From Candidatus Pelagibacterales bacterium (GTDB lineage Bacteria; Pseudomonadota; Alphaproteobacteria; TMED109), in NCBI GenBank assembly GCA_002715505.1, contig PAZF01000021.1, positions 1-64,000 of the forward strand: a stretch of DNA of 64,000 bases, written 5' to 3'. Made by a program: the position numbers and the translations under genes. Positions 1-64,000 of this stretch are shown one piece after another; the first letter of the stretch is position 1, and each line of letters starts with the position of its first letter. Under the pieces are notes generated by a model. It was not told the DNA's origin. It searched no databases and worked only from the letters and a program-made list of their open reading frames with translations.

Positions 1-674
<674 letters not shown>

Positions 675-678
675 TTAT

Positions 679-966
679 TTAACTTACTATACCCATAATG
701 TCAGACTCCTTAACTATTACATAATCTGTATTATCAATAGTAACTTCGGTGCCAGACCATTTACCTATTAAAACCTTATCTCCCTTTTTTACGTCAAGGG
801 GAGTAACAGTTCCATCTTCAGCTTTTTGCCCAGATCCAACTGCTACTACTTTAGCTTGCATAGGCTTCTCCTTAGCTGTGTCAGGAATAATAATGCCTCC
901 TTTAGAAACATCTTCCTCACTCTCTCTTTTTACCATAACTCTGTCATGTAACGGACGAAAATTCAT
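679..966 (-). CDS. groES: co-chaperonin GroES
   Basis: GroES is the 10 kDa lid of the GroEL folding chamber. The 95-residue protein has the normal length: [10 protein letters not shown] at the N-terminus, the mobile loop (residues 15-35, containing [15 protein letters not shown]) that docks on GroEL, then the beta-barrel ending in [15 protein letters not shown] ribosome binding site lies 5 nt before the ATG. It is first gene of the groESL unit, directly downstream of a CIRCE operator, so repression by HrcA at normal temperature is expected from family knowledge; hrcA itself is not in the window. Confidence 0.97.
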
Positions 967-987
967 ATTTACCTCATTAATTATAAT

Positions 988-1014
988 TAAGCACTCTCTT
1001 AAAAAGAGTGCCGA
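988..1014. promoter_or_regulatory. CIRCE operator (HrcA binding site) upstream of groESL
   Basis: The inverted repeat GCACTC (991-996), nine bases, GAGTGC (1006-1011) has the exact spacing of the CIRCE element (TTAGCACTC-N9-GAGTGCTAA). The outer bases are weaker: TAA on the left, CGA on the right. It lies 22 bp before the groES start codon, where HrcA would block transcription of groES-groEL. Confidence 0.93.
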
Positions 1015-1020
1015 TTACTA

Positions 1021-1049
1021 ATATGTGGGTATAACATTTTAGAGTTCAA
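1021..1049 (-). promoter_or_regulatory. probable groESL promoter
   Basis: On the minus strand TTGAAC (1049-1044) is followed after 17 nt by ACATAT (1026-1021), a weak -10. A start point near 1013 would place the CIRCE operator on the initial transcribed region, the usual arrangement for HrcA control. The -35 is good and the -10 poor, so the exact hexamers are uncertain. The rest of the 95-bp gap 967-1061 holds the CIRCE element and the groES ribosome binding site. Confidence 0.4.
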
Positions 1050-1061
1050 TAGTAAATAAGA

Positions 1062-1283
1062 TTATTTTTTATTTTTTTTTAGTATGTGAGATATTGAATG
1101 TTTATAGACCAGATTAAGATTGCCATTAAAATCAAGTAGTATTGAAAAATTATCAAATTTAACAAGTTTTCCCTTTAGAATTAATCCATTAATTAAATTT
1201 ATCTCAACATGTTCCTTATTTTTAATAATGTTGTTAAAATAATTATCTTGTAGATTTTTTACTAATTCACCTTTATTTGTCAT
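1062..1283 (-). CDS. hfq: RNA chaperone Hfq (diverged)
   Basis: Hfq forms a hexameric ring that pairs small RNAs with mRNAs. The 73-residue protein keeps the LQDNYFN start of the alpha helix, the Sm1 strands (VEINLINGLILKGKLVKFD) and the Sm2 signature YKHSISHI near the C-terminus, where the family has YKHAIS(T)I. It is diverged elsewhere and ends in a short lysine-rich tail without the acidic C-terminal extension of enteric Hfq. Its start overlaps the end of the upstream transaminase gene by 11 nt, implying translational coupling. Position downstream of ntrX-trkA is typical for Alphaproteobacteria; hflX, which usually follows hfq there, is absent and groESL takes its place. Confidence 0.88.
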   Translation of the reverse strand: MTNKGELVKNLQDNYFNNIIKNKEHVEINLINGLILKGKLVKFDNFSILLDFNGNLNLVYKHSISHILKKNKK

Positions 1284-2115
1284 ATGAGTTTATAATTTCT
1301 ATAAATTTATTAAAAATAATATTATAAATATTATCTTTGTCTAATCTTAATTTTAAATTATCTATTTTTTTTGCCATAACCATCAATGATGAACTATTTG
1401 TTAAAAAAACAGCATCTGCTTTACTTAAATATTCTAATTTAATTTCTTTTTCGTGTGATTTAATTCCTAATATTTTTGATATTTCAAATACTTTTTTTCT
1501 TGTTACTCCAGCTAAAATATTTTTCTTTAGTGGAGGAGTGTAAATTTCCTTATTTTTGATAATCCATATATTTGATGTAGTAGCTTCTGTTATAAGTCCT
1601 TTTTTGTCATACATTACGCATTCAAAAGCTTTTTTTTTCAATGCTTTCTGTTTTAGAAGAACATTTCCTAGCAAAGAAGTTGATTTAATATAACTACATT
1701 TCCATCTAATATCTTCACTCGATATCAGGGATACTGGTTTGGTATTTTTAAATACCTGCTTATGTAAAGAACTAATAATTAATGAAGGACTTATATCATT
1801 ACTCCAATTATGATTTCTAGAAGCTATTCCTCTAGAAATTTGAATATATATCAAGCCTTCATCTAGATTATTAGCTTTTATTATCTCATTGCATTTAAAA
1901 AATAATAATTGCAGGTTCTGAAAGTTATTAAGGTTAATTAACTTAAGAGATTTTTTAAGTCTATTAATATGCTCTTTCCAGAAAACTAACTTGTAATTGT
2001 ATACTGCAACTACTTCATATATTGAGTCTGAAAAATGTATACTTCTATCATTAACGGATATCTTTGCATCTTTTTCATTTAAATATCTTCCATTTATATA
2101 AGCTAGTTTTGGCAT
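1273..2115 (-). CDS. D-amino-acid transaminase-like PLP enzyme (class IV)
   Basis: This is a fold-type IV PLP aminotransferase of 280 residues, the family of D-alanine transaminase, branched-chain aminotransferase and aminodeoxychorismate lyase. The N-terminus (AYINGRYL, then ISVNDRSIHFSDSIYE) and the RGIASRNH stretch near residue 95 fit D-amino-acid transaminase best. Lys144 in YIKSTSLLGN is the expected Schiff-base lysine, and the glutamate of EATTSN (about 178) contacts the PLP ring nitrogen. A likely role is interconversion of D-alanine and D-glutamate for peptidoglycan, but substrate cannot be read from sequence. It lies 1 nt after trkH and overlaps hfq, an insertion relative to the common alphaproteobacterial trkA-hfq order. 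Confidence 0.82.
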   Translation of the reverse strand: MPKLAYINGRYLNEKDAKISVNDRSIHFSDSIYEVVAVYNYKLVFWKEHINRLKKSLKLINLNNFQNLQLLFFKCNEIIKANNLDEGLIYIQISRGIASRNHNWSNDISPSLIISSLHKQVFKNTKPVSLISSEDIRWKCSYIKSTSLLGNVLLKQKALKKKAFECVMYDKKGLITEATTSNIWIIKNKEIYTPPLKKNILAGVTRKKVFEISKILGIKSHEKEIKLEYLSKADAVFLTNSSSLMVMAKKIDNLKLRLDKDNIYNIIFNKFIEIINSYDK

Positions 2116-2116
2116 T

Positions 2117-3517
2117 CTAATTTTTAAGAGTTAGTTTTTGAAAAATTAATAAATATCCTATAAACTCAAATCTACCACAAATCATCAAAAAATTTAGAAT
2201 TAAAATTAAATTTGAATTATCAATTAAGTCCACATTATTTAAATGTAAAAATCCATCACCAGTGTTTGTTAAAGCAGCTATTGCCAATACAAAAGAATCA
2301 AAAAGACTTTTACCAGATAAACTTAGAAACAGCACTCCAAAAATAATAATGAATATTCCTAGAGCTATTAATGCATACAGACTATTAAGTTCTTTTTGAT
2401 TTGATCCCTTTTTTATAAGTTCAACACCATATATCTTATGACGTAAAGTTAATTTAATGAGTTCTTCTTTAATTTTAATAAATAATATAGAAACTCTGTC
2501 TATTTTTAATCCACCACTACTACTACCTGAAAAACTTCCAGTAACAAGTAATAATAAAAATATGAAAAATAAAGGATACAGTTTTTGCAAAACTAATAGA
2601 TTTGATGCATTGTTTGGCATGAGTCCCGTAGTAGTTAACAGAGATAAAAAAATAAATATATTTTCTTGAAAATTTAAAATGCTAAATTTAATTAATATTA
2701 TAAAAAAAAGAGCAAGGATAATGAATAAAAACAAACTTCTTTTTAAAATTTTAAAGTAGTAAACTTTAAGTATATTATTATTGTGAATATATAGAAATAT
2801 AGGCAATATAAAAATAGTTAAAAAAATAAGAAATGAATAAATTATTAAGAAGCTACTCTCAGAAAAGTAAAAATCTAATAAATGTCCATTTTCACCTACT
2901 GCTCCTCCGGTTGACATAATGGCAGAGGCAATCAAAAAACTATTAAAAAAATCATTTGTAAAAAAGTTTATAATTAGAATATAAAAAATAAATAATAAAA
3001 AATAGTATATATAAAATCTAACAATAAGGCCTTTGTTAAAAAGTACTAACTTATCATGTTTGTTAAACAAAACTAAAAAAAAAAGGATAAAGGTAAGAAT
3101 TGAATAAAAGCCTCCTAATAATTGTATTATTGATATCCAGATTGTTAAAGAGTCATATTCTTTTAAAGAATTAAAAAAATTTAAATTAAAACCTGTCGTT
3201 GTTAAATAACTAGTACTAATAAATATAATTTTATTGAAATCTAATATTTTAATAAGAGAAAAAAAAGGAATTGATGAAATTAATATTAGCAATAACCAGG
3301 AAAAAAATATAGTCGAAATAAGGCTTTTTGTCTTTAAATTACTATTTGAAAATAATAAACTATAAAAATAACCTACTATAAAACTTACAATAGAACTTAT
3401 TAAAAAAATACTTGAGTTATTACTTGATTCTAAAAGGCATTTCATAAAAAGAATAAAACTTAAAAAACCGTAAGTAAAAAATACAGATTTTATTGTATAA
3501 TTAAGCAAATTTTGCAT
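2117..3517 (-). CDS. trkH: Trk-type potassium uptake protein, membrane subunit TrkH
   Basis: TrkH is the potassium-translocating subunit of the Trk system in the inner membrane. The 466-residue protein is almost entirely hydrophobic, with about ten membrane segments. The four pore-loop filters of the Trk/Ktr family are recognisable: YLTTTGFN, AIMSTGGAVGENG, LLTTTGLMPN and AALTNTGDG. The threonine-glycine core of each supplies potassium ligands in the family. The gene is 3 nt downstream of trkA, its cytosolic gating partner, so both should be made together. Length is normal and the frame intact. Confidence 0.93.
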   Translation of the reverse strand: MQNLLNYTIKSVFFTYGFLSFILFMKCLLESSNNSSIFLISSIVSFIVGYFYSLLFSNSNLKTKSLISTIFFSWLLLILISSIPFFSLIKILDFNKIIFISTSYLTTTGFNLNFFNSLKEYDSLTIWISIIQLLGGFYSILTFILFFLVLFNKHDKLVLFNKGLIVRFYIYYFLLFIFYILIINFFTNDFFNSFLIASAIMSTGGAVGENGHLLDFYFSESSFLIIYSFLIFLTIFILPIFLYIHNNNILKVYYFKILKRSLFLFIILALFFIILIKFSILNFQENIFIFLSLLTTTGLMPNNASNLLVLQKLYPLFFIFLLLLVTGSFSGSSSGGLKIDRVSILFIKIKEELIKLTLRHKIYGVELIKKGSNQKELNSLYALIALGIFIIIFGVLFLSLSGKSLFDSFVLAIAALTNTGDGFLHLNNVDLIDNSNLILILNFLMICGRFEFIGYLLIFQKLTLKN

Positions 3518-3520
3518 ATA

Positions 3521-4897
3521 TTAAATTAATTCAGTGTCATTCGACATGAAATCTTCTAATTTATGAATGGCTTCATGCAATAAACACATCACTACCTTGT
3601 CATTAGCTTCAATAATAGTTTCTCCAGTAGGTGTTAACACTTCATCTTTTCTTACAATAGCGCCTATAATGGTATCGTTTGGTAATTCTGAATCTTTTAA
3701 AGGAATTCCAACTAATTTGGATCCTTCTTTAACCAAAAACTCTATAATTTCAGCTTTACCTGCCTGTAGTTCATAAACATCTGATACATCGCCTCTTCTA
3801 ATATATTTTAAAACTTTTGATACTGTTAATTCCTTAGGAGATATAATACCATCAATATCCATGAGGGATATAACGGGCAAATATTTATCTCCCTTTAATA
3901 AAGCATAACAATTTTTAGCACCTGCTTTTTTTGATAAAGTAGAAACTAAAGTATTTATTTCATCACTATTAGTAACTGAAAAAACTATGTCAGCCTTTGA
4001 AATTTCAGCCTCTTGAATTATTTCTGACTCCACAGCATCGCCAAGTAAAACAGTTGCTTTTTCCAGTTCCATTGCTGCTCTTTCAGCAGTCTCTTTATTG
4101 TTTTCGATAATTGTTATAGAGGAGTCAGGTTCATTTATTTCTAATATTTTAGCAATACTAAGGGCAATTATCCCTGCCCCTATAATTATAACTCTTCTGC
4201 TTTTAATAATTTTTTTTCCAAATATATTTAATACTCTCTTAATATTATTTGAGTCAGAAAGTAAGTAAATATCATCTCCTTCATGAAGCTCTTCCATTTT
4301 GTTAGGAATAATTGTTTTTTCATTTCTTACCATTAATACTATTTTAGTATTTAAATTTGGAAACAGCTCAGTTAACTCTTTTAATGGAGTTTCTAAAACT
4401 GGGCAATCGGCATCTAATTTAAATCCTATTAGTCTAACTTTATCATCAGCAAAAGAAATTAGATCATGAGCACCTGACACTGCTACAAGTCTAGCCAACA
4501 TACTTGCTATTTCTTCTTCAGGTGAAATTATATAATCTACTCTGAACCCTTTCTCAGAAAATAGCTCGCTCCATTTTTCATTTAAAAATTCTTTTTCTTT
4601 AATTCTTGCTATTGTAGTTGGCATTTTAAATAATATTTTAGAGATTTCACATGTTAAAATATTTGTCTGATCGCTTTCTGTGACTGATATCAATAGATCT
4701 GCTTCTTCAATATTAGCTTGAGATAATACTTTAGGATTATAGCTTTTACCAACTAATGTTCTTACATCTATAGATGACGAAATTTTTTCAAGCTTTTCTA
4801 TGCTTTCATCAATAAGTGTAACTTTCATATTATCAGATGAAAGATACTTGGCTAAACTATATCCTACCTCGCCTGCACCACAAATTATAATATTCAT
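3521..4897 (-). CDS. trkA: Trk potassium transport regulator TrkA
   Basis: TrkA is the NAD(H)-binding gating ring of TrkH. The 458-residue protein shows the duplicated architecture: RCK/Rossmann domain 1 with CGAGEVGYSLA at residues 6-16, a TrkA_C domain, a second Rossmann domain with IGAGIIALSIA near 235-250, and a second TrkA_C domain to the C-terminus. It lies 3 nt after ntrX and 3 nt before trkH. The ntrY-ntrX-trkA neighbourhood is conserved in many Alphaproteobacteria, so co-expression with the NtrYX two-component system is likely. Confidence 0.95.
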   Translation of the reverse strand: MNIIICGAGEVGYSLAKYLSSDNMKVTLIDESIEKLEKISSSIDVRTLVGKSYNPKVLSQANIEEADLLISVTESDQTNILTCEISKILFKMPTTIARIKEKEFLNEKWSELFSEKGFRVDYIISPEEEIASMLARLVAVSGAHDLISFADDKVRLIGFKLDADCPVLETPLKELTELFPNLNTKIVLMVRNEKTIIPNKMEELHEGDDIYLLSDSNNIKRVLNIFGKKIIKSRRVIIIGAGIIALSIAKILEINEPDSSITIIENNKETAERAAMELEKATVLLGDAVESEIIQEAEISKADIVFSVTNSDEINTLVSTLSKKAGAKNCYALLKGDKYLPVISLMDIDGIISPKELTVSKVLKYIRRGDVSDVYELQAGKAEIIEFLVKEGSKLVGIPLKDSELPNDTIIGAIVRKDEVLTPTGETIIEANDKVVMCLLHEAIHKLEDFMSNDTELI

Positions 4898-4900
4898 TTT

Positions 4901-6262
4901 TTAATTTTCACCCTTTTCATTTAGTATTTTTAATTTTCTATGTAAAGCTGATCTCTCCATGCCAATGAAATCAGCTGTTTTAGAAACATTGTTATTAAAC
5001 CTTTTCATTTGTAAATTAATGTATTCTGTTTCAAAAAGCTCTCTTGCTTTTTTTAATGATAAACTAATCATTTTTTTTTGTATAATATCTGAAAAATTAT
5101 TTTCTTCTTTATTATTATAAGACATTATAAGTTTAGTAATTTCATCGTTAGAATGAGTCTGAGAGACAATTAATAAGTGCTCTATAATATTTTTTAACTG
5201 TCTTAGGTTTCCACTTAAATTGATAGACTGTAATAAGTTATAATGATCTTTAGACAAGCTTTTGTTAGCTACTCCTAGTGTCTTACTACATTTTTTTAAA
5301 AAATAGTTGATAAATTCTGGTATATCTTCAATGCGTTCTTTTAAAGATGGAACTATAATAGGCACGACATTAAGCCTATAAAAAAGGTCTTCACTGAAAT
5401 TTTTATTTATTACCATATCATGTATATTTTTTGAGCTTGCAGCAATTATCCTGATATCTACTTCAACGGCATATTTTCCATTAACTCTTAAAAACCTGTT
5501 CTCAGTGAGCAACTTAATTAATCTTCGTTGTGATTTTGTACACAGATTTGCAGCTTCATCTATATACAAAGTACCGTTGTGAGCTTGCTCTACTAACCCT
5601 ATTCTCTCTGGATTTCCTTCTACATTTTCTTTTCCAAAAAGCTCTTCTTCTATAGCATCTGGAATTAATCTTTTTGTATTTAGAAAAACTATTGCCCCTA
5701 GAGCTCTGGAAGATTTATTATGAATCAATTTAGCTATATGTTTTTTTCCGCTTCCAGTAGGTCCCGTTATAAAAACTCTACTTTTAGTAGCAGCTACTTT
5801 TTCTATTAAAGACTTTACCAATAAAGCTGGATTAGATTTTCCAATAAATATAGTATCATCATCAATAAATTGACTTAACTTAATTTTAAGTTCCGCATCT
5901 TCAATAGCACGTTTAATATTTAATACTAAAAGGCTAGTATCAAAAGGTTTTTCAATAAAATTAAAAGCTCCCACCTGCAATGAGCTAATTGCCATTTTTA
6001 TAGTACCATGACCACTAATCATAATAATAGGAATGTTAGGATAGCTTTTCTTAAGAAGTTTTAATATTTGAATTCCATCCAAGTCACTATTTTCTAACCA
6101 AACATCTAATAAAATTAAGGAAGGAATTCTTTTTGAAATCTCTTTCTTAATGCTAGTATAATCCCATGCTAATCTTGTACTAAAACCATCATCTTGCAAA
6201 ATCCCAGCAATTAAGTGTCTAATATCTTCTTCATCATCAACTATTAATATATCTTTATTCAT
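4901..6262 (-). CDS. ntrX: NtrX response regulator (sigma54-type AAA+ regulator without GAFTGA)
   Basis: NtrX is the DNA-binding partner of the NtrY kinase, linked in Alphaproteobacteria to nitrogen, redox and envelope control. The 453-residue protein has an intact receiver (acidic pocket VDDEED at 8-13, phospho-acceptor Asp53 in LLDVWLEN, Lys in EKPF), an AAA+ domain with Walker A GPTGSGKK and Walker B TLYIDEA, an arginine-finger region FYRLNV, and a Fis-type HTH at the C-terminus (NNVSKTADFIGMERSALHRK). The GAFTGA loop that contacts sigma54 is replaced by VEGNPERIG after ELFGKEN, which argues for a role other than sigma54 activation. It overlaps ntrY by 4 nt (ATGA). Confidence 0.95.
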   Translation of the reverse strand: MNKDILIVDDEEDIRHLIAGILQDDGFSTRLAWDYTSIKKEISKRIPSLILLDVWLENSDLDGIQILKLLKKSYPNIPIIMISGHGTIKMAISSLQVGAFNFIEKPFDTSLLVLNIKRAIEDAELKIKLSQFIDDDTIFIGKSNPALLVKSLIEKVAATKSRVFITGPTGSGKKHIAKLIHNKSSRALGAIVFLNTKRLIPDAIEEELFGKENVEGNPERIGLVEQAHNGTLYIDEAANLCTKSQRRLIKLLTENRFLRVNGKYAVEVDIRIIAASSKNIHDMVINKNFSEDLFYRLNVVPIIVPSLKERIEDIPEFINYFLKKCSKTLGVANKSLSKDHYNLLQSINLSGNLRQLKNIIEHLLIVSQTHSNDEITKLIMSYNNKEENNFSDIIQKKMISLSLKKARELFETEYINLQMKRFNNNVSKTADFIGMERSALHRKLKILNEKGEN

Positions 6263-8433
6263 GCCTTTATTTGTTCATTTTTTTTATTAAGTGGAAATAT
6301 TAGTCTTACTCTAGCTCCTTGTACTTTAGGATTATTGCTTAGTTCTATAGATCCTTTATGATCTTCCATTATTTTTTTTACAACAGCTAAACCTATCCCT
6401 GAACCTTTTTTAGATCTTGATATGTAAGGCTCTAATAAGTATTCTTTGTTATCTGGAAAACCAGTACCATTATCAATAAAGTCTAATAAGTATGAGGCGT
6501 TTTTTTTATTTAACTCTATATGAATTTTACCTGCTTTATTAATTTTTTTATTTTCATTTATTGCATTAATAGAGTTTTTAAATAAGTTGTTTAAGGCTTG
6601 ATTAATTAGATTAGGGTCAGCTTTTAAAGTTGTATTTTTAATTTTATCTAAATTACTAGTAATTAATAGCTTTTGGTTAGCCAGTTTATTCATACCAATG
6701 CTACCAATAATGATTTGTTTCAAACTAATTTTTTGAAATATAGGCCTTGGCATTTCAGCAAAAGTAGAAAATTCATTCACCATTCTATGAATAGTAGAAA
6801 CCTGTCTAATTATTGTATCTATGCAACTAATAAATACATTCTTCTCTTCAGAAATTTTATTTAAATATTTATGCTTTAATCTATCTGCAGAAAGCTGGAT
6901 AGGGGTAAGTGGATTTTTGATCTCATGAGCAATTCTTTTTGCTATATCAGACCAGGCTGCCGCTCTTTGAATCTTTATTAATTCAGTAATATTTTCAATG
7001 GTAACCACATAGCCACTGTTTAAACTTTTATAATTTTCAAAGGAAACCCTTACTATAAATTTTTTCTTTTTTCCTTTTACAAAATAATCTATTTGTTCTT
7101 CACCAAATGATAATTTTAATTCTCTTACATCTTCAACGACTTTAATCAAGGAAGGAAATAAATCGAAAATCCTGAAACCTATAAGATTACTTGCATCATT
7201 TTCTAGCAACTCTAAAGCAGACTTGTTAACTAAAAAAACTCTATCTTCAGCATCAATTCCTAATACACCTGATTTAACTCCTGTTAATACCGACTCTGTA
7301 AATCTTCTTCTGTTATCTATTTGTTCGTTTGCAGTTACCAAATCTTTTCTTTGATCATAAAGCTGTTTTACCATTTTATTAAAGCTATAAATTAAAGAAC
7401 TTATCTCATCTGTCTTTTTTTTATGGCTAGATATTCTCACTTTAAGATTTCCTGCACTAACACTTTCTGAAGCGCTTATTAATGAAGAAATAGGATCAAT
7501 TAGCGAGTTTGCAAAAGCCATACCTAACCATACTGCTAAAAGTAATAATATTAAAGCTACTGATAAAAAAACCATGGTAAAGGTAATTCTACTTTCATCA
7601 CTATTTTTTTTTGCAGCTGAATAATCATTAACAGCCTTTTTAACACTTTTCAGGTTATAAATCATCACAGGATCTAAATATCTCGAAAAATATAAATAAA
7701 GTCCAAAATGACCGACTATTGGAGTTATAACAGATAAATTATTATTTTTATTATCATTTATAAATACTAATGGAGAGCTTTTATCCTTTCTACTAGCAAA
7801 AATATTGCTTGGGGAAATATTATTAGGCAAGAAAAAACTATTTTTAGAAGCAGAAATAATATTTCCATTTAAGTTAATAACTGCTAATTCATTAGCTCCT
7901 CTCTCTATGGCTAAATTATTAAGAGCATGATTTAGTTGTAATCTATTATTGAAATTAGCACTGGAATAATTTGAAAGTTTAAGAGAAATAAATAAAGCAT
8001 CTCCTTCTACTTTTTTTTTTATTTCTTCAGCATAATTATCTGCAATTGCAGCTGATTTTTCTAATGCTGTCTGAACTCTTTTACTAAACCAAGCTTCTAT
8101 TCCTCTTTCAAAAAAAATTACTGCTAGTATAGCAACTATAAGTACAGGCATAATAGCAATAGTTGCAAAAACTCCAATAATTTTAGACCTAAGTTTAGAT
8201 CCTGCAGTATTTTTTCTTATATTTAAAAAAAGTCTACTTAATTCAAATAAAATTAAAAAAAGTAGTAGCAAAAAAGATAACAATCCAAAAAAAAGAAAAA
8301 TCCACACAGTTAATGGATTACTGTCTGCTGTATTATGAATTGAGTAAAAAATACCTATTGCGGAGGAGAAACAAAAGAAAAAAGTAAAAGGTATAAAAGT
8401 TCTTTTCAAACTATTTATTGATAACGACATCAT
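6259..8433 (-). CDS. ntrY: NtrY membrane sensor histidine kinase
   Basis: NtrY is the inner-membrane sensor kinase for NtrX. The 724-residue protein starts with three membrane segments (about 12-32, 42-64, 88-108), an extracytoplasmic region of about 170 residues, a fourth segment near 285-305, a HAMP linker, a PAS domain (about 370-480), then the kinase core. The H-box IAHEIKNPLTPIQ near residue 500 keeps the phospho-acceptor histidine, the N-box reads NNLFKNSINAI, and the G-boxes are DNGTGFPD and GSGIGLAVV. All kinase motifs are intact, unlike the NtrB-like protein upstream. It overlaps ntrX by 4 nt and lies 2 nt after the ntrC-like gene. Confidence 0.95.
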   Translation of the reverse strand: MMSLSINSLKRTFIPFTFFFCFSSAIGIFYSIHNTADSNPLTVWIFLFFGLLSFLLLLFLILFELSRLFLNIRKNTAGSKLRSKIIGVFATIAIMPVLIVAILAVIFFERGIEAWFSKRVQTALEKSAAIADNYAEEIKKKVEGDALFISLKLSNYSSANFNNRLQLNHALNNLAIERGANELAVINLNGNIISASKNSFFLPNNISPSNIFASRKDKSSPLVFINDNKNNNLSVITPIVGHFGLYLYFSRYLDPVMIYNLKSVKKAVNDYSAAKKNSDESRITFTMVFLSVALILLLLAVWLGMAFANSLIDPISSLISASESVSAGNLKVRISSHKKKTDEISSLIYSFNKMVKQLYDQRKDLVTANEQIDNRRRFTESVLTGVKSGVLGIDAEDRVFLVNKSALELLENDASNLIGFRIFDLFPSLIKVVEDVRELKLSFGEEQIDYFVKGKKKKFIVRVSFENYKSLNSGYVVTIENITELIKIQRAAAWSDIAKRIAHEIKNPLTPIQLSADRLKHKYLNKISEEKNVFISCIDTIIRQVSTIHRMVNEFSTFAEMPRPIFQKISLKQIIIGSIGMNKLANQKLLITSNLDKIKNTTLKADPNLINQALNNLFKNSINAINENKKINKAGKIHIELNKKNASYLLDFIDNGTGFPDNKEYLLEPYISRSKKGSGIGLAVVKKIMEDHKGSIELSNNPKVQGARVRLIFPLNKKNEQIKA

Positions 8434-8435
8434 AT

Positions 8436-9836
8436 TTAATCAGTAATTGTATTTTTAATAATTTCAATTTCATAATCATCCATTTTTTTTCTTAATGTAT
8501 TTCTATTTATACCTAAAAGTTGTGAGGAGAGAAACTTATTATTATTTGTAAACTTTAGCATCTCAATTATTAAGGGTTTTTCAAATTCTTTCAGAAGTTT
8601 ATAATAAATTCCAGATTCAACTTTATTATTTGACAGATAGCCTCTTATATTCGCACTAATAAATGCATTAAAATTAACTCTCCAATTTTCTAAATAATCT
8701 TTATTAGCATATTTAAATTCATTATTTATTTCTTTTTTTATTAAAGATTTATTTATTTGAATATTATCATCAGAAAGTTCATAACATCTTTTTATAAAAC
8801 TTTTTAATTGAGTTAAATTCCCAGGCCATATATATTCTTCTAAAATTTCAAAAGCATCATCATTAATAGTTTTATTATTTTTATTAATTAAATTAAATTC
8901 TGATATAATTTCCTTAGATAATAATTTTATGTCCTCTTTTCTATCTCTTAAAGGTAAAGTGAAAATATTATACATGCTCAAATAATAAAATAACTCGCTA
9001 GAAAAATTATTATTACTTAAAGCTTGCTTTAGATTTTTTGAAGTAGTCGCTATAAATCTTGTATTTTTTGATATTAATGAGGAACTAGCATTTTTACCTT
9101 TTAATAAGGATCCAAGAATTCTTTGAATATTCATTGGCATAATTTCAATATCAGAAAAAAGGATAGTACTCGAAACTTCTGAGTTTTTTAAGAATTTAGA
9201 ATCTAAAAACTGATCCTTTGTGATTTTATTTAATAATAGTTTTTCAAAATTATTATTTCTATAGTCTAAAAAGTTTATTTCTATAATTTTTTTATCTGGT
9301 TCTCTTAAAGCATTAATAGTGTTAGCAATTTGTCTTTTTCCAGTTCCATTTTCTCCAGAAATTAGAGCATTTAAATTATTATTTATTATTTTATAAATAC
9401 TATCAAAAATTACCTTTGTTTTGCTTGTTTTATCAATAAAAGGAATCTTAATATTAAAATTACTGTTAATTAAACTTTCTTTTGCACTTAAGTATTCAAT
9501 TTTATTTTTCAAATCTTTTAATTCAAAAGGTTTTTGAATAACTTCTATGCCTAATTCATTATATTTTAAGAAACTTTCTAATTCAAAATTCCCCCCAGTT
9601 ATTATTAATAAAGGCAACTTATTTTTAAGATTTTTTACGTCGTTGTGAAACAATCTTAATTTTCCTCTAATAATATCTTCTTCTATAATTCCAACGCTAT
9701 AGTCATTACTTACAAGATTACTCTTAAAGCTTTCATAATGATTACTAAGGCTCAAATCAAATTTATTATTTTTAAGGTATACACTTAGTATGAATTTAAA
9801 GTTTTCATCATTTCCAGCATATAAAATATTACTAAT
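8436..9836 (-). CDS. ntrC: NtrC-like regulator, degenerate receiver and AAA+ domains, probable ATT start
   Basis: By position and domain order this is NtrC, the nitrogen response regulator, but its signalling residues are gone. With the start placed at ATT (9836-9834) it has 466 residues. The receiver (about 1-115) has GND where the acidic pocket should be and Ile50 at the phospho-acceptor Asp; only Thr (IITGG) and Lys (QKPF) remain. The AAA+ domain keeps Walker A (GENGTGKR, about 161-168) but has ILFSDIEIMP at Walker B, no GAFTGA, and YLSM where the arginine finger RLNV belongs. The Fis-type HTH at the C-terminus (LLGINRNTLRKK) is intact. The first ordinary start, TTG at 9755, would remove the first receiver strand, whereas the ATT has a GGAG ribosome binding site 7 nt upstream. 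It begins 3 nt after the ntrB stop. Probably a DNA-binding protein no longer controlled by phosphorylation. Confidence 0.82.
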   Translation of the reverse strand: MSNILYAGNDENFKFILSVYLKNNKFDLSLSNHYESFKSNLVSNDYSVGIIEEDIIRGKLRLFHNDVKNLKNKLPLLIITGGNFELESFLKYNELGIEVIQKPFELKDLKNKIEYLSAKESLINSNFNIKIPFIDKTSKTKVIFDSIYKIINNNLNALISGENGTGKRQIANTINALREPDKKIIEINFLDYRNNNFEKLLLNKITKDQFLDSKFLKNSEVSSTILFSDIEIMPMNIQRILGSLLKGKNASSSLISKNTRFIATTSKNLKQALSNNNFSSELFYYLSMYNIFTLPLRDRKEDIKLLSKEIISEFNLINKNNKTINDDAFEILEEYIWPGNLTQLKSFIKRCYELSDDNIQINKSLIKKEINNEFKYANKDYLENWRVNFNAFISANIRGYLSNNKVESGIYYKLLKEFEKPLIIEMLKFTNNNKFLSSQLLGINRNTLRKKMDDYEIEIIKNTITD

Positions 9837-9848
9837 TATTTATCTCCC
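9834..9848 (-). promoter_or_regulatory. ribosome binding site and ATT start of ntrC-like gene
   Basis: On the minus strand GGGAG (9848-9844) is followed by ATAAATA and then ATT (9836-9834). The TAA inside the spacer is the ntrB stop codon and is in the same frame as ntrC, so translation cannot start earlier. No ATG, GTG or TTG occurs in frame until TTG 9755, 27 codons downstream, although these 27 codons encode the expected first strand and helix of a receiver domain (NILYAGNDENFKFIL). The GAGATAAATAATT core matches the pyrG initiation region in 12 of 13 positions. Confidence 0.65.
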
Positions 9849-10928
9849 TTCATTTTTTAATGGTAAATAAATATTAAAAACGGTTACATTTTTTTCCTTT
9901 TCCAACTTAATAAAACCACCATTGTTGGATATTACAGCATTTACATAAGCCAGCCCTAGCCCGTCAGAACTGCTTTTAGTTCCAACGAAAGGATAAAAAA
10001 TAAATTTTTCTATAATTTCTTCTATCCCATTTCCTTCATCTGATACTTTTATATGAATTGGAAGTTTAAGAACTTTTTGTAAATCAGATGACCTTACGTA
10101 AATATTATGATTAATCCTAGTAGTAATAGTAATAAAATTATTTTTTTTACTTTCACAAGCATTAATTAACAGGTTTTCAAAACATTTAATGATTTCTCTT
10201 CTATCAAATTTAATCTTTGGAATAGATGGATCAAAGTCTTTTAAAATTTTATAAGTGTCAAAATATTTCATATCTAATGTCTCTATAGCTTCTACTAAAC
10301 ATTCATGAATATTTACTAATTCTACCTTAGAATTTGTATTATTGTAAAAGTTAAGTGTTTTATTTACATAATTTTTAATCTTACTAGTTTCTGCTTCTAA
10401 TAATCCAATTATTTTATTATCTATTTCATTATTTAAAGGGCTCCTTTCTTTAAATAATTCTATTGCAGCTAATATATTAGTAATTGGAGAACTAATATTT
10501 CTATCTAAGCTATCTGAAAATCCTCTAATAAATAAATCACTTAGAGTTTTACTAGTTTGTGTCATATAAGTTTTAAAATTATCTTTTTCTTGAATTATTA
10601 ATAATACTAATTTTTCTTCAACTTTATTAAAATGCAAGTCTGCAATCACTTCATTATCATCTAAATCATTTAATTTATAATCATAGGTTGAAACTGAAGC
10701 ATCTCCCCCGAATAGTCTTTTAAGAATATTTTCTATATCAAATGTAAAAAAAGTTTGTAATCTAATTTTATTTAAATTTGAAATTCTATTAAATTTAAAC
10801 TTTTCTTTATATGTTAAATTAGCATCAACTATAAAACCTTCAGCGTTTATTATCAATGCAGGCATTGGCAAAAATGATATGAAGTCTTTAATTGCTGTAT
10901 TTTTAATCATATTTAAGTAAAATATCAT
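9840..10928 (-). CDS. ntrB: NtrB-like sensor protein lacking the phospho-acceptor histidine
   Basis: NtrB is the soluble kinase that phosphorylates NtrC. This 362-residue protein has the NtrB layout: a PAS domain (about 15-115, LPMPALIINAEGFIVDAN), a dimerisation/H-box region and a GHKL ATPase domain. In the H-box the family HEIKNP reads RNISSP, so Arg143 replaces the histidine and Asn the following glutamate. The ATP-binding motifs are kept: N-box NLLINACES, DEGNGI, YPFVGTKSSSDGLGLA. It could bind ATP but should not autophosphorylate. The start at 10928 has a GAGA site; a second ATG at 10910 is possible. Its start is only 8 bp from the divergent ispDF start. The dusB gene that usually precedes ntrB is missing. 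Confidence 0.85.
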   Translation of the reverse strand: MIFYLNMIKNTAIKDFISFLPMPALIINAEGFIVDANLTYKEKFKFNRISNLNKIRLQTFFTFDIENILKRLFGGDASVSTYDYKLNDLDDNEVIADLHFNKVEEKLVLLIIQEKDNFKTYMTQTSKTLSDLFIRGFSDSLDRNISSPITNILAAIELFKERSPLNNEIDNKIIGLLEAETSKIKNYVNKTLNFYNNTNSKVELVNIHECLVEAIETLDMKYFDTYKILKDFDPSIPKIKFDRREIIKCFENLLINACESKKNNFITITTRINHNIYVRSSDLQKVLKLPIHIKVSDEGNGIEEIIEKFIFYPFVGTKSSSDGLGLAYVNAVISNNGGFIKLEKEKNVTVFNIYLPLKNEGR

Positions 10929-10936
10929 AAAATCTC

Positions 10937-12118
10937 ATGAATAAAAAAAAAAATAATAAAACTGCAGCAGTTATATTAGCATCAGGTACAAGTGATAGGT
11001 TTAATTCGAGTATACCTAAACAGTATATGAAAATTAAAAATCTTACTATTTTAGAAATTTCGATAAAAAAGTTTATTAAAATCAATAAAATCAGTAGTAT
11101 ATATGTAGTTTATAATAAAATTCATAAAAAATATATCAAGCACATAATAAATAAATATAAAAAAATCAACTTTATACATGGCGGGAATTCTAGACAAAAA
11201 TCATCTCTAATTGCCTTAAATTATATTTTTAAAAAAAGTATATACACAAACGTACTAATCCATGACTCTGTTAGGCCATTTGTAGAAATTTCAATTATAG
11301 ATCATTTAATTAATAAATTAAATTCAGTAGATGGAATTATCCCTGTAATTAAGGTAAATGATAGTATTAAGTCTATAAAAAATGCTTTAGTAGATAATAA
11401 TGTAGATAGAAAAAATTTATTTTTCTCTCAAACTCCTCAAGCATTTGTTCTGTCTAAATTAAAAAATGCATATGACCAAATTAAACAGAGTGATCTTTTA
11501 AAATTTACAGATGATGCAGAAATATTTACTGCTGGAGGATATAAGGTTAATATTGTAAAAGGAAGTGAGAATAATTTTAAAATTACAACTATAAACGATT
11601 ATAAAAAAGCAAAAACTATGTTTTCTAATGAACAAATAGTAAAGATAGGACAAGGTATAGACTTTCATTCTTTTAAGGAGGGGAATAAAATTATACTTTT
11701 TGGTGTAGAAATTCCATTTAATAAATCTATTCTCGCACATTCTGACGGAGATATAGGAGTGCATGCATTAATTGACAGTATTTTGGGATCTTTATCCTAT
11801 GGTGATATAGGAACCCACTTTCCAGATACTAGTAAAAAATATAAGAATATTAGCTCATTAGAGTTATTAAAAATAGTTATTAAACTTTTAGAAAATAATA
11901 GGGGGAAAATAATCCATACGGATAATACAATAATTTGTGAAAAACCAAAATTACAAAAACATATATTAAAGATGAGAAAAAAAATTTCTAAAATACTAAG
12001 TATAGATATAAATTCTATTTCTATAAAAGCTACTACTACTGAAAAAATGGGTTTTATAGGACGTGGCGAAGGAATTGCTGTATATAGTACATCTACTGTA
12101 AGGTATGATATTCAATGA
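10937..12118 (+). CDS. ispDF: bifunctional IspD/IspF (MEP pathway of isoprenoid synthesis)
   Basis: The fusion carries two non-consecutive enzymes of the methylerythritol phosphate pathway. Residues 1-225 are the IspD cytidylyltransferase (CTP-binding loop VILASGTSDRFNSSIPKQY, then VLIHDSVRPFV). Residues 233-393 are IspF, 2C-methyl-D-erythritol 2,4-cyclodiphosphate synthase, with metal ligands in GQGIDFHSF and AHSDGD, and the ATTTEKMGFIGRGEG substrate loop. The fused form is common in Alphaproteobacteria. Dxr, two steps earlier in the pathway, is encoded at 43893-45053. The gene diverges from ntrB with 8 bp between start codons, so its promoter must lie inside ntrB, and it overlaps pgpA by 4 nt. 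Confidence 0.96.
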   Translation: MNKKKNNKTAAVILASGTSDRFNSSIPKQYMKIKNLTILEISIKKFIKINKISSIYVVYNKIHKKYIKHIINKYKKINFIHGGNSRQKSSLIALNYIFKKSIYTNVLIHDSVRPFVEISIIDHLINKLNSVDGIIPVIKVNDSIKSIKNALVDNNVDRKNLFFSQTPQAFVLSKLKNAYDQIKQSDLLKFTDDAEIFTAGGYKVNIVKGSENNFKITTINDYKKAKTMFSNEQIVKIGQGIDFHSFKEGNKIILFGVEIPFNKSILAHSDGDIGVHALIDSILGSLSYGDIGTHFPDTSKKYKNISSLELLKIVIKLLENNRGKIIHTDNTIICEKPKLQKHILKMRKKISKILSIDINSISIKATTTEKMGFIGRGEGIAVYSTSTVRYDIQ

Positions 12119-12582
12119 AAAAAAATATTATTTTCATAATATCGGATTTATTTTGTACCTTTCTAAAAATTGGTAACATTAAATATATGCCAGGTACATT
12201 AGGATCCTTAGTTGGAATAATAATAGGTGTTTCAATTAAAAACTTTTTAAGTATACAAATTTATATAATATTTGTTCTTATTATCTTTGCATTAGCAATA
12301 TTAGCTATCAATATTTACCAATCAATAAAGGGAAAAAAAGATAGCTCTGAAATTATTATTGATGAAATTATTGGCCAACAAATCCCAATAATTTTATTTG
12401 AAATGAATTTGCTTAACATATTTTTAAGTTTTATTCTTTTTAGATTTTTTGATATTTTAAAATTTTTTCCTGCCAGCTATATAGATAGAAAATATCATAA
12501 TAGTTTTGGAGTAATTGGAGATGATATAATTGCTGGCTTCCAATCTTCTTTGGTTATGTACGGTATTATAGTTGTATTATGA
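12115..12582 (+). CDS. pgpA: phosphatidylglycerophosphatase A
   Basis: PgpA removes the phosphate from phosphatidylglycerophosphate to give phosphatidylglycerol in the inner membrane. The 155-residue protein shows the family pattern: KYMPGTLGSLVG near the N-terminus, the acidic active-site stretch IIIDEIIGQQIP (about 80-92), the FRFFDILKFFP segment and the ending VIGDDIIAGFQ, with several hydrophobic helices. It overlaps ispDF (ATGA) and pncC (ATGA) by 4 nt each, so the three genes form a translationally coupled operon. Confidence 0.93.
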   Translation: MKKNIIFIISDLFCTFLKIGNIKYMPGTLGSLVGIIIGVSIKNFLSIQIYIIFVLIIFALAILAINIYQSIKGKKDSSEIIIDEIIGQQIPIILFEMNLLNIFLSFILFRFFDILKFFPASYIDRKYHNSFGVIGDDIIAGFQSSLVMYGIIVVL

Positions 12583-13064
12583 GCTCAAATGACGCAAATA
12601 AATTAATAAATATTTGTATTAAAAAAAAGCTACGTATTAATTTAGCAGAATCTTGTACTGGTGGATTAATATGCTCTAAGATTGTGTCAGTTTCAAATGC
12701 ATCAAAAGTTTTTGAATTAGGGTTTATAACTTATTCTAACGCTTCTAAAATAAAACTTTTAGGAGTTCCAACCAACATATTATCAAATCATGGAGCAGTT
12801 AGTAAAGAAACAGCATATCATATGGCTAAAGGACTATCTAAACTAAAAAATATTGATTTTTCTATTGCCACTACTGGTATTGCAGGACCATCTGGAGCTA
12901 CTCCGGACAAACCTATTGGTTTAGTTTATTTTTCTTTTTATCTTCGTGATAATCAAATTATAGTTGATAAAAAAGTTTTTAAAGGAGATAGAAATTTAAT
13001 AAGAGAAAAAGCTGCAGATTATGCATTAAGTAAATCAATTAAAATTATTGAATCAAACGTATAA
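12579..13064 (+). CDS. pncC: nicotinamide-nucleotide amidase (CinA C-terminal family)
   Basis: PncC deamidates nicotinamide mononucleotide to nicotinate mononucleotide, recycling the NMN released by DNA ligase. The 161-residue protein is the stand-alone CinA_C domain. It has the catalytic serine in LAESCTGGLI, the FELGFITYSNASKIKLLGV stretch, and the family signature TTGIAGPSGATPDKPIGLVYF. No N-terminal molybdopterin-binding (CinA-N) domain is present. The gene overlaps pgpA by 4 nt, and its last 12 bp overlap the end of the convergent COQ10/RatA-like gene, with no room for a conventional terminator. Confidence 0.93.
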   Translation: MSSNDANKLINICIKKKLRINLAESCTGGLICSKIVSVSNASKVFELGFITYSNASKIKLLGVPTNILSNHGAVSKETAYHMAKGLSKLKNIDFSIATTGIAGPSGATPDKPIGLVYFSFYLRDNQIIVDKKVFKGDRNLIREKAADYALSKSIKIIESNV

Positions 13065-13484
13065 TTGCTTCGCTCTACTTTCAAAAGCAGAAAACATTTT
13101 TTCTGATGCTTTATGAAAAATAGCACCCATAATTTTAGCTAGAAAAAAGGATTTGAATTCATAATTTAACTCAAATGTTACTTCACAAGATTTTCCGGTA
13201 TTTTTAAAAATCCAAATACTATCCAAATACTTAAAAGGACCTGAAATAGCATTAGATTCGATTTGTTGAAGGTATAAGCCCTTTACTCTACTAGTATAAT
13301 TTTCATCTAATGCTTTATATCCAATAGTTAAGGTTGCATCAAAGTTATTATCATCTATCTTATTCGTAATTACAGAGTTTTTGCACCAGGGCAGAAACTC
13401 AGGATACAGTTCTACATCTATGATAATATTATAAAGCTGCTTGTTAGAAAAAGGTAATAGTTTTGTATTTTGAAATTTAGGCAT
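13053..13484 (-). CDS. COQ10/RatA-like START-fold protein
   Basis: This 143-residue protein belongs to the polyketide-cyclase/START superfamily group containing Coq10 and RatA. Family traits are the N-terminal [32 protein letters not shown] pattern (residues 3-36, described here in parts: [16 protein letters not shown] then YPEFLPWC), a central stretch of beta strands, and the long C-terminal helix [20 protein letters not shown]. Coq10 proteins bind ubiquinone and help respiratory electron transfer; that role is inferred from homology. It overlaps lipA by 8 nt, the usual lipA neighbour in Alphaproteobacteria, and converges on pncC. Confidence 0.85.
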
Positions 13485-14394
13485 ACATTTTTTTTAAAAT
13501 ATCAAAATGTTCATCTGCATGATAAGATGAGCGCGTTAATGGAGAACAAGATACCATTTTAAAACCTAATTTTCTGGCCTTATCTTCTATTAACCTAAAC
13601 TCCTCTGGTGAATAGTACTTTGAAAGTTTTTGATGTCCTTTAGTAGGTTGAAGATATTGACCAACAGTAAGAAAGTCAACTTTATGATTTCTCATATCAA
13701 CCATCACCTCATATATTTCTTTTAGTGTTTCACCGAGACCTACCATTATTCCTGATTTTGTCCAAATGTTTCCCTTTTCTTTAATAGATTTTAGTAAAAA
13801 TAAACTATGCAAATAATCAGCTCCTTTTCTAATTTCTTTATATAATCTAGGTACTGTTTCTAAATTATGATTAAAAACGTCTGGTTGAGCCTTAATAATA
13901 ATATCAATAGCACTTTTTTTTCTTTGAAAATCTGGTGTTAGAATCTCAATTGTAACTTTTTTATTAAGATCTCTAATTTCACTTATGCATAAAGAAAACT
14001 GTTCTGCTCCACCATCATCTAAATCATCTCTATCCACAGAGGTTATAACCACATGCTTTAGATTTAAAGAATTTATGGCCTCAGCAACATTTTTTGGCTC
14101 ATCTTTATCTACTATATTTGGATTACCGCTTGCTATATTACAAAAAGTACATTTTCTTGTACAAACTCTACCTAGTATCATAAAAGTTGCATGTTTCTTT
14201 TGCCAGCATTCTCCAATATTAGGGCATGCTGCTTCCTCACATACTGTATTCAAATTAAATTTCTTTACTATTTCTCTAGTATCGGAGAATTTGATAGATT
14301 GTGGAGCTTTAACTTTAATCCAGCTAGGTCTAGCAATTTTACCAGTAGATTTATTAGTGAGGTGACTTTTGGATATATAATTTACTTTACTCAT
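13477..14394 (-). CDS. lipA: lipoyl synthase
   Basis: LipA is a radical-SAM enzyme that inserts two sulfurs into protein-bound octanoate, making the lipoyl arm used by PdhC. With the start at ATG 14394 it has 305 residues. Cys52, Cys57 and Cys63 bind the auxiliary iron-sulfur cluster; Cys78, Cys82 and Cys85 (CTRKCTFC) bind the SAM cluster. The C-terminal SSYHADE contains the conserved RSSYHA motif. An upstream in-frame ATG at 14424 would overlap lpdA by 29 nt and precede the family N-terminus, so 14394, one base after the lpdA stop, is preferred. It sits in the pdh operon next to its substrate protein. Confidence 0.95.
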
Positions 14395-14395
14395 C

Positions 14396-15793
14396 TTAAA
14401 TATGTATTGCCCTGTCAAATGCATCTAACGCAGACTCATGTATTGACTCAGATATTGTTGGATGAGGAAATATAGTTGAAAAAATATCAACTTCTGTAGC
14501 TTCTAACTTGATAGCTAATGCAAAAGAATTTATTAATTCTGTTACTTCGACTCCAACTAAATGCGCTCCTAAAATTTGTCCAGTATTAGCTTCAAAAATA
14601 GTTTTAACAAACCCTTCACTTTCAGATAATGAAAGGGCCTTTCCATTTGCTGATAATGGAAACTTTCCAACTTTTATATTTAAACCTTTACTAATTGCAA
14701 TTTTTTCTGTAAGTCCAATACTTGCTACTTGAGGATTACTATAAACGCAGGATGGAATAACCATTTTTTCTCTAGATTTAATTATCCCAGCTATATATTC
14801 AACACATGAAATACCCTCATGACTAGCCTTATGTGCTAACCAGGGTGCCCCTGTAACATCTCCTATAGCATATATATTTTCTTCGTCTGTTGAACCAAAG
14901 TCATGAGTCACAATTTGATTATTTTTTATAGTGACTTTAGTGTTTTCTAGTCCTAAATTTTCTGTGTTACCTCTAATGCCAACTGCTGCTAATACATTTT
15001 CAAAATCATGGTTTTCAATACTTCCAGATTTAAGGTCTTTAGATTTTATTATAAAAGTTTTATTTTCTTTTATATCAATAATATTTGAGTTCGTATAGAA
15101 GGAAATTCCTTTTTTACTAAGGCTTTTTCTTAAAAATTCTGATACGTCATTATCCTCATTAGGTAATATTTCTTGTTGCATTTCAAAAACACTAACATTT
15201 GACCCTAAAGAATTAAAAAAACTAGCAAATTCTATACCTATAGCACCAGAACCAATTATTCCAATAGTTTTTGGAATTTTTTTTGGGGCCATAGCCTCAA
15301 AATAGCTCCAAACTTTTGAATTAACATGATTATTTTCTATATTTAATTTTTTTGGGCTAGCCCCAGTTGCAATAATAATATTTTTTGCAATGACTTTTTT
15401 TATTGATTTACTATTTTTTACTTCGATTTCCTTATTTTTATTTATTTTTGCACTTCCGTAAATCAAATTAATATTATTCTTTTTAAATAAAAAGTCTATT
15501 CCATTAGAAAGCTTTTTAGCAACATCCCTAGATCTTTTTATAATATTATTTATATCTGGTTCAGCATTTTTAATTTTTAACCCAAATGTTGATGAGTTTT
15601 TCATAAAGTCATATATTTCTGATGATCTTAAGAGAGCTTTGGTAGGAATACATCCCCAATTTAAACAAATTCCCCCTAAATCTTTTTTTTCTATAACCAC
15701 AACATTCATGTTGATTTGTGCCGCTTTAATTGCAGCAACATAACCGCCTGGGCCAGAACCTATTATAGCTAAGTCATATTTTTGTTCAATCAT
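14396..15793 (-). CDS. lpdA: dihydrolipoamide dehydrogenase (E3)
   Basis: E3 reoxidises the dihydrolipoyl arm of E2 and passes electrons through FAD to NAD. The 465-residue protein has the FAD fold [11 protein letters not shown] (11-21), the redox disulfide Cys43/Cys48 in [13 protein letters not shown], the second dinucleotide fold [14 protein letters not shown] near 180, the [20 protein letters not shown] segment, and the C-terminal catalytic FPHPTISES. Its start codon overlaps the end of pdhC by 1 nt. As the E3 of the pdh operon it probably serves pyruvate dehydrogenase; it may be shared with other 2-oxoacid dehydrogenases. Confidence 0.96.
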
Positions 15794-17133
15794 TAAGCTA
15801 ACATTCCTAAGGGATTCTCCATAAAAAACTTAATTTTATCTAAAAAATTTGCTGCAGTTGCTCCATCTGCTATCCTATGATCAACAGAAAGAACTAGATT
15901 TATCATTTTAACAGTCATAGGCTTATCTTCTACGATTTGAAATTCCTCATAGATTTCTCCAACCGCTAAAATTCCCGACTGTGGAGGATTAATTATAGCA
16001 GAAAACTCGTGTACATTGTACATTCCTAAATTTGAAATAGAAAATGTCCCTCCATTATAATCATCTGGCAAAAGTTTATTCTCTTTGGCCTTTAATATAA
16101 ACTGTTTCATCTCTGTAGAAATTTGTGATATTGATTTTTTACAAGCTGACCTAATAACAGGAGTAAATAATCCATTATCAGTGGCAACTGCTACTGCTAT
16201 ATCAACTAAACTATATTTTAAAATTGAATCATCATTCCAAGTTGCATTCATTTGTGGCACATGTTTTAAAGCAAAGGTTACTGCCTTAATAATAATATCA
16301 TTATAACTAACTTTAATTTTGTTTTCTTCATTAAGATCTAAATTATTAATAATAGTTCTAGATTTTATTATTTCTTCTGCACATACTTTGCTTTTTAAGT
16401 AAAAATGAGGAACAGTTTGCTTAGACTGTTGTAATCTTGTAGCAATAGTCTTTCTAATATTAGTAAGAGGGACTTTAGTAGAGAATTGTCTTTCTGTAGA
16501 GGTTTTGTTTTGAAGCTTACCCTCATCAATAAATTCTATTTCATCAATAAAGGGGTCTAAATCTCTTTTTATTATTCTACCTCTGGGACCACTGCCTTGA
16601 ATATTATTAATATCAATATTTTTTAAGTCCGCAATCCTTTTAGCTAAAGGTGAAATAGAAAGTTTAATCTTCTCATGAGAGTAGCTATTCTCATTAGTTA
16701 ATCGAATATCATTGCTTTTATTCTGAGCAATCTGTCTTTTTTCTTCATTTAATTTTTCTTCATCTATATTGTTTTCTGGAATAGTTTCAACTGTTAATTT
16801 TGTATCATTTTCTATTTCTTCTTCTGCAATAGCCTCAGGTTTATCTTTAGATTGATTTTCAATAAATAACTCTATATCTTTTTCCGTTTCCCCTTCTAAA
16901 GATATAACACCAATTAAAGTATTAACTGCAATATTTTCAGCTCCATCATTGTGGATAATTTTAGCAAGTGAACCTTCATCTATTGCCTCTACTTCCATTG
17001 TAGCTTTATCAGTTTCAACTTCTGCTATTATATCTCCTGACTTAATACTGTCCCCTACTTTTTTTAACCATTTGGCAACATTTCCTTCTGTCATCGTTGG
17101 TGATAAGGATGGCATTAAAATTGATACTGGCAT
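15793..17133 (-). CDS. pdhC: pyruvate dehydrogenase E2, dihydrolipoamide acetyltransferase
   Basis: E2 is the core of the pyruvate dehydrogenase complex and transfers acetyl groups from lipoate to CoA. The 446-residue protein has one lipoyl domain (1-78) with Lys43 in ETDKATMEVEA, an acidic linker, a peripheral-subunit-binding domain (about 155-190, SPLAKRIADLKNIDINNIQG), and the catalytic domain from about 215 with the C-terminal DHRIADGATAANFL that holds catalytic His419 and Asp423. It lies 2 nt after pdhB and 1 nt overlaps lpdA. Only one lipoyl domain is present; PdhB carries none. Confidence 0.96.
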   Translation of the reverse strand: MPVSILMPSLSPTMTEGNVAKWLKKVGDSIKSGDIIAEVETDKATMEVEAIDEGSLAKIIHNDGAENIAVNTLIGVISLEGETEKDIELFIENQSKDKPEAIAEEEIENDTKLTVETIPENNIDEEKLNEEKRQIAQNKSNDIRLTNENSYSHEKIKLSISPLAKRIADLKNIDINNIQGSGPRGRIIKRDLDPFIDEIEFIDEGKLQNKTSTERQFSTKVPLTNIRKTIATRLQQSKQTVPHFYLKSKVCAEEIIKSRTIINNLDLNEENKIKVSYNDIIIKAVTFALKHVPQMNATWNDDSILKYSLVDIAVAVATDNGLFTPVIRSACKKSISQISTEMKQFILKAKENKLLPDDYNGGTFSISNLGMYNVHEFSAIINPPQSGILAVGEIYEEFQIVEDKPMTVKMINLVLSVDHRIADGATAANFLDKIKFFMENPLGMLA

Positions 17134-17135
17134 AT

Positions 17136-18125
17136 TTACCTCTGATTTTTTTCCTTAAAATAACAAATTTCTTTTGACTTCTGTATAACTTCGTCTAACT
17201 GAGGCAAGGCTGCCTTCTCTAAATTTTCTGCATATGGCAAGGGTACATTCTTTCCACTAATTCTTATAGGCTCAGCATCTAAATAATCAAAAGCTTTTTC
17301 TACTGCTATACTAATTATTTCTGCTCCTACACCATATTCTTGCCAGCCTTCTTCTATGACTAAAATTCTTCCTGTTTTCTTTACAGAATTAATTATACAA
17401 TTCTTATCTATAGGTTTAAGAGTTCTTAAGTTAATTATTTCTGCAGAAATATTCAATTCTTTTAAAATTTCATGAGATTTAAGGGCAAGCAAAAGCCCCC
17501 TTGAGAAAGAAACTATTGTTATATCCTTTCCTTCTTTAATTATTTTAGCCTTTCCTAAGTTAGGAATTTTTTCCTTATTATCAATATCAAACTTTTCGTT
17601 GTATAATAATTCATGCTCTAAGAAAACTACAGGATTTTCATCTCTGATTGAAGACTTAAGCAAAAGTTTTGCATCATTACTATCAAAAGGAGCAACTACT
17701 TTTAATCCTGGCACATGAGAATACCAAGCTGAAAAATCTTGACTATGTTGAGCAGCAACCCTTGAAGCGATACCATTAGGACCTCTAAACACTATAGGAA
17801 TATTTAATTTTCCTCCACTCATGTAAAATGTTTTAGCTGCTGAATTTATTATATGATCAATTGCTTGCATTGCAAAATTCCAGGTCATAAATTCAACAAC
17901 TGGTTTTAATCCATTCATGGCGGCACCTACTGCAAGCCCAGTAAATCCAGCCTCTGTTATAGGAGTATCTATTACTCTTTTAGATCCAAACTCTTCTAAA
18001 AGACCTTGACTAACTTTATATGCTCCTTGGTATTCAGCAACTTCTTCTCCAATTAGAAAAACGTCTGGATCATTTCTCATTTCTTCTGCTATAGCATCTC
18101 TTATACTCTCTCTGACTGAAATCAT
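17136..18125 (-). CDS. pdhB: pyruvate dehydrogenase E1, beta subunit
   Basis: E1-beta forms the alpha2-beta2 tetramer that decarboxylates pyruvate. The 329-residue protein is a standard transketolase-type beta subunit: [13 protein letters not shown] at the N-terminus, the thiamine-contacting [17 protein letters not shown] stretch near 27-43, [17 protein letters not shown] (54-70), and the C-terminal transketolase domain from about 200. Unlike PdhB of many Rhizobiales it has no N-terminal lipoyl domain. It lies 4 nt after pdhA and 2 nt before pdhC. Confidence 0.96.
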
Positions 18126-18129
18126 TTAT

Positions 18130-19413
18130 TCACTCTCCTGCATATATATCTGTGTAAAGCTCTGTATGATCTGGATTACTCATTTCTCTTGCTATATCTG
18201 CTGCTTTAGATACTTTCTCTCTTATTTCTTTATCTATTTCTTTAACTTCTTCTTCACTTATATATTTTTTAAGCAAAAGTAAAGCCCTAACTCTCTCAAT
18301 TGGATCTCTATTTTCTCGTGTTTCTTGAACCTCTTCTCTAGTTCTATATTTTCCAGGATCTGACATAGAATGTCCTCGATATCTATAGGTTTTTGCTTCT
18401 ATTAAAATGGGCTCTGGTTTTTCACGGATTTTATCACAAATTTCTTTTAAATTTCCATAAACTGATACAGGGTCCATTCCATCAATTTCATATCCTTTTA
18501 TTCCAAAAGATTCGCCTCTTCTAAAAAGCTCATTCATGGCACTAGCTCTTTCAACCGATGTTCCCATTCCATACTGATTATTTTCAATAATATAAATAAC
18601 AGGAAGTTGCCATAATGCTGCCATATTAAAAGCCTCATAAACTTGTCCCTGATTAACTGCTCCATCACCAAAAAAAGTGAATGTTACAAATTTATTATTT
18701 TTATATTTATTTGCAAAAGAAATACCTGTTCCTAAAGGAACTTGTGCACCTACTATTCCGTGTCCGCCAAAAAAATTAGACTCTTTACGAAACATATGCA
18801 TAGATCCTCCTTTTCCATTAGAGGTTCCTCCTTCATTCCCAAAGAGTTCAGAAAATATATTTTGAAGTGGCTCTCCTCTGCTAACCATGTGTGCATGACA
18901 TCTGTAGCCAGTGATAAAACAATCACCATCTTTTGCTAACATTTCAATGCCAGAAATTACTCCTTCTTGTCCAATATATAAATGACAAAAACCCCCTATA
19001 AGGCCCATGCTATACAATTGCCCTACTTTTTCTTCAAATCTTCTTATCTTAAGCATCATTTTATAAAGCTTTATCAATTCATCTTTACTCATTATGTTAT
19101 GTAGGTATTTATCATCTGATTTTAAAACTTTTGAATGAGAAAAGATTTTTACTGAATTATTAGCAGATATTAAATTATCTAATTGTAGACCTGGCAATAA
19201 AAGCTTCTTATAGTTACTTATATCTATATTGTCCTCTAACAAGCATCGAGAAACTGCTACCTTCCATCTGTCTGGAATACCTTGTCTTACCCATGAATAT
19301 ACTGTTTTTTCATTTATATTTTCATTAGAGAGTAATTTTAATCTAGCAGTGAGTTTCTTGCCTCCGCCCAACAGATTAATTATAGTTTTATGTTCTTTTA
19401 TAGAAGCATCCAC
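18130..19413 (-). CDS. pdhA: pyruvate dehydrogenase E1 alpha with N-terminal HTH-like domain
   Basis: The catalytic part (about residues 108-427) is a normal E1-alpha: MLKIRRFEEKVGQLYSMG, LYIGQEG, the thiamine-diphosphate motif GDGAVNQGQVYEAFNMAALW to IIENN, and phosphorylation-loop-like YRYRGHSMSDPGKYR. In front of it lie 107 extra residues. Residues 6-62 contain INLLGGGKKLTARL, a gap, EKTVYSWVRQGIP and DRWKVAVSRCL. This is the pattern of small Cro/YdaS-type helix-turn-helix proteins: alanine/leucine helix, recognition helix ending SxW, then GIP. The rest (63-107) is a linker. The start is GTG at 19413, placed exactly at the predicted transcription start, so the message looks leaderless. An internal ATG at 19092 (codon 108) would give a standard 320-residue E1-alpha but has no ribosome binding site. 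Enzyme function is secure; a DNA-binding role is inference. Confidence 0.93.
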   Translation of the reverse strand: MDASIKEHKTIINLLGGGKKLTARLKLLSNENINEKTVYSWVRQGIPDRWKVAVSRCLLEDNIDISNYKKLLLPGLQLDNLISANNSVKIFSHSKVLKSDDKYLHNIMSKDELIKLYKMMLKIRRFEEKVGQLYSMGLIGGFCHLYIGQEGVISGIEMLAKDGDCFITGYRCHAHMVSRGEPLQNIFSELFGNEGGTSNGKGGSMHMFRKESNFFGGHGIVGAQVPLGTGISFANKYKNNKFVTFTFFGDGAVNQGQVYEAFNMAALWQLPVIYIIENNQYGMGTSVERASAMNELFRRGESFGIKGYEIDGMDPVSVYGNLKEICDKIREKPEPILIEAKTYRYRGHSMSDPGKYRTREEVQETRENRDPIERVRALLLLKKYISEEEVKEIDKEIREKVSKAADIAREMSNPDHTELYTDIYAGE

Positions 19414-19419
19414 AATATA

Positions 19420-19447
19420 TATATAAATGATTTAGTACTTTTGTCAA
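19420..19447 (-). promoter_or_regulatory. pdhA promoter giving a leaderless mRNA
   Basis: Minus strand: perfect -35 TTGACA (19447-19442), 16-nt spacer, -10 TATATA (19425-19420), then six bases and the GTG start codon at 19413. Transcription starting 7 nt after the -10 would begin on the G of GTG. No Shine-Dalgarno sequence is present. Confidence 0.72.
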
Positions 19448-19452
19448 TTAAA

Positions 19453-19469
19453 TTCTATATTAAATAGAA
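19453..19469. promoter_or_regulatory. perfect 6-5-6 palindrome upstream of the pdhA -35
   Basis: TTCTAT (19453-19458), five bases, ATAGAA (19464-19469) is a perfect inverted repeat ending 5 bp before the pdhA -35 hexamer. The position suits an operator or activator site. As an RNA hairpin it would be weak and has no following U-run, so a terminator for ftsB is unlikely. In DNA this AT-rich, chance occurrence is possible. The rest of the 71-bp gap 19414-19484 holds only the promoter. Confidence 0.4.
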
Positions 19470-19484
19470 AAATAATTCATTTTT

Positions 19485-19775
19485 TTATAGATTTTCAATA
19501 TTAATAATTAAGCTTCCCTTCTCTACTTTTCCTAATATTTCTTGTACTTTTTCATTAAGAAGATCTTGGTCAGGCGTAGACTGTTTTAATAATTCTATTT
19601 TGTTTTTAAATTCATTAATCTTTTTTTGAGTATTGATATTTTTATTAATTATAGCATCTAAAGTCTTTTGTTTATCAATGTAAGCTGATAAACCATATTT
19701 TTCGCTAGTTAGATAATACATAGTAAAAGTAATTGGTAGAAGAAATATTACTAATAGTATTTTAAATTTTTTCAT
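19485..19775 (-). CDS. ftsB: septum formation initiator, FtsB/DivIC-like
   Basis: This 96-residue protein has one N-terminal membrane segment (about 4-22), a short periplasmic stretch, then a coiled coil from about 35 to 85 (INTQKKINEFKNKIELLKQ), the FtsB/DivIC layout. FtsB forms a bridge with FtsL and FtsQ in the divisome. It lies between eno and pdhA, the standard position in Alphaproteobacteria, which is the main reason for the name since sequence conservation is low. It overlaps eno by 14 nt. Confidence 0.82.
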   Translation of the reverse strand: MKKFKILLVIFLLPITFTMYYLTSEKYGLSAYIDKQKTLDAIINKNINTQKKINEFKNKIELLKQSTPDQDLLNEKVQEILGKVEKGSLIINIENL

Positions 19776-21039
19776 TTAATACTAATCCACTATAAATTAA
19801 ATTTTTATCTAACTTTTCTAACATAATTAATCTATTATATTTTGCACATCTTTCAGACCTGGTTACTGACCCGCTTTTTATAAACATAGCATTTGTAGCA
19901 ACCGCAAAATCAGAAATAAATGTATCTTCCGTTTCACCTGATCTATGAGAAATTATAGTTTTATAACCATTTCTTTTCGAGATATTAATAGTATCTAAAG
20001 TTTCTGATAAGGATCCTATCTGATTAAGTTTAATCAAAATACTATTAGCAGCTTTATTTTTAATACCTTTTAAAAGTCTTTTTTTATTAGTAACAAATAA
20101 ATCATCTCCAATAATAAGAGTATTATCAGTAATCTTTTCAGTTAAGTTCTTCCAACCTGTCCAATCATCTTCAGCTAAGCCATCTTCAATAGAGAAAATG
20201 GGAAATTTATTTTTAAGAGCAACTAAATAATCTACCATCGATGAACTAATAAGCTTTTTATTTTCTGACGATAAAATATATTTATTGCTTTTATAAAACT
20301 CAGTAGCTGCTACATCCAATGAAATCATTACCTGCTTTTCAGGACTTAAATTAGAAGCTTTTATAGACTTTATAAGACACTCTATGGGTTCTTCATTACT
20401 TTGAAAGCTTGAAGCAAAACCTCCTTCATCTCCTACAGCTGTGCTGTAATTTTTAATTTTTAAAATATCTTTTAGATTATAAAATATCTCTGCACACCAT
20501 CTAATTGCTTCTTTAAAAGTTTTTGCTCCTATTGGAGTAATCATATATTCTTGAATATCTAGGTTATTATTTGCATGTGCTCCACCATTAATAATATTTA
20601 CTAAGGGAATTGGAAGCTGATATGAATTAACTCCACCTAAATACTTATAAAGTTCTTTTTTTTCAAAATTACTGGCCGCTTTTGCTACAGCTAAACTCAC
20701 CGATAATATAGTATTAGCACCTAACTTTTTTTTATTTTTAGTTCCATCTAACTTCAATAGCAATTCATCAATATCTTTTTGACGTCTTACATCCAAGCCT
20801 ATCAATGCATCCAATATTAGAGAATTAATTATTCTAATATTGTTAAGAACTCCTTTTCCATTAAATCTTTTTTTATCTTTATCTCTTAATTCCAAAGCTT
20901 CGTGAATACCAGTAGATGCTCCTGATGGAACACTTGCACTTCCTTTAACACCGCTATCTAGTTCTACCTCCGCAAGTAATGTAGGTATACCTCTACTATC
21001 CAGTATCTCGTATGCTGCAATATTTACTATAGTGCTCAT
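19762..21039 (-). CDS. eno: enolase
   Basis: Enolase converts 2-phosphoglycerate to phosphoenolpyruvate. The 425-residue protein has all family marks: EILDSRGIPT, SVPSGASTGIHEALELRD (39-56), the metal-binding DVAATEFY, SIEDGLAEDDW and GDDLFVTN segments, the catalytic lysine in SILIKLNQIGSLSET, and the C-terminal SHRSGETEDTFISD. It overlaps kdsA by 4 nt (ATGA) and ftsB by 14 nt. PEP made here can feed KdsA, encoded immediately upstream. Confidence 0.97.
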   Translation of the reverse strand: MSTIVNIAAYEILDSRGIPTLLAEVELDSGVKGSASVPSGASTGIHEALELRDKDKKRFNGKGVLNNIRIINSLILDALIGLDVRRQKDIDELLLKLDGTKNKKKLGANTILSVSLAVAKAASNFEKKELYKYLGGVNSYQLPIPLVNIINGGAHANNNLDIQEYMITPIGAKTFKEAIRWCAEIFYNLKDILKIKNYSTAVGDEGGFASSFQSNEEPIECLIKSIKASNLSPEKQVMISLDVAATEFYKSNKYILSSENKKLISSSMVDYLVALKNKFPIFSIEDGLAEDDWTGWKNLTEKITDNTLIIGDDLFVTNKKRLLKGIKNKAANSILIKLNQIGSLSETLDTINISKRNGYKTIISHRSGETEDTFISDFAVATNAMFIKSGSVTRSERCAKYNRLIMLEKLDKNLIYSGLVLNEKI

Positions 21040-21872
21040 AAATCTTTCGTTATTCTATCTATTTCTAATAATTTTTCTAATAAAAAACTCAATTCAGAAA
21101 CTTTTAGCATATTTGGTCCATCACTAGGAGCATTATCAGGATCCTGATGTGTTTCTAAAAATATACCTGCTACTCCTACTGCTACAGCAGCTTTTGAAAG
21201 AATAGGAACAAATTCTCTTTGCCCGCCTGACTTTTTTCCTAATCCTCCTGGTTGTTGAACTGAATGAGTAGCATCAAATATAACTGGATAGCCTGTTTTT
21301 TGCATAATAGGAATTGCCCTCATATCCGATACCAATGTATTATAACCAAAACTAGCACCTCTTTCACATAAAAGAATTTTTTTGCAATCTGCTGAAATTA
21401 ATTTTTCTACTACATTATTCATATCCCATGGAGCAGAGAATTGACCTTTCTTAACCATTACTGCTTTTTTAGTTTTTGCTGCGGCTATCAGTAAATCTGT
21501 CTGTCTTGATAAAAAAGCGGGTATTTGTATTATATCCACGAAATTAGATACTTCGTCACACTGAGATGGCACATGTACATCTGTAATAATGGAACAGGAA
21601 AATGTTTTTTTTAATTGTTCAAAAATTTTTATGGAACTTTCTAAGCCCATACCTCTATTACTATCAATACTAGTTCTGTTAGCCTTATCAAATGAAGATT
21701 TATAAACATAATCAATATTTAAATTATTACATATGTCTTTTATCTCACCAGTCATGTTAATTGCGTGATCAAGGCTTTCAATTGCACAAGGTCCTGATAT
21801 TAGAACTAATTTATTAGAATTAGAAAAATTAATTTTATTAACTGGTACTATTATATTTTGATGCTTAATCAT
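21036..21872 (-). CDS. kdsA: 3-deoxy-8-phosphooctulonate synthase (KDO-8-P synthase)
   Basis: KdsA condenses phosphoenolpyruvate with arabinose 5-phosphate to make KDO 8-phosphate for lipopolysaccharide. The 278-residue TIM-barrel protein shows LISGPCAIES (28-37), YKSSFDKANRTS, the DVHVPSQCDEV segment, LLCERGASFGYN, FDATHSVQQPGG and the C-terminal ETHQDPDNAPSDGPNML. It overlaps pyrG by 4 nt and eno by 4 nt. Presence of this gene with lpxA/B/D/I shows the cell makes a lipid A with KDO, as far as the window can show. Confidence 0.97.
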   Translation of the reverse strand: MIKHQNIIVPVNKINFSNSNKLVLISGPCAIESLDHAINMTGEIKDICNNLNIDYVYKSSFDKANRTSIDSNRGMGLESSIKIFEQLKKTFSCSIITDVHVPSQCDEVSNFVDIIQIPAFLSRQTDLLIAAAKTKKAVMVKKGQFSAPWDMNNVVEKLISADCKKILLCERGASFGYNTLVSDMRAIPIMQKTGYPVIFDATHSVQQPGGLGKKSGGQREFVPILSKAAVAVGVAGIFLETHQDPDNAPSDGPNMLKVSELSFLLEKLLEIDRITKDL

Positions 21873-23506
21873 TTATTTTTTATACAAGCTTTTATAAAAG
21901 AATTAAATATAGGATGAGGATTCAAAGGCCTAGATAATAACTCAGGATGAAACTGAACACCGAGAAACCATGGATGATTTTTTAATTCTATAATCTCTGG
22001 TAATTTACCATCTGGAGACTTACCAGATATTTCCAAGCCCACTTCTTGAAAAGCTCTCTCATACTTTATGTTCATTTCATATCTGTGCCTGTGCCTTTCT
22101 CTTACCACGTTCTTCAAATAAATTTTATAGGCCATTGATTTTTTTTTAATTTTACAAGAATAAGTACCTAGTCTCATTGTTCCTCCATAATCAAAGTTTT
22201 TATCTCTTTTTTGAGATTTTCCGTCTTTAAACCATTCAGTTAATAAGCCTATAACATTCTTAGATTTATTTTTATTAAATTCACTAGAGGAAGCATTTTT
22301 AATTTTTAACAGATTTTTAGCTATATCTATGACGGCCAATTGCATTCCAAAACAAATACCCAAAAAAGGTATATGATTTTCTCTGGCATATTTTATAGAA
22401 TACATTTTCCCTTGTATTGCTCTTGTTCCAAAACCACCAGGAACAATAATGCCATTTAGATTTAATATTTTTTTCTTTAGCTTTACCAAATCAGAAGCAT
22501 CTATCCAATTAATATTAATTTTTGTACTTTTTGCTATGCCGCTATGAATGAGTGCTTCAACTAATGATTTATAAGCATCTTTTAATTCTATATATTTTCC
22601 TACAATTCCTACATTAATACTTTTATTTAAAGATTTTTGTTTTTCTATAATATTAATCCAGTTCTTTAAATTCGGAAGTTTTGAGTTACTTATTCTTAAA
22701 CATTCTAAAACTCTATCGTCTAACTTTTGTTTAAAAAACAATGAAGGTATCTCGTATATGCTATTTACATTTAAGGCTTGAATAATATTTTTTTTGTTTA
22801 GATTACAAAATAAAGATATTTTCTTCTTATCTTCCAATGAAATACTTTTTTCGCATCTACAAATTAATATATCAGGTTGTATGCCAATTTCTCTTAACTC
22901 TTTTACTGAATGTTGAGTAGGTTTGGTTTTCAATTCATCGGTAACAGATAAATAAGGAATTAATGTACAATGTATAAAAAGGGTTCTCTTGTTAGATAAG
23001 GTATTTCTGAGCTGTCTTATTGATTCCAAGAAAGGCAAACTTTCTATATCTCCAACTGTTCCTCCTACTTCAACTATTAGAAAGTCTTCTTTGGAAACTA
23101 AATTTAACATATTCTCTATTATAGCATTTGTAACATGAGGAATAACTTGTACTGTTTTTCCTAGATATATGCCTTTTCTTTCATTGGAAATTACTTGCTG
23201 GTATATTTTTCCTGCCGTTATATTATCATGTTTTGTAGCATTAACACCTGTAAACCTCTCGTAATGACCCAAATCTAAATCAGTTTCTGCTCCGTCATCA
23301 GTAACAAAAACTTCTCCATGTTGATTAGGATTCATAGTTCCTGGGTCAACATTTAAATACGGATCTAATTTTCTAAGTCTTACTTTATAACCTCTTGCCT
23401 GCAATAATGCACCTAATGCAGCTGCAGATATTCCCTTTCCTAATGATGAGACCATGCCGCCTGTAACAAAAATTATTTTAGCTTTTTGTTTTGCGTGTTT
23501 AAAAAT
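21869..23506 (-). CDS. pyrG: CTP synthase, probable ATT start codon
   Basis: PyrG makes CTP from UTP, ATP and glutamine. With initiation at ATT (23506-23504) the protein has 545 residues, the same as the Escherichia coli enzyme, and begins MFKHAKQKAKIIFVTGGMVS. The family N-terminus needs the strand KIIFVTGG; the first ordinary ATG (23455) falls inside the phosphate-binding loop, after GG and before VSSLGKGISAAALG, and would cut off this strand. In-frame TAA at 23512-23510 sets the upstream limit and only ATT codons lie between. The synthetase domain (1-270) holds LDPYLNVDPGTMNP and GAETDLDLGHYERF. The glutaminase domain has GICFGMQLAV and FHPELLSRP. It begins 8 nt after secG. Confidence 0.9.
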   Translation of the reverse strand: MFKHAKQKAKIIFVTGGMVSSLGKGISAAALGALLQARGYKVRLRKLDPYLNVDPGTMNPNQHGEVFVTDDGAETDLDLGHYERFTGVNATKHDNITAGKIYQQVISNERKGIYLGKTVQVIPHVTNAIIENMLNLVSKEDFLIVEVGGTVGDIESLPFLESIRQLRNTLSNKRTLFIHCTLIPYLSVTDELKTKPTQHSVKELREIGIQPDILICRCEKSISLEDKKKISLFCNLNKKNIIQALNVNSIYEIPSLFFKQKLDDRVLECLRISNSKLPNLKNWINIIEKQKSLNKSINVGIVGKYIELKDAYKSLVEALIHSGIAKSTKININWIDASDLVKLKKKILNLNGIIVPGGFGTRAIQGKMYSIKYARENHIPFLGICFGMQLAVIDIAKNLLKIKNASSSEFNKNKSKNVIGLLTEWFKDGKSQKRDKNFDYGGTMRLGTYSCKIKKKSMAYKIYLKNVVRERHRHRYEMNIKYERAFQEVGLEISGKSPDGKLPEIIELKNHPWFLGVQFHPELLSRPLNPHPIFNSFIKACIKNK

Positions 23507-23516
23507 AATTTATCTC
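23504..23516 (-). promoter_or_regulatory. initiation region and ATT start of pyrG
   Basis: Minus strand GAGATAAATTATT (23516-23504) ends in the proposed ATT start; the GAG, overlapping the secG stop, is the only ribosome-binding element. A second ATT (23509-23507) directly upstream is an alternative start. The 13-mer differs at one position from the ntrC initiation region (9846-9834), with ATT at the same place. Confidence 0.6.
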
Positions 23517-23844
23517 ACTCTGTATCAGGGATAATAGCATCATTACTCTCAGGCTGCTCTGGTATAACTATTTCTTCAATTTCTTTATTTTGAATAACAG
23601 AGCTTTCACTTTTATTTTTTGTAAGAATAGCTAAGAATAAGCTATTAGCAAGAAAAAGAATTCCTACTACAGTAGTAAGCTTAGTTAAAAAGTCAGCACT
23701 CCTTCTACCTTCAAGCATTCCAGAAAAATTTGCACTTCCTCCACCCAAACCTCCTAGAGCACCACCGTCACTTCTTTGCAGTAAAATAGATAAAATCAAA
23801 ATAATTGCTAAAACTGCATGTAATATTAAAAACAAGTTAAACAT
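23515..23844 (-). CDS. secG: preprotein translocase subunit SecG
   Basis: SecG is a small membrane partner of SecYE. The 109-residue protein has a first membrane helix (3-22), the conserved LLQRSDGGALGGLGGGSANF loop (21-41), a second helix (about 58-77), and an acidic C-terminal tail rich in Glu/Asp/Pro. Position next to tpiA and pyrG is typical of Alphaproteobacteria. It starts 15 nt after tpiA and stops 8 nt before the proposed pyrG start. Confidence 0.95.
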   Translation of the reverse strand: MFNLFLILHAVLAIILILSILLQRSDGGALGGLGGGSANFSGMLEGRRSADFLTKLTTVVGILFLANSLFLAILTKNKSESSVIQNKEIEEIVIPEQPESNDAIIPDTE

Positions 23845-23859
23845 ATAATTCCTATTAAG

Positions 23860-24597
23860 TTAATTTAGATTATCATAAATTTTTTTAAAATCATTAGCTT
23901 TTAATGAAGCTCCGCCTATAAGTCCACCATCTACATTTTTACAATTAAAAATAGCCTTTGAATTATTGTAGTTTACAGATCCTCCATAAATAACACAAAT
24001 ATTTTTTACATTATATTTTTTGAAAAAAATTTGCTTTATAAAGTAATGAACATTATTAATTTCTTCCAGGGTAGGAGTTTTGTTAGTTCCTATTGCCCAT
24101 ACAGGCTCATAAGCAATAATTAAGTTCTTAAAATTAATTTGATTATCAAATATATTTGAAAGCTGGAAACGAATAACTTTTTTTGTATTTAATTTTATAT
24201 AATCAGAAATATTTTCTCCAACACAAAAAATAACTTTCAAGTTATTAGAAAAGGCATTATTAATCTTTTCTTTTAAAATTTTATTACTTTCATTGTGCAT
24301 TGATCTTCTTTCAGAATGCCCTAGCAAAACATACTTACATCCTATCTCCTTAAGCATTAAAGCAGAAACGTCGCCCGTGTAAGCACCTAAAGAAAATTGG
24401 CTACAATCCTGTGCACCTAAGTTTAAATGTTTATTTAGAACTTTATTTTTAATATGATAAATGGATTGAAATGAAGGTAAAATTATAAAATCTTTTTTAT
24501 TGCTTCTTGTAAGGCTTTTCACAAACTTATTAGCTAGAGTTGCACCTTCTTTACATCCTAAGTTCATTTTCCAGTTAGCTATTAATAATTTTTTCAA
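23860..24597 (-). CDS. tpiA: triosephosphate isomerase, TTG start
   Basis: TpiA interconverts dihydroxyacetone phosphate and glyceraldehyde 3-phosphate. From TTG 24597 it has 245 residues and begins MKKLLIANWKMNLG, matching the family start; the frame stays open further upstream to 24810 but that part has no homology and crosses the divergent ppiD start. Active-site residues are Lys in NWKMN, His in LLGHSERRS and Glu in AYEPVWAIGT; the phosphate loop is GGSVNYNN and GGLIGGASL. No clear Shine-Dalgarno sequence precedes the TTG. It is the first gene of the leftward unit tpiA-secG-pyrG-kdsA-eno-ftsB. Confidence 0.94.
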   Translation of the reverse strand: MKKLLIANWKMNLGCKEGATLANKFVKSLTRSNKKDFIILPSFQSIYHIKNKVLNKHLNLGAQDCSQFSLGAYTGDVSALMLKEIGCKYVLLGHSERRSMHNESNKILKEKINNAFSNNLKVIFCVGENISDYIKLNTKKVIRFQLSNIFDNQINFKNLIIAYEPVWAIGTNKTPTLEEINNVHYFIKQIFFKKYNVKNICVIYGGSVNYNNSKAIFNCKNVDGGLIGGASLKANDFKKIYDNLN

Positions 24598-24658
24598 AGT
24601 AAAATTTTTTTTTTTTTTAATATATATATATTTAAAATAATCTGTTAAATATGTAAAT
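24598..24658. other. divergent promoter region between tpiA and ppiD
   Basis: These 61 bp contain a run of T (plus strand) followed by alternating AT and must hold promoters for both the leftward tpiA unit and the rightward ppiD-trp unit. TTAAAT (24645-24650) is a possible -10 for ppiD, but no convincing -35 is visible for either direction, so no hexamers are called. Neither gene has a Shine-Dalgarno sequence here. Confidence 0.5.
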
Positions 24659-26542
24659 ATGATAAAATCTTTAGGGAAAACTTTTAAGAGTCTAAGCTCA
24701 AAATTTTTAATAATAATAATTGCATTAAGCTTTGCAGTTTGGGGTATAGGAGACATTTTTATACCAAATAGCAATAATCCAACTATAGCAAAAGTAGGAG
24801 GAACTGACATTAAATTAAATGAGTTTCAATTAGATTATCAGCTATTAGTAGATAGATTAAGGCAAACTAGTAATCAACCTATTACAGAAGAGTTTCTAAA
24901 AGCTATAGGCCTGCACAATAATGTTGTGGATAGCTTAATAACAAAAAAATATATAAATTTTTTAGCTAAAGATTTAAAGTTAAATATTGGTGATAAGTAC
25001 GTAAAAAAAGCCATTATTAACAATCCCCTTTTCAATGATCAATTAGGTGTTTTTAGTAAGGACTATTTTAACTACTACCTAAATAGGAATAACTTAAAAG
25101 AAAAAGATATTTATAATATTACAAAAGATGCTATCAGTAATGATTTATTAGTTAAAAGTATAACTCATTCAGAATTCCTTCCATTAAAAATTGCTTCGAG
25201 TCTTTTAAAGAAAAGGGATACTGCAAGAAAAGCAAAAATATTTACTTTTGATACTACAGGTATGATTATAGCAGATAAGAAAGTTGATGATAATGCTATT
25301 AAAAAAAAATACGAAACTATTAAAGCAAATTACTTAACCCCGGAAACTAGAAATATAAAAGTCGTAACTTTTTCCTATGATGCTCAAAAAAAAGCTATTA
25401 ACATTTCCGATACAGAACTTAATAAGTTTTATCAAGACAATATTAATCTCTACAGAACAGAGGAAACAAGAGAAACATATATGGTGCAATTTAAGAGTGA
25501 TGCTCAAATAAATAACTTTATAAAAAGCATAAGTAATACGAATAGTTTTTTTGAAAATTTAAAGGAATATCAGATAGGCAAAGAAAATAGTTTCTTAGGA
25601 GATCTAAAAAAAAGCGACCTAGATGCTGAGTCACAAAGTATAGTGTTTAATTTACCAGTTAATAAAGTATCTAAAGTAATTAAAACATCATTTGGTTTTA
25701 AAATTTTCTATGTACAAAAAATTAATAAAGAACAAATCAGATCTTTTGAAAGTGTCAAAGAAAAAATAAAACAAGATATTATTACAGAAAGAGCTAATGA
25801 AAAAATATATAATAAAGCTAACATTTTTTATGAAAATTTTTTAAAAACTGCCAACTTCAAACAGTCTTTAGAAAATCTAGAACTTAAAGTAAATAATATT
25901 AATGATGTAGGTTTGGATGATGTTAGTGAAATTAAAGAACTAAAATTACTAGGTTTAAAAAATAATGATTTAACAAGAATTATTTTTAACCTTAAAAGCA
26001 ATGATATAAGTGAAATTATAGAAGATAAAAGCAATAACTTGTATTATATTTATTTAAGTAAAATTAATCCAAGTAAAATTAAAAAATTTGAAGAAGTAAA
26101 AAATGATATTCAAAACTTAATATATGATGAAGAAAGAGATAAAGTTGCAAAAAAGTTAGCGGAAGAATTCAAAAAAAAATATTCTGAAAAAAATACCAAA
26201 GAGTTATCTAAGAGTAATTTTTTTAGTTCAAAAACAACTGATTGGATAACATACGATAATAGGTTAGGTAAAGATATATCTTCCGAGGTAAAGGAATTAA
26301 TTTTTACAAATAAATTAAATAATTTATCTAATATTATAACCCCCAAAACTGCTAGCTATATTATTGTATTACCTATAGAACAATCTCAAAGTATCCTTAA
26401 AGAAGATCAACAGAGTAATATAAGCAATATCACTACTGAACTTAATAATAGCTTAGAAAACGACCTTAATAATGCTATTCTATATGATTTAAGTAAAATT
26501 TATAAGAGTAATATTAATCAAAAGTTCCTTGAATCTTTTTAG
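24659..26542 (+). CDS. ppiD: periplasmic folding chaperone PpiD (SurA_N/PPIase family)
   Basis: PpiD-type proteins are membrane-anchored chaperones that act on proteins leaving the Sec translocon. The 627-residue protein has one N-terminal membrane anchor (about 14-34, ending VWGIGDIFI), a SurA_N-like helical domain (about 40-165, VGGTDIKLNEFQLDYQLLVD), and a parvulin-like domain around 225-365 ending SKVIKTSFGFKIFYVQKIN. The parvulin domain is short and degenerate, as in enteric PpiD, so isomerase activity is doubtful. The C-terminal half is helical. trpE begins 2 nt after its stop, so ppiD leads the trp operon, an order seen in other Alphaproteobacteria. Confidence 0.88.
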   Translation: MIKSLGKTFKSLSSKFLIIIIALSFAVWGIGDIFIPNSNNPTIAKVGGTDIKLNEFQLDYQLLVDRLRQTSNQPITEEFLKAIGLHNNVVDSLITKKYINFLAKDLKLNIGDKYVKKAIINNPLFNDQLGVFSKDYFNYYLNRNNLKEKDIYNITKDAISNDLLVKSITHSEFLPLKIASSLLKKRDTARKAKIFTFDTTGMIIADKKVDDNAIKKKYETIKANYLTPETRNIKVVTFSYDAQKKAINISDTELNKFYQDNINLYRTEETRETYMVQFKSDAQINNFIKSISNTNSFFENLKEYQIGKENSFLGDLKKSDLDAESQSIVFNLPVNKVSKVIKTSFGFKIFYVQKINKEQIRSFESVKEKIKQDIITERANEKIYNKANIFYENFLKTANFKQSLENLELKVNNINDVGLDDVSEIKELKLLGLKNNDLTRIIFNLKSNDISEIIEDKSNNLYYIYLSKINPSKIKKFEEVKNDIQNLIYDEERDKVAKKLAEEFKKKYSEKNTKELSKSNFFSSKTTDWITYDNRLGKDISSEVKELIFTNKLNNLSNIITPKTASYIIVLPIEQSQSILKEDQQSNISNITTELNNSLENDLNNAILYDLSKIYKSNINQKFLESF

Positions 26543-26544
26543 AA

Positions 26545-28047
26545 ATGAATGATATAGAACCAAACTTTAATAGTTTTAAAAAAAATTTTAAAATTAAAAA
26601 AAATCAACTTTTTTGGAAAATCTTTAAATCTGACCTAGATACTCCCGTTTCAGCATATTTAAAGCTTTGTCAAAATAATAAACTTAAAAATTCCTTTCTT
26701 TTAGAATCAGTTCAGGACGGCTCATACAGAGGAAGGTACTCAGTAATCGGCATGCTTCCTGATTTAATTTGGAAAAGTATTAATAATGAAGTATTTATTA
26801 AAAGATTCTCAAATGACCAAAACTTTAAAAAGTTGTGCGCTAAGCCTTTAGAATCATTAAAATCAATTATAGAAATGTCAAAAATAAGTTTCCCAAAATT
26901 TTTACCTCCTATGTCTTCTGCATTAATAGGTTATTTGGGATACGAAACAATTGAGCAATATGAAAGATTGCCAAAAAGAAAAGTAAATGTGTTGAACCTT
27001 CCTGATGGTTACTTTATAAGACCTACAGTAATGGCAATTTTTGATAGTTTAGAAAATAAACTAATAATAACATCTCCCTCATGGTATAAAAAAGAATTAA
27101 ATTTAAAAAAGGAATATAATGAAAAAATTGATCTAATAAATAAAATAAAATCAAATCTTGAAAAATCATATAAGGTTTCAAATAAAAGAGTTAAGAAAGA
27201 AAAAATTAAGCCTAAATCTAATATTTCTAAGAGCAAATTTATAAATATGGTTAAATCTGCTAAGAAGCATATTTTTGAAGGTGACATTTTTCAAGTTGTT
27301 TTATCTCAAAGGTTTAAAGCAAAATTTAAATTGCCACCTTTTGAATTATACAGATCTTTAAGAAGTTTAAACCCCTCACCATTTCTATTTTTTTTGAATT
27401 TTAAAGATGACAAATATGGTGAGTTTGCTTTAGTAGGATCTAGTCCAGAAATTTTAGTAAAACTAGAAGATAATAAAATTACTATTAGACCTATAGCAGG
27501 TACAAGGCCTAGAGGAACTAATAAAAAGCAGGATGAAAAATATAAAAAGGAATTATTAGAAGATCCAAAAGAACTATCTGAGCATTTGATGCTTTTAGAC
27601 TTAGGAAGGAATGACGTTGGAAGAGTTTCAATTCCAGGAAGTGTAAAAGTTACAGATAAAATGATAGTCGAGCTTTATAGCCATGTTATGCACATTGTTT
27701 CTAATGTAGAAGGAAAAGTTAAATCTAAAAATAATATTTTAAACATTTTAATGTCAGGATTTCCAGCTGGAACAGTATCAGGTGCACCAAAAATAAGAGC
27801 TATGGAGATTATAAATAAATTAGAGCCAAGTTGTAGAGGTATTTATGCTGGATGTGTAGGATATTTTTCAGGAAATGGGGACATGGAAACTTGTATTGTT
27901 TTAAGAACTGCTATTTTAAAAAATCAGCATATGTATGTTCAAGCAGGAGCAGGCATAGTAGCAGATAGCAAACCAGAAAAAGAATATGAAGAAACTATAA
28001 ATAAAGCAAAAGCTTTATTTAAAGCAGCAGAAAGTGCTATGGAATAA
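26545..28047 (+). CDS. trpE: anthranilate synthase component I
   Basis: TrpE converts chorismate to anthranilate with ammonia from TrpG. The 500-residue protein has the N-terminal feedback-site motif SFLLESVQDGSYRGRYSVIG (46-65), where family members bind tryptophan, and the chorismate-binding core: ILVKLEDNKITIRPIAGTRP, RNDVGRVS, MHIVSNVEG, GFPAGTVSGAPKIRAMEII and YVQAGAGIVADS. It is a separate gene, not the trpE-trpG fusion found in Rhizobiales. Only 2 nt separate it from ppiD, so no leader peptide or attenuator can exist directly upstream; feedback inhibition may be the main control. Confidence 0.97.
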   Translation: MNDIEPNFNSFKKNFKIKKNQLFWKIFKSDLDTPVSAYLKLCQNNKLKNSFLLESVQDGSYRGRYSVIGMLPDLIWKSINNEVFIKRFSNDQNFKKLCAKPLESLKSIIEMSKISFPKFLPPMSSALIGYLGYETIEQYERLPKRKVNVLNLPDGYFIRPTVMAIFDSLENKLIITSPSWYKKELNLKKEYNEKIDLINKIKSNLEKSYKVSNKRVKKEKIKPKSNISKSKFINMVKSAKKHIFEGDIFQVVLSQRFKAKFKLPPFELYRSLRSLNPSPFLFFLNFKDDKYGEFALVGSSPEILVKLEDNKITIRPIAGTRPRGTNKKQDEKYKKELLEDPKELSEHLMLLDLGRNDVGRVSIPGSVKVTDKMIVELYSHVMHIVSNVEGKVKSKNNILNILMSGFPAGTVSGAPKIRAMEIINKLEPSCRGIYAGCVGYFSGNGDMETCIVLRTAILKNQHMYVQAGAGIVADSKPEKEYEETINKAKALFKAAESAME

Positions 28048-28055
28048 GAGGTGTA

Positions 28056-28652
28056 ATGTTTTTATTGGTTGACAACTATGATAGTTTTACTTGGAATATT
28101 TATCACAGTATTGCAAGCATGGGAGCTAAGGTTGTAGTTAGAAGAAGTGATAAAATTAATTTAAGTAAATTGTCAGATATTAATTATAAAGGAATAATAT
28201 TTTCACCAGGACCAGGCCACCCTAAAGACTCTCATGCAATGATTGAAATAATAAGCAAACTTAAAAAAAGATTGCCTTTGTTAGGTATATGCTTGGGGCA
28301 TCAAGCATTAGCTTTTTCATTTGGAGCAAAAGTTACGAAAATGAAAAAAATAATGCATGGTAAAACTGATAAAATATCAATTATAAAAAGAAGTAAAATT
28401 TTTAATAATATCCCAAGCAATTTTTTAGCGACAAGGTATCATTCACTAGAAGTACACAATAAAAACCTTCCTAAAGATGTTCAAGTTTTAGCTTTATCAA
28501 ATAATAATACTATAATGGCTATAAAAATTAAAAAAAGTAATATATACGGAATTCAGTTTCATCCAGAAAGCATAGCCTCAGAATATGGAGAAGTTTTATT
28601 TTATAATTTTATTAATTTATGTAATATAAAAAAAAATAATGAATATAACTAA
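28056..28652 (+). CDS. trpG: anthranilate synthase component II (glutamine amidotransferase)
   Basis: TrpG supplies ammonia from glutamine to TrpE. The 198-residue class I amidotransferase has the nucleophile cysteine in LLGICLGHQALAF (about 76-88), the oxyanion FSPGPGHPKDS, and the His-Glu pair in GIQFHPESIASEYG. Alphaproteobacterial TrpG and PabA are hard to tell apart, but the trp operon context favours TrpG, possibly shared with folate synthesis. It starts 8 nt after trpE and overlaps trpD by 14 nt. Confidence 0.95.
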   Translation: MFLLVDNYDSFTWNIYHSIASMGAKVVVRRSDKINLSKLSDINYKGIIFSPGPGHPKDSHAMIEIISKLKKRLPLLGICLGHQALAFSFGAKVTKMKKIMHGKTDKISIIKRSKIFNNIPSNFLATRYHSLEVHNKNLPKDVQVLALSNNNTIMAIKIKKSNIYGIQFHPESIASEYGEVLFYNFINLCNIKKNNEYN

Positions 28653-29655
28653 TATATTACATAAAGTTTCCAACAATATAGATTTATCATCAAAAGAAGC
28701 TAGTTATTCATTTGAACAGATTATTTCAGGAAAACTTACAGAAATTGAAAAAGCAGGATTTTTAATGGCTTTAGCTACAAAAGGTCCTACTATTAATGAA
28801 ATTTTTGAAGCAGCAAAAATATTAAGAAAAAAATCAAAAAAAATAAATGCTGGAAGGAATATTCTTGATACTTGTGGAACAGGAGGAGATGGTAAAGAGA
28901 CATTAAATGTCTCTACTGCAACTGCTATTTTAGCATCTGCTTGTGGTATTAAAGTAGCAAAACATGGCAACAAGGCTGTTTCTTCAAAATCTGGATCCTC
29001 TGATGTATTAACTGAACTAGGAGTAAATATTAATGCCAATATAATTACTGTCAAAAGAAATCTCAATAAGTTAGGTATTTGCTTCCTTATGGCCCCTTTG
29101 TATCACTCTGCTATGAAGAATGTGGCTAATGTAAGAAATAATTTAAAGGTAAAAACAATTTTTAATATTTTAGGACCTTTATTGAATCCAGCTAATGCAG
29201 ATATGCAACTAATTGGTGTTTATGATAAAAACTTAATATTACCAATAGCAGAATGTGTTAAAAAACTTGGAGTAAAAAAAGCTTGGGTAGTTTGTGGAGA
29301 AGATGGAGTAGATGAAATTACGATATCTGGCATAACTAATGTCATAGAATTAAAAAATAATAAATTTAAAAAATTTACTATTAATCCAGAAAAATTAGGT
29401 CTTAAAAAGGTGTCGTTGAAAAATATTAAAGGGAAAAACGCTAAATATAATGCAAAAGAGATATTAAATTTATTTCAAAATAAGAATTTTAATTTACATT
29501 TTAAAGAGATAGTACTACTTAATACTGCTGCATGCTTGGTTATAAGCAACAAAACTAAAAATTTAAAACAAGGAATAATATTAGCCAACAATAACATAAT
29601 AAATGGCAAAGCATTAAATAAGCTAAACAACTTAATAACTTTAAGCAATGAATAA
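28639..29655 (+). CDS. trpD: anthranilate phosphoribosyltransferase
   Basis: TrpD attaches phosphoribose from PRPP to anthranilate. The 338-residue protein has the PRPP loop DTCGTGGDGKETLNVSTATA (75-94), KHGNKAVSSKSGSSDVLTELG, the helical dimer domain at the N-terminus (GFLMALATKGP), and NILGPLLNPANADMQLIGVY. It overlaps trpG by 14 nt and trpC by 8 nt. Length and motifs are normal. Confidence 0.96.
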   Translation: MNITNILHKVSNNIDLSSKEASYSFEQIISGKLTEIEKAGFLMALATKGPTINEIFEAAKILRKKSKKINAGRNILDTCGTGGDGKETLNVSTATAILASACGIKVAKHGNKAVSSKSGSSDVLTELGVNINANIITVKRNLNKLGICFLMAPLYHSAMKNVANVRNNLKVKTIFNILGPLLNPANADMQLIGVYDKNLILPIAECVKKLGVKKAWVVCGEDGVDEITISGITNVIELKNNKFKKFTINPEKLGLKKVSLKNIKGKNAKYNAKEILNLFQNKNFNLHFKEIVLLNTAACLVISNKTKNLKQGIILANNNIINGKALNKLNNLITLSNE

Positions 29656-30451
29656 TATACTAAACAAAATTTGCAGTGAAAAAATAAAAGAGGTAGAATT
29701 TCAAAGAAGAAAAGTCACAGAAAAAGAATTATTATTATTAATAAATAATACTGAAAAACCTGGAAAGTTTAAAAATAGAATTGATGAAAACTTTTCAAAA
29801 GGCAAGGTTTCAGTAATAGCAGAAATAAAAAAGGCAAGCCCTTCAAAAGGGCTAATTTCTAAAAATTTTGATCCTGAAAAAATAGCAGAGAAATATACTA
29901 TTGGTGACGCTACATGTATTTCAGTACTGACTGATAAAAAATATTTTCTTGGGCAATTAAATGATCTAGTGTTAGTAAAAAAAAAATCAAAAGCTCCAAT
30001 TTTAAGGAAAGATTTTATTGTAAGTGAATATCAAATTTTAGAAAGTAGGGCCTACGGAGCTGACTGTATTTTATTAATAAATGGTGTTTTAGATATTAAA
30101 TTAATGAAAGAATACGTGCAAATTGCTCGTGAATTAGGAATGGATGTATTAATTGAAACTCATACTAACAAAGAACTACAATTATGGATGAATAGTGATA
30201 AAATTTTATTAGGAATAAATAATAGAAATCTTAAAAACATGAAAGTTGATATAAAACATAGTGTAAAATTAAAAAATCAAATTAAAAAGAATATAAACAT
30301 TGTGTGTGAGAGCGGTATTGGCAGCGAACAGGATATTAATTATCTACTTAACAATAAGTTTACTACTTTTTTAATAGGAGAGTATTTAATGAATTCTAAC
30401 AATCCTGATGAATTATTAATTAATATTTTAAACAAAAAAACTACCTTATGA
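29648..30451 (+). CDS. trpC: indole-3-glycerol phosphate synthase
   Basis: TrpC closes the indole ring. The 267-residue TIM-barrel protein has VIAEIKKASPSKGLI (56-70, catalytic glutamate and lysine), SVLTDKKYFLGQLNDL, LRKDFIVSEYQI with the catalytic lysine, LGINNRNLKNMKVD, and ESGIGSEQDI. It is a stand-alone TrpC, not fused to TrpF. trpF, trpA and trpB are not in this window and presumably lie elsewhere. It overlaps trpD by 8 nt and moaC by 4 nt. Confidence 0.96.
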   Translation: MNNILNKICSEKIKEVEFQRRKVTEKELLLLINNTEKPGKFKNRIDENFSKGKVSVIAEIKKASPSKGLISKNFDPEKIAEKYTIGDATCISVLTDKKYFLGQLNDLVLVKKKSKAPILRKDFIVSEYQILESRAYGADCILLINGVLDIKLMKEYVQIARELGMDVLIETHTNKELQLWMNSDKILLGINNRNLKNMKVDIKHSVKLKNQIKKNINIVCESGIGSEQDINYLLNNKFTTFLIGEYLMNSNNPDELLINILNKKTTL

Positions 30452-30921
30452 AATCATCTCATTTTAACAAAAAAGGTTTAGCAAGAATGGTAGATGTATC
30501 ATCAAAAAAATCATCAAAAAGAGTAGCCATAGCTATAAGCAAAATTAAAATGAAGAAAAACACCTTAAATATGATCAGTCTTGGAAAGCATAAAAAAGGA
30601 GACGTTTTGGCTATTGCAAGAATAGCGGCCATTATGTCAGTTAAAAAAACTTATGAACTTATACCTTTATGTCACCCTATAAATGTAGAGGCAGTTGAAA
30701 TTGATTTTAAATTAAACTCAACTAATAATTCGGTTGAAGCAAAAGTAACATGTAAGACTACTAATAAAACAGGACTAGAAATGGAAGCATTAACTGCTGC
30801 ATCTGTTGCTGCATTGACAATTTATGATATGTGTAAATCAGTAGATAGGAGCATGGTTATAGATACAGTTACTCTTTTACATAAAAGTGGCGGAAAGTCT
30901 GGGATATATAATAGAAAATGA
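30448..30921 (+). CDS. moaC: cyclic pyranopterin monophosphate synthase MoaC
   Basis: MoaC carries out the second half of the first step of molybdenum cofactor synthesis, making cyclic pyranopterin monophosphate. The 157-residue protein has the start MVDVSSKKSSKRVA, the active-site stretch KKTYELIPLCHPI (about 64-76), and the C-terminal TGLEMEALTAASVAALTIYD and DRSMVI. MoaA is not in the window. The gene overlaps trpC and moeA by 4 nt each (ATGA). The trpC-moaC-moeA order is common in Alphaproteobacteria and does not imply a shared pathway. Confidence 0.95.
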   Translation: MKSSHFNKKGLARMVDVSSKKSSKRVAIAISKIKMKKNTLNMISLGKHKKGDVLAIARIAAIMSVKKTYELIPLCHPINVEAVEIDFKLNSTNNSVEAKVTCKTTNKTGLEMEALTAASVAALTIYDMCKSVDRSMVIDTVTLLHKSGGKSGIYNRK

Positions 30922-32117
30922 TTTTAGTAAAAAAAGCATTATCTATAATTTGTAAAAACACTAAAAAAAATTTAGCCACTGAGAATATTAATACTGAAAA
31001 ATCATTAGGTAGAATTTTAGCCGAAAATATCCGATCAGTTGTAGATAATCCTCCTTTTAACATGTCAGCAATGGATGGTTACGCTGTACATGATAACCCC
31101 AGCACTGGTATTTATAAAGTAGTAGACGTTACCTTCGCTGGAAAACCTACTAAAAAAAGATTAACAAAAGGGAAAGCAATCAGAGTGTTTACTGGAAGCA
31201 AATTACCTAAAGGAACAAAAGCAGTTATTATTCAAGAAAATATAAAAAAGCTTGAAGATAAATTAATATTTAACATTACTAAAAAAATTAAACTTGGTAA
31301 TTATATTAGAAAAAAAGGTTTAGATTTCAAAAGAAATAAAATTATTATTACAAAAAGTAAAGAAATAAACTCTAGGGATATAGCACTATTAATAGGAGCA
31401 AATGTAAAGCATGTTAAAGTTTTTAAAAAACCTAGGATTACTTTGTTGGCTTCTGGGGATGAATTAATAGTATCTAATAAAAAAAAAGCTGAAGGCAGTA
31501 TATATGCCTCATCATTATTTATGATTGAGTCTTTAATTAATTTATCTGCTTCAAAATGCATTTCAAAAAAAATAGTAAAAGACAACAAAAATATTATTAA
31601 ACGTGAATTAAATAAAGCGACAAAATCCGATATTATAATTACCACCGGTGGTGTTTCAGTTGGAAACAAAGACTTAATAAGATCTTCCTTGCTGGAACTT
31701 GGTTATGAGGAAAAGTTTTGGAAAATTATGATGAAACCAGGAAAACCTCTTCTGTTTGGAGTTCTAAATGGAACGCCTGTATTTTCATTGCCAGGAAATC
31801 CTGTTTCTAGCTATGTATGCTTTTATATATTTGTAGTACCATATTTATACAAATTATTTCAAATGAAAAAAAAATTAGATATTAAAAATGCTAAACTTAA
31901 GAATAATGTAAATACTTCACTTCATAGGGAATCATACGTGCGAGGTTTTTATTATGATAAGAAAGAAATTACTTATGTACATGCTCTACCTAATCAAGAT
32001 AGCTCCTTACTTAAAACACTTTCAGAGTCTAATTGCTTAATAAAAATTCCTAAAAGTAATAAACAAAAAAACAAAGGAAGTAATGTTGAAATATTAATTT
32101 TACCGCACTTATACTAA
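30918..32117 (+). CDS. moeA: molybdopterin molybdenumtransferase MoeA
   Basis: MoeA inserts molybdate into adenylylated molybdopterin. The 399-residue protein has VVDNPPFNMSAMDGYAVHD (38-56), GKAIRVFTGSKLPKGTKAVI, the molybdopterin-binding core LLASGDELIVSNK, TTGGVSVGNKDLIRSSL, MKPGKPLLFG and SLPGNPVSSYVC, and a C-terminal beta domain. It overlaps moaC by 4 nt and ends 45 bp before lexA. Together with moaC it indicates that the cell uses molybdoenzymes. Confidence 0.95.
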   Translation: MILVKKALSIICKNTKKNLATENINTEKSLGRILAENIRSVVDNPPFNMSAMDGYAVHDNPSTGIYKVVDVTFAGKPTKKRLTKGKAIRVFTGSKLPKGTKAVIIQENIKKLEDKLIFNITKKIKLGNYIRKKGLDFKRNKIIITKSKEINSRDIALLIGANVKHVKVFKKPRITLLASGDELIVSNKKKAEGSIYASSLFMIESLINLSASKCISKKIVKDNKNIIKRELNKATKSDIIITTGGVSVGNKDLIRSSLLELGYEEKFWKIMMKPGKPLLFGVLNGTPVFSLPGNPVSSYVCFYIFVVPYLYKLFQMKKKLDIKNAKLKNNVNTSLHRESYVRGFYYDKKEITYVHALPNQDSSLLKTLSESNCLIKIPKSNKQKNKGSNVEILILPHLY

Positions 32118-32125
32118 TTTATGTC

Positions 32126-32154
32126 TTGACTTAGAAGAAGAACTAAAGTAGAAC
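32126..32154 (+). promoter_or_regulatory. lexA promoter with SOS (LexA) box
   Basis: TTGACT (32126-32131), 17 nt, then TAGAAC (32149-32154) is a reasonable promoter ending 8 nt before the lexA ATG. Overlapping the -10 is GAAC (32140-32143), seven bases, GAAC (32151-32154). This is the alphaproteobacterial LexA operator GTTC-N7-GTTC read on the other strand. LexA bound here would block its own promoter. The leader is too short for a Shine-Dalgarno site and none is seen. The whole gap 32118-32162 is explained by this element. Confidence 0.8.
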
Positions 32155-32162
32155 AAATTAGT

Positions 32163-32819
32163 ATGTTAACTTCTAAACAATTAAAACTTTTAGATTATTT
32201 AAAAAAATCATTTAAGGATAATAAGGTATCCCCATCATTTGAAGAAATGAAAATTGCTCTTGGCCTAAAGTCTAAATCTGGTATTCACAGACTAATTACA
32301 GCATTGGAAGAAAGAGGCTTTATAAAAAGACTTCATAATAAAGCAAGAGCTATAAAAGTTTTACCAACTAATGATGAGAGAACCTTTAAAAAACCCCCAG
32401 TTGCTTTAAGAAATTTTAATAGTGAAGATAAATTAGAAAAAGTGGTTAAGGTTTATGGGAAAATTGCTGCTGGTACTCCGGTAGAGGCCATTGAAAATCC
32501 AGAAGGTTTTTTGAGCATACCAGGAGAAATGATAAAAAATACTAATCAACATTATGCATTAAAAGTTTCAGGAGAATCTATGATAGATGCTGGAATACTT
32601 GATGGAGACATAGCCGTATTGGAAAAAACAGAAAATGTAAAAAACGGAGATATAGTTGTTGCCTTAATAGATAGTCAAGAAGCTACACTTAAAAGGATTA
32701 GAAAGAAATCCAACTCAATAGCACTCGAACCAGCTAATAAGAATTTTGAAACTAGAATTTTTGGGCCCAAACGTATTACTATTCAAGGAAAACTGGTAGG
32801 TATAATTAGAAATTACTAA
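32163..32819 (+). CDS. lexA: SOS repressor LexA
   Basis: LexA represses DNA-damage genes until RecA filaments trigger self-cleavage. The 218-residue protein has a winged HTH (1-65, SPSFEEMKIALGLKSKSGIH, then ITALEERGFIKR), a linker, the cleavage site Ala103-Gly104 in KIAAGTP, and an S24 peptidase domain with Ser139 (SGESM) and Lys177 (ATLKRI). Its promoter carries a LexA box (32140-32154), so it is autoregulated. In this window no other gene has a recognisable SOS box. It ends 5 nt before gltX. Confidence 0.96.
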   Translation: MLTSKQLKLLDYLKKSFKDNKVSPSFEEMKIALGLKSKSGIHRLITALEERGFIKRLHNKARAIKVLPTNDERTFKKPPVALRNFNSEDKLEKVVKVYGKIAAGTPVEAIENPEGFLSIPGEMIKNTNQHYALKVSGESMIDAGILDGDIAVLEKTENVKNGDIVVALIDSQEATLKRIRKKSNSIALEPANKNFETRIFGPKRITIQGKLVGIIRNY

Positions 32820-32824
32820 TAATT

Positions 32825-34195
32825 ATGACCATAGTTACTAGATTTGCACCATCACCTACTGGCCTACTTCATATAGGCGGCGCTAGGACTGCTTTGTATA
32901 ATTATCTCTATGCAAAAAAGAACAAAGGAAAATTTAAGTTAAGAATTGAAGATACAGACAAAGAAAGGTCAAAGGATAGTTTTAGTAAAGATATTTACGA
33001 AAATATGAAATGGCTAGGATTAGAATGGGATGAAAAAGTTATTTATCAAAGCGAAAACATATCTGCCCATGTAGAATTAGCTGAAAAGCTGCTTAAAGAA
33101 AATAAAGCCTATAGATGTTATTGTACAAAAGAAGAAATTGAAAATGCAAGGAGCAAAGCAAAGAAAGATAAAAAACCTTACAGGTATGATCGTAAATATA
33201 GAGATTTCAAGGATATATTAAATAAACCATATGTAATTAGAGTTAAAATACCATTAAATACAAAAACTGTATTAAATGATAAAATATTAGGAAAGATAGT
33301 AGTCAATAATAACGAATTAGATGACTTCATAATATTAAGAACAGATAAAACTCCTACTTACATGCTATCTGTAGTAGCTGATGATAAACTTATGGGCATT
33401 ACTGATGTAATTAGAGGAGATGACCACTTAACTAATACTTTTAAACAGTTGATATTATTCAATTTATTAGGATGGAAAACGCCTAGTTTTAGTCATATCC
33501 CATTAATACATAGCAAGGAAGGAAGTAAATTATCAAAAAGACATGGTGATTTAAGTGTTAAACAATACAAAGAAAATAAGTATTTGCCTGAGGCCTTATT
33601 AAACTATTTACTTAGGCTAGGATGGGGATATGGAGATAAGGAATTTTTTTCCATCGAAGAAGCAGTTTCACTCTTTAATTTAAAGGGAGTTGGTAAATCT
33701 CCAGCAAAGTTTGATCAAAAAAAGCTTGATAATGTAAACAACTACTATTACAAGAAAATTCCATTGGAAGAATTAATTAAAATTATTAAAGATTACTACA
33801 ATATTGAAAATTATACTGAAGATTATTTAAAAAAATTATTATTAGTTTTTCACGAGAGATCGGAGAATATAACTGATTTAATTGAAAATATTAATTATAT
33901 GCTTAAAGAAAAGGAAATTGTTTTTTCTGAGCAAGCAAGTAATATCATTAAAAGTACTAAGAAAGAAGTTCTTAATATTATTTTTAATAGTCTTAAAAAT
34001 GTTGATGCTTGGTTTGCACCTAATATAGAAAATACTCTTAAAAAAGTTGCCAATGATCTAGAACTAAAGTTATTTAATGTAGCTGCTCCTGTAAGGGCAG
34101 CGGTCACAGGGAAAAGTCATTCACCTAGTATTTTTAAAATACTCGAATTACTAGGTCAAGAAAATGCTTTAGAAAGAATAAAAAAGTCTTTTTGA
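32825..34195 (+). CDS. gltX: glutamate-tRNA ligase
   Basis: This class I synthetase charges tRNA with glutamate. The 456-residue protein has the HIGH-type motif PSPTGLLHIGGARTALYNYL (9-28), RIEDTDKERS, RGDDHLTNTFKQ, and the KMSKS-type EGSKLSKRHG (about 235-244). Many Alphaproteobacteria have two GltX copies with divided tRNA specificity, so charging of tRNA-Gln by this copy cannot be excluded. It is followed by gltA after a 30-bp gap that appears to be a separate promoter. Confidence 0.95.
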   Translation: MTIVTRFAPSPTGLLHIGGARTALYNYLYAKKNKGKFKLRIEDTDKERSKDSFSKDIYENMKWLGLEWDEKVIYQSENISAHVELAEKLLKENKAYRCYCTKEEIENARSKAKKDKKPYRYDRKYRDFKDILNKPYVIRVKIPLNTKTVLNDKILGKIVVNNNELDDFIILRTDKTPTYMLSVVADDKLMGITDVIRGDDHLTNTFKQLILFNLLGWKTPSFSHIPLIHSKEGSKLSKRHGDLSVKQYKENKYLPEALLNYLLRLGWGYGDKEFFSIEEAVSLFNLKGVGKSPAKFDQKKLDNVNNYYYKKIPLEELIKIIKDYYNIENYTEDYLKKLLLVFHERSENITDLIENINYMLKEKEIVFSEQASNIIKSTKKEVLNIIFNSLKNVDAWFAPNIENTLKKVANDLELKLFNVAAPVRAAVTGKSHSPSIFKILELLGQENALERIKKSF

Positions 34196-34219
34196 TCATC
34201 TAAGAATTTAGTGTATATT
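34192..34219 (+). promoter_or_regulatory. probable gltA promoter giving a leaderless mRNA
   Basis: TTGATC (34192-34197) overlaps the gltX stop codon; 16 nt later comes TATATT (34214-34219), then six bases and ATG 34226. The layout (16-nt spacer, six bases from -10 to start codon, no Shine-Dalgarno) is identical to the pdhA promoter. The -35 matches consensus in four of six positions. Confidence 0.5.
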
Positions 34220-34225
34220 TCTTCT

Positions 34226-35506
34226 ATGAATGATAATAAAAACAATATTTTTGCAAAACTACAATTACCTAATGGTAAGTCTATAAAACTACCAATATTA
34301 GAAGGCACTGTTGGCCCTCAAGTAATTGATATCTCATCTTTATATAAAGAAACTGGAATGTTTACTTATGACCCTGGTTTTACCTCTACAGGAAGTTGTG
34401 AGTCAAAAATTACTTACATAGATGGAGAGAAAGGTATGCTTCTACATAGAGGTTATGAAATTGAATATCTTGCTACTAACAGCAGTTACTTAGAAACAGC
34501 TTATCTTCTTCTTTACGGTAATCTTCCTGATAAACAAAAGAAAGAAGATTTTATTAATGCCATAACAACTCATACTATGTTAAACGAACAAATATCAAAC
34601 TTTTATAAGGGATTTAGAGATAACGCTCATCCTATGGCTATCTTATGCGGTGTTGTAGGAGCAATGTCAGCTTTTTATCATGATAGCACCAATATTGAAA
34701 ATAAAGAAGAAAGAAGGATTGCCTCTTACAGACTCATAGCTAAAATGCCTACTATAGCAGCAATGGCTTATAAATTTTCTATAGGTCAACCATTTGTTTA
34801 TCCAAGTAACAAATTAAATTATTCAGAAAATTTTTTAAATATGTTATTTTCAGTTCCAGCCGAAGAATATCAAATAAACAGAGTTTTTGCAGATGCGTTA
34901 GATAAAATATTAATTTTGCATGCAGATCATGAACAAAATGCTTCAACTTCAACTGTTAGATTAGCTGGATCTTCTGGTGCAAATCCTTTTGCTTGTATTT
35001 CTGCAGGAATAGCCTCTCTATGGGGCCCATCACATGGTGGTGCTAATGAGGCAGTAATAAAAATGTTAAATGAAATTGAAAATGTTAAAAACATTAAACA
35101 ATATGTAGAAAAAGCTAAAGATAAAAACGATCCATTTAGATTAATGGGTTTTGGACACAGAGTCTATAAAAACTATGATCCAAGAGCTAAAGTACTACAA
35201 AAAATAGCCGAAAATGTTTTAAAGGAAGAACATAAGCTAGAAAATAAATTATTTGATTTGGCAAAGGAATTAGAAAATATTGCTTTGCATGATTCATATT
35301 TTGTTGAAAAAAAACTATATCCTAATATTGACTTTTATTCTGGAATAATTTTAAAAGCTATGGGATTTCCTATATCATTGTTTACTGTTATTTTTGCCGT
35401 TGCTCGTACAGTAGGATGGATATCACACTGGAATGAAATGATAGAAGACAAAACTTCTAAGATAGGTCGTCCTAGACAATTATACATAGGGGAAAAACCT
35501 AGATAG
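34226..35506 (+). CDS. gltA: citrate synthase
   Basis: Citrate synthase starts the citrate cycle from acetyl-CoA and oxaloacetate. From ATG 34226 it has 426 residues, the length of the type II hexameric enzymes. Motifs are [20 protein letters not shown] near the N-terminus, [14 protein letters not shown], the active-site His in [27 protein letters not shown] with the second His, and the catalytic Asp in [13 protein letters not shown] at 34211 could add five residues but lies inside the likely -10, so 34226 is preferred. The gene ends only 4 bp from the convergent lpxB stop. It uses the acetyl-CoA made by the pdh operon, whose promoter has the same geometry. Confidence 0.95.
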
Positions 35507-35510
35507 ATTG

Positions 35511-36659
35511 CTATGAAATTAAGTCTAAAATAGTTTTGATAGCAACAGATTTACGACTTTTACTTTTAAAATCTAATAAACCTATAAGCTTTTCAAACAT
35601 CATAATTTGCTTGTCTCTGATTTTTTGGTTATTTATTAAATTATTAAATTCGATATTAAAATTTTTATAACAAAAGTCTCTTTGGATAAGCTCAATAATA
35701 ATTCTTTTATTTAAAATAATATTAGGTAAAGAAATATACTTTACCCTTACTAATCTCTTTATTAAAAAAAATGAGAGGAAATTTAATCTGTAAACTACTA
35801 TTAATGGTATTTTACATAATGCTAATTCTAGGCTTATTGTACCAGAAACAGCAATTGCATAATCTGAATATTTAAAAGCATAATTTTTATATTTGCTTGA
35901 GGATAAGACGTGAATATTTAAGATATGTAAATACTTGTTTACTTTACTTTCAACTAATTCTTTATACCTATCAATAGAAATAATTATAAAGGTATATTTT
36001 TTTGAATAATCATTCATAGTTAAATACAATAGTATTTGATCTAAATGTCTTAAAATTTCATTTTTTCTACTACCCGGAAATATAGATATAATTTTATTTT
36101 TAAAATTTATGAGTTTTTTTGTACTTTTAACTTCAAAATTAGTTTTTTCTAGAAATGGATGTCCTATAAATTTTGTTTTAATTCCATAAGGTATAAAATA
36201 TTTTTTTTCAAATGGAAATAGTACAAATAAATTATCGACAAAGTAAGATATTTTTTTTGCTCTACTTGGTTTCCAAGCCCATACAGTAGGAGCTACTATA
36301 TGCAGTGTTTTAAGAGAAGGGTTTATATTTCTCACTTTTTTTAAAACTCTGAAACAAAAATCAGGGGAGTCGACAGTTATTATAAGGTCAGGGCTAATCT
36401 TTAAAATATGTTTAACTGTTTTATTTATAAGAAATAATATTTTTGGTACTTTAGGAATAATCTCTATTAAACCCATAATTGATAATTCAGTAAAAGGAAA
36501 CAAACTTTTGAGGCCAAATTTTTTTAGTTTACTGCCTCCAATTCCATATAATTTAAAGTTTGAATATTCCTTAAGAGAGGAAACAATAGAAGTTGCTATA
36601 TTTTCTCCTGACTCCTCTCCTACAATTATATAAATTTTCTTATTTGGGCTAAACTGCAT
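35511..36659 (-). CDS. lpxB: lipid-A-disaccharide synthase
   Basis: LpxB joins UDP-2,3-diacylglucosamine and lipid X into the lipid A disaccharide at the inner membrane. The 382-residue glycosyltransferase has IIVGEESGENIATSIVSSLK (11-30), the GIGGSKLKKFGLKSLFPF stretch, ITVDSPDFCFRV, APTVWAWKPSRAKKI, the UDP-binding FPGSRKNEI, and SGTISLELALCKIPLIVVYR. It is the last gene of the long leftward block and overlaps lpxI by 11 nt, the enzyme that makes its substrate lipid X. Confidence 0.95.
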   Translation of the reverse strand: MQFSPNKKIYIIVGEESGENIATSIVSSLKEYSNFKLYGIGGSKLKKFGLKSLFPFTELSIMGLIEIIPKVPKILFLINKTVKHILKISPDLIITVDSPDFCFRVLKKVRNINPSLKTLHIVAPTVWAWKPSRAKKISYFVDNLFVLFPFEKKYFIPYGIKTKFIGHPFLEKTNFEVKSTKKLINFKNKIISIFPGSRKNEILRHLDQILLYLTMNDYSKKYTFIIISIDRYKELVESKVNKYLHILNIHVLSSSKYKNYAFKYSDYAIAVSGTISLELALCKIPLIVVYRLNFLSFFLIKRLVRVKYISLPNIILNKRIIIELIQRDFCYKNFNIEFNNLINNQKIRDKQIMMFEKLIGLLDFKSKSRKSVAIKTILDLIS

Positions 36660-37464
36660 AAAATAATAGCTTATATTTTTTTATAATTCTAAAGGTAAGA
36701 ACTGGATTTTCAATTAAAGTTTTTTTGCTTTCCACAATGAGTCCTTGAATGTTAGATTTAACCATATTTTCAATTGTTGAAGGACCTATTGTAGGTAAAT
36801 CAATATTTAAGTCTTGATTAGGCTTAGATACCTTTACTAAGTAAGCAGATTCTTTAATATTAAGAGTTTTAAATTTCTTAATTAGAAAATCAGTTCCTTT
36901 TCTATCTTCTGCTAATAATATTTTATCCTTAGAAATTATAACAGCCTGACCTAAATCTTTTTTTCCAAACTTCTTTGCTAATAAGAAGTATTCATTAATT
37001 TTTCTGCTAGTAAGGTTTTGTTTAAATTTTGATAAATTATTATATTTTTTATTACATAAATTATCTTTCAGAAAAACTCTTGGATCAATAATATCTATTT
37101 TTTTTTTTAAAAAAATATTAATAATTTTATTAATTAATTTTCCATCTCCTTTATTATAAAAAAAAATTAGCTTAATTAGGTAATATAGAGTTATTAAATT
37201 AGGCCTAATCTTGAAAAATTTTTTTTTTTCAACTTTGCCCAAAAAAACTACCTGCCTTATTTTATTTTTATATAGGTATTTGAAAATATTTCCTATGCAA
37301 TCATAGCTAATTACTAAATCTGGCTGACCAAATTCTTTATTGAAATTATTGTCTATAGAGATAATAAAAAAGTTTATTTTTTTTTTTTTACACTGCTCAA
37401 TTAAAACTTTAGTTAATAAGCCTCCTCCTAGGATTAGGCCTAAAGGTTTATTTTTATGATACAT
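36649..37464 (-). CDS. lpxI: UDP-2,3-diacylglucosamine pyrophosphatase LpxI
   Basis: LpxI hydrolyses UDP-2,3-diacylglucosamine to lipid X and UMP; it is the unrelated replacement of LpxH found in Alphaproteobacteria. The 271-residue protein has the LpxI layout. The N-terminal domain has GLILGGGLLTKVLIEQCK and VVFLGKVEKKKFF; the C-terminal part has AEDRKGTDFLIKKF, LVKVSKPNQDLNIDLPTIGP and the ending IVESKKTLIENPVL. It sits between lpxA and lpxB with 11-nt overlaps on both sides, the conserved alphaproteobacterial order. Confidence 0.93.
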   Translation of the reverse strand: MYHKNKPLGLILGGGLLTKVLIEQCKKKKINFFIISIDNNFNKEFGQPDLVISYDCIGNIFKYLYKNKIRQVVFLGKVEKKKFFKIRPNLITLYYLIKLIFFYNKGDGKLINKIINIFLKKKIDIIDPRVFLKDNLCNKKYNNLSKFKQNLTSRKINEYFLLAKKFGKKDLGQAVIISKDKILLAEDRKGTDFLIKKFKTLNIKESAYLVKVSKPNQDLNIDLPTIGPSTIENMVKSNIQGLIVESKKTLIENPVLTFRIIKKYKLLFYAV

Positions 37465-38260
37465 TTTTTGGCTTACAGATAGATCTTGACTTTTCTTTAG
37501 TTAAAAACTCGACTATTTCCATGACAGGTTCATTCTTACTAAAATCTTCAGAAACTTCCTTAATTCTTTCAGATATAGTACCTTCATTGCTAACAAAGAG
37601 AACTCCATATGCTTTTTTTAAATCTTGTATGATGCTTTTACTAAAGCCTCTTCTTTTTAAACCAATGATATTTAAGCCAGATAAAAATGCTCGATTGCCT
37701 ACTACAGTACCGTAAGGTATTACATCACTATCAATCCCTGACATGGCGCCAATCATAGAGTGTTTTCCTATTCTACAAAATTGATGAATTCCAGATAAAG
37801 CACCAATTATAGCAAAGTCATCTATTATTACATGCCCTGCTAGTGAGGCATTATTTACTAATATTACGTTGTTTCCTATGATACAGTCATGGGCAATATG
37901 ACAATTAATCATAAACAGACAATTATCTCCTATAGAGGTAATTAAGCCACCTCCATTAGTTCCAGGATTTACAGTAACATACTCTCTAAAAGTATTATTA
38001 TTTCCTATTTCCAGCGTAGATTTTTCCCCATTATATTTTAAATCTTGAGGGTCAGTTCCTATTGAAGAATATGGATAAAAATTACATTTTTTACCTATTT
38101 TAGTGTTACCATCTATATAAACATTTGCGATAAACTTACACCCATCTCCTATTTCTACATTGTCGTTTACAATACAATAAGGACCAATATAAATATTATT
38201 ACCCAGTTTTGCTTTTGGCGATACAATAGCAGTTGCGTGAATATTATTCATCCTAATCAA
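37454..38260 (-). CDS. lpxA: UDP-N-acetylglucosamine acyltransferase LpxA
   Basis: LpxA adds the first 3-hydroxyacyl chain to UDP-GlcNAc. The 268-residue protein is a left-handed beta helix of hexapeptide repeats (from IHATAIVSPKAKLGNNIYIG through about residue 180) with a helical C-terminal domain. The catalytic histidine is in MINCHIAHDCIIGNN near residue 120, and GAMSGIDSDVIPYG and GNRAFLSGLNIIGLKRRGF are family signatures. It overlaps fabZ by 8 nt and lpxI by 11 nt. Confidence 0.96.
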   Translation of the reverse strand: MIRMNNIHATAIVSPKAKLGNNIYIGPYCIVNDNVEIGDGCKFIANVYIDGNTKIGKKCNFYPYSSIGTDPQDLKYNGEKSTLEIGNNNTFREYVTVNPGTNGGGLITSIGDNCLFMINCHIAHDCIIGNNVILVNNASLAGHVIIDDFAIIGALSGIHQFCRIGKHSMIGAMSGIDSDVIPYGTVVGNRAFLSGLNIIGLKRRGFSKSIIQDLKKAYGVLFVSNEGTISERIKEVSEDFSKNEPVMEIVEFLTKEKSRSICKPKNVS

Positions 38261-38693
38261 CTATCATTGCTGTAATAGAAGCATCAGATACAATTTCATC
38301 ATCAACTTTTGCACAACAATCAAATTTCCACACTGATCTTCTAGCATGCTTTTTTCTTACTTCTATTAATAGTTGATCGCCTGGTGTTACTAATTTCCTA
38401 AATCTAGCTTTTTCAATGCTCATAAAGTAAACTAATTTACCTTTGGCTTTTTCTCCAAAAGAGCTTACAACAAGTGCACCTGAAGTCTGAGCCATACATT
38501 CAACTATTAAAACGCCAGGCATGACTTTCTGTTTTGGAAAATGGCCTAAGAAAAAGGGTTCATTAATAGTCACATTTTTTAAGCCTATGGCAAATTCGTC
38601 TTTCTCAACCTTTAATAACCTGTCTATTAATAAAAAAGGATACCTGTGTGGCATCATTTCTAAGATACTTTCTATATTTAATATTTTAGTCAT
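38253..38693 (-). CDS. fabZ: 3-hydroxyacyl-[acyl-carrier-protein] dehydratase FabZ
   Basis: FabZ dehydrates 3-hydroxyacyl-ACP in fatty-acid elongation and so competes with LpxA and LpxD for hydroxyacyl chains. The 146-residue hot-dog protein has [15 protein letters not shown] (13-27) and the catalytic helix region [20 protein letters not shown] (49-68) with the conserved His and Glu. It overlaps lpxD by 8 nt and lpxA by 8 nt. Confidence 0.96.
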
Positions 38694-39693
38694 TTTTTTC
38701 TACCATTTTATTTAATAAAACAGTTTTTTTTAAATAAGAACTTAATTTTATTGCAGGGGTTCCGCTAATAGAACTATTATCTTTAACATTTTTTGTAACG
38801 CCTGCCTGTGCTCCAATTTTTACATTATTTCCTATTTTCAAATGCCCTGCTATACCAGTTTGTCCACCAATCATAACATTATTTCCTACATATGTACTAC
38901 CTGCTATACCTGTTTGCCCTGCTATGACAGTATTTTTTCCTATAACTACATTGTGAGCTATATGAACTAAATTATCAATTTTAACACCATTTTTTATTTC
39001 AGTATGGTTTAATGATCCTTTATCAATAGTGCAATTTGATCCAATTTCTACATTATCTCCTATTTTTACAATTCCAATTTGAGGAATTTTAATAAACTCA
39101 CCATCTAAAGGTGCAAAGCCAAAACCATCCCCTCCTATAATAGTACCTGCATGAACTATGGTATTATTACCAATTATAGCGTTAGATATATTTACATTAT
39201 TTGAAATTAAGCAATTTTTGCCCAAAATAACATTTGGTCCTATAATACTGAAACTTTTAACTACAGTTCCAGACTTAATATGAACATTATTTTCTACAAT
39301 GGCTTTATTAGATATTAATGCATCTTTATCTATTACATTATTACTCTCCATCCTATTAGAGTGATAATTATTACTTTTATAAGGATAAAACTTTTGCAAG
39401 GCTTTTGCATAACTAGCATAAGCATTATCTGATTTAAGAAGTATAGCTTTAGTATTATTAAGTCTATCTGAGATCTTAGAAGGAACTATAATTGCACTAG
39501 CATTACAATTATCTAGGCTATTAAGATATTTTAAATTATCTAAAAAAGATAATTCGCCTTTTTTTGCTAAATTTAGAGAGGAAACGTTATATATTGAAAT
39601 ATTTTTATTGCCAATATAACTACAATTTGTTTCTTCAGAAATTTCCTTCAAACTAAAAGGTCCTTTTGGTTTTGGTATAATATTAATTATCAC
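38686..39693 (-). CDS. lpxD: UDP-3-O-(3-hydroxyacyl)glucosamine N-acyltransferase LpxD
   Basis: LpxD adds the N-linked hydroxyacyl chain in lipid A synthesis. The 335-residue protein has the N-terminal uridine-binding domain (about 1-100, [13 protein letters not shown]), then a long hexapeptide beta helix with the catalytic histidine in [13 protein letters not shown] (about 245) and the signatures GDGFGFAP and [10 protein letters not shown]. It overlaps skp by 11 nt and fabZ by 8 nt, in the conserved bamA-skp-lpxD-fabZ-lpxA order. Confidence 0.95.
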
Positions 39694-40321
39694 CTTCCCT
39701 TTCTTTGTTTCTTTCTATATTTATTTTTGGCAAGCTTTTATTAACTTTATCAGTAACTAAATCAGAAATATTTACTACATCAGCAGTAATAACTGTAGTA
39801 GAAGCATCAAAAACTACTAAATATCCTTCTTTTGAGGCAATTTCTTTTAAATGTTTAACTGCTTCAGCTTGAATAATTTGCATACCTCTAGCCATAGTTG
39901 ACTCTAATTCTCTTCTAATATTTTGTACTTTAGATTGTACCTTATTAACCTTTACTTTAAACGCTTGTTCCTTGGTTTTAAATTCATTTTCTGCCAAAAC
40001 TGATTTTTGAGCTTTAAGGTTTTCTTGTTCTTTCTTTAGAACGTCTTCCTCACTTTTTATTTGCTCTTTGAAATTGTCTTCTAATTTTTTTACTTCTTTT
40101 TGTAAAGTTGCCATAGCTGTAGATTTTGATAGCACTTTTTGCATATCTATTACAGCTGCAGGAAAATTCTTCTTTAGTTCTTTAACATTTAATGATTTTT
40201 TATTTTTTTCGTCTGAAATAGTTGAAGTAGTGAAAGAAAATAATATTAGGATAAATAATAATAATTTAATACTATTAAAAAAGTGACCCGACATTAAAGC
40301 TAAAAGTTTCAGTTTTATCAT
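39683..40321 (-). CDS. skp: periplasmic chaperone Skp (OmpH family)
   Basis: Skp-type trimers hold unfolded outer-membrane proteins in the periplasm before BamA inserts them. The 212-residue protein has an N-terminal signal peptide (hydrophobic about 17-34), the [16 protein letters not shown] strand typical of the OmpH family, a long charged coiled coil (about 70-165) and the returning strands ([14 protein letters not shown]). The start at 40321 has a good AAGGA site with 6-nt spacing, so it begins 47 nt inside the end of bamA; a later ATG at 40294 has no such site. Confidence 0.87.
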
Positions 40322-42518
40322 GTGTTTCCTTTAAAATTGGTATTGTGTAGTCTAACCTAATAGGCCCAAAGGGTGATTGCCAAAGAACCCCTGCTCCTGC
40401 AGTTAGTCTAATACTTCCATCATCATAATAATTACTAGTATTTGTGTCAATCCTTGTTAGTGTGCCTGCTGTAGAAAACAATCTGCCTCTTATTCCTAAT
40501 TCTTTAGGCAATCCTAATCCAAATTTTAATTGAGGGGTTATTGTATAATAAATATTTCCCCCTAATGAGTCATCAGTGTCTTTATCCCTAGGACCTAAAC
40601 CTGCATTTTGAAACCCTACAAATGAATTACCACCCAAATAAAATCTATCTGATATATCAATATTTTGACTTAATCCTAAAATATATCCTATTTGCCCAGA
40701 TAGGGCCGCTACTGCTTTTTCGTTCCATATTTCATTATAAATTGAACCTCTAAAAGTTGTTTTGAAGTATCTCTTGTCACCCCCTAATCCGGCAAAAGAC
40801 AATCTATTTGAAGCCGCCCACCCATCTTTAGGATCAATTCTATTGTTGGTCTTATCAATAGCGTTTCCAAAAGTAAAAACAGATAAAACACTCTCTCCTG
40901 AAATAGATTTTATAGATGCAGCAGCTGCATCCTCAGCAATAATATTTCTGCTTTCTACCCTATATCCTAAGCTCTGTGATCCAAATTCACCAACATTATA
41001 TGATATACTAGCTTCAGCTCCATCTCTTTCGTTATCGTAGTTACTTTCTGGAAATTCTTGTACGGTAGTAAAAAGATTTGTTGTTAAAGATGAGCTTCTA
41101 TCTAAGAAAAATGGTTCGGTGAATGAAAAATCTGCTCTATTTTCTCTTTGACCAGCAATAAGATTTAATCGTAATTTTTGACTTTTTCCTAATAAATTAT
41201 TCTCACTAATGCCTATATTTGCAGTTGCTCCAACTGCAGAAGAAAATCCACCACCTAATACTAAACTACCAGTACTCTGTTCTTTTACTTTTACATTTAG
41301 GTCGACTGTATTTTGCTGCTCAAAATTATCGCTTACTTCTATATCTGCATATGAAAAATGGCCTAGGTTGGTAACTAGAGTTCTAGATCTGTTTATCAGG
41401 TTTCTATTATATGGATCACCTTCTGCCAATCTAATGGTCCTTCTTATAACTTTATCTAGGGTCCTAGTATTTCCTGATATAATAATTTTATTTATATATT
41501 TTTTTTGCCCTGGCTTTATTATAAATTTTACATCTATAATATTATTTTTCTTTCTATCTAACTTTGGGATAATATTTATAAATGGTGAGCCTGAGTCAAT
41601 TAAACTCTCTGTAAGCTTAGTAATATTCTCATCAACTCTGGTTGCACTATACCAATTATTTTTTTTAATATTTATAGACTTTAAAATGTCTGATTTATTA
41701 TAGTTTTTAATTTCAATATCAACATTTACATTTCCAAATTTGTAGCGATCCCCTTCATTCACTACAAAAGTTATATAAAATTTATCTTTTTTATTACTAA
41801 TTTCTCCTACTGCTAAACTAACTTCTGCATCAACAAAACCCTGATCAGCATAAAACTTTTTTAAATTTTCTTTATCAAAATTTAATAAATCTGGATCATA
41901 TTTACCGCCAGCCGTCAAAATTTTCCACCATCTTGCTTCACTAGTAGTTATTTCTCTTTTAAGTCTAGAATCAGAATAGTACCGATTACCAAGAAACTTT
42001 ATACTATCTATTTTGGATAAAGGTCCTTCTGTGATTTCAAATACAATATCTACTCTATTTTGTTTTAGATAAATTACTTTAGGTTCAACTATTGCTGCAT
42101 ACCTTCCACTAGCTCTATAAAGAGCGAGTATTCTTTGTAAATTATTTTGAATTTTATTTTTAGTAAATACATCCCTAATTTTTAAGGAAATTTCTGGAAA
42201 TATATCCTCATCCTCTAGCCTTTTATTTCCTTCTAAAGCAATTCTATTAATTATTGGATTTTCTTTAACAATAATTGTAAGTTTACTATCTTCTAGTTTA
42301 AACTTAATTTCAGAGAATAGTTCTGTTGCAAATAGATCTTTAAACAATATATTAAGATCGCTTTTAGGTATTACGGTATTAGAATTTATATTTAAATATG
42401 AAAATATTGTATTATCATCTAGCCTGAGATTCCCTTCAATATCTATTTTATTTATAATATTAGCTATGCTAATTTTAGCATAACTTACAAAAAATATAAT
42501 TAATATAAACTTTAACAT
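40275..42518 (-). CDS. bamA: outer membrane protein assembly factor BamA
   Basis: BamA is the Omp85 protein that inserts beta barrels in the outer membrane. It has a signal peptide (MLKFILIIFFVSYAKISIA), five POTRA domains (about 20-415) and a 16-strand barrel ending in ...NVGSLF with the C-terminal phenylalanine of outer-membrane proteins. In loop 6 the conserved (V/I)RGF motif reads FVGF (in GGNSFVGFQNAGLGPRD), so its near-invariant arginine is valine. ATG 42518 is chosen because it directly starts the signal peptide; a TTG at 42533 overlapping the rseP stop is an alternative. It lies between rseP and skp in the envelope block. Confidence 0.95.
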   Translation of the reverse strand: MLKFILIIFFVSYAKISIANIINKIDIEGNLRLDDNTIFSYLNINSNTVIPKSDLNILFKDLFATELFSEIKFKLEDSKLTIIVKENPIINRIALEGNKRLEDEDIFPEISLKIRDVFTKNKIQNNLQRILALYRASGRYAAIVEPKVIYLKQNRVDIVFEITEGPLSKIDSIKFLGNRYYSDSRLKREITTSEARWWKILTAGGKYDPDLLNFDKENLKKFYADQGFVDAEVSLAVGEISNKKDKFYITFVVNEGDRYKFGNVNVDIEIKNYNKSDILKSINIKKNNWYSATRVDENITKLTESLIDSGSPFINIIPKLDRKKNNIIDVKFIIKPGQKKYINKIIISGNTRTLDKVIRRTIRLAEGDPYNRNLINRSRTLVTNLGHFSYADIEVSDNFEQQNTVDLNVKVKEQSTGSLVLGGGFSSAVGATANIGISENNLLGKSQKLRLNLIAGQRENRADFSFTEPFFLDRSSSLTTNLFTTVQEFPESNYDNERDGAEASISYNVGEFGSQSLGYRVESRNIIAEDAAAASIKSISGESVLSVFTFGNAIDKTNNRIDPKDGWAASNRLSFAGLGGDKRYFKTTFRGSIYNEIWNEKAVAALSGQIGYILGLSQNIDISDRFYLGGNSFVGFQNAGLGPRDKDTDDSLGGNIYYTITPQLKFGLGLPKELGIRGRLFSTAGTLTRIDTNTSNYYDDGSIRLTAGAGVLWQSPFGPIRLDYTIPILKETHDKTETFSFNVGSLF

Positions 42519-42529
42519 TCTTAATATTA

Positions 42530-43891
42530 TCAATTTAAAACTCTACAATAAATATCATTAAAAACTGAAAAAAACATCAGTGAAATAATTATAAATAAGC
42601 CTATAGTTTGAAAATATTTGTAAAAAACTTTAGTCACTTTTTTCTTATTTATAAATTCATACATATATGTAAAAAAATGTCCGCCATCTAGAAGAGGCAA
42701 AGGAAATAGATTTATTAATCCTAAGTTTATTGATATTAAAGCAACTAATGACATAAAAGAAATTAAGTCCTGACTAGCCACATCATTTGATACTTTTGCA
42801 ATTAAGATTGGACCTCCTACTTCACAATGATCCCTTTTACCAAATATAATTTCAGAGAATGCTATTAACGTTTTATAACTTATAGTAAAAAAGTTATTTA
42901 ATGACGCAGCTATTGCTTGTAAAAAATTAATCTTTTTTCTTTCTTTAGAGAAAATAATTCCTATTCTTCCCTTTTCTTTCCCATCTTTTGTTAAAATATT
43001 TTCTGGAATTATATTAATATTTAAATATTTATTATCCCTAATAACTAAAAAATTTAGGTTTTGATTAGCACTTATTTCTATTATTGAAATTACTTCTTCA
43101 ATATCTTTTACTTTTACACTATCAATTTCTAATATTTTATCCTTAGACTTTAAACCTGCTTTATTAGCAGGAGAATCTTCTAAAACTTTTTTTATCAGGG
43201 GGGGAAATATCGGTTTAATGCCAAGATAATTAATTTCTCTCTCACTTCCAATAAATGTATTAATAGTTTTTATTTCAGGATGGACATCCAAGTAATAAAC
43301 TTTATTGTTTCTTTCTATTTGGAAATTAATTTGTTCATAAAGATTATCATCTAAAATATTATAAATATCTTCAAAAGAATTTATTTTTTCTTTGTTTATT
43401 TCTAATATCTTATCATTTTTTAAAAAACCTGCTATTTCTGAAGGACTATTGCTTTCTATATTTCCAATTATTGGAGGCGTATAGTTTTTTCCAAATGCAA
43501 CAAAAATAATAATAAAAAGAATAATGCCTAAAATAAAATTAGCGAATGGTCCAGCCAAAACTATACTAGCTTTTTGTAATGATGTTTTATTCATAAAAAG
43601 ATCCCTGCTATTTTCATCATCTTTATTGCTCTCCTTTTCTGGATACATTTCTCCGGCAAATTTAACATATCCTCCTAAAGGTATTAAGCAAACCTGCCAT
43701 ATGGTTTTTCTGGAATCTTTAAATTTTAAAATAGCAGGGCCAAATCCTACGGAAAACTTGTCTACTTTTACTTTATTAAGTCTAGCCACATAAAAATGAC
43801 CAAATTCATGAATAAATACTATAATAGTAAATACTAGCAAAAACCAAAAAATATATTCAAAGTAAAAAAATAATTGAGTTAATATATCCAT
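42530..43891 (-). CDS. rseP: site-2 metalloprotease RseP
   Basis: RseP is an inner-membrane M50 protease that cuts anti-sigma factors and remnant signal peptides. The 453-residue protein has the zinc motif VFIHEFGHFYVAR near residue 27, GFGPAILKF and GGYVKFAGE, two PDZ domains (about 140-215 and 225-310), and the third metal ligand region NLFPLPLLDGGHF near the C-terminus, with about four membrane segments. It ends next to bamA and starts 1 nt after dxr, the usual gene order in Proteobacteria. Confidence 0.95.
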   Translation of the reverse strand: MDILTQLFFYFEYIFWFLLVFTIIVFIHEFGHFYVARLNKVKVDKFSVGFGPAILKFKDSRKTIWQVCLIPLGGYVKFAGEMYPEKESNKDDENSRDLFMNKTSLQKASIVLAGPFANFILGIILFIIIFVAFGKNYTPPIIGNIESNSPSEIAGFLKNDKILEINKEKINSFEDIYNILDDNLYEQINFQIERNNKVYYLDVHPEIKTINTFIGSEREINYLGIKPIFPPLIKKVLEDSPANKAGLKSKDKILEIDSVKVKDIEEVISIIEISANQNLNFLVIRDNKYLNINIIPENILTKDGKEKGRIGIIFSKERKKINFLQAIAASLNNFFTISYKTLIAFSEIIFGKRDHCEVGGPILIAKVSNDVASQDLISFMSLVALISINLGLINLFPLPLLDGGHFFTYMYEFINKKKVTKVFYKYFQTIGLFIIISLMFFSVFNDIYCRVLN

Positions 43892-43892
43892 T

Positions 43893-45053
43893 TTAAGAAT
43901 TTAATTTATTTACAAAATTAGATGCTATTCTACTAGCTTCCTGATGAATTTCAAATACATCCTGAATATTTGAAGGAATATTTTTTCCAAAGGTTAAAAC
44001 TGTATTTTTAATAACTTTTGTAATATCTAAAAATCCTATTTTTTTATTTAGAAAACTTTCTACTGCTATTTCATTGGAAGCATTTAAAGCTATTAGTCTA
44101 CAATAATTTATTTTTTTATCATATAGATACTTAAAAAACTCTAACGAAGAAAAATCTTTTTTAGTAACATCAAAAAATTCTAGTTTTTTAATTTTTTTTA
44201 AATTTATACAATCAATATTTACGTTCAATCTTTTTGGCCAATTTAAAGCACAGTTTATTGGAATTTTCATATCTGGTTTACTCATTAGCATTAAAGAATT
44301 ACCATCAATAAAATTAACTACTCCATGAACAATAGACTTCGGATGAACTACTATATCAATTTTATCTAAATCAAGAGAAAAAAGTATCGCTGCTTCTATT
44401 TTTTCTAATACTTTATTCATCATAGTTGCAGAGTCTACAGATATCTTCTTTCCCATTTTCCAGTTAGGGTGCATTAAAGCTTGTTTAACAGTTACTTTAT
44501 TTAAATCTAGTTTTTTATTCCAAAAAGGTCCTCCCGATGCGGTAAGTATAATATTTTTAATATAGACCTTTCTATTATTCTCAATAATTTGAAATAAAGC
44601 ATTATGCTCAGAGTCCAGTGGCAAAATATTAGTTTTAAGTTTTCTTGCTTTGCTAATAAAAATTTTTCCAGCACAAATCAATGCTTCTTTATTGGCTAAC
44701 GCAAGATTTTTAGTATTTCCTATGCTATTATAAGCAGGTTTTAAGCCTGCAATTCCAACTATAGAAGCTATTGTATAATCAGTTTTAATACCTGCCAATC
44801 CTATAAGTTCGTCCTCTCCACTTAAACATTTAATCTTACTTCCACTTAATTCATTTTTTAATAAGTTATAGTACTTCTTATCTTTTATTACAGCATACTT
44901 TGATTTTAATAATCTTGCATTTAATGCTAACCTCTTATAATTTTTATTGGCTGATAATACTATCACCTTGTATTTAGAAATGTTATTATAAATTATCTTT
45001 GTAGCATTATTGCCTATAGAACCTGTTGCTCCAAATATTGATACTTTTTTCAA
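43893..45053 (-). CDS. dxr: 1-deoxy-D-xylulose 5-phosphate reductoisomerase, TTG start
   Basis: Dxr makes 2-C-methyl-D-erythritol 4-phosphate in the isoprenoid pathway. From TTG 45053 it has 386 residues and starts MKKVSIFGATGSIGNNATK, the NADPH-binding fold. An AGGAG ribosome binding site lies 6 nt before this TTG. An earlier in-frame ATG at 45113 would overlap cdsA by 50 nt and add a non-homologous segment, so it is rejected. Metal and substrate residues lie in LPLDSEHNALFQ, TASGGPFW, HPNWKMGKKISVDSATMMNK and the NASNEIAVESFL region. It is 10 nt after cdsA; undecaprenyl synthesis (uppS) nearby uses its pathway products. Confidence 0.94.
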   Translation of the reverse strand: MKKVSIFGATGSIGNNATKIIYNNISKYKVIVLSANKNYKRLALNARLLKSKYAVIKDKKYYNLLKNELSGSKIKCLSGEDELIGLAGIKTDYTIASIVGIAGLKPAYNSIGNTKNLALANKEALICAGKIFISKARKLKTNILPLDSEHNALFQIIENNRKVYIKNIILTASGGPFWNKKLDLNKVTVKQALMHPNWKMGKKISVDSATMMNKVLEKIEAAILFSLDLDKIDIVVHPKSIVHGVVNFIDGNSLMLMSKPDMKIPINCALNWPKRLNVNIDCINLKKIKKLEFFDVTKKDFSSLEFFKYLYDKKINYCRLIALNASNEIAVESFLNKKIGFLDITKVIKNTVLTFGKNIPSNIQDVFEIHQEASRIASNFVNKLNS

Positions 45054-45063
45054 AAAAAATCTC

Positions 45064-45849
45064 CTATATAAATGAGAGCATCCAAAAATAAAGAATAGCA
45101 AATAAAAACCCATCTAGTCTATCTAAAAGTCCACCATGCCCTGGTACTAAATTAGAGGAATCCTTCTTTTTATTAATTCTTTTTAGTTTGCTTTCAAATA
45201 AATCACCAGCTACACTTAAAATTGCTCCTGTAAACCCTAACACAAAATATTTTATATATTCACCTAATTCTAGAAAATATGAATATATAATACTGAAAAA
45301 ACCAGCTAAAAATATTCCTGCTATAAAGCCAGACCAGGTTTTATTTGGGCTAATACTTGGAATTAGCTTTGGTCCTTTTAAAGATTTACCAAAAATATAT
45401 CCAGATATATCAACAGTCCAAACAACTGCAAAAATCCAGCAAATCAAAAGTTTTCCATCTGTATAGCTGTTTAAATAAATAAGAGCCGCTAGTGGTGAAA
45501 AAATATAAATGAAAGGAATAATAACTAAAAAATAGTGATTTTTTGAAAAGGAAATTGATAAGAATAATCCAGCAAACAATAGATAGACAAAAAAAATATA
45601 AAACTCATAGAAAACAAAAGTAATAGAAATTAAACCAATTACTGAATTAAATAGAAATTTTTTATCTATTATTTCAGCATTAAATAGTTTATAGAATTCA
45701 TATAGAAGAACTATGCTTACTAAAGCTACAGCTGAAAAAAAATATAGCTCACCTAAATAATTAAATAACAGAGCAAGTATAATAAGAAAAATACTCGATA
45801 TCACTCTTGTTATAAGATCTTTTTTAATTAAATAATTATTTCCCCCCAA
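45064..45849 (-). CDS. cdsA: phosphatidate cytidylyltransferase
   Basis: CdsA makes CDP-diacylglycerol, the precursor of all phospholipids. The 261-residue integral membrane protein has about seven membrane segments and the family signature VPGHGGLLDRLDGFLFA near the C-terminus, plus GPKLIPSISPNKTWSGFIAG and AGDLFESKLKRINKKKDSSN. It overlaps uppS by 14 nt. The uppS-cdsA-dxr-rseP-bamA order is conserved in Proteobacteria. Confidence 0.95.
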   Translation of the reverse strand: MGGNNYLIKKDLITRVISSIFLIILALLFNYLGELYFFSAVALVSIVLLYEFYKLFNAEIIDKKFLFNSVIGLISITFVFYEFYIFFVYLLFAGLFLSISFSKNHYFLVIIPFIYIFSPLAALIYLNSYTDGKLLICWIFAVVWTVDISGYIFGKSLKGPKLIPSISPNKTWSGFIAGIFLAGFFSIIYSYFLELGEYIKYFVLGFTGAILSVAGDLFESKLKRINKKKDSSNLVPGHGGLLDRLDGFLFAILYFWMLSFI

Positions 45850-46558
45850 ACCTTCTCTCTCTATCTTTATAATCAGAAATTGCTTTTGAAAAATCTTTTT
45901 TAGTAAAATCAGGCCATGGTTTTTTAAAAAACATTAGTTCTGCATATGCAGATTGCCATAATAAAAAATTACTTAATCTGCTATCCCCACCGGTACGAAT
46001 TATCAAATCTGGATCAGGGACTCCATTAGTATATAAATTGTCTTCTATTTCTTTCTCATTAACTTGATTAATATCAATTTTATTATTTAATAATTTTTTA
46101 CAAATTTTTTGAACTGCATTTGTAATTTCTTGTCTTGCTCCATAGTTTATTGCCATTATTAAATTAATTTTAAATTTTTTTTCGTTGTATAAACTAGCTT
46201 TTTTTATATTTATTTTTATATCATCATCAAATTGAGATATGTCACCAAGCACCGTAACTTTAACTCCTGAGTCAGATAATCTGTGTATTTCATTTTTGAG
46301 AAAAAACCTTAAAAGACTCATTAAATCTTTGATCTCAGCAGGGTCCCTTTTCCAGTTTTCTGAAGAAAATGCATAAAGGGTAAGAAAAGAAATTTTTTTT
46401 TCTATAGCTGCTTTTATAATAATTTTTGCGGTTTCAATTCCTTGTTTATGACCTTCAATAGTTTGTAATCCCTTAGATTTTGCCCACCTTCTATTGCCAT
46501 CCATAATAATACCTAAATGTTTTAGAATATTTTTATTTGATGAATGTTTAAAAAACAT
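45836..46558 (-). CDS. uppS: undecaprenyl diphosphate synthase
   Basis: UppS extends farnesyl diphosphate to the C55 carrier used for peptidoglycan and lipopolysaccharide. The 240-residue cis-prenyltransferase has the diphosphate-binding GIIMDGNRRWAKSKGL (17-32) with the catalytic aspartate, TLYAFSSENWKRD near 60-73, and the C-terminal RTGGDSRLSNFLLWQSAYAE. It starts 6 nt after frr and overlaps cdsA by 14 nt. Confidence 0.96.
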   Translation of the reverse strand: MFFKHSSNKNILKHLGIIMDGNRRWAKSKGLQTIEGHKQGIETAKIIIKAAIEKKISFLTLYAFSSENWKRDPAEIKDLMSLLRFFLKNEIHRLSDSGVKVTVLGDISQFDDDIKINIKKASLYNEKKFKINLIMAINYGARQEITNAVQKICKKLLNNKIDINQVNEKEIEDNLYTNGVPDPDLIIRTGGDSRLSNFLLWQSAYAELMFFKKPWPDFTKKDFSKAISDYKDRERRFGGK

Positions 46559-46564
46559 ATAACT

Positions 46565-47122
46565 CTATATTTTTAAAATATCGTCTTCTTTTTTTTTCGA
46601 AATATCAGTTATATTTACTACGTATCTATCTGTAAGTTGTTGGATTTTTTCTTGTAACGCTTTTACATCGTCTTCTGGTATGTTCTCTTCACTACTAGTT
46701 TTTTTGAGCAAATTCATCGCATCCTGCCTTATATTTCTTAATGAAACTTTAGCTTCTTCTGACATTGACTTAATATTCTTTGCCAACTCAACCCTTCTTT
46801 CAGCAGTCAACTCTGGTAAATTAATTCTAATTACCTGCCCTTCTGTATTAGGATTTAATCCTAAAGATGAACTTTGAATAGCTTTCTCAATGGGTCCTAT
46901 CATATTTAAATCCCAAATATTTATTTTAATTGTTCTTGCCTCTGGAGTGCTCACGGTAGCAAGATCTTTTAGCTTCATATTCTGTCCATAAGCATCTACT
47001 AATAAGTTATCTACAAGCCCTGTGGAAGCTCTTCCTGTTCGAACACTTTGATAATTTAAGCTTAAATTATCTAACGTATTTATCATTTTTCTTTCAACTT
47101 TATTTAAATCAAATGAACTCAT
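46565..47122 (-). CDS. frr: ribosome recycling factor
   Basis: Frr splits post-termination ribosomes with EF-G. The 185-residue protein has normal length, with SVRTGRASTGLVDNLLVDAY (25-44) and the conserved RINLPELTAERRVELAKNIK stretch in the three-helix bundle domain, and ends in a helix with VNITDISKKKEDDILKI. It overlaps pyrH by 4 nt (ATGA) and lies 6 nt before uppS. Confidence 0.97.
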   Translation of the reverse strand: MSSFDLNKVERKMINTLDNLSLNYQSVRTGRASTGLVDNLLVDAYGQNMKLKDLATVSTPEARTIKINIWDLNMIGPIEKAIQSSSLGLNPNTEGQVIRINLPELTAERRVELAKNIKSMSEEAKVSLRNIRQDAMNLLKKTSSEENIPEDDVKALQEKIQQLTDRYVVNITDISKKKEDDILKI

Positions 47123-47862
47123 TTTTCCTCCGAAATTAAAGTATAAGAACCTTGCGCTAATGTCGCATTTAAAAAAGCGTTTTTTTCTAATATGGAAAAA
47201 ACTAACATTGGAATATGATTATCTCTAGCCATTGAGATCGCAGATGAGTCCATCACTTTTAAATTATCTGAAAGTACTTTTTTATAGGTTATATTTTTAT
47301 ATTTTTTAGTATTAGAGTTTAGCTTTGGATCTGAGTCATAAACACCATCAACACTCGTACCCTTAAAAATAATATCACAATTCATTTCTGCTGCTCTCAA
47401 TGTTGCAGCAGTATCTGTAGAAAAATAAGGGTTACCAGTACCTGCTGCAAATATTATTACTCTTTTTTTTTCTAGGTGTCTAATTGCTCTTCTTTTAATA
47501 AATGTTTCGCATATAGTTTGCATAGGTATTGCTGATAATACTCTAGTAGGTACATTGTTTTTTTCAATAGCGTTTTGTAGTGCTAAGGCATTTATAACAG
47601 TGGCCAACATGCCCATTCCATCTGCAGTAACTCTATCTATTCCTTGTGATGCCCCAGACACTCCTCTAAATATATTTCCTCCTCCTACTACAATACATAT
47701 TTGTTTATTATTATGATAAACTTTGCTAATATCTGATGCAATAGATATTAGTTTTTCTGGATCTAAACCATATTTTTGGTTTCCTACTAAAACTTCGCCA
47801 GAAAGTTTTAGCATTATTCTTTTCATGGAAGCGATATTTATGGAAGATGTTTCAGTTTCCAT
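47119..47862 (-). CDS. pyrH: uridylate kinase
   Basis: PyrH phosphorylates UMP to UDP, upstream of PyrG in CTP synthesis. The 247-residue amino-acid-kinase fold protein has MLKLSGEVLVG, VVGGGNIFRGV (about 60-70), DRVTADGMGMLATVINALAL, AAGTGNPYFSTDTAATLRA and DGVYDSDPK. The first twelve residues before MKRIMLKLSG are not conserved, so an internal ATG at 47826 is a possible start; neither has a clear ribosome binding site. It lies 14 nt after tsf. Confidence 0.96.
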   Translation of the reverse strand: METETSSINIASMKRIMLKLSGEVLVGNQKYGLDPEKLISIASDISKVYHNNKQICIVVGGGNIFRGVSGASQGIDRVTADGMGMLATVINALALQNAIEKNNVPTRVLSAIPMQTICETFIKRRAIRHLEKKRVIIFAAGTGNPYFSTDTAATLRAAEMNCDIIFKGTSVDGVYDSDPKLNSNTKKYKNITYKKVLSDNLKVMDSSAISMARDNHIPMLVFSILEKNAFLNATLAQGSYTLISEEK

Positions 47863-47876
47863 ATTAGAAAACCATT

Positions 47877-48812
47877 TTATTTAGTATCTGCTAATTGCGA
47901 GGCTACTTCTTCTTTAAAATCCTTTGCATCCGTCTCAATCCCTTCACCTAAGATGAATAATTTATAATCTAATATTTCAAAATTACAACTATTTTCATTG
48001 TTAAATTCTGATATGACTTTTGATACACTCATACTTGGTTCTAGTATCCAGTTTTGATTTAATAAAGTAATTTCTGAAATAAATTTCTTTACTTTTCCAT
48101 CTACAATTTTCTCAACTATGTCTTTAGGCTTTCCAGAATTTGATAATTGTTCTAAAAAAATCTGTTTCTCTCTATTTAAGGTATGTTTGTCTAAATTTTG
48201 TTCATTCAAAGCCAATGGTTTTGAGGCCGCCACGTGCATTGCTATTTTTTTTAACAAATCTGCAGTATTTTTATCTGTGTTATCAGAAGTTCCCTTGACT
48301 AAGCAGGCTATTTTTCCAAGATTTTCTGATACTTTATTGTGTATGTAAAAGCCTATTTTAGATTTTTCAGAATTAATACTAATATAGCTTAATCTCCTAA
48401 TTACTATATTCTCTCCTATTTTTGCTATAATATTTTTGAGCGCGTCATTAACATTAGTTGTCTCTTCAAAATCAGATAATAGAAATTCTTCAAGAATATA
48501 TTGCTTCTTAATTGCTAGTTGCAACAATCTTTCAATAAAATTTTGAAAATCCTGGTTTTTTGATACAAAATCAGTTTCAGAATTTACTTCAATAATACAA
48601 GACAACTGATTGCTAGTAGCAACTCCTACAAGTCCTTGCGCTGCTATTCTAGATGATTTTTTATCTGCCTTTGCAACACCCTTTTTTCTAAGCCAATCTA
48701 TAGCATTTTCTATTTCTCCATTATTTTCAACTAATGCATTTTTGCAATCCATTATGCCTGCCCCGGTTTTTTCCCTAAGAGATTTTATTTTTTCTGATGA
48801 AATATTGCTCAT
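47877..48812 (-). CDS. tsf: translation elongation factor Ts
   Basis: EF-Ts exchanges GDP for GTP on EF-Tu. The 311-residue protein has the N-terminal UBA-like domain with LREKTGAGIMDCKNALVENN (12-31) and AIDWLRKKGVAKADKKSSR, the core CIIEVNSETDFVSKNQDF, and AMHVAASKPLALN. It starts 10 nt after rpsB in the same transcript, the universal rpsB-tsf pairing. Confidence 0.97.
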   Translation of the reverse strand: MSNISSEKIKSLREKTGAGIMDCKNALVENNGEIENAIDWLRKKGVAKADKKSSRIAAQGLVGVATSNQLSCIIEVNSETDFVSKNQDFQNFIERLLQLAIKKQYILEEFLLSDFEETTNVNDALKNIIAKIGENIVIRRLSYISINSEKSKIGFYIHNKVSENLGKIACLVKGTSDNTDKNTADLLKKIAMHVAASKPLALNEQNLDKHTLNREKQIFLEQLSNSGKPKDIVEKIVDGKVKKFISEITLLNQNWILEPSMSVSKVISEFNNENSCNFEILDYKLFILGEGIETDAKDFKEEVASQLADTK

Positions 48813-48822
48813 TGATTACTTT

Positions 48823-49689
48823 TCAATCTTTTCCTAGATCTAGTTCATCCTTATTATTTTTACTAGAACTATCAGATGCTTTCAAATTTTCCTTAGAATT
48901 ATCCTTATTTATTTGGGCTTCAATAGCATCTAATTTATTAACATCTTCGGCTAATTCTATAAATTCTTCCTCATCTTTTGTAGCTTCCTGTGCATAACTA
49001 TTCATTCCACTTTTAACCGTATTTGTAATTAATTCACAAAATGTATTTATAGCTCTGGTAGCATCATCATTTCCTGGAATTGGATAGTTAATATCATCGG
49101 GATTAGAGTTGCTATCAATAATAGCTACTATAGGAATATTAAGCATTTTAGCTTCTTGCAATGCAATTTTTTCTTTATTTGTATCAAAAATGACAATGAC
49201 ATCGGGAATTCCTCCCATTTTTTTTATCCCTCCTAAGGCCAGCTCCAATTTATCTTTTTTTCTTTGGAAATTTAAAATTTCTTTCTTAGTAAAAGTCTTG
49301 ATATGTTCATTCTTTTCATCTAACTTGCTTTCTAAATCAGTAAGCTGTTTGATAGACTTAGAAATTGTTTCCCAATTAGTTAACATACCTCCTGGCCATC
49401 TATGTACAACGTAATATTGTTTTGTATTTTCAGCTAATAATTTAACTGGTTCCTGCGCCTGTCTTTTAGTACCAACAAATAGTATTTTACCTCCATTACT
49501 TGAGATATCATTAAGGAATTCTAAAGCATTATGCAACAATGGGACAGTTTGTTGCAGATCTATTATGTGAATACCATTTCTTACCCCGAAAAGATAAGGT
49601 TTCATCTTAGGATTCCATCTGTGCGATTGATGTCCAAAGTGGACACCTGCATCTATTAATTGCCTCATAGAAAACTCTGGTAATGCCAA
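48823..49689 (-). CDS. rpsB: 30S ribosomal protein S2
   Basis: S2 binds late to the 30S subunit. The 288-residue protein has the family start [20 protein letters not shown] and the signatures [28 protein letters not shown] and [10 protein letters not shown]. The C-terminal 45 residues form an unusual acidic/lysine/serine-rich tail ([12 protein letters not shown] to DELDLGKD). A GAGGA ribosome binding site lies 7 nt upstream, and a promoter is recognisable at 49717-49745. It heads the run rpsB-tsf-pyrH-frr-uppS and probably on to lpxB. Confidence 0.97.
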
Positions 49690-49716
49690 TTTATATTCCT
49701 CAACTAAAATTAATCA

Positions 49717-49745
49717 GTCATACATTGCAAATTAACTTTTTGCAA
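49717..49745 (-). promoter_or_regulatory. promoter of the rpsB-tsf block
   Basis: Minus strand TTGCAA (49745-49740), 17-nt spacer, TATGAC (49722-49717), then a leader of about 20 nt containing the GAGGA site. A second TTGCAA copy (on either strand, as it is palindromic) lies within the spacer at 49725-49730. The leader is too short for the folded S2-binding leader known from other bacteria. The 72-bp gap 49690-49761 shows nothing else; no dnaE-side terminator is needed because dnaE lies upstream and reads the same way toward this region's far side. Confidence 0.6.
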
Positions 49746-49761
49746 GCAAAAATTACAGAAT

Positions 49762-52700
49762 TTAATTATTAATTGAAATACCATCAAGTAGATTTATTTC
49801 ATTAAAATTCATGTTATCATATTTTACCTTAATGCCTGTATCAACCTCATAGCCATTATAAACTAAAATAATATTATTTTTACCGTGTTGTATAGCATTT
49901 AACTTGCTTTTTAAATTATCAATCTCATTAAGATTATCAAGATAAATTTTAATAATATTTGATGCTTTACCTAAAAAGCTATTAGTATCTCTTATATTTT
50001 TTAATCTCAATCTCATACGTCTTTCATTATCAATTGAATTAATGACAGTCATTACATATGTATCACCTGGCGAAAGATTCAACTCATTAGAATAGTAGTT
50101 ATCTGAAAAGATAAGAAGATTGAAAGCTCCCCATTCATCTAAAAAAAATAACTCCACTGCCTTTTTATTATTGATAGTTTTTTCTTCTTGTTTTATTAAA
50201 AGACCTAATAATTCAAAAATTTTACCATTAATTTTATTATTTTCTATCATTGTAGAATTAGAAAGATTAAATTCTTTAAAAAACTCTCTTTTTTGTATTA
50301 ATGGATTTTCTGTTACAAAAAAGCCTAGAGATAAATATTCATTGATTAATAATTCTGACATGCTCCAAGATAAAGTTTTTTTTAGGATTGCAGAGGCATT
50401 ATCTTTATTTAAGTCGGATCCAAATAATGTTTGTTGGCATGTATCTCTATCTTTTTGAAAATTCTGAGCTAATGAAACTAAATTTGATGAAGAATTAAAT
50501 ATAACGCTTCTATCTGCCAACAAATCATCAAAAACACCTGCCATTGCAAAAAATTCGACCTGTCGTTTATTAATAAATTTATCATCCATTCTTGAAAAAA
50601 AATTAATTATTGATTTGTAAATCCCATTTTTTTTTCTTTCTAACACTATAAACTTTGCTAATTCTAAGCCTATATTTTTAATATTTGATAAACCGCTCCT
50701 GATACATAATTCATCATTATTCTTTTGAACTGAAAATTGCACTTCTGATAAGTTTATATCGCTGGGAAGTAATTTTATTTTTAATCTAGATAATTCTACC
50801 ATGATGCTTATTAGTTTATCTCCAGTCTTTCCTGTTTCACTGTTAAGAAGTGAAGTAAAAAATTCAATAGGGTAATGGCTTTTCAACCAAGCTGTTTGAT
50901 AAGAAATAATTGCATAAGCTGCGGCATGACTTTTATTAAAACCATATCCAGCAAATTTTTCTATTTCACTAAAAATCTTTTTTGAATCACCTTCACGTAT
51001 ATTTTTTTTATTACACCCTTCCACAAAGCTATCTTTTAAATCATTCATTTCTGATTTAATTTTTTTTCCAATTGCTCTTCTTAAAAGATCAGCTTTTGCT
51101 AATGAGAATCCAGCTAATAATTGTGTAGCTTCCATGACTTGCTCTTGGTATATCATTATACCGTGAGTCTCTTTTAATACCGTCTCTAATAGCGGATGTT
51201 GATAAGTAGTTAGTTTATTATTATGTTTTCTTTTAATATAATTAGGTATGTTCTCCATAGGTCCAGGTCTATAAAGAGCTACTACTGCTATTATGTCTTC
51301 AATTCTATCTGGCTTGAGTTCTTTTAAGATATTTCTCATAGGAAGACTTTCTAGTTGAAATACTCCTAATGTATAACCAGAACTAAGATTTTGATAGGTT
51401 ATGGCATCGTTTAAATCAATATCATCTATAAAAATTTTAATACCTCTATTACTTAATAGTTTCAATGCTTTATCTAGAATAGTTAATGTTTCGACTCCTA
51501 AAAAATCAAATTTTATTAAACCAATTTTTTCTAAGTATTTCATGCTAAATTGAGTAGCAGGTATTTCAGAAGCTAAGTCATAATATAACGGTACATCATT
51601 TTTAATAGGGCTATTTGAAATTACAAGACCTGCCGCATGCGTGGAAGCATTTCTATTGAGACCTTCCAATTTTATAGATATTTCAAATAATTTCTCTAAT
51701 TCTTCATTTCCGCTTATCATATTTTGCATTGGTAGATTGTTGTTATATAAATCATTCAAATTATTACTTCCTACCGTAATATTAGGTATTGTCTTTGCCA
51801 ATTTATCTACTATTCCGTAATTAATACCCAAAACTCTTCCTACATCTCTAATAACAGCTTTTGGTTGCAATCTTCCAAAAGTTATAATTTGAGCTACTTT
51901 ATCAATGCCATATTTGTTTCTAACATATGAAATAACCTCATCTCTTCTGATAGTACAAAAATCTATATCAAAATCTGGCAAGGATATTCTTTCTGGATTT
52001 AAAAATCTTTCAAATAGTAATCCATATCTAATTGGATCTAGATTAGTAATATTTAAAGCCCATGCTACTATGGAACCAGCTCCAGATCCTCTGCCAGGCC
52101 CTACTGGAATTTTATTATCTTTTGCCCAGCTAATAAAATCACTTACTATCAAAAAATAACCAGCGTAGCCCATGTCAGAAATAACTTTTAATTCATAATC
52201 TAGTCTAATTTTATAATCTAAATATTTTTTATCTTGCACATTAAAACTCTCAACCTTCAAACGGTTCTTTAAACCTGCAGTAGCTAAATTTTTTAGTGCA
52301 GATATTTCATTATTATTTTTACCAGAATTTACATTTGGCAACTTTGGTGGTTTTTCTTCTAAAATAAAATGACATCTTTTTGCTATATTGATTGTATTAA
52401 GAATAGCTTCTGGCTTATCAGAAAATATATTATTCATACTATTAGAGTCTTTAAAGTAAGCTTCTACGTTAGATTTTTTTCTATTAGGGTTTTCGATGGT
52501 AGTATTTTGAGAAATACAATTTAGGCAGTCATGTGCTTCGTAAATGCTCTTGTCTAAAAAGTAAATATTATTACTACAAGACAATGCGATATCTAATTTA
52601 CTAGACAAATTTAGTAAATATGTTTCCTTTTTAATTGTAGTTTGTAAATTATCTCTGAATAAATCAATATACAATCTATTTTCGAATGAATTTTTAAGTT

Positions 52701-53184
52701 TAATTAATATTGAAGTATATACTTTTTCATTTAGTTTATTGCTAATATCATTTTCATTAATATCATTAAATAAACATATTAGACCTTTGTTATTATTACA
52801 AAGTTCTTTTAGAGATACATGTTTAGATTTTTGCTCCTTATAATTATAATAAGCCTTACTTATCAAAAATGATAAGTTTTTCCAACCATTACTATCTTTG
52901 ACTAGCAAGGAAATATTGACTTTTCTTTTTACTAAATTAGTTTTATTAACTTCTTTAGATATATCAATATCAAGCAAGCATCCTATTATTGGTTGTATGC
53001 CTTTTTCTATACATGCCTTAGTAAATTCCATTGCTCCAAAAACATTAGAGTTATCTGTTAAAGCTATTGCTGGCATTTTATATCTTTCTGCTGCTGATAC
53101 TATATCTTCTATTTTCATAGAGCCCTCTAGTATACTGTAATGAGATCTTACCTTTAAATGCACAAATTTTTTAAAATTAGTCAT
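49762..53184 (-). CDS. dnaE: DNA polymerase III alpha subunit
   Basis: DnaE is the replicative polymerase. The 1140-residue protein has an N-terminal PHP domain (1-270, LKVRSHYSILEGSMKIEDIV), the C-family polymerase palm and fingers with catalytic aspartates in SLPDFDIDFC (about 400) after GPGRGSGAGSIVAWAL, IYQEQVMEATQLLAGFSLAKADLLRRAIGK, a helix-hairpin-helix region, and a C-terminal OB fold (from about 990). Length matches ordinary alphaproteobacterial DnaE1. It lies 1 nt after lolD and 72 bp before rpsB in the direction of transcription. Confidence 0.97.
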   Translation of the reverse strand: MTNFKKFVHLKVRSHYSILEGSMKIEDIVSAAERYKMPAIALTDNSNVFGAMEFTKACIEKGIQPIIGCLLDIDISKEVNKTNLVKRKVNISLLVKDSNGWKNLSFLISKAYYNYKEQKSKHVSLKELCNNNKGLICLFNDINENDISNKLNEKVYTSILIKLKNSFENRLYIDLFRDNLQTTIKKETYLLNLSSKLDIALSCSNNIYFLDKSIYEAHDCLNCISQNTTIENPNRKKSNVEAYFKDSNSMNNIFSDKPEAILNTINIAKRCHFILEEKPPKLPNVNSGKNNNEISALKNLATAGLKNRLKVESFNVQDKKYLDYKIRLDYELKVISDMGYAGYFLIVSDFISWAKDNKIPVGPGRGSGAGSIVAWALNITNLDPIRYGLLFERFLNPERISLPDFDIDFCTIRRDEVISYVRNKYGIDKVAQIITFGRLQPKAVIRDVGRVLGINYGIVDKLAKTIPNITVGSNNLNDLYNNNLPMQNMISGNEELEKLFEISIKLEGLNRNASTHAAGLVISNSPIKNDVPLYYDLASEIPATQFSMKYLEKIGLIKFDFLGVETLTILDKALKLLSNRGIKIFIDDIDLNDAITYQNLSSGYTLGVFQLESLPMRNILKELKPDRIEDIIAVVALYRPGPMENIPNYIKRKHNNKLTTYQHPLLETVLKETHGIMIYQEQVMEATQLLAGFSLAKADLLRRAIGKKIKSEMNDLKDSFVEGCNKKNIREGDSKKIFSEIEKFAGYGFNKSHAAAYAIISYQTAWLKSHYPIEFFTSLLNSETGKTGDKLISIMVELSRLKIKLLPSDINLSEVQFSVQKNNDELCIRSGLSNIKNIGLELAKFIVLERKKNGIYKSIINFFSRMDDKFINKRQVEFFAMAGVFDDLLADRSVIFNSSSNLVSLAQNFQKDRDTCQQTLFGSDLNKDNASAILKKTLSWSMSELLINEYLSLGFFVTENPLIQKREFFKEFNLSNSTMIENNKINGKIFELLGLLIKQEEKTINNKKAVELFFLDEWGAFNLLIFSDNYYSNELNLSPGDTYVMTVINSIDNERRMRLRLKNIRDTNSFLGKASNIIKIYLDNLNEIDNLKSKLNAIQHGKNNIILVYNGYEVDTGIKVKYDNMNFNEINLLDGISINN

Positions 53185-53185
53185 A

Positions 53186-53875
53186 TTATATAATTTTTAG
53201 TCTATTATCATTCAATTCAAAAATAGTATTCATTTTTTTTGCTATTTTACTATCATGAGTAGCCAAAACTAATGTGGAATGGTTTTCCTCAGTAATATTA
53301 CTTAATTCATCTATTATCAAATGACTATTCTTATCATCTAAATTCCCAGTTGGTTCATCTGCAACAATAATTTCTGGATCATTTGATATTGCTCTAGCTA
53401 TAGCAATTCTTTGTTGTTCTCCGCCAGACAAGTTAGCTGGTTTATGTGAATGACGATGCGTCATATTTACCTTTTCTAACAAATGCATAGTTTTTTCTTT
53501 CGCATATTTTTTGTTGTAATTATTTATTAATAAAGATAAATAAATATTTTCATATGCAGTAAATTCCATTAAAAGGGAGTTTTTTTGATGTACATAACCA
53601 ATATTGGCTTTTCTTAGATCTGATTTTTCATTATCTGTTGCCTTTGAAATACTTTTTCCTAATAAAAACATACTTCCAGTTTTAGGTTTCTCCATTAGAC
53701 TTATGATATTTAGCAAACTAGTTTTTCCAGAACCAGATGAACCAATAACTGCTACTTTTTGTGAGCTAGACAACACTAAATCTAATTGACTAAGAACAGT
53801 GATTTTATTTTTACCTTGGTAAAAGTATTGCGATATATTTTTTAAATTTAATATTTCACTCATATCGTAAAACAT
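53186..53875 (-). CDS. lolD: lipoprotein-releasing ABC transporter ATPase LolD
   Basis: LolD powers release of lipoproteins from the inner membrane to LolA. The 229-residue ATPase has Walker A GSSGSGKTSLLNII (about 44-57), Q-loop VHQKNSLLMEFTAYEN, signature LSGGEQQRIAIAR, Walker B IIVADEPTGNLD and the switch histidine in LATHD. The start at 53875 overlaps lolC by 20 nt; an ATG at 53863 (MSEILNLKN) overlaps by 8 nt and may be the true start, since the family begins there. It forms a unit with lolC and precedes dnaE by 1 nt. Confidence 0.95.
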   Translation of the reverse strand: MFYDMSEILNLKNISQYFYQGKNKITVLSQLDLVLSSSQKVAVIGSSGSGKTSLLNIISLMEKPKTGSMFLLGKSISKATDNEKSDLRKANIGYVHQKNSLLMEFTAYENIYLSLLINNYNKKYAKEKTMHLLEKVNMTHRHSHKPANLSGGEQQRIAIARAISNDPEIIVADEPTGNLDDKNSHLIIDELSNITEENHSTLVLATHDSKIAKKMNTIFELNDNRLKII

Positions 53876-55097
53876 TCGCAGGTTCTATTTTAGATGCCTT
53901 CCAAGAAGGATAAATAGTTGAGAGGATAGATAATAATAAAGATATAAAAAAAATCATGAAAACTTCTGTATAATCAATTTTTGAAGGTATAATGTTAAAA
54001 AAATAAACCTCTGCTGAAAAAAGTTTACTTCCTAATAAACCTTCTAAAAAAATTTGTATTTTACCTATATTAAAACTTATAAAAATACCTAATATTGTTC
54101 CTATAGTTGTACCAAAAAGCCCAACAACAGAACCAATAAAAATAAATATTCTTTGAATTTCTGACCTTTTTACCCCTAAAGAACGCAAAATTCCAATACC
54201 TCTTTCTTTATCTTTTACTATCATTATGATGCTTGATATTAAGTTAAATGCAGCCACAAAAATAATAAGAAAAAGAATTAAGAACATAACCTTTTTTTCA
54301 ATCTCTAATGCGCTAAATAGTTCTTTGTGCAAACTTTTCCACGAAAAAATTTTACCTTTTTCTCCTATTAGATTTTCTATTAGTTTCATTGTTTTTTGAA
54401 AATTATTATTTTCTATGAAAAAAATTTCTAATTGAGTTACATCTCTTTCACTGCGTACTAAATTAATTGCTTCTGAACGAGGAAGAAATAATACTCCTCT
54501 ATCATAATCATACATACCAACTTCAAATATACTAACAACTTTATATTCATCTGTTATTGGCACGCTACCAAATGGTGTTTCTGTTTTATTTGATGTTAAT
54601 AAAGTTATTTTATCATTTACATTAATATTAAGGTATGAGGCTAATCTAGTACCAATTATTAAAGATTTATTATTAAAATTATCAAGACTACCACTAATTA
54701 TATTATCTGAAATACTATTTCTTTCTAATAAATCTGCCTTATCTACCCCTTTAACTAATACTCCTGCAGAAAGATTTTTATTTGCTACCATAGCATTAAA
54801 TTCAAATTCTTTTGCAACATATTCAACATTAGTAATTTCCTGAATATCATCTGCTAACTTATTAATATCAATACTTTTTTTTGAATTAATATATATTACA
54901 GCATGGCCATTTACACCTATAATTTTATCTAATAACTCTATTCTAAAACCATTCATTACTGACATAACAATTATTAAGGTTGCAACTCCTATTGTTATGC
55001 CTGTAAAGGAAAAGAAGGAACTTATAGAAATAAATCTTTCATCTCTTTTTGATTTCAAATACCTAAGTGCTATGAAAGTTTCTAAATTAAAGTTCAT
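53856..55097 (-). CDS. lolC: lipoprotein-releasing ABC transporter permease LolC/LolE
   Basis: This is the permease of the lipoprotein-release system. The 413-residue protein has an N-terminal cytosolic-membrane start LRYLKSKRDERFISISSFFS (13-32), a first membrane helix (about 30-52), a large periplasmic domain (53-270), and three C-terminal helices forming the FtsX domain with GIGILRSLGVKRSEIQRIFI. Alphaproteobacteria often have a single permease in place of separate LolC and LolE; only one is seen here. It overlaps proS by 11 nt and lolD by 20 nt. Confidence 0.94.
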   Translation of the reverse strand: MNFNLETFIALRYLKSKRDERFISISSFFSFTGITIGVATLIIVMSVMNGFRIELLDKIIGVNGHAVIYINSKKSIDINKLADDIQEITNVEYVAKEFEFNAMVANKNLSAGVLVKGVDKADLLERNSISDNIISGSLDNFNNKSLIIGTRLASYLNINVNDKITLLTSNKTETPFGSVPITDEYKVVSIFEVGMYDYDRGVLFLPRSEAINLVRSERDVTQLEIFFIENNNFQKTMKLIENLIGEKGKIFSWKSLHKELFSALEIEKKVMFLILFLIIFVAAFNLISSIIMIVKDKERGIGILRSLGVKRSEIQRIFIFIGSVVGLFGTTIGTILGIFISFNIGKIQIFLEGLLGSKLFSAEVYFFNIIPSKIDYTEVFMIFFISLLLSILSTIYPSWKASKIEPANVLRYE

Positions 55098-56415
55098 ATT
55101 CTTTTTTTAAAAAAACCTCTATTTTATCTTTACTTACTAAGCTTACTTTTCCTGATTTCCTATCTTTTATTTCTATATAATTATTTACAATATTTTTTTC
55201 TCCAATTATTATTTGAATTGGTATCCCTATTAAATCCATTATATTTAATTTTTGACCTAGTCTAATATCTCTGTCCTCATATATTATATTATATTTTCCA
55301 TGATTAGACTTATAAAAGTTTTCAGAAAATTCTGTAGATAAGTTATCTCCTTTCCTAACATTTACTAATCCAATTTGAAAAGGCGCTACTTCAATGGGCC
55401 ACACTATTCCTTTATCGTCATTGCTTGACTCTATTATAGCTGCTACTAATCTACTTATGCCTATACCGTATGAGCCGCTAAATATATAATTTGTTTTTCC
55501 TTTATCATTAAGGAAGGTTGAATTAAGTTTTTCTGAGTATTTTTTACCAAAATAAAAAATATGCCCTACTTCAATTCCTCTAGACCTTATGATATTTTTT
55601 TCATTAGTACTATTTTGAAATACTTTTTCTTCATGTTTTTCTGAAGTGCGACTGTAGTATTTTGAATAATTTAGCACCATATCTTTAATTTCACTGCTAT
55701 TATTAAAGTCAACATTATCAATATTAAGATCATGAATAGAATTATCATAAAAAATTTCTGACTCTCCACTGGATGCTTCTAAAATAAACTCATGACTTAA
55801 AGATCCTCCTATTGGACCTGTATCTGCTTCAAATGGCAACGCTTTAACACCTAATTTTTTAAAAATTTTAAGATATAGCAAAAACATTTTGCAATATGAT
55901 AAATAAGCATTTTCAAAATCAATATCAAATGAATAGGCATCTTTCATTAAAAATTCTCTGCATCTCATAACTCCAAACCTAGGTCTTACTTCATCACGAA
56001 ATTTCCATTGAATATGATAAAGTATCTTCGGGAAATCTTTATATGATTGTAAATCTTTTGAAACTACATCTGTAATAAGCTCTTCATTAGTTGGTCCATA
56101 AAGAAGTTCATTCTTATTTCTATCTACTATTCTTAACATTTCCTTTCCATAATCTGAATATCTTTCAGATTTCTTCCAAAGATCTGCTGATTGTATAGTT
56201 GGCATTAATAATTCTTGAATATCATATTCATAATGTAGTTTTCTGATAATTGCCTCAATTTTTTTTAAAACTATTAATCCAAGAGGTAGCCATGTATATA
56301 TCCCTGCTGCTGATTGCCTTATCATACAGGACCTTAACATTAACTTATGCGAAACTAAGGAGGCATCATTAGGGTCTTCTTTAACAGGAAATAAGTAAAA
56401 TTTACTGGTCCTCAT
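55087..56415 (-). CDS. proS: proline-tRNA ligase (short alphaproteobacterial type)
   Basis: ProS charges tRNA with proline. The 442-residue class II synthetase has motif 1 LMLRSCMIRQSAAGIYTWLP (25-44), motif 2 in FRDEVRPRFGVMRCREFLMKD (given in parts: FRDEVRPRFGVMR then REFLMKDAYSFD), motif 3 GSYGIGISRLVAAIIE (about 318-333), and a C-terminal anticodon domain. The 180-residue editing insertion of enteric ProS is missing, as usual in Alphaproteobacteria. It is directly adjacent to the DUF1467-like gene and overlaps lolC by 11 nt. Confidence 0.95.
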   Translation of the reverse strand: MRTSKFYLFPVKEDPNDASLVSHKLMLRSCMIRQSAAGIYTWLPLGLIVLKKIEAIIRKLHYEYDIQELLMPTIQSADLWKKSERYSDYGKEMLRIVDRNKNELLYGPTNEELITDVVSKDLQSYKDFPKILYHIQWKFRDEVRPRFGVMRCREFLMKDAYSFDIDFENAYLSYCKMFLLYLKIFKKLGVKALPFEADTGPIGGSLSHEFILEASSGESEIFYDNSIHDLNIDNVDFNNSSEIKDMVLNYSKYYSRTSEKHEEKVFQNSTNEKNIIRSRGIEVGHIFYFGKKYSEKLNSTFLNDKGKTNYIFSGSYGIGISRLVAAIIESSNDDKGIVWPIEVAPFQIGLVNVRKGDNLSTEFSENFYKSNHGKYNIIYEDRDIRLGQKLNIMDLIGIPIQIIIGEKNIVNNYIEIKDRKSGKVSLVSKDKIEVFLKKEYEL

Positions 56416-56664
56416 TTAAAGAAAAGCCCCCTTTAAGGAAAAAATATTGTAAAACTCTAATAAATATATTAACAAAGTAATAAAAAATGAGAGGCATGAA
56501 GCTAGAATTATTTTTTTAAAAATCTTTGGTTTTCTTGGTGCACTTCTAACATATTCAGTTTTCTCATCATATTTTGTTATTGGTTCATATCCTACAGGTA
56601 ATAGCATAAAGAAAATTGGCCACCATATTACCAAAAAAAAAATTAGAACATCTATTATAGACAT
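56416..56664 (-). CDS. DUF1467-family membrane protein
   Basis: Function unknown. The 82-residue protein has two membrane helices (about 6-25 and 51-72). Between them is a polar stretch with PVGYEPITKYDEKTEYVRSAP and PRKPKIFKK, where the phrase VRSAPRKP is typical of the small DUF1467 proteins found beside proS and mce in Alphaproteobacteria. It overlaps mce by 1 nt and abuts proS without a gap. The constant location suggests a link to one of its neighbours, but nothing in the sequence shows what it does. Confidence 0.82.
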   Translation of the reverse strand: MSIIDVLIFFLVIWWPIFFMLLPVGYEPITKYDEKTEYVRSAPRKPKIFKKIILASCLSFFITLLIYLLEFYNIFSLKGAFL

Positions 56665-57068
56665 TATATTTGCTCTAACTCTATTAGAGTGCCATTAAAA
56701 CTAGCAGGGTGTATAAAAATGACTGGTTTGCCATGAGCACCTTCTCTAGGAATTCCATCTCCAAGAATTTTACATTTATTTTTGAGCAATCGTTTCACTG
56801 CTTCATCTATATCTTTGACTTCATAACAAATGTGATGAATGCCTCCGTTCTTATGTTTATCCAAAAATTTTTTTATAGGAGAGTTGTATCCGAGTGGCTC
56901 TAGAAGTTCTATATTTGTGTTTGGTAGATTTATAAATGCAGTAGTAACCCCATGTATGGGAAGTTTTATAATTTTAGATATAACGCAATTAAAATTATTT
57001 TTATAATTTGATATTGACTCCGATAAGTTTGGGACTGCGATTGCAATATGATTTACTTTCTCTAACAT
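56664..57068 (-). CDS. mce: methylmalonyl-CoA epimerase
   Basis: Mce interconverts the two epimers of methylmalonyl-CoA in propionate metabolism. The 134-residue vicinal-oxygen-chelate protein has NHIAIAVPNL with the first metal His, FINLPNTNIELLEPLG with a metal Glu, GGIHHICYEVKDIDEA with another His, and the ending GTLIELEQI with the final Glu. It implies a B12-dependent methylmalonyl-CoA mutase elsewhere in the genome. It lies between rnj (6 nt) and the DUF1467-like gene, a conserved alphaproteobacterial order. Confidence 0.93.
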   Translation of the reverse strand: MLEKVNHIAIAVPNLSESISNYKNNFNCVISKIIKLPIHGVTTAFINLPNTNIELLEPLGYNSPIKKFLDKHKNGGIHHICYEVKDIDEAVKRLLKNKCKILGDGIPREGAHGKPVIFIHPASFNGTLIELEQI

Positions 57069-57074
57069 TATAAT

Positions 57075-58745
57075 TTAAATATAAATTATATCTAAAATTA
57101 TGGAAGGCTTTTTATCATATCTATTATTAATAAACTTTTTAATTTTTTTAATCAGAAATTCCTTTAATTGCCTTTCCTTGGATACATTGAAAGGAATAAA
57201 ATTTTTAATTTCTTCATTTAAATATTCAGCAAAGTATAAAAGTTCTTTTTCATCTATATTATTTATTACAGATAAGAACTTTATTCTAGGGAGTTCTTGC
57301 AAATCTCCTGTTTCAGAAAAGACAAAATTTATAGAAATTATGCCATTAAATAACATTTTTTTTCTTTCTTTAAAAAAAGTACTTTCAGTAGAAATTATCT
57401 CTTCACCATTTAATGCCATTTTGCCTGTAGGTAATTCATCAATTATTTCTACTTTGTTATTTGCAATTCTAATTAATTGACCATTTTTTGTATGTAACAC
57501 TTCATTAATACCATTTTTTTTTGCTAATTCAGCATGTGCTTTAATATGTAGCGCTTCTCCATGTACTGGAATTAAAATTGAAGGCTTAATCCAAGAATAC
57601 ATTATTTTAAGTTCCTCCTGATGAGGATGTCCTGAAACATGAATATTATTTGCTTTAGGAAATACAACATCTATTCCTTTATAAACAAGCTTGTTAATTA
57701 AATTGTTAATGCTTACTTCATTTCCTGGTATCATTCTTGATGAAAAAATAATTCTATCTCCCTTTTTAAATCTTAAATGAGGATGTGTTTCATCAATAAT
57801 TCTGTTTAAAGCACCTAAAGGCTCTCCTTGAGAACCTGTACAAATAGCTAGAAAGTTATTATCCTTTAAGTTTTTTAAAACTCTCTCTTCATGAAATACA
57901 AATTTTTCATTTAGATAACCGACTGATTTTGCTGCTTTAATCATTCTCCACATTGATCTTCCTACAGCTCCTATCTCTCTTTTATTTTGTTTAGCTATTC
58001 TAAGTAGGGTTAATATACGTTCTACATTTGAAGCAAACATAGTAATAAATACCCTTCCGTTATAATTTTTTACTAGGTCAAAAATTCCTTTTTCAATTGA
58101 TTTTTCAGATCCAGAAAATCCTTTTACATTAGCATTAGTAGAGTCACATATCATAGCGTTAACACCAGATTTTCCAATTTCTTTTAGCCTTTTTGCATTA
58201 GGCTTATTTCCTATTGAAGGAGCGTCATCTATTTTCCAATCACCAGTATGAAAAATTTTTGTATTTCCTACACTCATCATTACTGAGTTTGACTCTAAAA
58301 TAGAATGGCTTATGTTAATAAGCTCTAAATTGAAGGGTCCTATTTTAAACTTAGACTCTTTTTTGACAATCTTAAGATCAACTTTATCATAAAGACCTGC
58401 ATCTATTAATCGCTGTTTAAGAAGATGTCCTGAAAATGGTGTTGTATAAATTGGACATTTAATTAAAGGCCATAAATGGTGCACTCCCCCTATGTGATCT
58501 TCATGTGCATGAGTAATAAACATTCCACATATATTCATCTTATACTCGCTTATTGCATCTATATTAGGCATAAAAACATCAGCACCTATAACCTTGTCGT
58601 CTTTAAACGAAACACCACAATCAATTATTATCCAATTATCTTTATATCCATACATATTGAAATTCATTCCTATCTCACCTGATCCTCCAAGCGGTAAAAA
58701 GTATAAGTCATTAGTATTTTTATTTTTAAATGAATTTTTAATCAT
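57075..58745 (-). CDS. rnj: ribonuclease J
   Basis: RNase J is a metallo-beta-lactamase ribonuclease with 5' exonuclease and endonuclease activity, used in rRNA maturation and mRNA decay in Alphaproteobacteria. The 556-residue protein has GGSGEIGMNFN at 19-29, the zinc motif ITHAHEDHIGGVHHLWP (about 77-93), FHTGDWKIDD, the beta-CASP domain (about 210-340, with CTGSQGEPLGALNRI and FSSRMIPGNE), HVSGHPHQEEL and PVHGEALHI, and a C-terminal domain. It follows coaX by 1 nt. Confidence 0.96.
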   Translation of the reverse strand: MIKNSFKNKNTNDLYFLPLGGSGEIGMNFNMYGYKDNWIIIDCGVSFKDDKVIGADVFMPNIDAISEYKMNICGMFITHAHEDHIGGVHHLWPLIKCPIYTTPFSGHLLKQRLIDAGLYDKVDLKIVKKESKFKIGPFNLELINISHSILESNSVMMSVGNTKIFHTGDWKIDDAPSIGNKPNAKRLKEIGKSGVNAMICDSTNANVKGFSGSEKSIEKGIFDLVKNYNGRVFITMFASNVERILTLLRIAKQNKREIGAVGRSMWRMIKAAKSVGYLNEKFVFHEERVLKNLKDNNFLAICTGSQGEPLGALNRIIDETHPHLRFKKGDRIIFSSRMIPGNEVSINNLINKLVYKGIDVVFPKANNIHVSGHPHQEELKIMYSWIKPSILIPVHGEALHIKAHAELAKKNGINEVLHTKNGQLIRIANNKVEIIDELPTGKMALNGEEIISTESTFFKERKKMLFNGIISINFVFSETGDLQELPRIKFLSVINNIDEKELLYFAEYLNEEIKNFIPFNVSKERQLKEFLIKKIKKFINNRYDKKPSIILDIIYI

Positions 58746-58746
58746 C

Positions 58747-59505
58747 TTAATTTTTTTTCTGTTGCGAGAAAGCTAAGTATAAACCCTCTATAGTTAAATT
58801 CTTTTCCACAATATTTTTTATACCTATTTTTTCGGAAAATAGATTTGCTTGACCTCCGGTAAGAATAATTTTGGTTTTATAACCTAATTCTAGTGTAATC
58901 TGCTCTATTAAATGTTTTATAAGTCCAACGTAACCAAAATAAATTCCAGAAGACATTGCATCTGTAGTATTTTTACCTATTATCTGTTTAGGCTTACTAA
59001 CTGCTATTCTAGGCAATCTAGCTGCTGCTACATGTAAAGTTTGAAGTGATAAATTAATTCCTGGAGAAATTATACCTCCTATATACTTTCCTTCCTTATT
59101 TACCACATCGAATGTAGTAGCAGTTCCAAAGTCTATAATAATACATGGACTTTTGTAAGCATGCCAAGCTGCAAGAGAGTTAACCAACCTATCTGTTCCT
59201 ACCTCTCTTTTATTTTCCACTTCAATTGGAAAGTTGACTTTAACATCTTCGTTAATTACAAATACTTTCTTTTTAAAACAATCAAAGCAAGCTCTTTTTA
59301 TTTCTACAGTAACTTCAGGAACAACTGATCCTATTATCACAAGTTCTAGATTTTTTTTATTAGTTAAGATTGTTGATAACCAAATATAGTATTCATCACT
59401 AGTTCTATTTATATTAGTGGATATTCGCCACTTAGATTTTACTATTTTATTTTTTACTACTGCAAAAACAATATTTGTATTACCTATATCGACTATTAAA
59501 TACAT
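58747..59505 (-). CDS. coaX: type III pantothenate kinase
   Basis: CoaX catalyses the first step of coenzyme A synthesis. The 252-residue protein has the type III marks: LIVDIGNTNIVFAVV (3-17) phosphate loop, GTDRLVNSLAAWHAYKSPCI, IIDFGTATTFDVVN, and GGIISPGINLSLQTLHVAAARLP (given in parts: GGIISPGINLSL, then AARLP). It is 3 nt after birA and 1 nt before rnj. CoA is needed by the PDH complex and citrate synthase. Confidence 0.95.
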   Translation of the reverse strand: MYLIVDIGNTNIVFAVVKNKIVKSKWRISTNINRTSDEYYIWLSTILTNKKNLELVIIGSVVPEVTVEIKRACFDCFKKKVFVINEDVKVNFPIEVENKREVGTDRLVNSLAAWHAYKSPCIIIDFGTATTFDVVNKEGKYIGGIISPGINLSLQTLHVAAARLPRIAVSKPKQIIGKNTTDAMSSGIYFGYVGLIKHLIEQITLELGYKTKIILTGGQANLFSEKIGIKNIVEKNLTIEGLYLAFSQQKKN

Positions 59506-59508
59506 ATA

Positions 59509-60243
59509 TTATGTCAGCTCTAAATTAAAAAAGTTTTTTATCTTATCTTCCATTAAAATTTTAATTGACCCATCCTCATGAATACCCTTATATACACCAG
59601 ATAATATTTTATTATCATAATAAAATTTAATATTAGTATTTAGTCTTCTTGACCTACTCATCCATTCTTTCAAAATAATCTTTCTATTAGTTGAAAGAAT
59701 TTTAGTCCAATAATCTAATCCTAATAGTATGGATTTAGCTAAATCTATACTTTTGATTTTAATATTACTATATTTTGATAGATATGTAGATGATTTAATA
59801 TACTTTTGTGGATTATTATTTATATTAATTCCTACACCAATTATAACATCAGTAATAATATTTCCCTTGCTTAAAAACTCTATTAATATTCCAGCTACTT
59901 TTTTATTATTTATATAAATATCATTAGGCCACTTTATAAATGTTTTTACTTTTTTAGGTAAATATTTTTTTATAACATCATAAACTATTATACTCGCCAT
60001 GTATGTAACCAGATGATGATTGCTTTTAATTCTTTTTTTTAACCTAATTGAGAGGTATAAATTACCCTTCTCAGAAATCCATATATTTTGTCTTCTTCCT
60101 CTACCATTAGTTTGTTTTTTTGCTAATATTGCTACATCGTAATAGGTTTCATATTTTGATCTTTTTACCTCATTCATTGTGCTGTCTACTGTATCTAAAA
60201 AAAACAACGGGATTTTTTTACTAATATATTTTTTTTTTATCAC
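59509..60243 (-). CDS. birA: biotin-[acetyl-CoA-carboxylase] ligase
   Basis: BirA attaches biotin to the carboxyl carrier protein of acetyl-CoA carboxylase. The 244-residue protein contains only the ligase and C-terminal SH3-like domains: DSTMNEVKRSK, the biotinyl-AMP loop NGRGRRQNIW (about 46-55), IKWPNDIYINNKKVAGILIE and GVGININN. The N-terminal HTH of enteric BirA is absent, so it should not be a repressor. It lies 5 nt after nuoN, the standard alphaproteobacterial place. Confidence 0.94.
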   Translation of the reverse strand: MIKKKYISKKIPLFFLDTVDSTMNEVKRSKYETYYDVAILAKKQTNGRGRRQNIWISEKGNLYLSIRLKKRIKSNHHLVTYMASIIVYDVIKKYLPKKVKTFIKWPNDIYINNKKVAGILIEFLSKGNIITDVIIGVGININNNPQKYIKSSTYLSKYSNIKIKSIDLAKSILLGLDYWTKILSTNRKIILKEWMSRSRRLNTNIKFYYDNKILSGVYKGIHEDGSIKILMEDKIKNFFNLELT

Positions 60244-60248
60244 TGATA

Positions 60249-61673
60249 TTAAATATTTAATTTGTTTAAAAAATTTATAAAATCATTAGCAAAAAAAATA
60301 AAAACTAACATTACTAGAGAAGTTATGAGAAGCATTAAATACATTTTATTATCAACTTCATAAATATTAATATCTTCTTGACTATCCATATACATAATTT
60401 TTATAATTTTTAGATAATAAAAGGCAGAAATAACACTAAAAATTACTCCTATTATAGCCAATGAAAGGAAACCTGATTCAACTGCAGCAATAAAAATATA
60501 GAACTTAGCAAAAAAACCGGCAAATGGTGGGATTCCAGCCATAGAAAGCAATAGCATAACCATACAAATTGCAGCAAAAGAATTGGATTGTGATAAACCA
60601 ACTAAACCTTGAAGATGAACCACTTGGCTATTTTCTTTTCTGCACATCATTATAAAAGAAAAAATTCCTAATGAAGCAATAGTATAAATGACCAAATACA
60701 AAATAGAGGATGATAGACCTTGATTAGAATTAGAAATGACTCCTATCAAAACATATCCTATATTAGCTATAGTCCCATAAGCAAATAACCTCTTTATATT
60801 TTCTTGTCTTAACGCAGCAATAGAGCCTACTGCCATAGATAAAACAATTATAATTATGATTATCTGTTGCCATAGGTTTTTAAAATAAAAGAATGGTTCA
60901 TTTAATAATTTTACTAAAGCAACAAATACAACTACTTTTGGTATAGTTATTAAAATGGTTGTAACAGAACTAGGTGATCCTTCATAAACATCAGGTGTCC
61001 ACATATGAAAAGGTGCAGCAGATAATTTAAAAGCCATACCAGACAAAATTAAAATCAAGCCAAAGGAAAAAATTAGAGTATTTTTATCTGTAAAGCTAAA
61101 CTCTTTTATTAAATTATAGTTAGTGGTCCCAGTTATAGAATATGTCATAGAAATACCATATAAAATAATAGCTGATGCTATAGAGCCTAATATGAAATAT
61201 TTTAAAGCTGCTTCAGAACTTTTTAAAGAGTCTCTATTCAATGCAACTAAAACATATAAAGATAAAGATTGTAATTCTATAGAAATATAAAGAAAGAGTA
61301 AATCATTTGCAGAAATCATTAAAAGCATTCCCAAAACTGCAAATAAAAGTAATATAGGGTACTCAAATAAATTAAGTTTATTACTTTTAATGTAACCATT
61401 TGATACATACAAAACTCCAATAGCAAGCGTGAGCACAAAAAGCTTTACTATATTAGTAAAAGTTGTATTTACAAAATTATTACTAGAGCTTTCATTTGAT
61501 ATATCTGAAAATAATATAAAACTAAAAGAAATAGTAATGGTCATAAATGATAGAAAAAGAACCTTATTATATTTATTATTTTTAAAAAAAGCGCCACTAA
61601 CAATGCTTATTAATGCTCCTAAAAATATTATAATTTCAGGTAAATATAAGTTCAAATTTGAAAAAGCATCCAT
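60249..61673 (-). CDS. nuoN: NADH-quinone oxidoreductase subunit N
   Basis: NuoN is one of three antiporter-like membrane subunits of respiratory complex I. The 474-residue protein has about fourteen membrane helices, the conserved glutamate in LYISIELQSLSLYVL (about 129-143), the lysine-bearing helix FKLSAAPFHMWTPDVYEGSP (about 215-234), and RQENIKRLFAYGTIANIGYV. It is the last nuo gene, 3 nt after nuoM, and leads into birA by 5 nt. Confidence 0.96.
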   Translation of the reverse strand: MDAFSNLNLYLPEIIIFLGALISIVSGAFFKNNKYNKVLFLSFMTITISFSFILFSDISNESSSNNFVNTTFTNIVKLFVLTLAIGVLYVSNGYIKSNKLNLFEYPILLLFAVLGMLLMISANDLLFLYISIELQSLSLYVLVALNRDSLKSSEAALKYFILGSIASAIILYGISMTYSITGTTNYNLIKEFSFTDKNTLIFSFGLILILSGMAFKLSAAPFHMWTPDVYEGSPSSVTTILITIPKVVVFVALVKLLNEPFFYFKNLWQQIIIIIIVLSMAVGSIAALRQENIKRLFAYGTIANIGYVLIGVISNSNQGLSSSILYLVIYTIASLGIFSFIMMCRKENSQVVHLQGLVGLSQSNSFAAICMVMLLLSMAGIPPFAGFFAKFYIFIAAVESGFLSLAIIGVIFSVISAFYYLKIIKIMYMDSQEDINIYEVDNKMYLMLLITSLVMLVFIFFANDFINFLNKLNI

Positions 61674-61676
61674 GTT

Positions 61677-63149
61677 CTAATTAAAGTTTTTTAAAATTTC
61701 AATTACTGAAGTCTCGGTAATATTCAAAATTATGTTAGGAAATAAACCTAACAACAAAGTAAAAAATACTAAAAATAACATTAATAATATTTCTAAAACA
61801 TTTAAATCAGTCAATTCCGTAACTGTACTGCTATTGCTGCCAGTAAAAATTATTTTTCTCACTAGTGACATCATATATACTGCTCCAAGAATTATACCAC
61901 TTGAAATTATAAAACCTAAAATCAGAAAATTTTTAAAAACTCCTATAACTACTAAAAGTTCACCAATAAACCCTGATGTACCGGGTAATCCTACGGAAGA
62001 TAAAACTAAAACTATAAAAAATAACGAAAAAATGGGCATGGATTTAATTATTAAGTTATAGTCATCCATTATTCTCGATTTAGTTCTCTCGTAAAGCAGT
62101 CCTATACTTAAAAACAATCCAGCGGAAACTATTCCATGACTAATCATTTGAAATAAAGAACCTTGGATACCTATTTTTGAAATTGAAAAAATTCCAGCAG
62201 TAACATATCCCATATGAGCTACTGAAGAATAAGCAATTAATTTTTTAATATCAGTTTGTGCAAATGCTACTATTGAAGTATAGACTACAGCTATTGCAGA
62301 TAAGGTCATTATGAAGCTAGAAAAGTAAATTGATGCTTCAGGTAATATAGGTAGAGAAATTCTCAAAAAAGCAAAGGCTCCTACTTTTAATAAAACACCT
62401 GCTAATATCATTGATCCAATTGTAGGAGCCTCTACATGTGCATCAGGCAACCAAGTATGGAAAGGCCACATTGGAACCTTAATGGCAAAAGATAAAAACA
62501 TTCCAAACCACAACCATTTTTGTAAGTATACATCAAAATAGTAATTATCAAGTTGAGGTATTGAAGTAGTATTTGAAGTGTATGCCATAAAAATAATAGA
62601 AATCAGAAAAAAAACTGAGCCAGCTAATGTATATAGAAAGAATTTAAATGAAGAAAATATTCTATTCTTTCCTCCCCATATACCTATAATTAAAAACATA
62701 GGAATTAATAAACTTTCAAAAAAAATATAAAATAATACTATGTCTAAAGAGCAAAACACCCCTAATGTCAATGCCTCCAAAGCAAGCATAGCTATAACAA
62801 ATTCTCGTGTTCTAAATTTTATAGAAAGTTTTGAATACAAAAAACAAATTGGAAATAAAGTTGTTGTTAATAATATAAATATCAGAGAAACTGAGTCAAC
62901 TCCAAGGTGATAACTAATATCAAACTTGGACAAAATAGTTTTTTTCTCTATAAACTGAAAATTTTGACTATTTAGGTCAAACTGAAGCAAGATAATTATT
63001 GAAATAACCAATACTACTAAAGAAGTCCATATAGCTAATTCTCTTAGATTTTTTGAGACATTTGCCTCATCACCTTTTATAAGAAAAGCTATAATAGCAC
63101 CAATCAAAGGAACTATAATAATAGTTGATAATAACGGAAAAGTAATCAC
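61677..63149 (-). CDS. nuoM: NADH-quinone oxidoreductase subunit M
   Basis: NuoM is an antiporter-like proton-pumping subunit of complex I. The 490-residue protein has about fourteen helices, the essential glutamate in FYIFFESLLIPMFLIIGIWG (about 140-159), FAIKVPMWPFHTWLPDAHVE with the pumping lysine, ADIKKLIAYSSVAHMG-type sequence TDIKKLIAYSSVAHMGYV, and GLPGTSGFIGELLV. It starts 7 nt after nuoL and ends 3 nt before nuoN. Confidence 0.96.
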   Translation of the reverse strand: MITFPLLSTIIIVPLIGAIIAFLIKGDEANVSKNLRELAIWTSLVVLVISIIILLQFDLNSQNFQFIEKKTILSKFDISYHLGVDSVSLIFILLTTTLFPICFLYSKLSIKFRTREFVIAMLALEALTLGVFCSLDIVLFYIFFESLLIPMFLIIGIWGGKNRIFSSFKFFLYTLAGSVFFLISIIFMAYTSNTTSIPQLDNYYFDVYLQKWLWFGMFLSFAIKVPMWPFHTWLPDAHVEAPTIGSMILAGVLLKVGAFAFLRISLPILPEASIYFSSFIMTLSAIAVVYTSIVAFAQTDIKKLIAYSSVAHMGYVTAGIFSISKIGIQGSLFQMISHGIVSAGLFLSIGLLYERTKSRIMDDYNLIIKSMPIFSLFFIVLVLSSVGLPGTSGFIGELLVVIGVFKNFLILGFIISSGIILGAVYMMSLVRKIIFTGSNSSTVTELTDLNVLEILLMLFLVFFTLLLGLFPNIILNITETSVIEILKNFN

Positions 63150-63156
63150 AACCCCA

Positions 63157-64000
63157 CTAAAAACTTATAAATATTAAACTAAAAAATAATATTATACCCA
63201 ATACCATAAATGTGGCATAACTAAAAATTTTACCATTCTGAAAAGCTTTTAAGTATCTGGAAGCAGAATATACACAATATGAAACTCCTAAGGGACCAAG
63301 TCCATCTATAATTTTCTGATCAACTCTCTTCCATAAAAATTTAGAAAAAATTTTAAGTTTCTTGATAAATAAAAAGTTATACAAGATATCAAAATACCAT
63401 TTTTGTTTGATAACTATTAAAAGTTTGCTAAATGATTTATTAGTAAAGTCAAAAAAAGTATTTAATTTTGAAAAGTAAAATAATACTAAAAATGAAAATA
63501 ATATAACTGTTATTATTGGGAATAACTTAAAAATAAATGGGATATGATGTGCATTATCAACAAAGTTAATATTTTCTTTATAAAAAAGACTATTTTTCCA
63601 AAAACTTTCATATTTAACTATTTTATAAAAGAAAAATCCTGAGAAAATAGCCCCTAAAGAAAGAAGAAATAAAGGTACTAACATTACTAAAGGTGCTTCT
63701 TTAACACTCTCATATTCTTTTGTTTTTAATTTAGATTTTCCGTGAAAAGTCAAATAAATTAATCTTACAGAATAAATTGAAGTCATTGCTGCACCTAAAC
63801 ATCCTAAGTAGTAAACTAAGTTTCCTTTAATTGAATGCAAAGAAAAAGCAAACTCTAAGATTAAGTCTTTAGAAAAGTATCCAGAAAAAGGTGGAATTCC
63901 CATAAGCGCTAAAGATCCTAAAATTATGAAAAAATATGTGATAGGAATCTTTCTACATAACCCACCCATTTTTTTTATATTTTGTTCATGATGACAAACA
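63157..64000 (-). CDS. nuoL: NADH-quinone oxidoreductase subunit L, C-terminal part (cut by window edge)
   Basis: NuoL is the most distal proton-pumping subunit of complex I. The frame is open to the right edge, so the gene continues outside; 281 codons with the stop are visible. The visible part begins with a VCHHEQNIKKMGGL stretch, then PPFSGYFSKDLILE, further membrane helices, and the long amphipathic connecting helix region and final helix (ATFMVLGIILFFSLIFISF). An internal ATG at 63969 is not the start because conserved NuoL sequence continues before it. Confidence 0.95.
   Translation of the reverse strand, partial: VCHHEQNIKKMGGLCRKIPITYFFIILGSLALMGIPPFSGYFSKDLILEFAFSLHSIKGNLVYYLGCLGAAMTSIYSVRLIYLTFHGKSKLKTKEYESVKEAPLVMLVPLFLLSLGAIFSGFFFYKIVKYESFWKNSLFYKENINFVDNAHHIPFIFKLFPIITVILFSFLVLFYFSKLNTFFDFTNKSFSKLLIVIKQKWYFDILYNFLFIKKLKIFSKFLWKRVDQKIIDGLGPLGVSYCVYSASRYLKAFQNGKIFSYATFMVLGIILFFSLIFISF

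Follow-up and report, generated by a model that had tools for sequence, protein, structure and literature searches.

The window (the whole 64,000-nucleotide stretch analysed here) carries on its minus strand the genes ntrB, ntrC, ntrY, ntrX, trkA and trkH, with ispDF divergent (Table 1). The ntrC gene encodes an NtrC ortholog by descent as well as by its place between ntrB and ntrYX in a conserved operon. A different arrangement was seen in a related genome, G019, where part of ntrB is joined at a contig end to part of ntrY without ntrC (L053:4035-4296); either ntrC was truly deleted there or the join is a chimera of the assembly.

Table 1. Genes, domains and residues of the ntrBCYX region in the window.
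Feature	Position	Strand	Remarks
ntrC, degenerate	8436..9836	-	stop codon 8436-8438
NtrC domains			REC residues 1-118; AAA+ about 129-346; Fis-type HTH 387-461
ntrC probable start, ATT	9834..9836	-	3 nt past the ntrB stop (9840-9842)
ntrC ribosome-binding site, AAGGGAG	9844..9850	-	within the ntrB 3' end
NtrC receiver acidic pair lost, G8 N9	9810..9815	-	
NtrC phospho-acceptor column, Glu52	9681..9683	-	Asp in G003, G004, G005, G006
NtrC Walker A GENGTGK (residues 161-167), kept	9336..9356	-	5/5 orthologs
NtrC Walker B position, S228 D229 replacing D E	9150..9155	-	
NtrC arginine-finger segment S279-Y285	8982..9002	-	both Arg gone
NtrC sensor-II position, T342 replacing Arg	8811..8813	-	
NtrC recognition helix LLGINRNTLRKKM (440-452)	8481..8519	-	12/13 identical to canonical relatives
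ntrB, degenerate	9840..10910	-	PAS and ATP-binding (CA) domain kept
NtrB Arg137 codon, H-box His position	10500..10502	-	
ntrY sensor kinase	6259..8433	-	H-box HEIKNP intact
ntrX	4901..6262	-	intact receiver; GAFTGA absent; one arginine finger is Ser

Genomes compared

The window's own genome, G000 (1.70 Mb in 31 contigs, 97.6% complete), was compared within a family of 28 genomes in 8 genera, which is the whole order in our collection; the other assemblies are 54-97% complete, and that of G018 is error-ridden. Genera g1, g4 and g7 form one clade with a support of 100 in a tree of TrkA and NtrX (15 genomes), called the clade below, and the canonical NtrC relatives come from genera g2, g5, g6 and g8. 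The NtrC motif table covers 15 of the 28 genomes, five of the clade (G000, G003, G004, G005 and G006) and ten canonical. NtrC was not found or not aligned in G002, G008, G011, G015, G016 and G017, nor in G019, G020, G021, G023, G024 and G025; the incomplete assemblies G002, G008 and G011, in which it was not found, were counted outside the clade, and G021, G023, G024 and G025 were assigned by genus in the promoter counts. In genus g7, ntrC was seen solely in G018, whose frame-broken copy was read by eye and stands outside the motif table. The NtrB alignment was made without G004.

NtrC proteins 74-75% identical are found in the records Rhodospirillaceae bacterium AG-390-K05, Alphaproteobacteria bacterium TMED93 and Candidatus Pelagibacterales bacterium NP101. 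Among 385 genomes sampled from the class, a profile of the degenerate NtrC matched only G000 at an E value of 1e-60 or better, and the other clade members were absent among the matches in this sample.

Losses in NtrC and in its partner kinase

The original prediction described an NtrC with a GND acidic pocket, no GAFTGA, SD for DE in Walker B and no arginine finger, next to an intact Fis-type HTH, and the alignment bears all of this out: the pocket reads G8-N9(-D10), Walker B is S228-D229, both arginine-finger positions are changed (S279 and Y285), and the HTH is recognized by HTH_8 with 36.1 bits. It also reported that the receiver Asp had been replaced by Ile50; the Asp is absent in the window, but the residue is Glu52, the former number being a miscount.

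The comparison across the clade that had been proposed as a check revealed an identical set of losses in the five aligned orthologs, which is beyond chance. Aligned with the ten canonical NtrC, all five have an incomplete acidic pair (g1 lacks both residues, g4 one) and no GAFTGA; the Asp and the Glu of Walker B are replaced, and so is the Arg at sensor II and at each of the two finger positions. In contrast, the acidic pair, Walker B, the arginine fingers and the sensor-II Arg are present in 10/10 canonical proteins, whose loop reads GAFTGA in nine and GSFTGA in one (G007). Walker A is intact and the receiver Lys102 is kept in all five clade orthologs. The intact Walker A (GENGTGK) had not been remarked before. 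At the sensor-II position the window has T342.

The phospho-acceptor column corresponds to D54 in the canonical relatives, and the Pfam Response_reg positions concur on residue 52, in numbering from the ATT. It is occupied by Glu52 in the window but by Asp52 in four of the five orthologs (G003, G004, G005 and G006), and by Asn, read by eye, in G018. Loss of the Asp is thus not clade-wide, whereas that of the acidic pair is, and, given Asp52 in four of five orthologs, some receiver function may persist. The recognition helix of the clade differs from the canonical one by Met for Ile at the last position, and in G003 also by Ile for the first Leu. NtrC scores 133.4 bits with NCBIfam TIGR01818, below the equivalog cut-off of 558.6, and this is the best of all NCBIfam models. 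By established bEBP biology, a protein with these losses in Walker B, the arginine fingers and the GAFTGA loop should not remodel the sigma-54 polymerase. The kept Walker A leads to the prediction that NtrC may bind ATP.

The loss claimed on the kinase side was found as well: the H-box His is replaced by Arg (four) or Lys (one) in the five aligned clade NtrB and is His in the six others. The ATPase domain is preserved, with an HATPase_c match of 38.6 bits, the N, G1 and G2 boxes present, and N256, D297 and G323 invariant across the 11 aligned rows. NtrB is not a NifL, as it reaches 34.9 bits with the NCBIfam nifL model TIGR02938 (cut-off 242.45).

Start codon of ntrC

A start at position 9755 had been assumed for ntrC. 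This codon is an internal TTG, and the open frame extends to 9839. In the window frame ATG, GTG and TTG are all absent before codon 28, and in all five genomes of g1 and g4 compared (G000, G003, G004, G005 and G006) an ATT follows the ntrB stop by 1-3 nt and a GGAG by 6-9 nt; the ntrC of the canonical relatives starts with ATG. The 28 codons upstream of the TTG gave, over few sites, dN/dS values of 0.06 (G004-G006) and 0.07 (G005-G006). Given this purifying selection and the conserved ATT, we reject the TTG at 9755. An in-frame TTG is found at codon 5 in G005 and at codon 21 in G003, and the ATA at 9837-9839 is an alternative start codon in the window, so the ATT is the best candidate, short of proof, and ntrC probably starts there. 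In Escherichia coli, infC starts with AUU. Readthrough of the ntrB stop codon, which would give an NtrB-NtrC fusion, was rejected also: the two frames are in line in the window but differ in G004 and G005, so readthrough is not conserved.

Selection on NtrB and NtrC

Using the Nei-Gojobori method, we obtained for NtrC a dN/dS of 0.095 at a dS of 0.26 (G004-G006). The remaining pairs within a genus, whose dS is close to 1 or higher, gave 0.08-0.14. For comparison, canonical NtrC in g6 gave 0.06-0.12, and NtrX within g1 gave 0.07-0.11. The G000-G003 pair, with saturated dS, gave 0.31 for NtrC, 0.17 for NtrX and 0.30 for IspDF. The HTH is the tightest domain of NtrC (dN/dS 0.02-0.05 within genus).

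Between g1 and g4, NtrC is best conserved in the HTH (identity 0.74-0.78), less so in the AAA core (0.45-0.47) and least in REC (0.25); the corresponding values in five canonical inter-genus pairs are 0.62-0.90, 0.65-0.80 and 0.46-0.65. In NtrB the g1-g4 pairs are 0.37-0.40 identical in DHp, 0.65-0.66 in PAS and 0.57-0.58 in CA, and pairs with G018 0.35-0.45, 0.46-0.50 and 0.57-0.60, respectively; in five canonical NtrB pairs DHp exceeded PAS each time, with PAS rows that are partly truncated (38-96 columns). Together with the H-box change, these identities indicate that constraint has left the phosphotransfer faces of both proteins and stayed on their ends. Judged from the aligned sequences, it is gone from REC and AAA+ and retained on the HTH in NtrC, and it is gone from DHp and retained on the PAS and ATPase domains in NtrB. 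The original prediction had argued against random decay, and on this point it is well supported by the low dN/dS, by losses common to one three-genus clade, and by a relaxation limited to the phosphotransfer and ATPase parts, with PAS, CA and HTH constrained.

The glnBA promoter and glutamine riboswitches

A sigma-54 -24/-12 site (at most 2 mismatches, at -54 to -75) lies upstream of glnB in 16/16 genomes outside the clade, these being the ones with glnB located, and 0-2 of 200 shuffles reached the score of these sites. Inside the clade no such site was found before glnB (0/6), the best sites having 3-5 mismatches, at chance level. G013, with its P-II match at a contig edge, was left out of these counts, and a P-II match was absent in G003, G015, G016, G019 and G020.

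A glutamine riboswitch (RF01739, covariance-model gathering threshold 35) occupies the glnB-glnA gap in G000, G004, G005, G006 and G018 (55.5-61.8 bits) and in G017 (57.8 bits), and another precedes amtB in G000, G003, G004 and G006 (45.9-56.3 bits). All the glnA and amtB leader aptamers, at 45.9-61.8 bits, are above the gathering threshold. From these sequences, control of glnA seems to have moved from NtrC/sigma-54 to the glutamine riboswitch in the clade. Four glnA leaders folded no better than their shuffles (z -0.75 to 0.50), and we therefore claim no expression platform.

RF01739 is present in 12 of the 28 family genomes. Outside the clade, in G001, G008 and G009, it occurs in tandem before a small conserved protein with a signal-peptide-like start; tandem copies also lie near small secreted-like proteins in G000 (C12:68288-68396) and G019 (C8), and the tandem loci are L111 and L127, and L103, L104, L105, L115 and L116. 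Weak matches of 33 bits, below gathering, were seen at L122 (G017) and L125 (G019). Both lie downstream of the gene found ahead of amtB in g1 and g4; amtB was not found behind either, so they are possibly remnants. Among copies of a second ammonium transporter, TGGCATGAATCATGCT is common to the three aligned from g6 (G009, G010 and G014) and absent from the five aligned from the clade. A second P-II gene was noticed on contig C1 of G000 (L073), whose genes look different from those in the remainder of the AT-rich genome; the contig is possibly an assembly contamination.

Sigma-54 and its activators

A second canonical ntrBC pair, which would have spoken against the original prediction, was not found in G000 in a PF00158 search. 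The convincing AAA+ activators of this genome are NtrC, NtrX and two proteins with G(A/S)FTGA; two further weak matches (4.8e-6 and 8.4e-5) lie within long frames. Presence of rpoN, proposed as another check, was established in 23 of the 28 family genomes, G000 included, so the idea that NtrC was set free by the absence of rpoN is rejected. The two G(A/S)FTGA activators of G000 sit among fliI, fliH, fliF, fliS, fliD and flagellins. With a flagellar-type activator as query (E 1e-60), eight clade genomes (G000, G003, G004, G005, G006, G016, G017 and G020) gave matches of 75-100% identity, and in g2, g5, g6 and g8 14 genomes matched, at the ntrC locus only. By these matches the flagellar activators are exclusive to the clade among the family genomes matched.

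The enteric NtrC operator pattern is TGCAC-N7-GTGCA. With up to 2 mismatches this enteric consensus has 109-166 matches per strand in 11 genomes; the reversed-pattern control holds CpG and is unfair, so these counts were not used. No convincing NtrC operator emerged from a box scan of the glnB region, upstream alignments and a dyad scan. A structure prediction with 4 sequences was not usable (mean pLDDT 39.4).

Discussion

On balance we lean towards the view that the NtrB and NtrC of the clade are a maintained, phosphotransfer-free derivative of the canonical pair, in which NtrC would be an ATP-binding and DNA-binding regulator released from the control of glnA. The riboswitches before glnA and amtB in the clade would provide a reason for the losses: glnA and one ammonium transporter would have passed from NtrC/sigma-54 to glutamine riboswitches, and sigma-54 would now serve the flagellar activators. 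It would be this release from the glnA job that let NtrB lose the His that accepts the phosphate, and NtrC the Mg2+ pocket, the ATPase chemistry and the contact with sigma-54, while selection has retained the PAS and ATP-binding domains of NtrB and the Walker A and HTH of NtrC. NtrC would be translated by ntrB-coupled re-initiation at an AUU codon, would bind ATP without hydrolysing it and would repress or modulate transcription from sigma-70 promoters, a DNA-binding role being suggested by the conserved HTH. NtrB would act on it by direct contact and not by phosphate; a coupling of the NifL-NifA kind would account for the retention of PAS, CA and HTH alike. The sequences themselves show the losses, the selection, the difference in promoter and riboswitch and the conserved ATT; what we infer is the binding of DNA and of ATP, the contact between NtrB and NtrC, the level at which NtrC would be expressed and the order of these events. 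Taken as a whole, the combination of a stable phosphate-free regulator, NtrB contact on NtrC, AUU re-initiation, an enabling riboswitch handover and a flagellar sigma-54 is a tentative and rather doubtful proposal.

Other readings share part of this evidence. NtrC could work as in Rhodobacter capsulatus, where it is a phosphorylated, ATP-binding activator of sigma-70 promoters, and its kinase would then be NtrY instead of NtrB: GAFTGA is absent and Walker A kept, Asp52 and Lys102 persist in four and five of the five orthologs, respectively, and an intact NtrY is encoded in the same operon. However, the acidic pair needed for Mg2+ has been lost in full in g1 and by one residue in g4, the window NtrC carries Glu52, and REC is the least conserved domain, and we consider this activator rather improbable. 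The two genes could also be in ordinary decay, dying after the riboswitch takeover and still seen either for want of time or because their translation is needed for ntrYX expression. The many lost motifs and the non-canonical start would fit such a course, as would the frame breaks of G018 and the ntrB-ntrY join at the contig end in G019. Against it stand a dN/dS of about 0.1, lowest in the HTH, and a frame that is open in 5/5 good assemblies; furthermore, the breaks of G018 occur in ispDF, ntrY and cinA as well, so those in ntrC look like assembly errors. Decay appears unlikely to us.

Finally, NtrC could be an inert AAA+ subunit that has no own DNA sites and acts by poisoning or tuning NtrX in mixed oligomers. 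The two genes are conserved together in one operon, and the loss of arginine fingers with a kept Walker A is a possible look of an inactive subunit, but the recognition helix is of the NtrC and not the NtrX type and lies in the most constrained segment, which makes such a subunit very unlikely. If the phosphotransfer-free regulator that we favor is real, a former two-component system is now a stable, phosphate-free regulator of two proteins, and the pair displays what selection leaves once phosphotransfer has gone on both sides, namely the sensor and DNA-binding ends. The apparent swap of nitrogen control from NtrC/sigma-54 to a riboswitch in these streamlined marine Alphaproteobacteria comes with an outgroup state that is clear. 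With its conserved AUU, ntrC is also a candidate for a gene starting at that codon.

Comparison with known systems

PMC9004378 describes the glutamine riboswitch in cyanobacteria, other marine bacteria and marine phages. Searching titles and abstract openings, we found neither a riboswitch standing in for NtrC/sigma-54 at glnBA nor a phosphotransfer-free NtrBC or an NtrC with a degenerate or pseudo-receiver. The pair resembles canonical NtrB-NtrC (GlnL-GlnG) working with sigma-54 in operon place, domain order and recognition helix, and the sister genera are canonical. It departs from them by a kinase without phosphotransfer residues, by a regulator without acidic pair, Walker B, arginine fingers and GAFTGA, and by the absence of the glnBA sigma-54 promoter.

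In the NifL-NifA system a kinase-like protein controls a bEBP by direct contact. The coupling proposed here would be similar, but NtrB is far below the nifL cut-off and NtrC lacks the activator parts.

Two other NtrC proteins are described in PMC10274813. There, the R. capsulatus NtrC acts at sigma-70 promoters, binds ATP and requires phosphorylation; the GAFTGA-less Caulobacter NtrC is activator as well as repressor, also of its own operon, and depends on D56 and on residues of the Walker motifs, one of Walker B among them. Both depend on the receiver Asp and ATP for nitrogen assimilation. Like these two, the clade protein is alphaproteobacterial and GAFTGA-less with Walker A kept, and it goes beyond them by lacking the acidic pair and Walker B as well and by having a partner kinase without its His. 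The same paper cites VspR of Vibrio cholerae, a GAFTGA-less, bEBP-like regulator that reportedly needs neither phosphorylation nor ATP. Here the likeness is one of description only: unlike VspR, the NtrC of the clade is an NtrC ortholog in an ntrBCYX operon.
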